Below, in pieces: positions 1 through 64,000 of a stretch of DNA of 64,000 nt (its first letter is position 1; each line of letters opens with the position of its first letter). Below the pieces are notes generated by a model. It ran no database searches. It saw nothing but the letters and a program-made list of their open reading frames with translations, and was not told the origin of the DNA. A program made the translations under genes and the position numbers. Origin of the DNA: Selaginella tamariscina. Its lineage: Eukaryota > Streptophyta > Lycopodiopsida > Selaginellales > Selaginellaceae. Where the stretch lies: the NCBI GenBank assembly GCA_003024785.1, contig PUQB01000519.1, positions 114,772 to 178,771 of the forward strand, read 5' to 3'.

Positions 1-127
1 GTTGTCCTGCAACTCGACTACGTCATCCACTTGTACAGCCACATACCCCCCTCAAATTTCTCGCACAGCAAGAACCGATGAATAGACGACCATTTCTGAT
101 TTGTGGCCTGCTGATTTGTTACTGCCA

Positions 128-472
128 CTAACAATGTTTCCCCTCAACACTGCGTTCTTTCAACCACAACAAGCTCATTGTCACAAAGGATAGAAACCTG
201 ACTAGAACTTCAAGAATGTCACCATCTAAGAGCCACACAGGGCATTTACCTGCTCCTGCTTGTAAATGAGAAGGAAACTTATTTGTCACAACTTCAAGTG
301 CAATGTCGAATCCCCTCTTTGCCAACATTGGATCACTGTGTGGAATAATGCAAATCTCTCGCAAAATGTTTTCTATGCAAAATGCATGTAGCATCAAATG
401 GAAACCGTGTTGGTGCAAGTATTTGCATCCCAGTTCCCTCATGAATAACTGGTCGGGACGTTCGTGTATCAC
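128..472 (-). CDS. Unknown open segment downstream of the Tnp2-like transposase
   Basis: A 114-residue open frame on the minus strand that begins MIHERPDQLF. It lies downstream of, and in the same direction as, the transposase remains. It could be a later exon of the same element or of a companion protein. I recognise no domain. The remaining left edge (1-127) is also open in places on the minus strand but is too short to interpret. Confidence 0.25.
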   Translation of the reverse strand: MIHERPDQLFMRELGCKYLHQHGFHLMLHAFCIENILREICIIPHSDPMLAKRGFDIALEVVTNKFPSHLQAGAGKCPVWLLDGDILEVLVRFLSFVTMSLLWLKERSVEGKHC

Positions 473-638
473 AATGATACCTGCATATGTATGTCAATAC
501 CCAAAAGCCATAATGTTTGCCACATTCCAAAAAACTCACTTTCGAAAAATTCCAGCGAACAAAACGTGGAAGCTACCTGCATAGTCCACAAAAATATTTC
601 CTTTACTTCTGCATAACAAATTTCACCTGCATTTCAAA

Positions 639-3106
639 TTAGAAGAACGGTGAGAATTTATCTGTAACGAAACATATAATATAAATACCTGGATTGTCAG
701 GGTCACTAGTCACCACTGACGTCCCTGCCTTGTAAATGGTACCTAGTAGACACACAGATTTGTGTCGATAGACCCGATGTTCAAAGATTAACTTCTCATC
801 AAAAGCTGCCCCTATTATTCTAGAAACCGCTACGAGTTGCACTTGTGTTATTTGTTGGCCTTTTTGCATATTTATGAGAATTCCGACTTCAGCAATACGC
901 AGCCTCCATGCAGCAGTGCCATACTCTAAACATTTTTCTAACAAGTCGACTGCTACTTCTCCGAGTTCACAACAACAATTCCGTCCTTAACCAGAACTGT
1001 GTTAGCATAGTGAATGGAGTTTGGTTTCACGAAGCTTGCATTAAGCTTGGCAGTCAGACGCTCTAGAGGCAACATACCATCACGCTCATCCATAAGTTTT
1101 TCCTCAATTGTCGTAAAGAAAAACCTGAAAACGTTAAACTGTTAAACTGTTCAAAATTAAACATATAACAAAATCCTCACCTCAAATGAGCCTTTGTAAA
1201 GGTGAGCTCCATCTCCTTGTTGTTTGTATGCGTAGCATTCAATCCTTTAAAATCTGATTCATACGCACCAAGTATTTGAAGATAGTCCATATCTATAGAT
1301 ATCCTCGCACAAGTGACCTCTTCCAAAGGCATGTATTAGTGTTGATTGATGTGGACCAAACCTTTCAACCCATAACACCTCCACAGTGTTGCAGTACTCA
1401 CGAAATTCCTCCAATGTTTCCACAGTCCAACCATGACTTCTGCTCCAATCGTACAAAACTCTCGTAAGTTCAGTCAGCAATGAACAAAGGCGCAAATAGT
1501 CAGTGTCTATGAGACCATCCACAACGTATGGAAGGTACCACTGTGCGAAGTGTTGATGTTCTTCAGCTTTCCAGAATGACAAACGTGTCATTGGATGATT
1601 CGGTGCACGACCTTTCTTCATACAACTAGTTCGGTTTTGTAGTATGGTTTGCAATCTTGCCATGATAGTGGCTTCTTCCCCGACTTCTTTTAGAGTGGTG
1701 AACAACGCCTCAATAAACACTTTGAGCACATTCAAAGACACCAGATGCATGACGTCGTAAGCAGGCAACTCAAGAATGCTTAACCTGAAAAAGAAAAAAA
1801 TAGAGTTAATGTAACTACAAAGTTCAATTAAATAATGTCCTACAAACCCGTACACATTGTATAGTCGATGTAGCCGGCTGCGACCGCGAACTCCGGAGTC
1901 CCTTTGGAGATGACGCATCCTCGTGGGGTTAGGTGCAGCTTCAACTTCCAAAATAGCACTTTGAATTTCTTGGAAGGAACGTTCTGCTGCTGGTTCCATG
2001 GAATTTTGAAGAATATTTGCATGTTTCCATTGATTGCCATCCTGCAACATAGGCGTTTTGCATTTTCGACAACTGTTTTTCCCACCTGAAACACAAATGA
2101 TAGTGAATGTGCTGGCCAAAAACAAAAAACCATTGCTTACAGAAACCAACTCAGAAGCCAAAATGATGACCACACTAAAAGCTATAAAATGATGCCATAA
2201 CTGAAACTCTTACCACTTGATAGTTTTAGTACTTCACATTGTGCAGGTGATCAGCAGAAAGTACTAATAGTAACACTCTCATTTGAAACTTTTGTGGAAG
2301 TCCTCCATAGTGCTCGGAACTCAAACTATAATCAACTTCCATCCCTTGCACAAATAGTGTTGTCAATTCATCAACAAGAAGATCAAGGAATGGATCGAGG
2401 CTATCTGTGCCGGCTTCCATTTGTGACTTCGGGATGTACATGACCGGGAGGGTCATTGTTGCTGCTGTTGTTCCATGAAGTCCTGGATTCAAGATCTTTG
2501 CATTCAAAGCCCCGCTGCACCTCTGTTTGGTTCGAGCTGACTGAAATCCGTCCCAATGGATTTGCAGTGCTAAATTCCTTGGATCCCCCCTCACAACAAT
2601 CCTCTGAGCTTGGAAAGAAGATTCACAACGCGGACAATCCACCTTGTAGTAGCCATAGGCATCTAGCACAACAGTATCCATACAAGCATCTTTTTCTGGC
2701 CATTGGCGGATGAATTCTTCACAGCATGTGCATTGAATTGGAAGCTCAAATTCTTGGTCAGAATCGAAAAAAGCTTGATATTGCCGCCACATACTGCCCT
2801 CCCAAATCTAGAGATAGTTGATGGAGGTTCATGCACAGCCCTCCCTTTCCAGCTTTCTTTTGCCCGCCAAGGCCGTAGGTCTTCCCAACATATGGATCGT
2901 ACCTTTGCACGGAGGTGAAGCCTTGTAGAAAGTGGTATGTAGTAGAAGGATACTGCATCTTTGATCCCAGCTCCACAACAGGGGCATGCTTCCCTGCATA
3001 CTTCACACCTCTGCCTTAGGTTGGTGCACAGCAACAACCAGATGGGCAGACAATCACGAAGACACCAGTGTATGTTTGTAAATGTGATGCTTGCCTTCGT
3101 ATTCAT
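639..3106 (-). mobile_element. Degenerate Tnp2-like (CACTA/Spm-type) DNA transposase, C-terminal part
   Basis: Reading leftward on the minus strand, the open segments 3106-2663, 2792-2226, 2173-1259 and 944-639 follow the order of Tnp2-type transposases. They hold a cysteine motif (CLRDC then CEVC and CPCC near 3060-2980), a YIPLSTRL segment, HWDGFQSAR, a stretch with FLDLLVDELTTLFVQG, FQMRVLLLVLSADHL, and then PAYDVMHLVSLNVLK. The HWDGFQ and YDVMHL segments match the usual WDGF and DYMH positions of the family. Known role: cut-and-paste transposition of CACTA elements, in the nucleus. The reading changes frame between segments and some gaps may be introns, for example near 2170-2226 and 1790-1850. 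No CACTA termini or target duplication were seen. The family call rests on motif order, so the exact superfamily (CACTA versus KDZ-like) is uncertain. Confidence 0.6.
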
Positions 3107-3718
3107 GGTTTAGATGGTAAACGTTGGAGTTCTTCAAGCTTCTACAGACACTTGCATAGTCTTCGTTCCTTGAGGTTTATTTTGCAGAATGATGGGACTG
3201 ATAAAGTAGCAGAAGAATGTCACATTCCGAATCTAGATGAAGTACAAGCTATGGATGATGTCACCATGATCAGAGCTGTTTTCGAACATCTCCAAGGTCC
3301 AATGGAAGAAAACATCGATTATGAAGGATGTGGTGTTGAACTGCTCGAGGATGCAACTGAGGAGCATGTGCAATTGAGAGTTCATAAGGAAAATGTAGAG
3401 GTCACAATAGAAGCCATAATGCTACATTCTTTGTTCCAACTTTGCAAAATTTTCGATAATGGCCATATTTCTGAAGCACTTCGTTCAAAGGTCCTGGATT
3501 CATTATTTGCCACTAATCACCAGAATCTAGCTCGGATCTTTGATCCTTCTTGGACAGGGCGTTGCGGGGGTTTGAAAGTCCCTTGGCCATCTCGTGCTTT
3601 CGATAGGTTGCTAGCACGATTGGGCATGCTAAACGCAGAGAGGAAGAATTTTTGTTGCCACAAGGATTGGCTAGCTTATGTTTTTGGTGATCCAGAGGAA
3701 CTGTGTGTTTGCAAGTAA
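3068..3718 (+). CDS. N-terminal half of a Tnp2-like transposase, inverted
   Basis: A 216-residue open frame starting MYVCKCDACLRIHG. It has a C-x-C-x2-C...H zinc-finger start (YRHLH follows), as in the N-termini of Tnp2-type transposases, then an acidic middle. It ends NFCCHKDWLAYVFGDPEEL, which resembles the C-x2-D-x-L...D-x2-C-x-C motif that precedes the catalytic part. The last codons (CAA then GTAAAT) form a plausible splice donor, so the protein may continue. It lies head to head with the C-terminal half on the minus strand and overlaps it by about 40 bases. That is what an inversion of the N-terminal half about a point near 3065 would give. It is not a complete transposase by itself. 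Confidence 0.5.
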   Translation: MYVCKCDACLRIHGLDGKRWSSSSFYRHLHSLRSLRFILQNDGTDKVAEECHIPNLDEVQAMDDVTMIRAVFEHLQGPMEENIDYEGCGVELLEDATEEHVQLRVHKENVEVTIEAIMLHSLFQLCKIFDNGHISEALRSKVLDSLFATNHQNLARIFDPSWTGRCGGLKVPWPSRAFDRLLARLGMLNAERKNFCCHKDWLAYVFGDPEELCVCK

Positions 3719-4305
3719 ATTTACTTTTGATTTTAGCGATAGAGTTTTTAGCTAACTATAGTGGCATTTTTATAATAGGGTATTTCCTCTAATTCCACCT
3801 CCATGCACTCCTTGAGACTTCTTCACCATTGACAACATACTGTCTCCTAGATCATGTCATTCTGATTTGGAGGTGAATTTGCAACGAGACTCATTTTAGG
3901 GAATTCTAGTGCGAAAATGTTAATGTTATTTAATGCTGGTAGGAAGCTAACATTGGAGCATGCATCAGCTACGCGGGTTAAAGGCCTTTTGGCACTAAGT
4001 CCCAACAGGCCACGAGTTCAAGTCTCATAGGAAAAATGCAGACTTTGCCATTAAAATGCAATTTTAAACATGGTATCACATGCGATGCACGAGTCTTGCC
4101 GTGTTTATTGATTTTCATTTTTTCCCAAATTTCCCACACGTAAGGTTTTTGATTTGGGGCTTTTTTGGCAGCAGTGTTTTTGGTTGCACATTTTTTGGGG
4201 AGCAAGGATTGTGGGGAGTGATCGATCTTCCCTCCTTATTGATCATATTTGTAGGTGCCATAGATCTGGAAAGCAAAACAATAGAAGAGGTGGGTAGTTT
4301 ATTGA

Positions 4306-6424
4306 ATGCTAATTTGGTTCCTTGGTCGAGATGGATTTCGCATCATTGCACGCAAGGAGAAGATCAATGGCAATGCTCTCTTGTCAATGACAACAAATGA
4401 TTGGCTTGGACTAGGATGCAGGCGGGGCACAGCAGCTTCCATTGTGGCTCTTGTGAGGACGAGCTTGAGGCCTCCAAAACCTTCTGCTTTTACAGACCAA
4501 CAATGTGGAACTGGTGCCTGTGGTAGAGCCCTGCAAGACTAGCAGAGACAAAAAACGTCATGTGAGGGAGACGGATTCTCGCACAGTGAAGGCGAAGGTT
4601 GCAAAAGTGTGTTCGGCAAAGGATTTGAGGAGAATCGTGAGGGATGCATTCCCTAACTTCATGGTTGCTAAGTTCAAAGGTGTTGAAGCACAAAAGTTTT
4701 GCAAAAAAAGAGCTCAAGTTGTGAACACCCTATATGGCCCTGATTGTTCTGCAGATTAGAGCAAGGCCGAGAAGCAGATAGGACTCAAATTGACGAGCCA
4801 ACGCCGGTCCATTGTGAGGAAGCAAGCAGCATGAAGGCAAAAGGTGTTTTTGAGAGGACCTATGCGTGGGGAGCTACTGTTGTGGAGTTGTTTGCATATC
4901 AGCACAAGTTGAAGGAATCCGACATGACTTTCTTTGTGGAGTTGCATTCCGTTCGTATGCAAAAGCCTGGCGCATTTGGTGAAGTAGAGGTATGTATTGT
5001 GTTTGCTATGCATAGTTGAAATCGATCATTTGGTTTGTGTAGGTGGGGACAGCAACAGTGTTGGAGCGATTTACACCCCCAAGCCACCTTTATTCGGTTT
5101 TGCGAGTTAAGATTATAAGGAAGGTTGAGTTGAAGAAAGATGTCCATTCCTACCATTCACGACAAATCCAATAGAAGATGCACAACCGGAGAACACTTCT
5201 CAACTTCGTGTAGAGGCAAGTCGTTAATGTGGCTTTCTATGTGGCTTTGACTGTGGCTTTTTTGCAGGATATTGTGTGCTGGCCTGAGTGTTGCACGCAT
5301 ATTATAGATGATGATTCTGAGGACATTTCTGAAGAATCTGACGTCTCTAAAAATGAAAAATCAGTCAATCCTTCACGTTCAGAGGCAAGAACCAGTTTTG
5401 AAGCCGCATGCAATTTTTTGATGGGAGTGGTGGTGAATTCGCACAGGAGAATTCGCACAAGAACTTTGAGAAAACCAGCAACGATCCACAACCGAATTTT
5501 TAGTTCTGTAGATGATATGGATGGGAGATGCAAGGACAACAACATGACACCCATTCCAAACTCGCAGAAAGTAAGCTATATTGGTATTTTGATTTGTATT
5601 GACTAATATGTTGCATTTTCATAGAAGGCTGGTGACGTTTTAGAGTCTGATACAGACTCTAATACTAACCCCAAGGAGCTTGAGCATGATGTTGCTCCAA
5701 GGAATGGTGGAGGCATCACTGTCAGAACACACAAGTAAGTGTCAAGTTTTGTTTTTTTGTGTATGTTAGTGTAAACGTTATACTGTATTTGGTCTGTAGG
5801 AAGTTCTGGATTCAACTCCAAATTTTGTTGGTGCAAGTGTCGATCCAGATGAAACACAAGTAAGTGACTTGGTTTGGTTTTGGTTTCCATATTTAAAGCA
5901 CATTTAACTTGGTTACCTTGCAGCCTTTCCTGACTCAGTGAAGGATCAATTAGGCATGGTTTTATATGGCACAGAACGAGGAGATTGCAATGTCCCTTTT
6001 TTGGAGGAAATACATAGGCCGAACTCAAGCTTGACTGAACATGCATTCAAAGTGAGTAATACTTTATTCATTGTTCACTTTTACATTTAGTAATCTTTTT
6101 GTAGTTGCCGAAAGATTGGGAAGCAAGGGTGAGAGATCTGAACATGGAGCAGTTAAAGTCACTTGCATGTTTGTTCATGGATGGATGCAGATTGCAAAAA
6201 TCAGTTTGAGGCAAGTGAAGTCGTGGGCAGCTACATTTAATAAGAACAAGGGATGTAAGGTGTTCACAATTACTTCAGTAATGAAATTTGATAAGGCACT
6301 GCAGCACCTTCTAATCCGAGCTATTGAGAAAGGCTACTTCAAAGTTAGAAGCGACATGGGACTGCAAGGAGTTTTGGTGACGCTTAGCTATGCCGAATTA
6401 ACCACTATGGCAGCCTATATGTAA
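4306..6424 (+). CDS. Spliced hypothetical gene with a SAM-like segment
   Basis: Several open exons on the plus strand are joined by canonical introns. The first segment (4306-4540) contains EKINGNALLSMTTNDWLGL followed by AASIVALV, which resembles a SAM domain (GEALLxLTxxDL...LG). The next holds a basic stretch (AKDLRRIVRDAFPNF). An exon ending GAFGEVEV stops at a gtatgt donor near 4990 and resumes at 5043 with VGTATVLERF. Further exons lie about 5625-5734 and 5801-5860. The last contains LPKDWEARVRDLNMEQLKSL from about 6105, and a final frame runs to a stop at 6424. A few frame changes fall inside exons. It may be an accessory (TnpA-like) gene of the neighbouring transposon or a host gene. 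I do not recognise the full protein. The start codon is uncertain. Confidence 0.4.
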
Positions 6425-6863
6425 ATCATTTTCATATTCCAATATTATCAATAATATTTAGAATACACTTTTGAGATCCACATCTATAGTATCAATGTGT
6501 TTCCCACTATTCTTTTACAGGAAAAGAACACTATATTTTTCAGATTTTTTATTACCTTATTAGCATTAAATAAAGTCACATCTATTCTCCACTGTAGAAG
6601 ACAATATAAATTTTATATTTCATTTCAGACGTGTGAGCACTATATATTTCATTTTCAAAAGCATTACTATATTCACATAACAAAACACTAAATTTTACAC
6701 TCATTTTTCCACATTTAAAATTAGCAAACCACAGCCATCACGTGTAGCACAATCAAAAGCCATAGACCACATAGTGGCACTCAATATAGGATTTTCTCAT
6801 TCACACCAAAATGCTTTTGTAATGGCTTTTGACAAAAAAGCCACAGAAGATGGCTCGTTGTGA
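6425..6863. other. AT-rich spacer without a gene
   Basis: Low-complexity AT-rich sequence between the SAM-like gene and the first zinc-finger gene. A 64-residue open frame at 6497-6691 has the composition expected of AT-rich noise. I see no motif, RNA gene or promoter here. Confidence 0.5.
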
Positions 6864-6874
6864 AGTAAGCTAGA

Positions 6875-7632
6875 TTAATCATCAATCCTGATGATCCTCT
6901 TCTTTGACTGTTTCATGTCTCTCTGTGAAATCTCTCCATCCAGAGCTCTGTAGTTCCACCTATTATTAGCAATCTGTAATAAGTTTCTCTTCCGTGCCCA
7001 CTTCTTTACCATATCCCTCATCTCCTCTTCGTATTCCTCGGAAGCTTTCTCCTTCTTCTCCACCAGCATCTGAAGTTCTTTGTTATACATGCTTTCTACC
7101 AGTTCTCCCTTGTCTAGTCTCTCTTTCAGGCGCTCAGCTGCCCTTTCTAGCCTTTCTAGCTTGCCCTTGAACCTCATCTGGCGCTCTCTTCTTTGGAGCT
7201 CCTTGTGCTCCATGCCCCCTTTCTTCATCTCCTTTAACGTCTCTATGACCGCGTCATCTTCCTCCTCCCGTTCATACTTTGCCCTTTCCGCCCTTTCCTT
7301 GCGTTCCTCTTCAGCTTGCTGCTTCTCTCTCCCCATTGTTTCAAGTATTTTCCTTGTCACGGAAGAAGTGCCTTGTACGACTGCATCTTGTGCCTGAGCA
7401 TGGCTTTCCCATTGCTCCACGCTGCTGCACATGAGCTAGGCCAGTGGAAATCGAGGTTACACAGCGGACAGAACCAGAAGTTGCAGTAGCTACACACCGC
7501 TTCCCTTATTTCCCTTGTTGTGTACGGCCGGCCATCGAAAAGATGGTTGCACCAAGGGCAGACCAGCCGATCAAGTACAGGTACCTGATTGATTCTTTTG
7601 TCGATCTCCGCCTTGTCCATCGCCTTGTTCAA
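6875..7632 (-). CDS. IBR-like zinc-finger plus coiled-coil protein, copy 1
   Basis: Starts at 7632 (MNKAMDKAEIDK). The first about 70 residues hold C-x2-C-x17-C-x2-C-x4-C-x2-C-x4-H-x4-C (CPWC, CSYC, CPLC, FHWPSSC). That spacing matches the second half of IBR/RING-in-between-RING zinc folds. The frame then shifts by one near 7380-7430 into a second open segment (7432-6875). This is a highly charged coiled coil of about 150 residues rich in E, K and R, ending KKRIIRIDD. Family knowledge: such folds bind two zinc ions and often sit in ubiquitin ligases. Here there is no separate RING1, so ligase activity is not implied. Other copies of the gene lie at 8093, 9416, 11875 and 13172. The frame break may be a one-base read error because both parts match the other copies. 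Confidence 0.55.
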
Positions 7633-7679
7633 TTAGTTATAGAAAAAGGTTTAGGATGTAAATCAAATAGGAATACGAG

Positions 7680-7770
7680 CTTATTTATACTAGTCCACAC
7701 GCACACGCACACGAACACGAACACGAACACGAACACGCACACGCACACGCACATGCACATGCACAATATG
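7680..7770 (+). repeat. (CA/CG)n-type microsatellite upstream of copy 1
   Basis: A run of alternating CACACG, ACGAAC and ACATGC units within 7695-7770. It sits just upstream of the start of the minus-strand zinc-finger gene and is repeated in altered form upstream of copy 5 (13240-13300). It belongs to the duplicated segment. Confidence 0.7.
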
Positions 7771-7904
7771 ATAACCGGACATTATATATCTATATACAGC
7801 TTAGGTTTAAGTAAATTTGTTCCTATTAGAAAGTTCTTGAATTGAGATTTGAGTTTTCCCATATTTGATACGCTGTACTTAAATATGACTTGCGTTTATA
7901 AATA

Positions 7905-8300
7905 TTTAAAACAACTTATATACACCAGAACATGTAATGTATTAACCTTAAAATTCTCTAAATGTATATAAGATAAATGAATAATTAAATTAATTAATTT
8001 AACCCAGAACAATTTTAAAGTAAAGTCCCACATATAATAAAGGATTATATTCTTTTTTGTTAACCTTTTCCTAGGGTTTGAATAGTGAATATGGACAAGC
8101 AGAAAAACAAGGCTTCATCTAATCAAATTCGACCAGAGCATGTGCCACTAATTAAATTCGATCAGAACATGAATAAATACCAATAATATATCTTTGCACT
8201 TGTCCTGGCTGTGACAAGTTCTTCAATAGACAATCGTCTCCGTGCCCATCTCATAACCAGACAACATATGCAATTTGCACATATTGCAAGTTAGAGTTTT
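7905..8300 (+). repeat. Duplicated segment B, copy 1
   Basis: This stretch is close to 11683-12105 over nearly its whole length and in the same orientation. It includes the A/T-rich leader (aatgaataattaaattaatt), the ATGGACAAGCAG start and the TTTGCACATATTGCAAG zinc-coding core. It carries the 5 prime end of a plus-strand zinc-finger copy. Confidence 0.8.
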
Positions 8301-8826
8301 ACATCGTGCGGCCTGAATTTTCACGGCTCCAGCTCTTGTGCAAGTGCGTGGAGTGCCGGCAAAACACTGCTCAGGAAGACGAGTGCTGCTGTATGCGCTC
8401 AAGTAGAACTCTCCTTGTAGCAAGGGCGGTGCTTGGAAGCAAAGAGGTGCCAAGCTTGAAAAAAGATGAGGAAGATGAGGAGGAGGAGATGATCACAAAA
8501 TGTTATCTGCAATGAAGGAAGGCATGGACAAAAAGCAAATTGAGAAAAGGAAGTGCCAGATGAAGCTGAAGAGCAAGATGGAGAGGATAGAGAGTGAGCC
8601 CAACATGCAGGATAGGAGGTTCAAGCTACCATAGCCAAACTGTTTGAGGAATACGAGAAGAGCATGAAAGAATATAACGAGGGAAGAGGAAAATTACATA
8701 CCACCACAGGAAGATTATTATTATAACATGTACGGGATGTCCAGATTCTATAATCCCTATGAGTTCAATCCTAGCTCCTGGAGTGACTTGGAGATGTATT
8801 TTACAATGCAGTATATGGGCTTGTGA
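8093..8826 (+). pseudogene. IBR-like zinc-finger gene, copy 2, degenerate
   Basis: Begins with MDKQKNKASSNQIRPEH at 8093. After a frame change it reads CPGCDKFFNRQ and then TYAICTYCKLEF, clearly related to the CPKCDEVF and AAICTYCKFIF segments of copy 3. The second half of the zinc motif (the C-x2-C and H-x4-C part) is lost, replaced by CKCVECRQ. The acidic/basic coiled-coil region to about 8826 is broken into short frames (KKDEEDEEEE, then KKQIEKRKCQMKLK in another frame). It is probably a pseudogene or a rapidly decaying paralogue. Confidence 0.5.
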
Positions 8827-9029
8827 GAACGATGATTAATTATATTAAATTAATATGATACATCGATAGAATGTCATGCATGATCAGCACCGTTGTTTGA
8901 ATGCACATATCGATTCTCTTGAGACATAGATCCACTATCCAAAGTGTGCGTGCTGAGTGCGTGTGAGAGAAAGATTCACACGGAACATTACACCCATGGC
9001 CGCTTATGTACATGGTTGTAACTATAACG

Positions 9030-9355
9030 CGTGGACGTGTGTGTTTTTGTGCATATTTTGTAGTCCGTGCTAGTGTACGCAATGCATGGACATGCCTGTT
9101 TTTGTGCATATTTTGTAGTCCGTGCTCGTGTACACAACTCATGGACGTGCATGTTTTTGTGCATATTTTGTAGTCTGTGCTCGTGTACGCAACGCATGGA
9201 CATGCGTGTTTTTGTGCATATTTTGTAGTCCGTGTTCGTGTACGCAACGCATCGATGTGCATGTTTTTGTGCATATTTTGTAGTCCGTGCTCGTGTACGC
9301 AACGCATGGACGTGCGTGTTTTTGTGCATATTTTGTACTCCGTGCTCCTGTACGC
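9030..9355 (+). repeat. 55-bp minisatellite, about six tandem copies
   Basis: The core GCATATTTTG recurs at 9051, 9106, 9161, 9216, 9271 and 9326, exactly 55 bases apart each time. The rest of each unit (TTTTTGTGCATATTTTGTAG, then a stretch with CGTGTACGCAACGCATGGAC) is about 90 percent alike. The period is not a multiple of three, so long open frames run through it in several frames on both strands and should not be taken as genes. The array ends about 60 bases before the start of zinc-finger copy 3. Confidence 0.9.
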
Positions 9356-9415
9356 GTGTCTGTACACAAGGGCCAAAAAGCCAGAAGAGTTGTAAAAACC
9401 CTAGTAACAGCGGCC

Positions 9416-10004
9416 ATGAATACGAAGGAGAGCACAAGCCACATGGATTTCCTGGTTTGTCCAAAGTGTGATGAGGTCTTCAATGGCCGAGCCGGACCAT
9501 CAGAGGAGTCAATAGACAGCCCAAGAACATATGCAGCAATTTGCACATATTGCAAGTTTATATTTTGCTCGTCCTGTGGCCTAGATTACCACGGGCCTTC
9601 CTCGTGTGCGGTAGCATGGAGTAGAATATGGACACTCTCATCCACGACAAGGAAGACGCTCAGAAGGGGATCCAAAAGGGAGATACTGAAAGAGGAAGAG
9701 AAAGAAAGGGCAAAAAGGGAAATGTATGAAGACGAGGACGAGGAGATGGTGATCTTCAGGACTTTGAAGCAGATGAAGAAAGGCAGATGCCAAAGGCAGA
9801 GTTGAAGAGAAGAGAATGCCAGATGAAGTTTAAGGGCGTGATGCAGAGGATGGAAAGGATGACCAGTATTTAGACGAGAAGTTGGAAAAGGGCAACATAG
9901 TAGAAAGGGCGTACAAGAAAAAATTCGTTGAGATCACGGAGGAGATGGCCGAATCTTATGAGGAGATGAGGGCTCTGGTGAAAATGTTTAAGAATTTAAT
10001 ATGA
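9416..10004 (+). CDS. IBR-like zinc-finger plus coiled-coil protein, copy 3
   Basis: Start chosen at 9416 (MNTKESTSHMDFLV), matching the MNK start of the other copies. The zinc motif is complete: CPKC, CTYC, CSSC, then YHGPSSC, with the same C-x4-C-x2-C-x4-H-x4-C tail as copy 1. It continues into a charged coiled coil (KREILKEEEKERAKREMYED). A frame change near 9795 separates the last part (AELKRRECQMKFK through MRALVKMFKNLI, stop 10002-10004). The order of parts and the length (about 190 residues) agree with copy 1, so the gene looks conserved apart from one or two single-base length differences. An open frame in the same phase extends upstream into the minisatellite, but the MNT start is preferred by homology. 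Confidence 0.55.
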
Positions 10005-10287
10005 TATGTTTATGTGTATAAATTATGTTAATAAATAATAATCATTTATGATATTAATAATAAGTTAATTTTGAAATATGATATGATTATACATATTTAT
10101 AAATATATACTATATAATATAATTTAAATTATGTATGAAAGCGTGGAACTTTGAACAAGTTTGTTTTAATCAATAAGTATTCTTACTTCAAATATTAATA
10201 AGTCCTTGTGTTTACATGATTTTATACTACATTTCAAAATATATTATAAATTACAAAATACCTTCCTCTTCAGGATTCAAAACCCCG

Positions 10288-10341
<54 letters not shown>

Positions 10342-11467
10342 CGCGCGCGTGCGCATGCGTGTGTAGTTAATTGATGTGTATATACCTATAACACACAATT
10401 CTTCAGTAGCTGTGCATATGCATATAAATAAGTGCAAATGTGTGTGTGTGTGTATAATATATTATATAGAAGAGAGAGAGAGAGAGAGAGATAGTTCCGT
10501 AGCCGTAGCAGCATCAATTTCCAACTGCTGACTTTAATATACAGGACCTCTTTAATTATAACTAATTGATAAATATTAAAAATCAAAATTATAAATATTA
10601 AAACAACTTATATACACCAGAACATGTACTGCATTAACCTCAAAGTCCTTTTTATATCTCCAAATGCATATTAAATTAGTTTAGATCTTAGATACTAATA
10701 ATACACTATCTAAAGATATATTTTATTAGATATCTAGATTTAATACTTTGTTTAAAATTAATAATTATTAAAAAGCTAAATATCTTATAATTTGCACACA
10801 CAAACACACACACACATCTTATGTATGTATATATGTATTTAACTATGTGTTAAAATTATCATGATTATTTAATTCTTAATATGGATATACATGTGCATGT
10901 GCATGATGATATGATTTAAGTTTAAATGTATGTGTTAAAATGGATTATGCCTTATTTATAATAGAAGGCTCTTCAGTACCTTTTATTATAAATAAGGCAT
11001 GAATAATAGTCACTTAAATTGTTTTAAGGCCAGTAATCATGAGATTATTAAAATGGTTACTGATTATTTAATTTTCATGCTGTGTTACGTGTATAAATTA
11101 TGTTTAACAATTAAAAATCACATAAGATAAATTATATATTAATATTAAGTTAATTTATTACTAAGCCCTTATGTTTACATGTTTTCAGTGAAATTTTAAA
11201 ATACATTATGAATTCATTATACATACAATACATACATCGTTCATATTATGTACTTTTCATGTGATTTACATTTTAAAGAATATTTTTTCTTTAAATATAT
11301 ATTATTCTAAAAGTTTTTTAATTAAAAATGTTAATTAAATAATCAAAATTGTTAATTATTAAGAAAATGAGACCATAGACATTTCTATTTAGTTATAATT
11401 ACATATGCAAATAAATATAAATGTGTATGTATGTAAGTATACGTAATAATTATATATATAATTATAT

Positions 11468-11515
<48 letters not shown>

Positions 11516-11680
11516 CACACACACACGTATGTATGTATATATAAGGGTTTAGAGTACTATGCATCCAGTACAGTAGTTCCGTGCTGAATTTCAGTATACT
11601 AGATGGTTGATATTTGCCAAAAAGGAACACTTTAAATTAAATATAATTAATTGAATAAATTAAAAATTAAAATTATAAGT
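10005..11680. other. AT-rich spacer with microsatellites and a hairpin
   Basis: No gene seen. It contains (CT)n(TA)n(GT)n near 10289-10350, (GT)n and (GA)n near 10440-10490, a long (TA)n run near 11475-11515, and a short copy of a sequence also found at 7912 and 11690 (aacttatatacaccagaaca) at about 10600. Short open frames here consist of I/Y/H-rich microsatellite translation. Confidence 0.6.
10947..11000. repeat. Perfect 17-bp inverted repeat (hairpin)
   Basis: The arms ATGCCTTATTTATAATA (10947-10963) and TATTATAAATAAGGCAT (10984-11000) are exact reverse complements separated by a 20-base loop. It could be the end of a small MITE-like element or a cruciform. No flanking target duplication was recognised. 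Confidence 0.75.
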
Positions 11681-11682
11681 AT

Positions 11683-12430
11683 TTAAATAACTTATATACA
11701 CCAGAACATGTAATGTATTAACCTTAAAATTCTCTAAATGTATTTAAGATAAATGAATAATTAAATTAATTAATTAAACCCAGAACAATTTTAAAGGTAA
11801 AGTCCCACATATAATAAAGGAATATCCTTTTTATTAACATTTATAAAGCTAGGGTTTGAATACCCTAAATTAATATGGACAAGCAGAAAAAACAAGGTTG
11901 ATGAATGCCTATCAAACAAATTCGACAAGAGCATGATCGAGGTGCCACTAATTAGATTCGACCAGAACATGAATAAAATACCAATAATTATCTCTGCACT
12001 TGTCCTAGCTGTGACAAGTTCTTGGATAGACAATCGTCTCCGTGCCCATCTCATAACCAGACAACATATGCAATTTGCACATATTGCAAGTTAGAGTTTT
12101 TACATTGTTCCACGCAGACTGCCTAGAAGACGCCATGTCTGCATCGGAGCAGCAGGATCTACCTTGTCCACATGTAGTTCTTCTTCGAAGATGAAGCTGT
12201 TCAAGAATCACAGCCCTCACATTCATAACAGTAAAAGAGATTTAGATACATGGTTTGGACTAAGAAGAAGGCCGAGCTGTGTTTAACGGAGGCTTCCACT
12301 AAGGCTGGACAACACGTGTATAAGGTAGTTCTAAGAGAATTCCCATTTACGGTCGAAGAAGGTTTCACCGGATAACGGGACGAAGGATCATTCAGCTACT
12401 TCAAGAGATGGTGAGAAGTGAATTAATTAA
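11683..12430 (+). pseudogene. Duplicated segment B, copy 2, with truncated zinc-finger copy 4
   Basis: Matches 7905-8300. The MDKQKK start at 11875 is followed within a few codons by a stop. The later TYAICTYCKLEF core is present near 12065-12100, after which similarity to the family ends. Downstream, a 42-codon frame (MVWTKKKAELCLTEA) starts about 12251 and is unrecognised. No functional product is likely. Confidence 0.5.
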
Positions 12431-12439
12431 TTAAATAAG

Positions 12440-13172
12440 TAAGCTAGATTAATCATCAATCCTGATGATCCTCTTCTTTGACTGTTTCATGTCTCTGTGT
12501 GAAATCTCTCCATCCAGAGCTCTGTAGTTCCACCTATTGTTAGCAATCTGTAATAAGTTTCTCTTCCTGTGCCCACTTCTTTACCATATCCCTCATCTCC
12601 TCTTCGTATTCCTCGGAAGCTTTCTCCTTCTTCTCCACGGAAGTTCTTTGTTATACATGCTTTCTACCAGTTCTCCCTTGTCTAGTCTGCTTCAGCTGCC
12701 CTTTCTAGCCTTTCTAGCTTGCCCTTAACCTCATCTGGCACTCTCTTCTTTGGAGCTCCTTGTGCTCCATGCCCCTTTCTTCATCTCCTTTAACGTCTCT
12801 GTGACCGCGTCATCTTCCTCCTCCCGTTCATACTTTGCCCTTTCCGCCTTTCTTGCGTTCCTCTTCAGCTTGCTGCTTTCTCTCCCCTTTGTTTCAAGTA
12901 TTTCCTTGTCACGGAAGAGAGTGCCTTGTACAACTGCATCTTGTGCCTGAGCATGGCTTTCCCATTGCTCCACGCTGCTGCACATGAGCTAAGCCAGTGG
13001 AAATCGAGGTTACACAGCGGACAAACCAGAAGTTACAGTAGTTGCATACTGCTTCTGTTATTTCCCTTGTCGTGTACGCCGACCATAAAATGGTCGCACG
13101 AAGGCAGACCAGCCGATACAGGTGCATGATTGATTCTTTGTCGATGTCCACCTTGTCCATCGCCCTCTTCAA
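12440..13172 (-). pseudogene. IBR-like zinc-finger gene, copy 5, degenerate
   Basis: The stretch 12440-13360 is a direct duplicate of 6864-7840. The frame beginning MKRAMDKVDIDK at 13172 keeps VCNYCNFWF. It has lost the first CxxC (it reads LVCLRATIL) and the final C-x2-C and H-x4-C because of small length changes. The coiled-coil part (12985-12731 and below) is also interrupted, with several codons missing relative to copy 1. It is a decayed paralogue. Confidence 0.6.
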
Positions 13173-13329
13173 TTAATTATAGAAAAAAGGTTTACGATGT
13201 AAATCAAATAGGAATACGAACTTATTTTATACTAGTCACACGCACACACATGCACGCACGCACACACGCACACGCACACACGCACACGCACACGCACAAT
13301 ATGAACCGGACATTATATATCTAGGTTTT

Positions 13330-14016
13330 AAGTAAATTTGTTCAAATTAGAAAATATGACTTGTGGTTTTATCATAAGGAAAAAAATGGGATATAAATAA
13401 AATATTATATCATAAAAAAAAATGAACGAAAAGGCAACAGTAAATATATTGGAAGAAGACATTAAGTTAATACATTAAATTCATTCGACATGTTATTATC
13501 AATTTTAAATTTAAAATATAAATTTATAAATTTTAATGATTTTAATATTAATATATAAATTAATAGTGAATTTTTATTTAAAGATAAAAATCTCACTATT
13601 AACTTTAAATTAAAATTAAAATTTATAAATTTAATTTTAAATTAACAATATGATTTGAATACAATGTATATATATAATTATATTAAGAAGACATTAAGTT
13701 AAACTAAAATAGGACAAAAGTAATATTCGACATGTTATTATCACTTTTTAAATTTTTAAAAATATAAGTTTATTACTTTAAAAATTAAATTTTGTAAATT
13801 TAATTTTAAAATAATAATGTGATTTTAATACAATGTAATATATATAATCTAATATTTAAAATTAAACTATATACTGTATAGTTTAAAAATAAAAAATACA
13901 TTCTCTTTTAAAAATTGAGATTGATATGTAAAATAATAAACTTAAATATATTAGCATTATTTCTGGTATTAACATTATAATTTATTCAAGTTTTATTAGA
14001 AGTTTTCAACAGTGTT
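13330..14016. other. Very AT-rich spacer with a short internal duplication
   Basis: No gene. The phrase gaagacattaagttaa followed by a cgacatgttattatca segment occurs twice (about 13455-13505 and 13685-13745), a tandem duplication of roughly 230 bases. Otherwise the stretch is T/A homopolymers and AAATTTATAAA-type sequence. Confidence 0.55.
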
Positions 14017-14033
14017 TTTAGGGTTTAGGGTTT
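14017..14033 (+). promoter_or_regulatory. Telo-box-like motif upstream of the release factor gene
   Basis: TTTAGGGTTTAGGGTTT lies ten bases before the first ATG of the release factor gene. Plant telo boxes (AAACCCTAA) are known in promoters and leaders of genes for translation proteins, which fits the gene downstream. Its function here is inferred only from position and sequence. Confidence 0.5.
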
Positions 14034-14042
14034 GTTTCAAAA

Positions 14043-14336
14043 ATGCAGCAGAGAGCGTGGGCTATGGCGAGAGCACTTGTAGCTCCACAGGTAGAGCAGC
14101 ATTGTTTGGAAATGAGCAGAGGTTCAAGGAAGGCTGTGTGCGATGGCTGCATTCAGCTCTTAATTCTTGTTCTGCAACACAAATCTGAGACGTATGAATT
14201 TGTGAGTGGCAATGGTGGCTTGGATGCAATCGTAGCCAGGAATTGGCAATCAACGATGATGATCACGATTGGAAGAGCCACGCTGCCGCAATTGCACGCT
14301 CTGTCCAACTTGTTAAGACGAGAATGAAGGTGCGTG

Positions 14337-14369
<33 letters not shown>

Positions 14370-15789
14370 GTGTGTGTGTGTTGTGTGTGTGTACGTGGAT
14401 GGCGTGTTTGAACTTGGTAGCATTTACATATGTTGCACACACACACACACACACACCACACACACATATATATATTATATAGAGAGAGAGAGAGAGAGAG
14501 AGATTGAGATTGTTTATTTATATGTTATATAGATAGTACATATACGCAGCACACAAGACGCCCACATACACACGTACATTACTGATATATGATGTCTATA
14601 TAAATTGTTTAAGAGTATGTATATGTATATGTGTATACAGATGTATATGCGTGTATATAATTGAAGATCTTCATGTATTATTAATATTACTGATTTCTTT
14701 TGTATTATTATGGTTTAGTGGCAAGATGTTATATCAAGATTGAATGTATTAGAGAAGGAATTGGAGAGGCAGATTTATGGGACGATTCAACGCGGGCCAC
14801 GAAATGCAGCAGAGAATACGGATCACTTTCTTCACGTGTAAAATCCATTAAGGACATGGAGTCCCAATTGCTGGAGAATGTTGACTTAGCAGAACTTGCA
14901 CGAGAAGAGAAGGATGAACAAGTAGCATCCGTAGAGATAATGCCATGCATACAATGTGTGTCTATGTGCATGCGCATCTTCTATATGTGTTGTGTATGTA
15001 TGCATGTGTATATATACGTTTGCTGTGTAGACATTCTCATAACACATCACGGTGTGCCAGAACGCATATAGATGTGTACATAAGTATTCATAACAGAAAT
15101 AATAATACTGTAGTGCAGGAAGCAACTTCAACATTGGCTGCTTTACGTAAGACTGCAAAAGAGAAGGAGCTACTGGCCCTCTTATCTGAAAGAACACGAT
15201 GGATGCCCATGTTTTTTAGAGGTGGACATATACACACACATGTATATAATATACATTAAAAAATAAGCAAACATGATAGTGTAGTATTTGTTAATCGAGT
15301 TTATTATATCATTATATGTTAAACAGATACAAGCAGGTGCTGGTGGTGCAGAGAGCATGGACTTTGCTGCAATGCTTCTACGCATGTATATGTTATGGGC
15401 AATGCAACGTGGCTTTGAAACTTCTGTTGTTGAGGAAATGCCTGGTGAAAGAGCTGGTATCAAGGTATAAACAAATTCTTAAACTTTTAGTTATATATTG
15501 AGCTAAACTTCATTATGTAATAGCATACTTTAACTTCAACTTTAAAATGTAATAAATGTATGGATATATTAATGCAGCGTGCTACACTATCTTGAAGGCG
15601 AGTTTGCATATGGTTATGCAAAGACAGAAGTTGGAGTTCATAGGCTGGTCCGTATTTCTCCATTCGATGCAGAAGGTATGCTGCACTCAGACACATATAT
15701 AGTCTATAATAGCTGCATACGCATACATACACATAAAGTAAATGTGTGGCGTGCGTGCGTGTGTGTGTGTGTAATATATATATATACAT

Positions 15790-15825
<36 letters not shown>

Positions 15826-16467
15826 CACACACAATGGTGTAGGCCGACGTCATACTTCATTTGCTGCTGTTGCTGTGATACCAATACTGGATAATGCTGG
15901 GACGGAGATCGAAATCAACGAAGCAGATTTGATCATAGACCGATATAGATCGAGCGGTGCTGGTGGACAACACGTTAATACAACTGATAGTGCTGTACGC
16001 ATTGTTCACAAGCCTACTGGGATCACGGTTCAATGCCAAAATGAAAGGTGAATCTCTCTCTCTCTCACACACACACACATTTTGGGCATTCCTAATTAGT
16101 TATTGATATAATAACTGTGTTTGTGTTCGGTTTTGTCAGGTCACAGCATAAGAACAGGGAAAGTGCAATGGAAGTGCTACGTTCTCGATTATATCAGCTG
16201 GAGTTAACACGGAGAGCTCAAGAAAATGCACAGCATACACAGTCGCTTCATGAGATCTCATGGGGCAATCAAATCCGATCTTATGTATTACAGGTATGTG
16301 TGTGCATATTAGTTCCCTAATGAGATACTGACGCTATTTATGTTCAGCCTTACCAAATTGTGAAAGACTTAAGGACAGGCTACGAGGTGACAAATCCAAC
16401 GGCAGTTTTAGACGGTAATATCGATCCTTTTATTCTACAGTATTTAGCAAAAACAGGGGCCAGCTAG
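14043..16467 (+). CDS. prfB: Peptide chain release factor 2 (organellar, PrfB-type)
   Basis: Ends translation at UGA/UAA in an organelle by binding the stop codon and triggering peptidyl-tRNA hydrolysis. Exons by splice sites: about 14043-14329, 14719 to about 14930, 15119-15221, 15327-15464, 15578-15675, 15843-16047, 16140-16293 and 16348-16467. Visible marks are [18 protein letters not shown], the stop-reading tripeptide SPF in [18 protein letters not shown], the catalytic GGQ in [18 protein letters not shown], then [11 protein letters not shown] and a C-terminal LRTGYEV...LDGNIDPFI. The GGQ region looks closer to bacterial and mitochondrial RF2 than to the plastid PrfB1 pattern, so mitochondrial targeting is my inference. 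The N-terminal targeting region is frame-broken and the start is uncertain. One-base length changes lie near 14765, 15190 and 15590, each next to intact family sequence. They look like read errors or early decay. Confidence 0.85.
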
Positions 16468-16499
16468 CTACACTCTCAGGTAAAATTTATACTATAATC

Positions 16500-16511
16500 A
16501 TCCACACACAG

Positions 16512-16542
<31 letters not shown>

Positions 16543-16600
16543 TAGAGAGAGAGAGAGAGAGAGGGGGGGGAGGGGTGGGTGGGTGTGGGCAGGATGGCGT
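16500..16600 (+). repeat. (TA)n(GA)n(G)n compound microsatellite
   Basis: A run of TA from about 16511 to 16540, then GA to about 16562 and G-rich sequence to about 16590. It lies between the stop of the release factor and the 3 prime end of the convergent F-box gene. Confidence 0.8.
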
Positions 16601-16740
16601 CTGTCAGTTATCTAATTTCATATCTTAATGGGGCGATAATTTGCCATGTGTGTACATGCACTCATATTTCACTTAAGTATGGTGTTTTATTCAATTGCCT
16701 GTATTACTACAGATAAAGAATGGGTGAATATCTAGACGAG

Positions 16741-17857
16741 TTACGGGACAGCATCAAGCCTCGGCTCAAAAGCCATACCTTCGAAGTTAGGGCAGTCAGC
16801 AACCCACCTCCACGATTTCACATCAAAATCGAACAGCACGCCATTCTGCGAGTTATCTCTGGTAAGAAATATCAAGTTCCTCATACCAGCACAGTAGAAA
16901 CTCTCGGAAGGCATGACAAGAAAATGCTCAGCCATAACCTTAGGCATCCTACCGACTTCCCTCCATTTGAGCGTCCTCTGATCGAGGAACCATATGCATA
17001 TGGTAAACACCTGGTGCCTGACACACTTCCCCACGATTGCCACGTGACCGGAGCACTCCACCAGGTTACGGAACTGGCAGTATCCCGGTAAACGTCCGGT
17101 TTTCACTTTTGCCCAGGACTCGTGTTTCAAGTTGAAGGCGAGGAGGGAGCAGTTGTACCATCTTGGTGTGAGACAGTAGAGTATTCCGTTACAGAGAGCT
17201 ACATTTCTGGAGATTTCCTCGCCCCTTGGGAGACAGGCGGACTGCTTCCACGTATCAGCTGCTGAACTGTAGATCTCGGTTGTCCACCGGCCTGCAACCA
17301 TGACGTGGTATGTTCCTGTCTGTGAGTCGTGAACAGTGAGACAAGGGTTGGTCTGTGGTGGAAGAGCATTGGGGGAAGCTCTCTCCACGCCTTCGTCAGT
17401 GGGTTGCACACGAGGAGTGCGGTATACTCGTCATTTGCTGGTTTGTGAAGCAGACGAGTCCCCTGGAAGATGCCACCGGGAGCCTTGCGTTGCCAGGGAG
17501 GAACGCGATCGGGATGTTGTACCACTTGTCCGAACCCGGCGAGTAGCATGTGAACTTGCACCGGTCGGCCTTTATGAAGAAGAAGGTACCTTGTGAGGGG
17601 ACATGGGAGCACGTCTGGAGGAAGCTCCTGCAGGTTGAGATTGTGGACCATCTCCTGCACACAGTCTTGAACCTGAAGAATGTTTCTACGGGCAACCTGG
17701 CGAGGATCCTCTCGAGGATGTCGTCTGGCAGGTGCTTCCATAGATCGTGGTCCATTTCTTTCTCCACGCTGTTCATTTCAGGAAAGCACAGGTGGTAGTT
17801 CTTCCTGAAGCTTGCATAGAACCGCCTTGCTTCGTCAAGAAACTCATTCCGGTTCAT
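16741..17857 (-). CDS. F-box/kelch-repeat protein
   Basis: Minus-strand gene starting at 17857 (MNRNEFLDEARRF). An F-box (LWKHLPDDILERILARLPVE then FRFKTVCRRWSTI) occupies about residues 40-85 and would bind SKP1 in an SCF ubiquitin ligase. The C-terminal part is kelch-like, with repeated W-containing blades (YSPGSDKWYNI, CNPLTKAWRELPPM, YSSAADTWKQ, NLKHESWAKV, QRTLKWREVGRMP, DVKSWRWVADCP) that would recruit a substrate. It resembles plant F-box/kelch proteins of the At5g15710 kind, about 370 residues. The frame changes near 17430 and 17340. The pieces overlap in order without loss of domain sequence. No intron is needed. It is convergent with the release factor gene and divergent from the SLC35F gene. 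Confidence 0.8.
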
Positions 17858-18204
17858 TGTTTGGAGATGGACGAGCGGTTCATCTCGGCTTGTGTTTCAT
17901 ACCGTACGCAGGTGGATTCCTCCAAGGCAAGTAAGTATATGCCTGGCCTGCTTTGCTGCAAAGTTGCTCGTGTGTGTGTGCGTGTGTGTGTCTTTGCGTG
18001 AAAGTGCAGATTCGGGGTGGGCGGCCTCCAAGAGGTGTGCCCACCCCCCGTCCGAGGCTTCCAAATGCTGCCTTTCTTCTCTAGAACATTTGAATCTCTG
18101 CACCAGAGTTGCGTGCTCGATTCTCGCTCCTTCGCATCTCGTCCGTACGGACGCCCCCTCCGTACATGGTGTACGGACGGGTTTCATTTGCACGTAAGGT
18201 CGTG

Positions 18205-18209
18205 CGTAC

Positions 18210-18242
<33 letters not shown>

Positions 18243-18383
18243 TAGTCCTGACATGGGATATATGCAGTTAGGAGGTCAATATATCTACAAAGAGACGACG
18301 AGACAGGGATATTATAAGGTAGAACATTTATGTGTTGAGAAATGTTCAATCTATACGCATGATTACAGGAAGTTATGCATGGC

Positions 18384-18426
<43 letters not shown>

Positions 18427-18566
18427 TAGTCCTGACATGGGATATATGCAGTTAGGAGGTCAATATATCTACAAAGAGACGACGAGACAGGGATATTTAA
18501 GGTAGAACATTTATGTGTTGAGAAATGTTCAATCTATACGCATGATTACATGAAGTTATGCATGGC

Positions 18567-18612
<46 letters not shown>
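18205..18612 (+). repeat. Tandem duplication of about 186 bp bounded by (GT)n(GA)n
   Basis: The segment from agtagtcctgacatggg at 18241 to atgcatggcgtgtg recurs at 18427 with only a few differences. A third (GT)n(GA)n boundary follows at about 18567-18612. Each unit is therefore a unique stretch of about 135 bases framed by the compound microsatellite. No coding content. Confidence 0.85.
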
Positions 18613-19090
18613 TTCTATGAGGGAGTTTTACACGGAATAGTTATATAGATGTTACACCCACATATACACACGTATTGGCCTACATACACATAATTTTGAC
18701 ATTTCCACCGTTTTTTTTTGGACATAATATGGTGATGTCATGCATTAAATATATAAATATAATAATATTTATTTTATTAATATTATTGTAAACTAAAAAT
18801 GTACCATACTCAAGGCATGTATGAACTGAAACCTTCTTCGTGAGCCACGGAAGTGGAGGAATATACGGAGGGCGACAAAAGTATTTTATGCGTTCATAAA
18901 CATTGGCTGTGGTCCGTGTTTGGACAAAATGACCAATATTTAATTTCCTATAATAAAATAGTATATCTTTACATTTATCCTTATATGTTCGTACATTAAA
19001 CATATAAATCAGTATGCACGGATATTATATATTATACAACATAGTTTTTGTATGGGAAGTGTTAAAAGAGCGATTGTTATGTTAAAATTG
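18613..19090. other. Intergenic spacer upstream of the SLC35F gene
   Basis: AT-rich with no supported gene. A 107-residue minus-strand frame at 18680-19003 has no recognisable domain. Confidence 0.5.
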
Positions 19091-19101
19091 GTATATAAAA
19101 G
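19091..19101 (+). promoter_or_regulatory. TATA-box-like sequence
   Basis: TATATAAAAG lies about 52 bases upstream of the SLC35F start codon. The spacing to the ATG would leave a very short leader, so this is only a plausible core promoter. Confidence 0.35.
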
Positions 19102-19152
19102 TATAGATCGGGAAATTCCCAGTTTGTCGCCTATGAAAGAGAAAGGGCAGCT

Positions 19153-20717
19153 ATGGTGCATGAAGAACAGAGGGTAATATTAGAGTGGTTAATTAAATCC
19201 AACAAATGGAGAACAGTTGCTCTTGCACTGGGCCAAATTGTTTCCCTTCTTGTCACTGCCACAGGTTTCACATCTCCTTCCTCGCTCGAGAAGGTAATTG
19301 AGAGAGAGAGGAGAGAGAGGGAGGGAAAGAGGGGAGGGAGAGAGAGGGAGAGAGAGAGAGGGAGAGGGAGAGAGAGAGGGGAGAGAGGGGGAAGAGAGAG
19401 AGGGAGAGAAGAAGAGAGGAGAGGGGAGAGAGAGAGAGAGGGAGAGAGGGAGAGGGAGAGGAGACGAGGAGAGGGAGAGGGAGAGGAGAAAGGGAGACAG
19501 GGAGAGGAGGGAGGAGGGAGGAGAGGGAGAGGAGACAGGAAGGGAGGAAGGGAGGAGAGGAGAGGAGAGGGAGGGTAAGGAGGGAGAGAGGGAGGGAAGA
19601 GAGGAGAGGGAGAGGGAGGGAGAGGGAGAGAGAGAGAGGGAGGGAGGAAGAGAGGGAGAGAGAGGGAGAGGAGGAGAGGAGAGAGAGAGAGGAGGAGAGA
19701 TAGAGGAGAGAGAGAGAGATAAAGAGGGGGGAGAGAGAGGAGAGAGGAGAGAGGGAGAGAGGAGAGAGGAGAGAAGGGAGAGATAAAGAGGGAGATAGAG
19801 AGAGAGAGAGTTTCCGGTTTTGTAATCTCTATGTTCCAGGAATAAACGCTCCCACTGCACAAGCATGGTGTAATTATGCACTGCTTACTATTGTTTGCGG
19901 CAGCTTCGTGCTCATAAAAAGACCCAAAATCCAGGTATTATACATGTTAATACATATACATTATATTATATATTATATACACTTACAGAATTTATACATA
20001 TATGTAATTAATTAATAACTGTTTAATGGTAAACTAAGTTGATGTTATTTATGTACAGGTTCCATGGTATGCTTTTGTGTTCATCGCACTGGTGGACGTG
20101 GAAGCAAACTACCTAGGTAAGTTTCATTATAATTGATGTACTTTAATATAGCACACAGATTCTGATATAAATGTGGTTAAACAAAAATTTGAATTATTAA
20201 ATCAAACTGTTAAATTAAATAATATTTTAATAATTTAAACTTAATTTATTAATAATTGATGTAGTTGTCAAGGCATATCAATACACGTCACTCACAAGCG
20301 TGATGCTACTGGATTGCTGGAGTATACCATGTGTGTTATTCCTTACATGGTTGTTTCTTAAAACACGCTATAAAAAGGGGCATTTTGTTGGAGTTGGCAT
20401 ATGTATACTCGGCCTTGTTCTCGTTGTTCTCTCTGATGTCCACTCTAAAGACCGGTCTGGTACGTGTGTCTCTCTCTCTCTTTCTATATATATATATATA
20501 TATGTTGTGTGTGTCTGTGTGTGTGTGTGTATATATGTGTACATATGTGACTTCATTTCCTACACAGGAGGTAGCAATGTGATTCTAGGAGACTTCCTTG
20601 TTATTGGAGCATCCATGCTATAATCTCAAATGTCAGCGAGGTAAGTAACAAACAGCTACATACAACTAATTTATAATTCAAAATGTTTTGTATTATCTCT
20701 CACTCTCTCTCACTCAC

Positions 20718-20782
<65 letters not shown>

Positions 20783-21338
20783 TGAATATAGGAGTTCGTT
20801 GTGAAGAAAATCAATCCAGTAGAGGTTTTGGCATTTCTTGGATTCTTCGGAGCTATCATTAGCGGTGTTCAAGTGTAAGATAAATAGTTATATGTACACA
20901 CCACACCACACACACACACACATGTATAGTGCAAGTTTAATATATAAGTTAATATCCATGGTTTTGCAGGCGATTTTGGAAAGACACGAACTACTCCATA
21001 CTAAATGGACAGCGAAAGCTGTAAGTAATATTCAATAATTACACGCATACACACACATATTTATATAAACGTATATACAGTAGGATTTTATTAGCTATTT
21101 CAACTGCAGATCGGACCTTTTGTAGGATTGCTCTAGCGCAGTTTTCATTCTATCTTTTGGTCCCAGTTTTGCTACAGGTAACACACACACACACACACAC
21201 GCACACACACAGTGTATATAGCACTGATTAATCACTAAATATCAGGGTAGTGGCTCTGCAATGTTTAATCTGTCCCTTTGACGTCGGATATGTGGTCAGT
21301 TGCTATACGTGCGTTGGCTTATCATGAAGTGTCAGTGA

Positions 21339-21372
<34 letters not shown>

Positions 21373-21843
21373 GTCTCTCTCTCTATATATATATATATAG
21401 AAGAGAAGAGAGAGAGAGAGAGAGAGATATGATTCATGATTCAGTGATCTCTATCTAGATAGATAGATAGATAGAGAGGGATATATATATATATATATAT
21501 ATAGGTTTTTTCTTACTCTTGTACATCAGGTTGATTGGCTATACTTCATAGCATTCGCAACAGTCGCTATAGGGCTTTCATTATACTCTTACTTGTAAGT
21601 TACTTATACTTTACACATACACATATGTATAATACACACATAAATATAATGTATATGTTTATATTAATTATGTGTACTGTTTGAAGTGGGGAGCCAAAAA
21701 CAAAGCAACAAGGAGCACAGGCTTATGAACAGGAAGAAAATACACAAATAGGAGATATAGAAAACATATTATGCGAGAGAGACAATACAAGAGAGGAAAA
21801 GCAAACTGGAGATAATAAAACGATACAAAGTAGCGGAGAGTAA
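19153..21843 (+). CDS. SLC35F1/F2/F6-type membrane transporter
   Basis: Predicted ten-helix drug/metabolite-superfamily carrier. Exons by splice sites: 19153-19293, 19840-19934, 20059-20116, 20265-20459, 20568-20640, 20792-20874, 20970-21020, 21110-21177, 21246 to about 21330, 21530-21594 and 21687-21843. Family hallmarks are GQIVSLLVTATGF, GINAPTAQAWCNYALL, FIALVDVEANYL, VKAYQYTSLTSVMLLDCWSI, GVGICILGLVLVVLSDVH, FVVKKINPVEVLAFLGFFGA and VDWLYFIAFATVAIGLSLYSY. They fall in the right order, followed by a hydrophilic acidic tail ending IQSSGE. The substrate in plants is not established. Exon 8 and exon 9 each lack one T relative to the family reading, and exon 5 is a few bases short near 20622. 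Intron 1 holds the long purine tract. Confidence 0.85.
19297..19811 (+). repeat. About 510-bp almost pure polypurine (GA/GGA)n tract inside intron 1
   Basis: From just after the splice donor at 19294 to about 19811 the plus strand is almost only G and A, with a handful of C and T bases. It spans nearly all of intron 1 of the SLC35F gene. The complementary strand gives long S/P/L open frames that are artefacts. Mirror-symmetric purine tracts of this kind can form triplex (H-DNA). Confidence 0.95.
20700..20785 (+). repeat. (CT)n(TA)n compound microsatellite in an SLC35F intron
   Basis: CTCTCACTCTC repeats from about 20697 to 20755, then TA to about 20782, just upstream of the acceptor of exon 6. 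Similar tracts occur at 21340-21430 and 21470-21503 in the intron before exon 10. Confidence 0.85.
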
Positions 21844-24800
21844 ATTTATTAATGAAACGTTTTAAATTTTGAACCTTTATAGGCACATGAAGATGTGAAA
21901 TGAATCACCTTATACATATATAATAATAACATTACATTTGAAATGATATAAAATAAAATATCTAGAATTTTATATTTTAATTTCTACAGTTTCATATGGT
22001 TACTAACCCATATTAATAATATATTCTTGAACAAGTCCCACATGAACAGGAACCTATCTAACCATATAAGAATGCATTGTATTATATTAAATATGATAAA
22101 ACTATTTTAAAAAAACACATAAATGTTCCTTTTTCTAAAGTTTGAAATCATAGGTTGTTGCATATACATGTTTTAGTTAATATCCTTGTTAAGAAAAGTA
22201 TTTTTTACATTCATTTGCTGTATATGAAGATCCTGTGAAGATGTCAATGCTAAAAAGAAATGAATGGAGGACATTTTAACAATAAGGAAATATATTTCAT
22301 TAATACTAAGTTTTAAATCTATCAATTTATTAATTTTCTAAATATTACTTAGAACTAGATTTAATGAAAAACAAATAGAAATGGAAAATTCAACATATGG
22401 TCACATGAAACAAACATATTAATCAAGGATTATAGATGTAATGGCATCATATTGGGAGATATATATGTATGTGTATATGTGTACACTTATTGTATATAGT
22501 TTAGAATGTTTGATACTATAGGTTCAACGTTACCTATATTGTTTACAGTTGCATCCCAAGGAGTGTGTCCAAATCCATTTGCATTTAAATTTTGTAAATT
22601 TGGTAAAAGCTATATTGCAAAACAAAGTATAAATTCAGAATTTTTTCACAAGCTGCCCAAAAATTCATTAAAGACACCCCAAAAACAATAACTTTGTGTT
22701 CTTCCGTTTGTCTATAGTATTAAAATAATTATCCTTGTTACTTTAAGTTTATTATTAAATTTAAAAGCTTTATTTCCTTATCCTGGGTCTCTCTCGTGCA
22801 TCCTTGTCAATTGTAGTTAGTTTAATGCATCATTGTGGACTTCTTTAATGACATTGGTAAGGTTACTCATAAATTTATCATTAAAATAATATCATTTGTT
22901 TGTCTCTTAATTATTGCCAAATCCTTTTTAAAAAATGAGGATTCGTTGTACAAAACCAATATGAACAATTTTGGTTTGTTGAATTTGCCACATATTAACT
23001 TCTTGCTTTGGGGGTTTGCTAAACTCTTTTCATAGTTCTTTCCTAAAACTAATGAGGAGCTCTACATATTTATCTTTTCACATTAAATACTTTATCTTAT
23101 TAAGATCCTTTTTACTTTCTGCCTAGTATGCCTCCTTTTTAAGAATCTCCTATAATTTAAATAGAAAAAAGTAATAAAAATAAAAAAGAAAGCACATGCA
23201 CAGTTGATTCCTTAAGAACAAGGGACAGAGAAGATCTGCTACATTTCACTTTGTATAACTTTTAATTTTACATTTGTTATATCCATGAAAAAAAACAGTT
23301 AAGGTATAAACATCTTTATAATGCACTTAAGAATTAAGGTTTTTCCCCTTAGCCAAAAAGGTAAAAGACTAACTAGTGACCCTTGGACATTTTGACTTGG
23401 TGGCCTTGAGTTTTTATTCCACATATTCTATATGAATATTTACTTAAATAATCAATTTAATAGGTTAGAACCCTAACAAATGATAACCACCAAGATAGCC
23501 TTGAATGGCAGCACCATCTTTAACTTTGAAAAGCCTCCATAAGCTTTTGCGCAATTGTTGAATTTATTTTAATATTTTATAGAAATAAGAAAGAGCCTAA
23601 TAATCAATGGGTTAACCTTGGTACACGTGTTGTCAATTATGCCCAATACCCATGCACCCAAGCAAAATTGCTTAGGAGTTTTGGCTATGTAGGTGCCACT
23701 TATATCATGAATCCCTAATAATCAGCAAAAAAAAAAAAACATACCCTAGTAAAATAATTTTTTCACAATTATATTGGATGAGATAAAAAAATCACATACT
23801 AGTGAAAAATAAGTTTAAAATTTTTATAGTTAAAACTTATTTGCTGCTACATAGGAGCTTCACATATTCTCATGAATTATCTTGTAACATAGAATATTAA
23901 GAATCCATTGAAGTGCACAAGGGCAATTGTTTATTAATATTTCTATTGATAGTGTACCCGGGCATAAATTGGCAACGAAGGGCAAAAGATTTATAACAGT
24001 ATACATGTGCTATTGGGTCTTAAAGGAAAGGTATATTATCATTTGTAAAAGCAAAATGATGAGGCTCAATGCTCAACAAACATTCTACATTCTACATACT
24101 ACAAGATATATGTTTGTTGAACACCAATATAACTGATTGGGAATATGATATCGAGGTTAAGATATGTTTTAAAATTCATATCACTTTTAGTTGTAACGCC
24201 CATTATGTAGCCTCCACTCTCCTCAATGCCAAAGATAGATGGAAAGCCAATTATGTTGTGGCACACTGTATCCTCAATTTAACATAATGACATACCCACA
24301 TTTGACCAAGTACATTATTTCATTATTAACTTATGAAGAAACTTTTTTATGTACAAAAATCACTATTCACACAATATAAAAAAACGTTTCCTAGTTAAAG
24401 TTTAGGGATTTTGTCCTTAGAATAATTATATATATATCACTTATCTTGTTTATAAAGTCAATGATAAGAGTCATTATCATGTTAAAGCATTTACAAAATA
24501 TCTTGTTTATAAGATAAGAATATGTTCATTAAATAATATATTATAATTATGCGCTTGCATTACTAAAAAGAGATAGTGTGGAAATTTATTTTTTCTTGAA
24601 GATTATCTCTCTCTCATGCCTTGCTCTCCTTTATAGCTCTTAGCTATGTATCGGAAATGAGCTTGATTTCGATAAAAGTCTCATATTTATCAAGCGCCCC
24701 CCATAGCCCTTCTATATACCATAACTGAATCATATCCTTTCATGCCTCCTCATACCAACCATCATAATTGTCTGCTTCCTGCCTTCGTAGGTTCCTTTCT

Positions 24801-27365
24801 ATCACCATAAAATTCTTCTTATCATCGTATGATTTTCTCTTATTGCTCCTATCTTACAAATTATTCCTTCACTGTAGGAAAGTTCTATGTATGCAATGTA
24901 GGAAAGTTCTATGTATGCAATGTTTCTATATGTTATATTTTTAGCCTTTAACATGCACACTACAAAGAATGCTCTTCTTATTGTGGGAAGTTCATAGCAA
25001 GTTTTCATTACTCATATCCGTACCCCTTCATTAGCAACCAAAAGCCCATTGTATGAAGGAAGGTAGAGACTAGCAATGCTTACCTCATAAGCATCTTACA
25101 TGTAGCTTGGTGTATGTGAAAACAAAATGGTTCCTTATGTCCCTTAATACACTAATGATCTTCAGAATGTATAGTACCATGAGAGATGTGAAGATTTTTT
25201 TTGAATTTATTTAGAAAGCTTGGAGTCAAACAGTGATTTTGTCCACAATTCCTTCCATACCTCTAGTCAAAACATGATAGATTGTCAGGATTCCTTTGAT
25301 GATTTAAAAATGCATCATATAACTATGACTTAACCTTCTTTTGAACTTGTGACCTATGTTGCTATCCTTTAGTGAAAGTTGTGCTAATGTAATTTATTTT
25401 TCTAGTCCAAGATTTTTGTTTCCTGCCTCCGATCATTGAAATCGTGTCATTTTCTTTACGAATTTCATCCCATTGAGCTTTTGACCATAGAGAAGTATTT
25501 GCACATTGTTGTCATCCAATGGTTCCACATATCCACTCAATCTTGTTTATCATCGCCATAGTTGCCTTTCTTTTCCTCATAGCCCTCTCCACCTTCTCCC
25601 TCTCCTCTATCCTATAATTGTGATGTAGAGAAAGGAAGAAAAAACATCATAAGCGTCTTAAATCAATAAGCATCATCCTCGATGCCAAGGATAACTTCCT
25701 TAATGTGGAGGACAAACTTACCATTAATAGACATATTCATCCTTGGTGCCAAGGATGAAAACGTTTGTGAATGGTAAGGCTAGCAAGAAACAATTTGACT
25801 AAAAATAGACTTATCCCAAAACATATGATCATATGGGCGGCCTTCTAAAGAGAGCTAACGACTTTTGCATTGCTCTTTATCTTTACAGTAATGACCATGA
25901 GTGCATATAATTTGGAAATTATAAGTATTAAATGTAGAGCATATAGTCTTTGTCTCATATCGGGCGATGGCGAGGGCTCTGCACAATACCTTAAGTCATG
26001 AGAATGATTGAGTTCACTAGTGTATACAAGTTTTACATATTGGTTGTTTTAAGTCTCAGAGTCATCTTGGATTTCAAGAAGTGTTACATTCACGTAAATG
26101 TGATGGTCTTTATTGCTTCGAAAGGGTTCCTCTTCCTTGATTATGGTGAGCCATTGAAGTCAATGGTTTCCATCGCACACATCAAAAGTTTTCTATTCAA
26201 GAAAGCAAAGTTCTAGAAAGTGAAGTAAAGTTTTAAAAAGTTTTTCGTTCTACTTAGGGTTTAAATGGCATTTGTTTTAGAAAATTTTACATTTTTCTTT
26301 CCAAAAATCATTCCCTAATATCTTTGCTTCATCATTTTTCCTCAAATTGACCCCAATGGAAATAGTGAATGCTTGTGAGGTGCTTATGTAACTTTGTTCA
26401 TGAAAGAAGTTCATAACGTTTTTTATGTTCTTAGACATAACATGTACACATTCATTCTTCTTCAAGAGTATAAGCGGCACACAGAGAATCTTGTTACAAT
26501 CCTTCTTTTACATCTTGTTAATCAACTCAAATGCCAGAGCTTGTGGCTCTACTTCTACCTCAAAAATGCCGGAGCTTGTGGCTCTATTTCTACCTCAACA
26601 AGGATAGGAGCCGATGCTACCTTTAGAAAAGAGTCGGTTTTGGTCTTTCTTTTAACCATGATTTTTAGTTGTACAAAAAACCACAAACAATTAGAAAGAA
26701 TGTATAGATGCTTGGAAGGATATATACGACATGTAGTCTATTAAGAGAAAACCTAGAATTTATTATTCTCATTAGCATATGATAGTGCTTGTCCTTGGCA
26801 TCGAGGATGCAAAAATGTTGTCATGGCAGTGTGGCTAGTTAAACATGAAAACACATTTGACCATCTTTGGTCATAAGGATGGTTAAAGCACATTGATAAT
26901 TCTAGATTTGAGGTCAATAAAAGTAATAGAAATCATCCTCAATATTGAGGATCACAATGTCGTTAATTGTGATGTGAATGGTAGGGGGATTATGCCTAGA
27001 ACCACATGACTTGGAACTTTTTGTTGTGATGCATGTGCAAATACGAATGACCATCTTTTATGTCGAGGATTGTCATTGCATAATTTTGATGTGTGCTAGG
27101 TAAGGTGTGTCTATTCAGTTACATCTTTGGTGCCAAGGATTCAATGGGGCTAAACTATGGCAAATATGAAAGGACATAAAGCATCCTTGACACCAAGGAT
27201 GATTTATGTGTGTATTGATTGTGTCAAGAGAAGACTACATGAAGCAACTGTTTTGCGCATGTGGAGGGAGTCCTTATGAGGCCAAAAGATACATTAGAAA
27301 CAAATCTAAACCCTTGTAATCCATTTCTATTGGGAATGTAGCGTGGGTAAATGCATGGTGGGCAC
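21844..27365. other. Gene-free block with dispersed short palindromes
   Basis: About 5.5 kb with no supported gene. All open frames are short and without domain signals. Microsatellites, common elsewhere in the window, are almost absent. From about 24.2 kb the stretch carries scattered copies of an 18-base imperfect palindrome of the form ATCCTTGGTGCCAAGGAT. Examples lie at about 24220, 25676, 25740, 26793, 26937, 27054, 27126 and 27185. The same family resumes beyond the retroelement. Confidence 0.6.
25676..25756. repeat. Pair of ATCCTYG...CAAGGAT palindromes
   Basis: ATCCTCGATGCCAAGGAT at about 25676 and ATCCTTGGTGCCAAGGAT at about 25739 are the clearest copies of the dispersed palindrome family. 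Each is an inverted repeat with arms of seven bases (ATCCTTG/CAAGGAT) around a variable 4-base centre. Confidence 0.75.
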
Positions 27366-27812
27366 TGTCAAGCCACAATCCAGGAACAAGGAAGTAAACA
27401 GGATTCCAAGAACAAGGAAGCTTGACTCAGAAGCAAGACAAGGAGCAGGACAGGGCAGAACATAAACTAAAGCAGGACAGGAACTAGGAACTAGGAACAA
27501 GACAAGAGCAGGAGGCAAGGAGCAAGACAAGACAAGATTGATCGTAGAAAGACTGGTGTTGATAGTAACTGATTGTACAACAATTAGGTCGGAGCTTTTA
27601 TGCTCACAACTCCAAGCTAATCTGGTCATGAGCTAAAAATAGTGATCCTTATCTTCTAGGCATATCCTGTAGTATATCCTATAGGAATATCCTACAGGCA
27701 TATCTTGTAGGAATATCCTATAGGAATCCTATATCATATCCTGTAGGTATATCCTATACGCATATCATGTAACCCGTATCCTGTATCCTGCATCATGTAT
27801 CGGGTTGTGACA
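27366..27812 (-). repeat. Left LTR (3 prime LTR of the minus-strand element)
   Basis: 447 bases with TG...CA ends. The inner half is an irregular run of ATATCCTGTAGG-type 12-base units (about 27660-27790). Confidence 0.85.
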
Positions 27813-30800
27813 GCACCTCCTCCCTTAAGGACGAGTTCCACGAGTCTTGAGACCTAGTTTAGCAGGATAACGCCGATGGAAAGCAGCAACTTTGGAAGAA
27901 GCATGGAGTAAGTTGGATGCAGGTTCCCAAGTGCGATCGGTAGGCAAATAACCTTTCAATCACCAAGTATTGAAGTTGGTGGCATGAAGACGAGAATCAA
28001 GGATGTGCAACTTCGTACTCAGTTCACCGTCAATGACCACATGAGGGGGAGGAGAAGAAGCACGACAGGAAGAGAAGAAGGATGATACGGCTCCAACAAA
28101 GAGTGTGAAACACAGATGAAGTTTCACCATAGATGGTAACTCGAGTCGAAAAGCTACAGGATTGACCTCAGCCGCAATCCTGTAAGGGCCCAATTGTTGA
28201 AAATCCAACTTAAAGAAGGCCTGTTGGTGCGAATATGCCGACGAAGAAGCCACACGAGATCACCAATCTTGTATGCAGGTGCCGGTTGACGATGAGCATC
28301 AGCATGATGCTTGTACCGTTCCTGTGCCTGCTGAAGATGAACCCGGAGATCCTCATATACCTGACGAAGATGCTGGAGACGATCCTGTACTGCAGGAGCG
28401 GAAGAAGGAGAAGCAGGAGGAGCAAAGTCAAAACGTGGATGGTAGCCTGTAAGAGCAAAGAAAGGTGTCTGGCCTGTAGATGCGTGAACGGAGTTGTTGT
28501 AGGCAAACTCCGCCATTGGAAGAAGGTCCAACCAGTTGTCCTGTTGGTAACTGATGAAGCAGCGAAAGCTCCAAGGTCTGAATCTGCGTTCTGACTGCCC
28601 ATCAGTTTGTGGATGGTATCCTGAAGAAAGGTCCGCTTTAACCTGTAGACTCCGAGAAGTTCTCGCCAAAACTTGGACATGAATTGTGGGCCTCGATCAG
28701 AAACAATGCTCTCAGGAAGACCATGGTGTCGGAAATACTTCGGATCACCAACTCAGTGGTTGTCTGGCCTGTAGCAGTCTTGTGACATGGTAGGAAATGA
28801 GCCTGTTTGGTGAAACGGTCAACCACCACAAGAACTGCATCAAATCCACGAGAAGGAGGAAGATCTGTGAGGAAATCCATAGAAATGGATCTCCAAGGAG
28901 CAGAAGGAACAGGAAGAGGACGAAGAAGACCAGAGGGTGCATGATGAGGCATCTTCACCTATTGCAGGTGTCACAACTCCGTACAAACTTGTCCACAAAA
29001 CCTCGCAACCCAGGCCACCAATAGTTGCGAGTCACCAACTCAACTGTCTTGGCCACACCAAAATGTCCTGTAGCCGGGGTATCATGACAATCTTGTACCA
29101 CACGAGTCTGCAAACACCAACAGAACGTACAGAGACCTTCCCGGTACAGGAGTCCATCCTGTATGAACAAATAACTGTAGTCTGTACGGGAACTGAGGAA
29201 GAGGAACTTGCGATGTCAGGACTAATGTGTGAAAACAATTCCTTGCCAAGTCGTCTGTAGCCAACTGCAAATGATGTCCTGTAGGAGTGTGGAATCTGTG
29301 GAGCCTGATGAACTTGTAGTGCTGCAAGCCGAAGTCGATCAGGACCCAACAACACTTGCTTTTGACAGTCATATGCAGGATCGCCTGGGGTCGGTGCAAG
29401 GTAAGAGCGCCTAGACAATGCATCCGCCTTGCCATTTCAAAAACCAGGCCTGTAGATGATGACGAAATCAAAACGTGATAGGAACTCCGCCCACCTAGCC
29501 TGTCGCTGATGAGAACTCGAGCCGTTTAAAAACTCCAGGTTCTTGTGATCCGTAAGAACTTGTACAGGATGCAGCACCTTCCAGAAATGCCGCCACTCCT
29601 CGAACAAATCCACAATGGCCTTGAGTTCCTTGTCATGAATCTCGTAATTGATCTCTGCCGAAGGAATTTACGAGAGTGAAAAGCTACAGGATGAAGCAAC
29701 TTGTCTTCTCCAACTTGTGATAGAACAGATCCTATGCAAAATCTGAGGCATTTGCTTCAACGAAGAAGGGACGAGAAGGATCAGGATGTGCTAAAATTGG
29801 AGCTGTCGTGAAGGCGTCCTTGAGTGTTGTGAATGCATGTTCCGCCTTGTCGGACCAAAGAACACTCTGTGCGCTTGGTGAGTTCCGTGAGTGGAAGTAC
29901 ACGCTTGGAGAAGTCCTATATGAAACGCCTGTAGAAGTTTGCAAAGCCAAGGAAACATTGTACGTCTCGTACAGACTTGGGCCTCTCCCACTCCGCGATA
30001 GTCTTCACCTTGTGCATGTCCATGGAAACCAGCAGGAGAGACGATGTAGCCCAAGAACTCCACAGTATCCCTGTCGAAGAAACACTTCTCCAACTTCGCA
30101 TACAGGCCATGCTCGCGAAGCCTCTGTAGGACTAGTCGTACATGCTTGTCATGAGCCGCCTGGTCCTTGGAGAAAATCAAAATGTCATCGAGGTAGATTA
30201 CCACAAACTGGTCCAAGAAGTCACAAAGATGTCGTTCACCATGTGTTGGAACACGGCTGGGGCATTGGTAAGTCCGAAAGGCATCACCGTGTACTCGAAG
30301 TGTCCATACCTTGTACGAAAGGCAGTCTTCCACTCATCTGGACGAATCCGTACAAGATTGTAAGCCCCTCGTAAGTCGATCTTCGTGAACACCTTTGCTC
30401 CTTGCAACCGATCGAGAAGTTCCGGATCAATGGCAACGGGTACCATTCCGAATGGTGACTTGATTCAAACCTCTGTAGTCCACAACCAAACAAACTCCCA
30501 TCTTTCTTCTTGACAAAGAAGATAGGTGCTCCTGCAGGGGACTTTGAGTGACGAATGAAGCCGGATGCCAAGTTTTCCTCGATGTACTACGAAGAACCTC
30601 CAATTCTGTAGGTGACAGTGCATAAATTCCGAACGGTGGAGTCTTTCCTTCCACAAGATCAATAGGACAGTCATAGGACCTGTGAACAGGAAGAACTGCA
30701 GCCTTGTGCTTGTCAAAAACGTCCTGAAAGGAGTGATACTTGGATGGCAGGGAAGAAGGAGGAGAAGAAGGAAAGGAGAAGGAGATTGAAAAACAGGGAG

Positions 30801-32827
30801 TCGATACAGAAAGGTAAAGAGGACGTAGGAGTTGGAAGGCAAAAAGATGAAAAGGAGCAGGATCAGTGGCAAGTTCATGCATGGTAGTGGTAAGAACTCG
30901 GAGAGGAGAAGGAGGGAGCTGTGATTGAAAAAGAGGAAGGATCTTGGGGGTGGAACAAAAGAAGAGTAATGAAAAGAGGCAGGATTGGGAAAACATGTGT
31001 GGATGTTGACAATGTACAGGATTGGAAGAATCCTGTACAGAAGTCCGTGGATGCACAGGAGTGAGGAAGCCTGTGAGTGTGCTGATGAACCAATAGGAGG
31101 TGGATCCTGTTAGGAGGAACCTTCGACACTGATATAGGATTGGAAGAACCCTGTACAGAATCCGCGAACTTACAGGAGTGGAGAGAGCCTGCGGATGTGC
31201 TGAGGAACTACATGAGGTGAATCCTGTCGAGGAGGAGTCTTCAACACTGATACAGGAACAGCATAGTCAATCCTGTAGCTTGTACTGCCTCAGACACTAA
31301 GGATGTATCCTGCACACAAGAAGGTATAGGATTGATCCTGGTTGCCGAGAGAAAACGTGAGCGTCCTAGACCTCAGTCGATCTGAGGATTTGCAACAACG
31401 AACCATGGCATGCCCAAAATGATGGGAGTCGACCGAGTCTTGATCAAGTTGAAGAAATCGAATAGTTGAATGCGCCATGACTGCAAGAGAGAGGTTTGGT
31501 AGCATGGGTAACTTGCACCAGAAACAATCAGATGACCATTGCCACCTTTACAGAACTACACTTCAACTTCACCACCGGAATGCCATGTTGAGTTACAAAA
31601 GTGTCATCCATGAAGCATGCATTTGCACCAGTGTCTAACAGGGTAAACTCCTTGAGCTCTCGATTATTGAGATGAATGTGTACAGGAAACTTGAGTGATG
31701 GAATGGTATGAGTAGCACCAATGGAGCCTGCACCTACGTCCAACTTCGTGGCTCCTAGACGAAATGAACATTAAAGTTTTCCGACTGAACTTTAGCTTCA
31801 ACTTCACGCGTCTTGAACTTCCTAGCTTTAATAGGACATTCCCTGCCTTGTGTCTGCTTCACCACAATACAAACACAAATTCTCACTGCGGCGACGTTGC
31901 TTCTCAGCAGCGAAAAGTGAGCCATGCTTGTATTTCTCAACCTCCATAGGAACTACTCTAGAAGGTGTCGCAGGAGTATGTACCACAGCTGTAGGATTGG
32001 TTTGCATGAACTGCTGACGGGATTTTTCCTGACGACGCTCGAACAAGTGGTTGTCACAGCGAACGGCCTGTTGCATGATCTTTGCAAATGTTTGGGCATC
32101 CAGTAATGTAAGGAGAAGGTCCTTCACGTCATCCCTCAACCCAAAACGGAAGTGTTCAATCAATGTAGTCTCATCCTATAGAATGTTCGTGCAAAGTTGC
32201 TGAAATTCGGATGTATAAACGGAAGCTGGTCAAGATCCTTGTGTGAGCTTTCGTAGCTTCATGCATGTGGAACGGTACTTATCGGGATCTCCAAAGCAAG
32301 CTTCAAAGGCAACCACGAAGCCTTCAAAGTCTTCCATCAATGGGTCGTCATGCTCCAGCAAAGGGGCAACCCAAGCCCGTGGAGATCCAACTAGTAGGGA
32401 TGTTAAAAGGCTCAGCCTTTTGTGCATCAGTCGAGTAGCGGCGTGGTTGCATGCGGATCAAAAGCCTAGTCTGATTCAGGAACCTTGAAAATCGGCACGA
32501 TTGCCATTGAACTTTTTCAGCATGCTGATTTTCAACTCCGAAGAAGTGTTTGATGGAGAGGAAACCACGGATGCTTAGAGAGAGGCCTGCGTAGCAGCCT
32601 TGGAGGATGCATCAGCAGCTGCATGCGCCACATTGGTGGAACCTTGTAGATCTGTGATCACTTGGCGCAAAGTGGCCAACTCATGAAGTAATATTTGGTG
32701 CTCGCGTTGAAATTGCTCAAAATCGGCCATGATATATGAAAGGAAAAAGGAGGAAAACGAAGGAGAAGAATCAAGGAAAAAAAAGTAGTTGAAAATTGGA
32801 AAGCTATGAAAGCAGTTACTATCAAAC

Positions 32828-33409
32828 TGTCAAGCCACGATCCAGGAACAAGGAAGTGAGCAGGATTCCGAGAACAAAGAAGCTTAACTCAGAAGCAGGA
32901 CAAGGAGCAGGACAGGGAGCAGGACAGGAACTGGAGCAGGACAGGAACTAAGAACCAAGAACAAGACAAGAGCAGGAGGTAAGGAGCAAGACAAGACAAG
33001 ACAAGATTGATCGTAGAAAGACTGGTGTTGATAGTAACTGATTGTACAACAATTAAGTCGAGCTTTTATGCTCACAACTCCAAGCTAATCTGGTCATGAG
33101 TCTAATCTGGTCATGAGCTAAAAATAGTGACCTTATCCTCTAGGCATATCATTTAGTATATCTTATAGGCATATCCTGTAGGAATATCCTGTAAGTATAT
33201 CTTGTAGGAATATCCTGCAGGCATATCCTGTAGGTATATCCTATAGGCATATCCTGTAGGAATATCTGTAGAAATATCATGTAGGCATATCCTATAGGCA
33301 TATCATGTAGGAATATCCTGTAGGCATATCCTGTAAGTATATCCTATAAGCATATCCTGTAACCCGTAACCCATATCCTGTATCCTGTATCCTGTATCGG
33401 GTCATGACA
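32828..33409 (-). repeat. Right LTR (5 prime LTR of the minus-strand element)
   Basis: 582 bases. It matches the left LTR at both ends but is longer, mainly because the ATATCCTGTAGG-type unit array (about 33145-33400) has more copies. Confidence 0.85.
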
Positions 33410-36400
33410 CCCATACAAGAATATTTCATTGTACCCCCAAAGATGAATATTCTCTTTATTTAATTTTTGACAAGCAATTTATGTACGGTTTGCAAGATTG
33501 TTAATAATATATTCAATGTAAACGACAATATGTAATATAAACTTATTAATTAGAAACATCTATTGTGCGAATGATTACAAGCTCTTAAAGTATTGTCTTA
33601 AAAATAAAATCAAGAATATATTATTAACTCAAACAACCATTTCCTTTGGGTTCAAATTGGAAAATTCATATTTTTCTCGTTTCATATTTAAATTGTTTTT
33701 TATATTGTTGTTTATTATGGAATTTCTTATAGTATGTTATGGGGAAGTATCCATGTGAAAGTGAGAGACAAAATTACCTATCACAATTTGTTTTGTAAGC
33801 TAATTTCTTAATTTTAAAAATAAAAGTCATTAAGCTCAATCAAATTCTTGTAGAACTAGGAGGTCTTACTAAAGATATTTCATTTGATAACGATAACGTT
33901 ACTTTCTAACTAGACCTTGATTTAGGAATGGATTTCATGATACATGTGGGCTCAAGAACAACTCATCTGATAAGTCTCCGGAAATGTTGAGAATTTGTAC
34001 CAATGCATCGAATATGTTTGATTATTACATTTCACTCTTACTTTTATTTGAATAATCCCATATATGGTTCTTCTTTTATGTAGGAAAACCAATTTTTAAT
34101 GAGTCAAATGAAAGAGCCTATAATTAAACTAGAGGCTATGCTTATATGAATTCTTTATGCACTTTTTAGCCACACAAGAAATATCTTGAACAAATGCAAT
34201 TGATTGATATGTATTGAAGTCCCTCAAACATACAATGGCAATATGGGTTTTGAACTTCCCCTATTCCTAGAGAAATAAAGAATTCACTAACAGAAATGTA
34301 GAGAGCAAAATATGGCCATGTTTGAACTAAGAGTCATGAATTGCACTTGAAGGATTTCAATGCCAGTGTTTGAGTTAGTCGCTATAATAGTTATCTTTCA
34401 TGCAACAACGCCAATTGTTTGTATCTAAACAGGAAGGTGGGTACTAACCAACAATTCTGGAATTACACTTTACAATGTAAATCATTAGTAGAACATCTAA
34501 ATTCAAGCCACTGAAACTTAGGTGTAAATTTTGTGGGTTCCAATTGGAATGCCTGTGCATGTGATGTTATTCGGTATATTGTGGTTTCTTTTAGCACATG
34601 CATGACAAGGTTATTCATCCACATTGGTTAGCACAATCATCATGTTCCCCTTAGCACATCACAAGAATAAGAGGATTCCATGTTAAAGAAAGTGCATGAA
34701 TGTTTTGTTTTGACTCCAAGAGCAACATTGAGCATCATCCAATTAGATGTAGTGTCAAATATTATTTTTGAGCGATTGATTAAGATTGACCAACCACTAA
34801 GACTATGTTGATACAGAAGGAACTACAAGACATCCTAGATGAAGTTTTGTTATTGATTAATAACTGAAGGTATGTTCATTCACTTAACATTCCCGGTGTT
34901 GAGGACAGTAACCAATTGCATTGAGTTCCATCCTCGACACTAAGGATGTTAGTGTCACACTTTGGTGCATTATCTTATGCCAAGATTGGATGGTTGTAGA
35001 AATTGGGTTGTCCTTAGTGTTGAGGATAGGAAATGTTATGTTTTTGGACTTCGAATTGTGTGTTTATTTGTGGCCTATAAAATATCCCTTTTCATCCTCA
35101 GTGCAAAGAATGGGCATTCCTCCATCGTACCAACGTCCTTGACATCAACTCCAAACTAGAACCTCCTTCCTTGTGTCATGAATGTATTTTAGGAATTGCA
35201 GATTTTTGTTCTCAGCATTGAGGACCAATTTTTTGATTTAGCTCATTAGTATGGATTTAAATTTTAAGGAGTTATGAAATTATTTTTTTTATTGTTCCTC
35301 TTGCAATATAAAGAATTTTTGCATTCAACAAAGATGAATCAGCATTATTGGCAATGGTTTAAATGGCCTTCTCAAACTGAAAAGGTCTTAGTGATGGCCT
35401 TACTTAGGGTCTTTCATTTTCTTGGACGAGGTTCCTCATGTGTTCATTATGTCATATGTGGGAATGCATTCTATTTGCACCTGATTAATAAAATGCATCC
35501 CAATGCAAACTTGCAAGATGCATATTTATGTTTTGATCATACACATTATTTTTATTTATGATCACATGTAAGTATTAAGAGATCATTTTTTTTATGAACC
35601 CATGCAAGTATCAGAAGTACATTAGTTTTAATTAAGTTTAATTGGTTTTACAATTTGAAATCCATATAGACTATTGCTATATGTGAGATAAAGACTAAAG
35701 ATGTTGTAGTTCATGAGCTATGTTGGAATAAGCTTGTTTGTTATGCATTTGGGATTTAAAGTACTATTGCAATCCGTGATTTCATGAGTGATGAAGCGAT
35801 TGCAGGTTGGAATTCTATGATAAAGGTCTTTGGCCACGATGTGGTACAAGAATGTGGATGTGGTTTCATTATACATAAAGCAATCAACAATACTTGGAGA
35901 AATATATAATTACAGAAGCTCATAAACAACATTTGTCCTTATGCCATATATTAACAAATAGCAATATCTTTGATATTATTTTGGAGTTATTTTGGAGATC
36001 TAGTAAAGTGGTAGAGGCACATATATGTAAACTTCAGGCATAGCTGCATGGTGGATGGAAAGAAAACAACATTAAAGTCGTAGTTTGCAAATAAGCTTAA
36101 CATTACATTTTTATTATGATCATCAACATTCTGCAATGCAAACAACTCCATAGCAAACCTTGTCCCTAATGTCAATCTTGTTAAGTTAAGATACTCAGAT
36201 GGAAACGATATTTAGGAGGGCAAAGCAAAAAGCTTAACATTATGGATGCTACCAAGCTTGATCTCGTTAATGCTTTGATGTAATGTTCCAAAGCATATGC
36301 TGCCTTGGGGTTAACATTTAGGTAGTGAGTCTTTGACAACAAACATGTTAATTAGACACGTTAGTAAGACCCTTATATCCACTAGACCTCTTTTGAAGTT

Positions 36401-37489
36401 GATATTCAATTGAAGAACCAATTAATCGACAAATATATGAACATGTTAAGAAAGTTTTTTTTGCTCCCATTTCAAAAGGTGATTCACACATGCCAAATTA
36501 TATATATTGCACAATTTTCAGGAAGTCAAAATTGGAATAATACGACACACCTTCCATGTTTGATTTGACAATGTCAATCATGTCCAAAATAGTATTATAC
36601 ACAAGGAAGTTTGTACATGATAATGATTGGGTTATACGTTGATACATAGGAAAAGCAAGGTGTCATGAAGTCAATCCTAATTCGCATAAGAAATGTGAAT
36701 TTATTGATTTGTTCCCTAAGAGTGCACAAAGTTCATGTTCCTGCATGGGACAAAGTCACACAACTAGTCAATAAATAGCATCCTCAACACCAAGGATGAC
36801 AATAAAGTTTTAATGAACAATCTTCTATTATATGTACCAAGAACACCATACTACTAACTTCCTCATGTATGAACACATAAAAATTAACCAATTAAAGTAA
36901 TATTAACAACTGATATATTCTTTTAGAGGAAATATCTTACACTCCTACACAATTGCGTCTAACATGTCTCAAGTTTCAAGAAATGTTAAAGACCCATTTC
37001 TCGTTGTCGTTAGAATAAATTTGACCACATGAAGAGATCACCACATTTACTTATGCTTGATTCAGTTTATGTTACCACTGTCAATATGATACACATGCTC
37101 TTGTGTTCCATGAGTGTTTTAAGAAGACTTGTGCAATAGGTCAATTTGGAAATAAATTGTTCAAGTATGCACACCATCATATGCAAGTTGGAACACTGAC
37201 TCCCCAATTCTTGTTAAAGCTATTTAAGCAACCTAGGTTGATTAACCTGACAACCATTACATTCCACATTTTCTTAATTTAAAGATTTATTGTTCATTAA
37301 TTGTACAACACCCTAGCCATCATTAAAGCACCTTGAGCATTCCATGTTGAACAGGAGTAACAATAAGTTTTGAACAAGTAAAAGTCGCAGGTGCCTCTGG
37401 AAAAAACATAATCAACCAAAATCAAAATGTATTTTCTAAACAGGATATAGCATTTAAACTTATTATACTCATAATTAATAAATAGATGG
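33410..37489. other. Gene-free block continuing the dispersed-palindrome region
   Basis: About 4 kb with no supported gene. Copies of the ATCCTYG...CAAGGAT family or half-degenerate versions occur near 34890, 34926, 35011, 35094, 35131, 35214 and 36780. A 95-residue frame at 35274-35561 shows no domain and is probably chance. Confidence 0.55.
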
Positions 37490-37512
37490 GTTTAGGGTTA
37501 GTTTAGGGTTTT
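37490..37512 (+). promoter_or_regulatory. Telo-box-like repeats upstream of the cytochrome b5-like gene
   Basis: GTTTAGGGTTAGTTTAGGGTTT lies about 75-95 bases before the ATG. A further AAACCCTAAT sits 14 bases before it, near 37570. Same motif class as at the release factor start. Confidence 0.45.
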
Positions 37513-37583
37513 CGGTGTAAACCTAATTAGGGCTTCTTTACCCTGACGCTCTGTTTTTTTTGTCTATTTAAACCCTAATCAAA

Positions 37584-37890
37584 ATGATGAATACAGATGC
37601 CGGAGATGTGCAAAATATTCATGTGGAACGCAGCAAACAGCAGCAGGTTCAACGGCCAGGATTGATTTCGTTCATCTTTGCTGTTGCAATTGCATCCCTT
37701 GTTCTTCTTTTCGTGACTCCTAGACCTGTAAGTTAATACGTGTATGTAGATAATAATCGAAAAATATGCTATACAGATTTTATTTGGATTGAGTGGTGCT
37801 TATTTTATATAGAGACTCTTCACAGTGGAGAAGTTATCACAATACAATGGAACTGATGACAAGCTCCCCATTATGTTGAGCATTCTGGGG

Positions 37891-37976
<86 letters not shown>

Positions 37977-39833
37977 ACACATACTCATATACACACTAAT
38001 GGTTTTTTTAAATTATCAGGAGTGTGTTCGATGTAACGTCCGGAAGGCAACATTACGGGTAGGAGGAGCGTATCACCACTTTTTCTGGAAGGTAATACAC
38101 ATATAAAGTAATAAATGTGTTTGTAAATATATACGTACGTAGATGGGGTAAATTATACATTATGCAAATCTACAAGGGACCGTCCACAAACCTATATATA
38201 TATATATATATATATATTACCATATGTATTTTATTTGATCAGTTAATTGCAGAGATGCAACCCGAGCATTTGTATCTGGAAACTTCAGCGGTATAGTATT
38301 TACTTGAGAACACACACACGTACATTCAGTTTTGTCTTTCAGGTGAAGGTTTAACAGATTCTGTTCGTGGTCTATCGCCAGTAGAGTACACACGCACGCA
38401 CGCACATATATGCTGTATTTTCTGTTTTCAAATGTGTTTCAGGCGAGAGGCTCCAAAAGAGTTGCCTACACTGACAACCATGTTATACATCTATATAGAC
38501 ATATGAAACACGTCTTTTTTCAGGTTAAAAGCATTGGAGATTGGAGAAGTTTTTATCACAAAAGTTATACGTAGGTGTTTTTGATGTATATATTCATTCT
38601 GTAAACACATACACACACAACACAACACATTCTTATTCTTATTCTTATTGCACACATAGCTTAATGTGTATTACTTTCCTAAGATATGTGGGGAAGCTGA
38701 TTGGGACATATTATGATGCAAATGGACGGCCAACAGCTGAACTTATACGCGTGGAAAAGAGAACGAAACGTGGGATTGAGCTCCTCAAGAAGCAAGAGGA
38801 TGAAGAGAAAAAATTCCCTACTTGCAACTCACGCTGGTCGCAGAATGACGGTGGCGAGGTGCACACACATACAGAAACTATATGCTGCATCTATTTATTT
38901 ATGTGCTATGTCTATCATATATATCGATCTTGTATATGTGGATATAATACACAGAGATAGATAGATATGCATGCATTTCTTCTATCTATTGCATACATAC
39001 ACACATATAACCTTATATACATGTGGTACGTATCTATGTTTTTATGATCACAGACAGGTATGTATTTGCTTTATTATGTATAAATCTACCCCTTCATTTA
39101 TCACAGTACAGAGATAGATATCACACACACACACACACACAGTGTGTGGTGTGTGTGTGCGTGTGGTGAGTGAGCGTGAGTGTGTGCATGGTACTATATA
39201 TGTGTGCATGTAAATTTATTTAGCTCTGTGTAGAGGATGATTTCGTAGATATATAGAATACACACACACATATCGGTATAAGTATATATATTTTTATATA
39301 GACACACGACGTGTATGTATTTATGATAGGCAAATGCCTACGTGTGTATATAGGTACTTCATGTGGATGCATCATTGTATCTGTGTATGTGTGTCTATGT
39401 ATTCGTGTGTTGCAACAGAGACATACATATACTATAATGCTATGTATATTTACTTATAAAGGTACATGCATACACATATACAAACATACATATAAGCATA
39501 GGTATCCATGTTAAATGCATGCATATCTATGTCTAAAGTATCCTCTCTGTCTCTCTCACTCACTCACACACACACACACACAACGTTTTTATATAGTTAA
39601 ACGTTATGCATGTGTTGTATACAACACATGCACACACGCACACATGGGGCATTCTACTGCAGGTATGGTGTGAATCTGGATATCCGCGTTTGGTTAAGAA
39701 GAAGCCAACTTTGCCATCACAAGGAGCAGGAGAAGCTCGATGTGCGTGTTTTGATAAAAAGCATTTGAACAGGCCAGAATTGAGTGTTTATGAAGGATGT
39801 GGCCATTCAGATACTGTGTGTAAGACTTCATAA
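37584..39833 (+). CDS. Membrane-anchored cytochrome b5-like heme-binding protein (neuferricin/CYB5D2 type)
   Basis: A MAPR-family protein expected to bind heme in the ER or secretory pathway. Exons: 37584-37727, 37813-37889, about 38020-38091, 38253-38290, 38343-38385, 38524-38570, 38684-38858 and 39663-39833. The N-terminus has one membrane segment (LISFIFAVAIASLVLLFV). The cytochrome b5-like core follows: RLFTVEKLSQYNGTDD, LPIMLSILGSVFDVTSG, DATRAFVSGNFSGEGLTDSV. The family C-terminal part follows in turn: GDWRSFYHKSYTYVGKLIG, KFPTCNSRWSQNDGGEVWC and RCACFDKK...YEGCGHSDTVC, with conserved cysteines. In exon 3 a missing G (after CATTACGGG) and an extra T (CACTTTTTCTGG) compensate each other around GGAYHHFSGR. 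The last intron is about 800 bases of microsatellites. The gene seems intact otherwise. Confidence 0.85.
37892..37974 (+). repeat. (TC)n(TA)n microsatellite directly after a splice donor
   Basis: The exon 2 donor GTATGTC runs straight into about 50 bases of TC and then about 26 bases of TA. It fills most of the intron of the cytochrome b5-like gene. Confidence 0.9.
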
Positions 39834-41671
39834 TTAATTTCAAAAAAACGATAACATTAATTTTAAGTAAACATTGACAAAATTATTAAATAACCTAGTT
39901 TAGGTCACTTATAGATGACTACTACGTTCAAACAGAAGTATCCACTTGGTAAGCAAATATATACTTAAATTCTTTATATTATATATAACATCCATATAAC
40001 GTGTTTGGTATAGAGGTGAGGCTTCTGAGTCTGATAGACTTCTTTGCAAGTATCCAAATAAAATTCCAGTTGAGTCTCTCTATTTTGGTTTTAATTAATT
40101 AATTTGATATTTTTCATATAGTTATTGGTTTCATTGTATTTATTTTAAATAATAATAATTAATAATTAAATAATATTTTTTTTTCTTCTCGTTTAGGTCA
40201 TCATTAAAAGGCATTGTTACCTGCCAAATTATATTGATAAATCCAAATTATATTGATAAATCCTAAGTACTGTAACAAACAAGGCTAAGTATCATTAAAT
40301 ATTTATAAGAAACTCTGGGTGAAGTTAGCACTTCCATTTAAAAAATTCATACTTTTTAATTTTTGTGTTTCAATTGGGTTGTTAGTTAGTTAGAATTCAA
40401 CATGTCGAATATGTTCCTAGAGCCTAAACCCCCTTAGGTTAGGGTTTAAAGGTCAATGGGTGTATATTCCATTGGAAATAAGATTTTGTGTCAGCCCACT
40501 TTACAAAACAAATAAATATAAGGGTCTTTATTACATATATTAAATAGTATATGTAGTGAAAGTTCATGGGTTTATGATTTGTTATTCTTTTACTAGTTTG
40601 TGTCGTTAACCTATATTGTGTAGTCTTAACTTTCAAAAAATAGGTTTATGTCCCACCTTTAAGGTAGCATACTCTTAACGTTAACGAATCCATGCATGAG
40701 AATTCTTATTGGACTGCATGTTCTAAGGCTTAAAGGTTGAAGCAAGTTTCTAACCTCCATTTCCACCTCAAGTTAAAAGTAACACCCATAGTTAAACAAA
40801 GCATATTGAACTGTGGGCATGGGATTAGTTGACATGTTCTCTTTACTAAGTTCTTGAAGATTTATAGAGGGGTTATTTGAGAGTCACGTTCATGGCACTT
40901 GGTATAATTTTTAAATCTAAAAGGTTTGGCATGATAGCTCACATTTGGGTAAGCAATATCACATGAACATATAACACTAGGCTAGTCTAAGATGGCACAC
41001 AGTAAATGCCTAAGACACATTCTTTGGGGTTGTCTTATGGGGTTAATGCTGAAAGGTTGAATAATTTAGTAAGGAAGCATATTTGTACTCACATCACGGT
41101 GTTAAGCCTTAATTAAGTGTTAGAGTTTTTACCTGGTGCCACAAAGGCGGCTTGCCAGGTGCCAACCCTGGAATCCCCTCTTGGAAACCCCACGGAACCT
41201 GGTAAAGTAACCCATATTAGGAATCCAAGCCTTAGGGAGTTAAATCCCTAGCTGACTAAGTCCTCGAATGAGACTCACCTTGTGAATCAGGATACACAGA
41301 CTAGCCGAGCTTTAAGTGTTGTTCTTAGCTTGGTGTGGTTGAGGCGGCCGGAGCAAGGCCTCAACCACTAGTTTTGTAAAACGTGAACTCGGGCAATGCC
41401 TTTGAGCTTGCGAGCAGGTTTTCGAACCAAGGAATCTGATTAACTCCTTGGAAGTGACATGCCCCTATCTCAAAAGCAAGATCCTGCCACCGATAAGGAT
41501 AGTCTAACCCTAGGGTGGGTTGTACCCTTGTCGTGTGGAAGTTTGGGCGGCACAACAGAGAGTTACACCTTGACGACACAAGCTTAGCTTGCACCGGTAG
41601 GAGGTTAACGAGCTCTCTTTTGAACCTAGGAAGCCTCACTACATATACTCTACCTTATTTATGTGACGGAA

Positions 41672-41693
41672 CCCCCCCCCCCCCCCCCCCCCC
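41672..41693 (+). repeat. Run of 22 C
   Basis: An uninterrupted poly-C tract inside the sequence that separates the two halves of the decayed ATG8 copy. Its length in the assembly is unreliable for most read types. Confidence 0.9.
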
Positions 41694-41756
41694 TCTGTTT
41701 ACCTAAGTGAGTAAGTGGGCTGGCACGGAAATGCCAGCCCTTAGAGAAAACGATTG

Positions 41757-41840
41757 TCCTAACCTAACCCTAAACCTAACCCCTAGGGGGGGGTTAGGGC
41801 GTGGGGTTAGGGCAACCCTAGGGTTAGGTCAACCCTAGGA
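41757..41840. repeat. Degenerate telomere-like patch
   Basis: Mixed CCCTAA and TTAGGG units on one strand: ctaacctaaccctaaac, then a turn at cccctaggggggggttaggg, then ttagggcaaccctagggttagg. The two orientations meet tail to tail, opposite to a chromosome-end fusion. A small interstitial repeat is the simplest reading. Confidence 0.6.
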
Positions 41841-43272
41841 GTGTCCTTAACCCTTATTTTGACAAGCTATACTTTGCAAAGAACCCTAACCTGGAACGTC
41901 AAACCGGGGGAGAGTTTCTAGAAGGTAAGTTCTAGTTTCGCCTAGAGTTTCCTGCAAATACCTAATGACACCCGGCCGGACCATCATTAGATACCCAAGT
42001 GCACTAAACGGGCCTGTTTTCTACTATATATAGGGTTCGTCACACAACTCGGTAAGTAACAACAATCAAACCCCAAAGTAAAGGGTCAAGTCATAATAAA
42101 AACTATGACATTAAGCATTAGCTCAAGAGAGATTAACTCTTGTAACTAGGTGTGCTATTGGTACACGTGGCTAGAGGTGAGGATCCAAAGGTTGAACAAC
42201 TTAAGCTTATTAATAGGAGTTTTTTTATGAGGTTATGTATTTTATTAGTAGGAGCTCGGCATTTTTGAGGTTATGTATTGAAAATTATTCAAATCTAGCC
42301 TTAAGGAGTTTACTTAATGAAATATTTGTACCCTCATTAGGTCTTGGGTATGACTTGGTCACTCAAACCTTTAGGGGTTAAGAGCATCGAATTACCTTCA
42401 TGATTTTTATGATTTATGAATAGTAAACCCTAATTTTTAATAAAAATATATATATAATAATTTATAAAATGAATAAATTGAAAAGGTATTTATAAAATTA
42501 AAGAATATAAAATAAATATATATATATTTAATTTAATTTAAAGTCATTAAAATTCATTATATAAACTAGTTGAAGTTTGTTAATATAAATCATTATAATT
42601 TATTTGGTAATTTAAAACCATAATCTAAGTCAAAATTATTAATCCATGGTTGTACTCTTTAATAAGGGTGATTCCTCAAGGGATAAGTTACAATGCCTTG
42701 GCTCTGTCAAATGGGTATGTATAAAGCATTTCTCTTCAGTGGGGTTAAGGCATAAGCTTGTCTAAATCTTTTGGGATAGGATCTTAAAAGTCTATGCAGA
42801 TTATTTGGGGTAGTCATCTTAGGGGACTTAAGGTATGAGTGTTATTGGGCATCTAAATTAAATTCTTAAAGTTATCTTAAAAGACTTAAGCATTACTCAC
42901 ACATGGTGTTAACATTGGATAGTCACTTGACAGCCACATGTTACTACGTGTTAACCCTCTAGGTTAAAACTGTGACATTGTTGACGAGTTTGTGTTCAAT
43001 GTAATTCAAACAAGGGCTAAAACAACCCCTAAGAAGGCAACCCTTGTATTTGTTGGCAAAGTATTACCACCTATAGGAATTTATACATACATATACATAT
43101 ATTTGTTTTAAGTATTTATCATATAAATATATATTTAGCGTTAATTAAATTATAAGTTGGTTATAATTTAATCATTTTTTGGTGAATCAATTAGTTTAAT
43201 GTCATAAGTATATAACAAGCACAAGGATAGGGATGGGTTTTTATATGTAACTTACATTGGGGAGAGTGTATT

Positions 43273-43488
43273 TGAGGTACCATTTTAATTGAGCTTGTGA
43301 GTGATCAAGATATTGGAATAAGTATATTAATTGGGGTTTAGACCTTGTTTATATACAAGAATGATGGACCAAATTTAATCCCAATTGGACGGTCCATATG
43401 TTATACTATTATAATTAGTGTATTACTTAATAGGGTAATACCATGTATATACACTATATATATACATGTATTTACAGATCTCACATCA
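43273..43488 (+). repeat. Direct repeat, left copy (about 215 bp)
   Basis: Clearly alignable with 45541-45765 (shared gatggaccaaat, tccatatgttatacta, catgtatttac). Both copies begin TG and end in TTCACA/CTCACA. The left copy begins inside the tail of the decayed ATG8 gene. Either a terminal repeat of a short inserted element or part of a tandem duplication. Confidence 0.6.
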
Positions 43489-45540
43489 TCTTCCCATTTG
43501 GAAGAAGAAAAGCTTGATGTTGTAAATCTGGTGGAACATTTGGAGTTTTAATCAAGCTAGCAAACACCTTCATAAGAATTTGAAATTCCCAAAAAACCAC
43601 CAAGTGACATAACATAGTTGCCCATAAGCACGACATAACAAGTACCCAAAGCCATGGTAAAACTCCTAAACAACTATGGAACATTGATGAACCGGCTACA
43701 ACTTCACGTGTAGTAATAAGATATTCGAACCAACCTCGAAACCATAATTTCAAACCAAAGCAAGGGACTTTAAGAATCATTATAGTCCACAAATGCCATT
43801 ACAGCAAATGATACATCATGCCTCTAAGTCTATATGTTGGCCGTCCTCTGAGACCAAAGTTAACTCAGAGTCACGATGATCAGTAGAACCTGCCTTTGTA
43901 TCTTCCATTCGGTCAACATCCAAGACCCATATTAATTCGGACTCATGACCTTTGTCCTCATCCAACACTAGACATGGGAGGTTGGACTCACTCCATTTGT
44001 CCTTCACATCTTCTATCCCTTCCTCAAAGAAAAAAAAAGTTTTGAAGCACCGACTTTGTTCAAACTCGTTGCACTTATCGTTACTTTGCCATCAATGTTC
44101 AACCTCACTCCACTACTACATGCGTTCAACCTCACTACGTTGGGGCTGGATGTTCCATTCAGACTTGTTATGCTTGATGTCCTCACTCCACAATTCATAT
44201 TGTTCATCATTGCTTCACTATTATATCCACTCGTCCTCACCCCATCATCGAGGTCAGATCTAATCCATCCTCTCTACCCCTCCCCTGCAGAATTTTTTTT
44301 TTAAAGCATCGGGGCAAAGAGGAGAAAACGAGAAAAATTAAGAAAAAAATATTGTGGAAAAAAAAAAAGTGGATAAAGAAGCATTGAAAAAGAAATTTTT
44401 GGTAATTGTCAAGGTGGAAATATGGGAATAAGAAAAAGAAAATGTGCTCAAAGTTTTAATAATGTAGGACTTCTTGTTATAAGAAACTCTATCCAAGCAG
44501 AAAGGTTGGATAATAAGAGACATCATGTTAAGAAATACTTCGATCACCATAAGATAAGTAAGAAACTCACATCACTTAACACACAACTCAACACTTGAGA
44601 TGGGAAAAATAATAAGAAAAGTTCATACTCTCTCAAAGGAATAGAAAAACTCCTCAGCAACAATGATTAGGTAAAGACTCTCAATGGCACCCATAACCAT
44701 ACACTCAACCCAAAACTTTAGCAAAAGTGACTCAACCCTTGGAACATGGGATTTCAAAACACTAAAAACAATTAAAGACTCTGCAAACAAATAAAAAACA
44801 AGATTCATGTACATGCTCAACATCTAAATTAGTATGAGAAGGATAGAAAATATTCAATTCAACATTGAATTAAGAATGAGAATTATAAAAGTCACAAATG
44901 ATTAAGGTGTTATGAAAAGAAAATGAGAAATAAACATTAGGAATATGAGAAGGTGGTAAAAAATTGGGAAAAACAAAGAAAGAGAATCAGATGATAAATT
45001 AGTAGATTTATTGAGTGACACCTACTCCACAAGATCTCTAACTTGTCCTCATAGTTATCTTTAAAGAGCTCAAGCTCAAACTCGTTATCACAATCATGAA
45101 TCTACTTACCTTATACACATCATCTTTTCATAAAATTAATTATTGAACATCTTTTAAAAAATTGGATTGCATGATTTATTTCTGCAATCGATGTCACGAT
45201 TTAATTTCACATCAACATAAGACAATATGACACCAAGAATAAGAGTAATTGTGTAATTATGTTTACAGAAGTTGGTAACGACAATACACTAAGGATGGAT
45301 ACAACACCAACATGATCACACCTCACAACACCTAAAACTTGATCCGAAGTGGGCACAATTATAGGAAACAACGTTGCCGAAAAAGGAAAATAGAAAAAGA
45401 ATAATAAATTTGATAAATAGAAATTAAATCAGGCAAAAAGCTACAATAAATCTACAAGAGAATAAAAGAATAAAACTGAAAGCACAATCTCAAACCTTGA
45501 GCAAAGCATTGCCTTAAAAGCTTTACTTTCATAAACAAAT
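43489..45540. other. Interval between the direct repeats, no gene seen
   Basis: About 2 kb, AT-rich, with a C/T-rich stretch at 43950-44280 that gives S/L-rich frames on both strands. No domain or RNA gene is recognisable. Confidence 0.5.
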
Positions 45541-45765
45541 TGTAATGCCATTCATCTCCACCATTGTGAGTAATCAGAATATGGAATATGTATATGAATT
45601 GGAGTGTAAACCCTGCTTAGATACAAGAATGGATGGACCAAATTCAATCCTAGTTGAACAATCCATATGTTATACTACTATAATTAATATATTAACTAAC
45701 ATAGTAATTTCATGTATACATTATACATATGTATATATACATACATGTATTTACGGATTTCACAA
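45541..45765 (+). repeat. Direct repeat, right copy (about 225 bp)
   Basis: Partner of 43273-43488. The interval between them (43489-45540) has no supported gene, only short frames in AT-rich sequence. No primer-binding site or target duplication could be recognised, so its identity as an LTR-like element stays open. Confidence 0.6.
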
Positions 45766-46263
45766 TATGTATATTTAAATATTCTTTGAATTTGTTAGAT
45801 GCTTCAAATATGCTCTACATTAAGCAATCTATATTATGTATGTATGTATTGCTATACATACATTTCTATATAAGATTGTAGTTCTAGTTTTTAATATGAA
45901 CATTGAATTAATAAAATTCAAATATCAATCAAAATTAACCTAGCACATAAATATGCTACGATTTAAAATACTAGTTTTATAGAGAGAGAGATGTGTATGT
46001 ATAGGTAAATATTGTATATGACCTTTTTATAAATTTAGCATGATTATAATAAATATCTTTTGATTCAAGTTTTTACGAACATTTTAAAATATACTGGTAG
46101 TAAAATCTAAAATTTAAATGAATTAAAATCGCATTTAACATTGAAAACAAAATAAAATATTAAATACATTTTATATAAATATAAACCTAAATTTCATTTT
46201 GAAAGAGCTTATATTAAAATATATTATGGTATATTCTCGAGTAAGGAATTAACCTAACCCTAC

Positions 46264-46358
46264 ATGGGCGCGAATAAAAAATCAGTAGCTCCTCTTTACA
46301 AGCAACAGAAGCCACTTGGTAAGCAATGTGTATACACAACATATTAATTACAAATATA

Positions 46359-46391
<33 letters not shown>

Positions 46392-46479
46392 ATAAACTTG
46401 TTTCTTTAGAAGCCAGACTTGCCGAGTCTGCCAAACTTCTCCTAGAGTACCCACAGAAAATTCCAGTTAAGTTTATTTA

Positions 46480-46558
<79 letters not shown>

Positions 46559-46846
46559 GTAATAGTTGAAAAGGCTGGAAAAGTGAGCTCCCAAGCATCG
46601 GCAAGAACAAGTAAATTTTATATATAAAAATTTGAAATTAAATCGCGTGCTTAGTGAGTTAAACATTGTTTAGGTTCCTTGCTTCAGCAGACTCTACTGT
46701 TGGCCAGTTTGTTAATAGTGTCATTCGGAACAGGACTAACGTCACGCCTGAGAAGGCCATCTTTGTACTTGTTAACAACGTATTGCCACCGACAGGTATG
46801 TGTATTTATACATACATACATATATATTACACGTACATATAGCATG

Positions 46847-46915
<69 letters not shown>

Positions 46916-47036
46916 ATTAATATAATGATCAGGTAGCTTGATGTCGCAAGTATATAACGAGCACAAGGATGAGGATGGATTTCTATACATAACTTACACT
47001 GGAGAGAATGTATTTGGAGAAACAATGTTTGTTTAA
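46264..47036 (+). CDS. ATG8: ATG8-family autophagy ubiquitin-like protein
   Basis: ATG8 is conjugated to phosphatidylethanolamine on autophagosome membranes after ATG4 exposes a C-terminal glycine. Exons: 46264-46318, 46410-46465, 46559-46610, 46674-46795 and 46933-47036. Visible marks are [67 protein letters not shown], and [19 protein letters not shown] followed by ETMFV. The glycine is thus present with a five-residue tail for ATG4 to remove. The protein is about 130 residues and diverges from common plant ATG8 in its middle (VSSQASART instead of the usual DIPDIDKKK type). At the exon 3/4 join one G appears to be missing at the donor (ACAAGTAAAT) for the frame to match. A CCTAACCCTA motif precedes the ATG. 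Confidence 0.85.
46485..46556 (+). repeat. (CA)n(TA)n microsatellite in an ATG8 intron
   Basis: CA from about 46487 to 46515 then TA to about 46552, ending directly at the acceptor of exon 3. The intron before exon 5 likewise holds (GT)n(GA)n at 46848-46913. Confidence 0.9.
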
Positions 47037-47401
47037 TTTTTTACTTAATTAAACACGGTATTTTCATCTCTTCTAAAATCAATGTTTGTTTAAATATAAT
47101 ATATGTTTGATTTTTAATTTACAGAAAATTAATTATAATGAAAATTGTTTACGTTAATGTATATATTAATAAATGTGTTCCCTTTTTTTTCTTATTTTAA
47201 AACATTTAACAAAGTTTTCAAAATTAGGGCCATAGCTAGGATGCTCCAGGCGGGACTAGGTTCTTAGCGGGAGCTATGGCGGACACCAGGTGTTAGAGAG
47301 AGGGGAGAGATTAACGGAAGAGCTATGGCCAGGTGAAGAAGATGTATTGGCGGCTCAAATGGATTGCATTGTAGCGCAGCAGCAGCGTCGAAAGGAGTGG
47401 C

Positions 47402-50400
47402 GAGTCGTGCACAGCGCCATGGATGCATCATCTGCTTCATCTAATCCGGCGAACGGCCTTCCCCAAGTCCGGCAGCGATTTCCTGGTCCGGCATCCAATC
47501 GGCAACGGAGAGTTTTTCATCGCCTACCGAAAATCCGACTGCCGAGAAGCTCTCTCAAGCTAAGAACAGCGATGAGGTAAAACCCTAGGGAAATGTAGAT
47601 TCTTTACCCCATCTACATTGATGTATTCAACCTACCCAATAGAAAGCGTATTCAAAATGTAATTCTCCTGTGTTTTTCGGTGTACAGACATTCACTCACA
47701 CAAATTGCCAGCAGTATGTCAAAACTTTATGTATATGTTAAATTTTTCCTTGTCGAACATAAAAGAGATATCAGTTTTTTTTTGTTATCATTATATAAAC
47801 CTATCTTTTTGTATATTGTGGGAGTTGATTTACTTTTGTATAAGTATATATGTAGATGTACATGACAGATATACATGTACATAAAATGTAATTATGTGTA
47901 TCTGTCAATATATCCGTGTGTATGCACAATATATATACTCATCTTTCATGTATGTACAAACATTGGTATTTAGAATGTATTTAGTTTGCATATAGGTACT
48001 AACTTTCCGATGAGCAGCAAGGGGAGAAAAATTTAGACCATGAGGAGGGCCACATAGACGACTTGCAACGGCAGTTAAGTGAGATCTCACGCCAGAGAGA
48101 GCAGCTCCAGCAATGGAGTTAGAACTCCGAGTGCAATACTTCGCTAGAAGTGAAATTCTACGCCTGCAAACCAGCTTTGATGAACAGGCCAAGCAGCATA
48201 ATGAAATCGTTAATGGATTGAGGGTATGCTAATACACCTTACTGTGTGTGTGACAGAGAGAAGGGGGAGAGGGAGAGAGATGTTCGCATATGTTTATGCA
48301 TAAACATTCAAAGACGTGTGTTTCAAACAAAAACATTCTGCAGGAACAACTTCAGCAAAGAGAGGAGCAGATGCAGCAGATGCAGCAACACGCTGAAGAG
48401 CGAGAGCGACAGCTACAGATGGAAATGAATGAAGCTCGGAATCAGGTATCAATACTCCATGTCAATTATATCATGCGTATATATCTTTATCATTGGTATT
48501 TCCATTTCCATGGTCTGGTTATCTGATTCTTATCCATGCATTTATAACCTTTTACAGGTTTGGGCAAAGGATGCTGTTATTATGGAGCAAAACAATGAAC
48601 TAGCGACATTAAGGTGAACTCTTAACTGGAATATACTTGTTACTTTAATGTAGACTTTCTTTCTTAAATAATTTCTTAGACGCGAGCGTGATAATGCTTT
48701 AGCTGACCGGAAAGCTGACGCTGCACAAATGGAGGCTGAAAGGGCCGAACATCATGCGGAAGTGGAAAGTTTAAAAGAGCAGGTGAATCTCGTATGTTCG
48801 TATGGGCATGGTATGCGTGTATATAATAATATGCAGAACAGGACCTTTAAAGTATCTATATGCAGTGTTTCAATTTCAGCCAATATGATATTTATATAAT
48901 GGATATATACATTTTGCAAGCTGAGCAAAAATGTAATTGGTACTACTATATAAGCACCTTGATATGATTTTGCACTTAATTCTTCTGACACAGCATTTAC
49001 CAGCAGAACGTAGTACGCGTATAAATGCATAAAACTTAGTTTTTAATTTGTAATAGTTTGTTAGAGAATATTTGACCCTATATATACCATACGTACGTGT
49101 AAGAGTACGTGCGTGCGTGCGTGTGTGTAAGTAGCTTGCATGCATACATTTAGAACCACGACGCATTCACACGATAGAAAACTTATTTCGCATCGTGTAT
49201 AGCTATCTATGTTATTTATATACTAGCTTTAATGTATACACTTAAACAGACAACAACAATAATAACTATCATACAAGTATTTATAGAAATAATGATTCAG
49301 ATAGTGCAACCTGTAATACGAGATTAATACTTTTATATATATTAACAGGTGCGCGAGAAGGATAGACGGATACAGGAAATGGAGGAACAGGTAAGTTTTT
49401 GTTTTGTGGTGATATTTATAAGAGGTCGGAATTGTGATTAAATTTCAGGATATTCTTTTTCTTCGAAATGATAAACAACTTAGGGACGCTCAGCTATGGA
49501 TGGCTCGTTCACAAGAGCTGGAAGCTTACCACATGAACGCAATGCACGCGGAGATCAGGGAGCGTACAGAGCAGATGAATCAGATGTCTGTTCATTACCA
49601 AAGACAGGTTCATTACTTTATACATATACACTAATATATACACTTCCTATATACACCATGTAATATATATCTATGTGTGTGTGTGTGTGTGGAGACATTA
49701 TGTACATACATCAACTAAGACTATGTACATGTATATCCATTTATCCCATGGATATAAAGGATATTGGTGATCTGTTATAGATAAAAGACTAGATATAAAT
49801 AGTATATATTGTCCAGTATTTATGCTCTATTCTATACTTACGTGTATTTGTATGATATGCTATATACGTTTGTATACATTCATTGGTGGTCTATGCTAGC
49901 ATGGCATAATAATAGTATATGTGCATATATGTATATATACACAGCGTTATAAATAGGCATATATACATTGTTATACGTGTGTGTGTGTGTGTCTATATGC
50001 AGTCTATCATATTGTGTCTATATACATTATGAACACTACACACCCATATCAATACAAGATATGTCTTGCAGCTGACAGAACTCGAGAGTATTATCAACAA
50101 ATTATACAGAGCTGCAACAAGACTTGGAAGCACAGAGTATGCGAAACAGAGAGATATCCAAGGTCATCGAGCCGTCCATGAGTCTGCATCAGAAGCCTCC
50201 AATTCTGCATTTCGAAGCAATTCCCATGATGATACCACCAGATGGTCTTTCAACGGTAGGTCTCTCTCTCTCTCTCTTATACACACACAAGCTTACATCA
50301 AAATATATAGACTAGATATTCATAAACTAATATAGGTATTCGTTGACAGTAACCAATATAACTATACATGCATGCATATTACACCATGAATACAACAGAT

Positions 50401-50935
50401 GTATGGTTATTATACATGGTATTTACATACTCTAGCGCGCGTATGTGTGAATGATGCATTATATACTCACGTTTAGTATTTGCACGTCTTTTTTATTTAT
50501 TTATTGATATATTTCTAGGTTGAGCATGCAACTGGACTTCCTGTTATGCCAACTCAAGTAATGGGGATAACTTCAGTTGTACCTCCATCAGCTACTATAC
50601 CTCCTTACGGTCCGGCTACACCCATCCAGTTACACAGCCACCTCCCGTGTTGATACGGCCCCCTATAAGCATCAACAGGTTAGCATATATATATCGAAAT
50701 CTATATATATTCTGTATACGTCTATGGTGTACTCAAAGACACACTTCGTTGTATGATTGTGTGTGTCTGAGAGAGAGAGAGAGAGATTATTCTCGGAGTC
50801 TATGCCTACTATATAATCACATACTAGCTCAATACTTGATTCCATACTACTTGTTTGACCTACTGGCTACATATAGTATATTGCACATACACTGACACCT
50901 GTTAACACACACTATCATTTAATTGATATATATAT

Positions 50936-50999
<64 letters not shown>

Positions 51000-53280
51000 C
51001 ATTTTACAGGGAACAAGTTACCAGCATCTGATGCAGGTGATCCAACGGCAGCACCATCAACCGCAACAACAACAGCAACAGCAGAAGCACGGACAGAACT
51101 CAGCTGGTCAGATTCCAGAAGATCCGCAGAAGGCTGAAATGAGAAGCCGAATATTACTCAAGTGAATATACCGCAGAGAGAACAGTATTTTTCAGGATTA
51201 ACTCCCATAGCTCCACCTGAGAAGCAGCAGTTCAATTCCGTTATCGAAAGGACCAAAGGTTCACCACATGTAACCGAAAAGTCGTTGGAGAACGAGAATA
51301 GAACCAACCATCAAGTCGAGGTCAAGGTATTTAAATTTATTTATACATATTTATTTCATTATGTATACTATTATGCATCTATGAAGTATTATGTCTGTGT
51401 ACAATAACTTGAATGTACCATGTCTATAGAAAACACACATTTCAGTAACGTTCCATTTCTATATCCAAATAATCGGTTAACTTTGAATACGTCAGCATCA
51501 TGTAATTTCTTATTTATGATATGCCATATAGCATTAACGTGATTATTTCCATCAGAATCATGACTTGGAGCACAACCATATGCCTGAACAGCAATCTTTT
51601 CCAGCTGAAGTTCCTCGTGAGATTGAGCATAACAGAAACGGAGAAACTAGCAGTAAAGAAGCACAAATTCCCGTTGACGAGCCAAATGGGAAGCTTTCCG
51701 AGTCGCATTTGATGGACAGAGATTCGTTGCTTGCATGCTTGATAAGAGTCATTCCTGCAGAACTGCTAAAATACGCATCAGCACCACTGTAAGTTTTATA
51801 TTTATAACACTAAAGAATTGTAAATAGTATATCGTATACTTTCAATCTATATCACTTCAATGTGTATAACATCTGTTATAGTGTAATATGACTTTTAAAA
51901 ATAAGGTATACGGTATCCTAGAGTATAAAATGTGCTTGCATATTGATTGATTTGATTGTTATATCTGTTTTAGCTGCCGAACGACTTGCGAAAGTGTTGG
52001 CTCCATTGCACTGGCACGACTATCGTAAACATTACGGCCGGCTTGACGAATTTATAGAGGCTCATTCTCAGGTTCGTTTGATTGTGTGTGCGAGAGAGAG
52101 TGTATGTATCTTGTGCATTCATATACCGTTCTGCGGATACACACAGGCACGCAGACTGTATGTAACGTGTTTTGACTTACTATTATATGCTCTGTATTAT
52201 GTGTCTAGAGCATATAGCATGCAAGATAAACATAATAATATCATCTAATGATATAGTTTTCACTTAATTACGAAATATGAAGTAACACAATAGAGACACA
52301 TAACCATAGTTTATGTACCTAAAGAGCATATGGATATATAGTGTATATGTTCATATAGAGTATACACTGCTCTGTGTGTGTGCTCTATTCGCATGATTTC
52401 TATGCAGCTGTTCGTGGTGGAAGGGGATTGTGTTTACCTCAGAGAAGGAGCTCATGCAATAGCAGTTGCAAAAGCGGCTGCAGCTGCTGCTTCAGGAGGC
52501 TCTCATACACACCAAGCACCAACAGTTGCACTCACGCCTGTTGCACAACCTCAACAACAGCGCACAAGGTATTTCATATATATATATATATATATTGTCA
52601 TTGGTAGGGTAGGCAATATCTTAAGTCGAATCCTCACTTCTGAACAATATGGGCAGGTGCATATATGCTCTTTTATATTACATTTGAATCTTCAGAAATG
52701 AACTAATCCAGTGTGTGTGTGCGTGTGCGTGTGCGTGTGCGCGCGTGCTTGTGTGTGTTGACATTTTCTTAATACACTTACATGTGTTTGCTATTGGACA
52801 ATCGTATATGAATATGTATGTGTGTTGTGTGTGTGTGTGTGTGTGTGTAGACACGATATCTCTTAATATATGACACATCACCACAGTATACATATATACA
52901 ATTTATGATACGATAACATGCGATACAGAACCTATTAGTAATGTATTGATGGTGTGATTATAGGTACGCAAAAGGAGGTAAAGATAATGTGCAAGGGGCA
53001 GACACTAATGGGAATGGCCAACAACAAGGGAATTACAAGGCGCCTAACTACAAAGGCAGCAGGCAAAACGACCTCAGAATGGCTATGGAAACGGTGTCTT
53101 AGACGGATACGTCAATTTCAATGGTGGGAGCTACTTCAAGAACTTGCATGAGCCGAGGTAACATATACATATATATTCAACACACGATGTGTGTGTTATT
53201 TATACCTTTGTTATCATTAACTATAATGACTTTTCCTTACATTGAATATAGATACAATACAAAATTATTAGTCACCACAA

Positions 53281-53316
<36 letters not shown>

Positions 53317-53543
53317 TACATTCATAATAACATGTTATGTATTTATTTTATTCAATAATACCTTGTTGTTTAAATGCCATTGTTAAATATATTAGAAGAA
53401 CGTATATATGTGCAGGTGTGTGCGTTATAGTGTGTATGTCTATATGTATATCGACAATTGACATACACATGGTGTGCAGTAGAAATCAGGACCTTGGGGC
53501 TCGTCCTTTAACGCAAGAAGGGAGGATTTTGGAGGCGGCTTAA
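47402..53543 (+). CDS. Plant coiled-coil, Q/P-rich protein with C-terminal winged-helix-like domain
   Basis: Fifteen exons with canonical junctions: about 47402-47576, 47996-48223, 48344-48445, 48558-48613, 48680-48782, 49349-49390, 49449-49607, 50072-50255, 50519-50678, 51010-51326, 51556-51788, 51974-52071, 52408-52568, 52964-53157 and 53480-53543. Exons 2-8 encode a long coiled coil (REEQMQQMQQHAEERERQLQ, VREKDRRIQEMEEQ, MARSQELEAYHMNAMHAEI). Next comes a P/Q-rich part (IPMMIPPDGLST, then PQQQQQQQKH). The C-terminal domain reads DSLLACLIRVIPAELL, ERLAKVLAPLHWHDYRKHYG and RLDEFIEAHSQLFVVEGDCV, followed by YLREGAHAIAVAKAAAAAAS. I recognise this block as a conserved, uncharacterised plant domain, probably DUF7725. 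The end is G-rich. Frame changes occur within exons 2, 9, 10 and 14. The start is uncertain. The role is unknown, possibly RNA or nuclear scaffold related, which is only a guess. Confidence 0.7.
50937..50997 (+). repeat. (TA)n(GA)n microsatellite before the exon 10 acceptor
   Basis: TA then AG/GA units to about 50996, followed by ttccattttacag. The tract abuts the acceptor region of the coiled-coil gene. Confidence 0.9.
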
Positions 53544-56500
53544 AAGAAAATCAAATAAGATTAGTACGTAAGCTTTCTTAATTTTTCTTCTTTTCTTTTT
53601 GGGCCTTGTTATACAAAAAGGTTTTTAAATGTTGAGAAATTAATTTGCCTTCGGCTTGGGTTTTATAATTTCTTATTAAGTGTGTGTGACTTAGATTGTT
53701 CTTCATGTATATTTTCATATAGGAATACCTTGTGTGTGCATGTGGGTGTATAATGATCTAAATGAAGCTATATTTGTATAATGTCATTATTCAATATATC
53801 AGCCTATACATACATACATACGTATATATAGTGTGTGTGGTTTTGTGTGCGTGTTAGTGTGTCATATATTGTGTATAGAGTGGCTTTAAATAATATGAAA
53901 TCTGATTAGCAAAGCGATTGATTAACTTTTTCGAAGTTGTATTTTAATAAAGATATTTAAACGATTAAATGAGTTTAAATGATTTGGGATGTGATTTACA
54001 TTAAAATATAAAGCTCCCAAACTAAGTTTTCTGGGTGGTATTAAATTTTTTATAAGGTTTAATAATAAATATTTTGATAGAATCTATATATTTTACAATT
54101 TATATTATAATGATTCTCTTAAAATATCATTAATATAAGAACATACATTTTAGGATGGAATACTGATATTTTAAAATGAAATAAATAAATAAATAAGAAA
54201 GACTTAAATAAACAAAAATAAATTAGGGTTAAAAATAATAAATAAATTAAAATCAAATCATAATAACAAATTCATTACAGCATTAATGATTATTAATTTT
54301 TTATTTTGATAATGGGATTTATATTTGAAAATAAAAAAATTCTCACTGTACATATTTGACAGTGCCTATATACAAGTTTATTTATGAAAATGAATATCTT
54401 TATATGCATATGAATTTTAAAGATGTTAAGGGTGTCTTTGTTTAAGTTTATTATAGTTTTTGTTTGAAATTTATAACAAAGAATTTTTTTAAAAAAGTTC
54501 AATATATAGCTTATTGTTTAAAATGTTAATTATATTATTTTTTTAATTATAAAACTATATGTAAATTTTTTAAAAATGTTTGGGTACTTAACATATAACA
54601 TAGTCGAGTTATTAAACTCGTATGTACTTGAGATTAATTAAATAATAATATTTGAAGAAAAATTATGCTAATGTTGTTTTTTAAGCATAGGTTTGAAGGT
54701 GAAAAGAAAAATATTTTTTTTAACAAAGAACATTGTGCAAAAAATAATCAATCGTACTTATTATTATATTAATTAATTAATTAGTTTCATTATTTTAAGC
54801 ATAATAAAAAATATGTTCAATTATAGACATAAGTAAAATGACTTTTTATTGCTTTGAATGTAGAAAAATGAAATTTTATATATTCATGTAACAACACACT
54901 ATTTATAAATAAAGGAATGTATATAAGTTTATTCACATTCATATTATTTATTACATGCATAATGTAACATGTATAATAATGTTATTTATATAATTAATTT
55001 TGAACAATTTAAATATAATAACATTTTACTTTTTAAGACTTAAGAACTTTAATTACATTGTAGGTATGCAATTAAATGAATTAAGTTTTAAATGTTATTT
55101 AAGAAATGATAATTTACATAAAAAAAAATTATTTCAATTTTAGACTTTGACATGTATGTGAATTTATTTGATTTATATATTAGAATTGTTTCACACTAAA
55201 AAAAATCTTAGTGTGTATTTTATCATATTGTGTATAATAGTTTTAAACATAAAATTTAACATTAGAAAAATAAGTTTTCTTATTATTTTTTATACATTAT
55301 TTAAATAAATTTCAAAGTTGCCTTAAATGAATAAAATAAAAACCTAAAATAAATTTCATTTCCCATTTTGTGTGTGTATATGTTTGAAAGAACATATTAT
55401 TCATGTATTAAAGTTATTTTATGTATCTCTTATGTTTTAATTAAAATAACATGTTAAAGTTATTTGTGAAGAATATGTTCCACTATAAAATTATCATATA
55501 ATATACATTTTGTGTTCTTTGTGTATGTGTACAATGTTTTAAAAAATAAAATATATATGTTCAGGTGTTAAAATAAAATAAAATTTTGTTTTACCATTTG
55601 AAACTTTAATATAAATTACATGTGTATTTAAATTTATTATGTGTTAAGAAATACATGTAAAGGAAAAATATATCAAATGTTAGAATATTTAAATAATCTC
55701 AAAATTGAATGATTTAGATGTAATAATATTTTTAAAGAATTCCCCTTTGTGTTGGTTCAAATGTTTTCTTATTAAAATTTATCATACAAACACATATAAT
55801 GTATAGTTATATACATTATGCAAAAATATTTATTTAATATATATATAATATACATTATGTAACAATATATAACGATTTATATATCAAAGAAGTATTATTA
55901 AAAAAAAGAATGAATAATATAGATTATAATATTATACATAGATAACAATATGAATATATAGTTCCATGTTTAAGCTACAATTATACATATAAAGAAATTA
56001 ATTAATTATTCACACACTAAGACAATATATACATGTGTTAAAAACATTTATATTTATGCACAATATATAAACATTATTATTAAATAATACAAGCACTTGT
56101 TATATATAACAAAGAAATATATTACATATAATAATTGAAAAATAATATAAAAAGTAAATTACACAAATGTTTTTGAAAGGTTGTAAAGAGGAAAAAAAAA
56201 GGAGACTACAAATATAATTATATTTTATTTCTTAAAATATGCCTACAAAAGTTTATCATCAATAACTTGTTAATAAATTCTTAAAGGATAACTAAATAAA
56301 TTAATTAATAATAAAGTCATCTTTAAAAAATTTTAAAATAATAATTATCTTAATTCAAACTTTCTCACAATAATGATAAGATGGATAAGTGGTGACAAAG
56401 AGACAATTAGAATTAAATTAGAAAAATCATAATAAAGTTTTAAAAAGGAATACCAAATGTAAAATAAATTAATATAAGAAATTGAAAAGTGATATGTAAC

Positions 56501-57900
56501 ATTAAGAACAGTAAAACAAAACTTTTGTTATTAAAATATATGGAATGACATTTATTATATGAAATTTCTAAGATCCAAATGAATAACTTTTTTTTATATA
56601 GAAAAATAAATGATCAACATAATCATTAATAATAATTTTAATTGAGAATAATTAGAAAGTTATAGAACAATCGAGGGTAAAAGTTGGAGTTCACAAAATA
56701 ACATGTAATAAGCAATGTAAATAATGTACGAAGAGTGAGTTGAAATACTGGGATAAGTATTCCTTGTGTTTAATCTCCATATGTTAATTTCAACCCTAAT
56801 AAGTTGGTGTAAAATGTTTATATGTGTGTACATGTAAACGTACATATATAATAATATAAAAGAAACACACATATACATGTATGATGTAGCTATGCAGCCC
56901 CCTACACCTAGTCTTGGGGGGTCCACTCTCAATGCACTATATATCATTTGCAGTGACCTATATAACCTCTCGCCTTAAGTTTAAATTTTCTTTAAAAAAA
57001 ACATGGCATTTTCTTACATGTAAGAATTCTTTTTTTTAAAAAAAAGCTCTTCTATTGTTTTATGTAATCAGAAGAGTTAAAATCTTTAATTAATTAATAA
57101 ATGCAAGTTGTAACTAAAATGGGCATGGCTATAGTCCCATTTCCTAATAATTAGCAATTTTAGCTATTTAATTAGCATTTTCTAATATTAAAGGAATATT
57201 CTTTAGAATATATGTTTGAAAACAGAATATTCTTTAGAATATTCTATTTTGTATTCGACCCTTTAATAAATTATAGCATTCATTGAACAAAAATTAATAA
57301 CATTATAAAAGTAGAAGTAAAATTATATAATATATTGCCTAATATAACAATTAAGGAAGAGCATAAGAGGTACATTATATAAATATTGATGTTGTTATTA
57401 AAATATTAATATTTAAATATAACATTATTAATTAAAAATTTGTAGTAGTAATAATATATATATAAAATCCTATAATAATATAGTCAATCTTCCATATCAT
57501 TTTTTAAATTTATATAGTTAAGTAAACAATTTGGTACTATTATTAAAGAGTTTATAATAATTATGAATATTAAATATATGATATTTTATAATTTTGTAAT
57601 TGCTTTAAGCTTCAGAAAAATACATTCCCTTGCAGTTTTGTTAATCGTGACTTTATCAACGCTTCTTGACATCACCCATATCGAATGGATTTAACATTTA
57701 TAAAACATGCTGGGTCTTTTTATTGGGAGACCATGTTTTCTCTAGGCATCCATTATATCTTTCGCTCTCCTTCTCGTGTCGCCTTTTTTGTGGTTTGAAC
57801 CATGCAACCTTAACAATACTATTTTTTGATTACTTCAGGTGTGTCGATAATTTGACCCATCCAAATAGGCTGATTATATGACGCATCTGGAGTAATGAGA
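53544..57900. other. Very AT-rich gene-free block
   Basis: More than 4 kb, almost entirely A/T with frequent TTTAAAA, ATATAT and homopolymers. No open frame with domain content and no RNA gene seen. The first part (53560-53900) may include the 3 prime untranslated region of the coiled-coil gene. Confidence 0.65.
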
Positions 57901-57919
57901 ACCATCATTAGTTTTTTGA

Positions 57920-60640
57920 AGATCCTTGGCAGCAATCAAAGTATGCTTTAGGTTTTTGGTTCCTTTGTCCAACAAAGTGTGGGTTTGCACTTCCACATCA
58001 ACTACTGCTTCTATTCATCTGTGCTTAGTGATGTCATTTCAATTCCTCCGCCACCTTGTTTTAGGCCAAAAAGGGTGTGCAATCTGTACTGTAGACAGTA
58101 GGCCCTTCACAACTCTCAAACAACAGTCTCCCAAAGTCCACAGCTATATAGTTCTGAGTAACCAGTTGCCCTTATCAGAATTCTTTGGCATGCGATTTTG
58201 AACCCATGCCACATATTTTTTGATGCCATCAATAATAACCTCTTGTTCCTTGAGCTGGGCACTCAATGGAATAGGGTCTGGTTGTCCTTCTGGGAGAAGT
58301 GGCTTTCCATCTCTCCACTTTTGAAGAGCATTAAGCCCTCTTTCGGTAACCACTCCTGCTCTGATGGCCGTAACTTGTACTGCATAATAGGTATACCATC
58401 TCGTATGGAGAAAAAGAATTGTAGCGGCACAAGGTGACCAACTAAAGAATCACTCCCTCTTTTATATACTCCTTGAGAAATTTTTTGAAGTCTGGCACCT
58501 CAGTCACAAGCAAAGCACAACTTTTTTTGGAGATGCAATTTTCAAAAAGATTCATCATATGCGGTAAGGTAAGTGCACTTGTCCTTTTTGTAGAGTTGGA
58601 GACCTTGCTGAAGAACGCATCAATATCTTCATGAGTGTGACCAACCATAAGGAAACTGAGCGTGATTGTTTCAAACACACCTTTGGCAACAAGCATTGAC
58701 AAGTATGCTAGCACATATCTAGAAAATAAAAGTAAGTATGAGCTTGAGAAACCCTTAAGTAAAATGATTTACCTATTTTTGTTCTCGCCTGCACAATTAT
58801 CCATCTGTAAAAGCAAATGACGAGGAAGCTTATTTGATGTTGAGGACACATGTACACTATTTGAGCTAGATCCCTCCACTGAACCTGAACTCTCAACAGG
58901 GCCATCTGTTTTTTGTGCAGGTTGCTGACAATGCCTCTCATATTCCCAAGTAGCCTCAAGTGCAGACGTGTTCATGAGAGCATTATGTAAAGGTTGAAGG
59001 TGTTGTTTCTTCACTTTGAGATCACTGATAGGACTTGTCTGTGAGTGGGCTTCAAGGTTTCTGAAACACATGGCTAACGACCCAATAGTGAAATTGGAGT
59101 CGCTAGACCAATGTGGAAGTGAAAAGTGTCCATATGACTCACAACCGTGTCCATGTGTTAGCACACCTGTCAATGAAATCGGAAGTTTCATGACATTTCC
59201 AAGGCACTTTGGTGTTGCAAAGAGCTTTGGAATGCTGGTCTTTGAATGATCCATCTTGTCATGGATCAAGCACAGTACTCTGATGGGCGTGACACAGAAA
59301 GCATGCGGTGTGCATAGTACTGAGACCGGCAAGTTTGTTGTGCAATCATGTGGGCCTCCATCTTCTTTAATGGCAGTGATCTCCACCAAGGTTTTTGCAC
59401 AAGCCTCTGCAGCCTTCAATGATGTACAAGTGTCACACTTGGAAAAGCTAGAGTGTTTTGCAATCTCCACATCCTTAAAATGAGTATTCCATATGTTGTT
59501 GAAGGTACCAGTGCAGATTGCTTGGAGCCCCATCAAACTGAGGCACTTGTTCACATGTTCACACAGCTTCAATTGAGTGTAGATCGAAGGCAAAACCTTG
59601 AGATTTTCCCTGACCCCTGCATTTGTGGTTCGGCATTTGTGAGGCATCCTGTCTGCATTTGCTTCCACAAAAGCCTTGAGTATCTCTATGGCTGCCATAA
59701 TGTGAGAGCGGGTTTTGACCAAGCCAGTGTTCCATGTACTGAGGTTCGCGCTCATGTACTGAGGTTCACCACCTTATTAAATACCATGGATGTACTCTGA
59801 TAACCTGTGTCCGAAGCCATTCCATCAATACACCCAGTTAGTGCAGATATACAAACTCATGCCTTTGCTTTTGGGTGAGCGTACGAAAGACATGTCTACA
59901 TTGGGTAATTTCATTCCGGTCTGCCATCTGACAACACTTCTTCTTGTAGCAGTCAATCGTGGAAATGCTCGTAACACTTTCGGAAGATGTAGGATCCATC
60001 TTCACCCTTTGCTGAAACATGCAGGGGAAGATCTGCAACCCATGAATCGCCTTTTTCTTATAATAGGACCAATGCAAGGAACCTCTTCAAATATGAGTTG
60101 TTCTTCCGGGTTGTTATTATTGAAATCCATGTTGAACCATCTTGCCGTCTTAATTCAGATGTTTGCCACCTCACGAGGGATCCAGGATGCAAAGTGCCAT
60201 TAGGTGAAACCTCTGTCACAACTACACCCACGAAGTCGGACCCTAGTTTCTTTCTGACACTGCTTCCATTGGATTTATAGATGTGATGATGCCTCTCCCA
60301 ACCTCAATCTCATGAAGAAAGAGAATCACCTCATCCATCACAGCAGGCAAGCCATCATCTGGAAAACTCGTGCTACTATTTGTTTGTGACTCTGTATATT
60401 CTGTGTCAGCCTTGACTTCATCCAAATTCCACAATACAGGAGAAACCCTCCTCAAATTCCATTCCAGGAACCTCAACATGCTTGAAAATGGTGTTCACCC
60501 ATACGTACACACAAGATCCTTGGGCAATATTGTGACATGATGCATTATCATCTCGAACTTCCACAGTTCCAGTGCCAACTATCTTGTTGTTCCGAAGAAG
60601 ACATACTTTATCTCCAGTATTATACATATTGTCCTGCACA
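57920..60640 (-). CDS. DUF7869-type, transposase-like gene with a Tnp1-like N-terminal part
   Basis: Reads leftward. From 60640: GDKVCLLRNNKIVGTGTVEV then SCVYVWVNTIFKHVEVP, which resembles the TNP1/EN/SPM domain. A linker part follows (60479-60243). At 60077-59838 there is a C-rich segment (CYKKKCCQMADRNEITQCRH). At 59755-58773 is the core, with HVNKCLSLMGLQAICTGTF, FSKCDTCTSLK, LCLIHDKMDHSKTSIP and LLLQMDNCAGENKNR. A clean 54-base intron (58772-58719) leads to YVLAYLSMLVAKGVFETITL and SFLMVGHTHEDIDAFFSKVS. The tail holds KEQEVIIDGIKKYVAWVQNRMP. The acidic residues in MDNCAGENKN and GHTHEDID recall a DDE nuclease, as suspected for this family. Several frame changes exist. It may be a mobile-element gene or a domesticated one. 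The palindrome array starts 140 bases upstream. Confidence 0.65.
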
Positions 60641-60780
60641 TAAATAATTGTATTATTTATGATATCTGTTTATGCAATATTTTAAGAAATCATAACTGCG
60701 GTTGCTTAATAATATGCATGTGCAATAATACATAATTATGTATAAAGATAATATCTCATGCTTTATTAATATAACTGATG

Positions 60781-61521
60781 GGCGGGATTAATCCCGCCGC
60801 AACTCTACCCCTTCAGAGTGAGTCGGCGGGATTAATCCGCCGTCGACTCTACCCCATCGGAGAGAGTCGGCTGGATTAATCCGCCGCTGATACTTCCTCG
60901 TTGGAGAGAGGCGGCGGGATTAATCCCGCCACGGGCTCCCTCCGACGAGGAAGTACCGGCGGGATTAATCCCGCCGCGATCTTCCTCGTCGAGGAAGTCG
61001 GCGGGATTAATCTCGCCGCCATTCCTCCAACGAGGAAGAGGGCGGGATTAATCCCGCCCACAACACTGACAAGACGGAGAATAGGCGGGATTAATCCCGC
61101 CCACAACTCTGACGACGGGAATAGCGGCGGGATTAATCCCGCCCACAACTCTGACGACGGGGAATAAGCGGCGGGATTAATCCCGCCCAAACTCTCCGAA
61201 ACTATGATTTCAAAAGATTCGGGATGAATTCTGCCCACAAATATTTAAAACAGGGAAGTATGGCGAGATTAATCCCGCCACCCCTTCTCTGCCTCCTAAA
61301 ATGGTTGGCGAGATTAATCCCGCCGACAAACTCTTTTAATAAATTCAAGTAAATCATTATCAGTTGAAGAGTTATCGGCGGGATTAATCTCGCCGCTCTT
61401 TTTAAGAGGCGGAGAAGCATTGCCCGAACTAATTCTGCCATAACTATGAAAGAGATGGTGGCGGGATTAATCCCGCCACCTCTTCAAAGAGGCGAAAAAA
61501 AATGGCCGGATTAATCCCGCC
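60781..61521. repeat. Tandem array of 18-bp perfect palindromes, about 44-bp period
   Basis: GGCGGGATTAATCCCGCC or a near copy starts at 60781, 60825, 60869, 60913, 60958, 61000, 61041, 61084, 61136, 61170, 61262, 61307, 61377, 61460 and 61504. More worn copies lie near 61213, 61418 and 61560. Spacing is mostly 41-45 bases. Spacers vary (often CTCTACCCC..., TTCCTCG..GAGGAAG or ACAACTCTGACGACGG), so the palindrome is the conserved part. The stretch is strikingly GC-rich for this window. Open frames through it on both strands (GGINPA and AGLIPP repeats) follow from the palindrome and are not evidence of a protein. Confidence 0.95.
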
Positions 61522-61529
61522 CCGGCTAA

Positions 61530-62100
61530 CCGAGAATATTAAGTTAAAGGTATATTTAAACGGGATAAATCCTAACAGAATATATTGTAATCCTAATGCA
61601 TTCCTAAATCCCTAAATTCTAAAATTTAAGAGAGAATGTAAGAGAGTGAATCTTTATAAATATATCTAAATTTGTTTATAATACTTACTTGTAAACAGCA
61701 CTGAAGGCGCCGTGCTTTCCTATAAACAATAGCGCACCAATTTAATGTCGCTCCTGAGCTGATCACTAAGAAGAAAAAAGAAAATCTGAAGAGTGAAAAA
61801 TAAAGAAATGAAAAACCCTTGCCGGAGAAAGAACCAGATCTGAATTTGAGTGGGAAATTAAATGTATTTTCAAATTTACATGTCAGACTGATAATACTTA
61901 TGTCAGAAATTCGAAATTTTTGAAATAACAGAAAAGAAAATTTAAGATGAGTTGAAACAAATAACCGACAGTCTGACATATATACTTCCAATTCCAATGA
62001 GTGTTTTAAAATTGCATTTAATGTTATTCAAGTGCTTCAAGCTGTTTAATATTACGAAATTTTTGTAATTGTTCTACATTCTTAATATTCAAGTATATAT
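61530..62100. other. AT-rich spacer after the palindrome array
   Basis: No gene seen. A 123-residue minus-strand frame (61997-61626) is F/S-rich with no recognisable domain. Confidence 0.5.
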
Positions 62101-62153
62101 TATTGAGTTTATATTATATATATATATACACTAATACAATAAATAAATTGATA

Positions 62154-62885
62154 TATTATTATGTATCATTTAAAATATATTCATAGTCTGTTTATTATTA
62201 TTATTTTCTTAATTACTCGAGTAATTAATTTACATTTCCTACTATTAATGGGATATTCTTTATTATTTTCTTAATATTGAAAGAATATTCCAATATTAAA
62301 CCTGATTATCATAATTAAATTAGTCTTATTCTTAATTATCTCAGTAATTATTCTACATTTGTATATATTAATAGGATTTTCTCAATTAATTTGTTATTAT
62401 TTCAAGAATATTCCTATGTTAAACCTTATTATCAATATTAAATTAATATATATTATTAAAACTAATATACTATATATTAGATAAAATGATGTATTATTAT
62501 GTATAATTTAAAATATGTTCATAGTGTGTATATTAATTTCATTTTCTTAATTACTTGAGTAATTAATCTTCTTTATATTAATGTGATATTATTTATTATT
62601 TCTTATTATTCCAAGAATATTTCAATATTAAACATGATTATCATAATTAATTTAGTTAATTATTTCAATACTTGATCTACATTTGTATATATTAATGGGA
62701 TTTTCTCAATTAATTTCTTATTATTTCAAGAATATTCTAATGTTAAACCTTATTATCAATATTAAATTAATATATATTATTAAAACTATATATGGCTATA
62801 TATTAGATAAAATCATATATTATTATGTATAATTTAAAATATGTTCATAGTGTGTATATTAATATTATTTTCTTAATTATTCGAT
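62154..62885 (+). repeat. AT-rich tandem repeat, unit about 330 bp, just over two copies
   Basis: The anchor tattattatgtat occurs at 62154, about 62492 and about 62818. Each is followed by aatttaaaatat(g)ttcatagt and a long AT-rich stretch including ggattttctcaattaattt (present in the last two units). Neighbouring units are easily alignable by eye. Confidence 0.7.
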
Positions 62886-63083
62886 GTTTGTTTTGCACAT
62901 ATTATATATAACACGATTATAAATTTATATATACACGTGCACACGCATTAGAAGCACTTACAAAGACACATATGCACACACATGCACATTGCCCTAAACC
63001 AAACTTGAGAAATTATATGTTGCTTCTTTATTGAAAAACATCATGTTCAACGCATGTATGATTTATGTACTCAATCTGTGTGT

Positions 63084-63760
63084 ATGTAACACATTGAATT
63101 TACACATGTAATATATATGTATGTTCTGTGTGTATACACGTGTGTATGTATATATGTGTACTAATATATGCAATGTGTACGGTTTTCATTTGTTAACACT
63201 CTATCTCTCTCTCATACATACACAGTGTCACCATGCATAATCCCTTCTCTCATACATACACACCATGCATGATCATGATCCATAATATGTAGCCTGTCTC
63301 TTCTCTCATACATACACACCATGCATGATCCATAATATGTACTGATGTTACAATATTATGTAATATGTATAATGTATATCTGTGTATAACACTCACTCCT
63401 CTCATACATAAACACCATGCATGATCCATCCTAACCCTAAACCCTAAACCCTAAACCCTATGTAACACATTGAATTTACACATGTAATATGTATGTATGT
63501 TTGTGTGTATACACGTGTGTATGTATATGTGTGTACTAATATATGCAATGACATTGTGTATGAATTTAATTTGTTAACACTCTTTCTCTTCTCTCATACA
63601 TACACACCATGCATGATCCATGTAAATATGTACTGTCTCTCTTCTCTCAAACATACACACCATGCATGATCCATAATATGTATTGTCACTCTTCTCTCAT
63701 ACATACACACCATACATGATCCTGTACTCTGTCTCTCTAATATTAATATGTACTAATATG
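63084..63760 (+). repeat. Subtelomere-like tandem repeat, unit about 376 bp
   Basis: The block starting atgtaacacattgaattta at 63084 recurs at 63460 with near identity. Inside each unit a shorter phrase (ctctcatacatacacaccatgcatgatccat) repeats three or four times, about eight in all between 63210 and 63720. Confidence 0.8.
63427..63459 (+). repeat. Interstitial plant telomere repeats
   Basis: CCTAACCCTAAA followed by further CCCTAAA units, about four in all, at the boundary between two units of the 376-base repeat. Arabidopsis-type telomere sequence (TTTAGGG on the other strand). Confidence 0.85.
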
Positions 63761-64000
63761 TATGTATGTCTATGTGTATAATACTATGTGTGTATATATG
63801 TATCGCTGCACGTGAAACTTTAACACTCTCATGGACACACACGTGTTAAACCCTTGCATGATATTTATTCTTGGGGTGTATGTGATACACGCACACGCAC
63901 ACACAGATAATATAATGAAAGAATATTCGTTTAGGGCGAATCTATAGTTTATTCTTTTTAGGGTTTAAGTATATTCTTAGAAGGAATATTCGATTAGGGT

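Follow-up and report, generated by a model that had tools for sequence, protein, structure and literature searches.

The array of 18-bp palindromes that lies upstream of a DUF7869 gene in the 64,000-nucleotide stretch of Selaginella tamariscina DNA analysed here (the window) is array B of a decayed transposon copy that runs from 57101 to the contig end. Our preferred reading, to which we give an even chance, is that array B is one of two internal, promoter-proximal arrays in a high-copy TIR transposon and that its palindromes are regulatory dyad sites for a reader encoded by the element itself. The genome searched was the 300.7-Mb assembly; the window comprises positions 114772-178771 of its contig, which stops at the window end.

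The palindrome array of the window

60781..61521, no strand: array B, upstream of the DUF7869 gene; the 18-bp palindrome GGCGGGATTAATCCCGCC in 17 slots at intervals of about 44 bp
61559..61576, no strand: outermost palindrome slot, decayed and very weak (6 mismatches), from the motif scan
61577..64000, no strand: spacer between arrays B and A, rich in AT and microsatellites; its homology to other copies extends as far as the contig end
57101..64000, minus strand: the part of the transposon on this contig, from homology to other copies and the right end; the contig stops at 64000
57101..57127, minus strand: right terminal inverted repeat, CATGCCCATTTTAGTTACAACTTGCAT in gene orientation, also at 5 other places in the first loci, where the flanks differ
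58051..60669, minus strand: decayed DUF7869 gene, a putative DDE transposase, from Pfam and homology to P0079
60669-60421 (N-terminal ORF), 59987-59820, 59731-58457, 58475-58308 and 58308-58051, minus strand: pieces of the DUF7869 gene, in several frames

The initial annotation described about 15 copies of an 18-bp palindrome at a spacing of about 44 bp, and such an array is real: the 17 slots between 60781 and 61521 comprise 8 perfect copies, 5 with one mismatch and 4 with 3-6 mismatches, so that 13 sites lie within one mismatch of GGCGGGATTAATCCCGCC. Fourteen matches with up to 3 mismatches occur in the whole window, every one of them inside 60781-61521, as against a mean of 0.01 in dinucleotide shuffles. 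The slots are 41-48 bp apart, with one exception of 70 and one of 38 bp, and across the 11 stretches compared below the spacing peaks at 44-45 bp. In the 13 strong copies the palindrome columns (1-18) hold 1.4-2.0 bits each and the two columns adjoining them 0.26 and 0.45 bit; single columns farther out reach up to 1.0 bit through a bias towards purines on the left (0.87 of the flank) and pyrimidines on the right (0.71). Several spacers in the left part of array B (60781-61058) are imperfect inverted repeats.

Elsewhere in the window there are matches to F-box/Kelch-like, RF-1 and SLC35F proteins, which point to a genome of the plant lineage. The Rfam and tRNA scans of the window gave no hits. 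A retroelement-like stretch lies at 29791-30333 (minus strand; RVT_1, 1.3e-12), and a weak match to Transposase_21 (the tnp2 of CACTA) at 2226-2807 (minus strand; E 0.0022, below the cut-off) belongs to a separate element.

The transposon: ends, size and layout

With up to two mismatches the palindrome occurs 59,903 times in the genome and its reversed control 0 times; it is neither a single occurrence nor a general satellite. We compared 11 stretches, one with the window copy and 10 (two of them with a 4-kb overlap) picked at the first of the palindrome places listed. They have common blocks of more than 2.5 kb, 83-98% identical except in the repeat-rich spacer, where identity is lower; judged by this homology, they are one TIR transposon family. 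DUF7869 sequence is present in 8 of the 11 stretches, or 7 of the 10 picked by palindrome; in L062 a second copy truncates the gene, L065 spans the side of array A, and L068 reaches no farther than array B.

Alignment of the copies yields a sharp right end, ...CATGCCCATTTTAGTTACAACTTGCAT, with flanks that differ between copies, and a search with the inverse of this right end located the left end at L071:8022. The terminal sequences are ATGCA[C/T]GTTG... and ...CAACTTGCAT, with boundaries ATGCAC...TTGCAT. Ends predicted on this basis were present in 8/8 one-kb stretches and, for eight further copies, in 15/16 stretches (one end is degenerate and one left end is missing); further right ends stood at the predicted place in 9 of 10 cases. 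The 26-mer of the left end, with up to one mismatch, is found 1,478 times in the genome (742 + 736; reversed control 0). Four copies measured from end to end are 13.8, 14.8, 14.8 and 15.4 kb long.

The order of parts is: left TIR, gene 1 (reading leftward), array A, an AT-rich spacer, array B, the DUF7869 gene (gene 2, reading rightward) and right TIR. Array A has 20-28 sites at up to 4 mismatches (five copies) and array B 9-18 (ten arrays), and the AT-rich, microsatellite-rich spacer between them is 3-4 kb long. About 5.2 kb separate array A from the left end, and about 3.7 kb separate array B from the right end; gene 1 points away from the former array and the DUF7869 gene away from the latter. 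Since each array thus stands before one of two divergent genes and kilobases inside the ends, the arrays are internal and promoter-proximal rather than terminal. With mapped ends and a two-gene layout, the array is indeed part of a mobile element that carries the DUF7869 gene, as had been suspected from the window; there, the contig includes neither array A nor gene 1 nor the left end of the copy. Short arrays of telomere-like AACCCTA occur in the A-B spacer (63433-63460 in the window, and L083:883-905). At L071:1089-1168 a broken-off right end is joined to a short inverted piece of DUF7869 and then to a second partial copy, a local rearrangement of transposon copies.

With the boundaries fixed at ATGCAC / TTGCAT, identical 4-bp flanks (ACTT, TCTT, ACCA, ATAA, ATGT and CTTC) border a third of the end pairs (6/19), as against 3/342 mismatched flank pairs that agree over 4 bp; the boundary is the best of 25 offset pairs tried per length. 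No consistent duplication of 5 bp or longer was found among the 19 pairs. These omit C14 and C358, for which a right and a left end respectively could not be located, and C225, whose right end is mutated. C80 has two close left ends of which the matching one was kept; dropping C80 makes the count 5/18. The 13 of 19 pairs that lack a duplication at the fixed boundary (one has an N in its flank) could possibly reflect recombination between copies or slipped ends.

Co-occurrence with DUF7869 genes

Twenty DUF7869 matches on 20 contigs were picked by hand from the matches listed, the best-scoring among them included, and for each the predicted place of array B was searched, a 1.4-kb stretch at 1.9-3.3 kb upstream of the match. 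An array of 5-19 sites was present there in 18 of the 20, compared with one of 12 control stretches taken 30-40 kb away on 12 of the same contigs, and this single positive control is itself a piece of the same transposon with array A. The two DUF7869 copies without array B are internally deleted copies of the transposon: of the deletions, in C1182 (L128:724) and C633 (L129), one removed array B and the gene start, and the other joins the left-end region to the gene. Arrays and DUF7869 genes therefore go together on many contigs, as the initial annotation proposed, and none of the outcomes that it had named as contrary (a single occurrence, a general satellite, arrays mostly far from DUF7869 genes) came about.

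The two genes

The gene next to array B was correctly recognised as a DUF7869 gene (Pfam, E 4e-13 and 1.1e-26). Its N-terminal ORF (60669-60421, minus strand) has its first ATG at about 60627, and the reading frame begins some 150 bp from the array, close to the 140 bases first given. The gene pieces, which lie in several frames, are 41% identical to P0079 (745 aa) over 391 residues, and one relative, P0102, bears the name of a Physcomitrium patens protein; a protein search with the N-terminal ORF of the window gave no match. Long open frames, the longest of 1,092 aa, are present in several other copies. There are at least 300 PF25273 (DUF7869) matches in this genome, 150 of the 4,249 first-look candidates having been scored, and none in any of 14 control genomes; in viral contigs a DUF7869 pattern matched 19 stretches, of which 0 were confirmed. 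Structural comparison of a DUF7869 model placed Mos1, Metnase and retroviral integrases in its best rows, and on this modelling the protein appears DDD-like, a putative DDE transposase.

A Tnp1-like segment had also been ascribed to this gene. In the window it does not hold up (no PF03017 match), while the N-terminal part of better DUF7869 copies does show a sub-threshold match to PF03017 (TNP1/EN/SPM), with 13 bits against a cut-off of 21 and E values of 0.08-0.095 in 3 of the 6 proteins scanned; Phage_cement_2, an unrelated family, scored equally well or better in two of the proteins with such matches. The same stretch aligns weakly with gene 1 (BLASTP 2e-4 in one comparison).

The gene 1 ORF of L068 (478 aa) has no Pfam match above the cut-off, and a piece of gene 1 in L065 matches NIF/FCP1-type phosphatases (PF03031, 2.4e-7); besides this piece, gene 1 (L065:9236-9853 and L068:1-3876) has long ORFs without a known family. 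ParB-like (INGQH) and methyltransferase-like motifs noticed in gene 1 were dropped, having no support in Pfam, NCBIfam or PHROGs; nor did comparison of the 478-aa ORF with PDB sequences and phages lend them any.

What is conserved in the palindrome

The 11 stretches yielded a sample of 322 sites at up to 4 mismatches, of which 128 are perfect, and such counts overstate independence, because the copies are related by descent; the G4C variant, for example, is one edge unit inherited in most copies. Among sites with 1-2 mismatches, A7, T8, A11 and T12 together are changed 2 times and the central T9/A10 19 times. This pattern is as expected if the half-sites GGCGGGAT/ATCCCGCC were read as bases by a predicted dimer or twin-domain protein that tolerates variation in the 2-bp centre.

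The commonest change in these sites, the palindromes of L059-L069, is C-to-T at the CCG position: 48 changes over two columns, compared with 33 over the 4 CG positions and 42 over the 6 CHH positions. This hotspot hints at non-CG methylation. Two other measures were abandoned. CpG retention (0.58-0.77 in the spacers) is no proof that the arrays are protected, because it is not special to them: the value is just as high in gene 1 and the A-B spacer (0.76), and 0.35 in the DUF7869 gene. C-to-G changes, considered as a test for E2F, derive mostly from the one inherited edge unit.

The likely reader of the palindromes

The palindromes are likely candidate dyad sites for a dimeric regulator common to both genes, whether element-encoded or host E2F; the sequence pattern points this way. 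We infer that they bind protein. A DNA-binding protein that is dimeric or has twin domains would read the half-sites, which pair around a loose 2-bp centre, and with many sites per promoter one protein could control both divergent genes together. The purpose may be autoregulation or the protection of the transposon from silencing, as VANC does for VANDAL. The likeliest reader would be an element-encoded protein with the Tnp1-like module seemingly common to both genes. We favour such a reader because the size of the arrays (compare Tgmt*, below), their position before both genes and the VANC precedent all fit it. Against it, each half-site contains an exact E2F core, which favours a host reader, and the Tnp1-like module has the low scores and the Phage_cement_2 rival described above; the DUF7869 copies without array B and the end pairs without a duplication also count against the preferred reading.

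A host factor is the strongest alternative, possible though in our view rather unlikely. The arrays would then be E2F/DP sites, both genes would fire in dividing (S-phase) cells, and the transposon would have spread E2F-type sites genome-wide. The palindrome is exactly GGCGGGA-TTAA-TCCCGCC, that is, two inverted TCCCGCC cores, so that the core described for E2F in the available text of PMC5464667 occurs on both strands of every perfect copy; the position of the arrays upstream of both genes fits as well. However, the longer consensus given there (TTTSSCGSS / TYTCCCGCC) needs T,T (or T,Y) before the core, where the palindrome has A,A, and conservation runs one base beyond the core (T8/A11). Moreover, arrays so large resemble those of element-encoded binders, such as the 24 repeats in 732 bp of soybean Tgmt*, as reported in the accessible part of PMC2613891.

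It is improbable that the array is a passive tandem repeat, a young product of unequal crossing-over that hitch-hikes in the transposon without function. Neighbouring units do have spacers in common (0.92 identity at 61084/61126), and the number of sites per array varies from 9 to 28 across copies. Homogenisation should nevertheless have kept the spacers too, whereas spacer identity in the window array goes down to 0.45 at nine units' distance (shuffled level 0.44) and palindrome identity stays at 0.83-0.89 throughout; 11 pairs of units with spacer identity of 0.50 or less have identical palindromes. Because the spacers reach the shuffled level while the palindromes remain alike, the earlier observation that the spacers diverge and the palindrome survives is sound. 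In the copies examined, two arrays have been retained, one per gene start.

A subterminal transposase-binding end of a CACTA/Spm-like element, the idea with which the initial annotation began, is very unlikely. Tgmt* carries its 24 stem-loop repeats subterminally in a region nearly the size of array B, and the TNP1/EN/SPM match, sub-threshold as it is, points the same way. Yet CACTA ends begin with CACTA or CACTG, finish with TAGTG or CAGTG and are flanked by a 3-bp duplication, according to the part of PMC10741241 available to us. Here the ends are ATGCAC...TTGCAT, the duplication is 4 bp and arrays B and A are set back from the ends by about 3.7 and 5.2 kb; since ends and target duplication differ, the transposon is not CACTA. 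The tnp2 domain (Transposase_21) has no match in the gene 2 ORFs of the window or in the gene 1 ORFs of L068/L065, scanned to within about 1 kb of the left end.

Equally hard to credit is a role for structure only, as cruciforms or RNA hairpins, or through perfection kept by hairpin-templated repair: the dyads are perfect and weak hairpins occur among the array B spacers (z = -2.9 for the summed folding energy, relative to mononucleotide shuffles), but structure predicts compensated pairs and differing perfect palindromes, and among the 42 two-mismatch sites none is compensated to a palindrome and one has its changes at paired positions. The cruciform alternative raised at the outset is accordingly disfavoured, and because no two-mismatch site is compensated, it is the sequence that is kept and not mere symmetry.

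A chance or bacterial origin was dismissed: the exact 18-mer occurs once in one viral contig stretch and at most twice in each of 49 bacterial/archaeal stretches, isolated GC-rich palindromes rather than arrays, and the array had no match in plasmids.

Significance

DUF7869, of "unknown function" in Pfam, gains a genomic setting: its gene belongs to an abundant TIR transposon whose ends have been mapped. The term DUF7869 was not found in the literature searched (subscription papers lay outside it), and by their titles the three papers containing pieces of the motif concerned unrelated contexts. The family, with some 1,500 left ends, arrays in pairs and an exact 18-bp site, offers a natural system for studying how transposons build arrays of regulatory sites; it shows that a mobile element can assemble near-identical sites of protein-binding appearance and disperse them by the tens of thousands. 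Should the reader be element-encoded, the VANC principle would gain a second case; should it be E2F, the transposon would have stocked the genome with a very large reservoir of sites of the cell-cycle type. More speculatively, and we think this doubtful, the family might represent an undescribed transposon at superfamily level, with a DUF7869 DDE protein and divergent genes, each behind an array of dyad sites of the element's own making that would serve as an anti-silencing circuit or would tap or titrate a host cell-cycle factor. If so, some 60,000 sites, with up to about 120,000 E2F-type cores, would have arisen in one 300-Mb genome.

Comparison with known systems

Like the CACTA elements En/Spm and Tgmt* (accessible part of PMC2613891), this is a large plant TIR element with many copies of a motif and a possible TNP1-like segment, and the Tgmt* motif, of 17 bp, also takes a stem-loop form. 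Here, in contrast, the arrays are internal, the ends are ATGCAC/TTGCAT, the duplication is 4 bp, and DUF7869 takes the place of tnp2.

Sola elements, in the available description (PMC10741241), make a 4-bp duplication, encode a DDD transposase, may exceed 15 kb and are present in the moss Physcomitrella. The duplication found at 6/19 end pairs, the DDD-like protein, the size and the moss distribution appear to resemble Sola, a likeness of description rather than of sequence comparison. Arrays such as these, on the other hand, go unmentioned in that portion of the Sola account.

The VANDAL elements of Arabidopsis carry tandem arrays of a short motif in their non-coding parts, one such place being upstream of an element gene; for VANDAL/VANC the density of motifs matters, and the arrays gain and lose units between copies (PMC5735166, in the part available). 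Motif arrays in non-coding DNA upstream of element genes are what we find here, a likeness to VANC that is again one of description; the ORFs scanned matched no Pfam family of VANC type or of MULE transposases. The VANC21 motif given there, YAGTATTAY, is no palindrome, whereas ours is a dyad, in two arrays facing two divergent genes. Finally, the E2F sites of plant transposons described in the accessible text of PMC5464667 have exact TCCCGCC cores in common with the palindrome; what distinguishes the present element is that each of its two arrays has 9-28 repeats of a perfect dyad made of twin cores.
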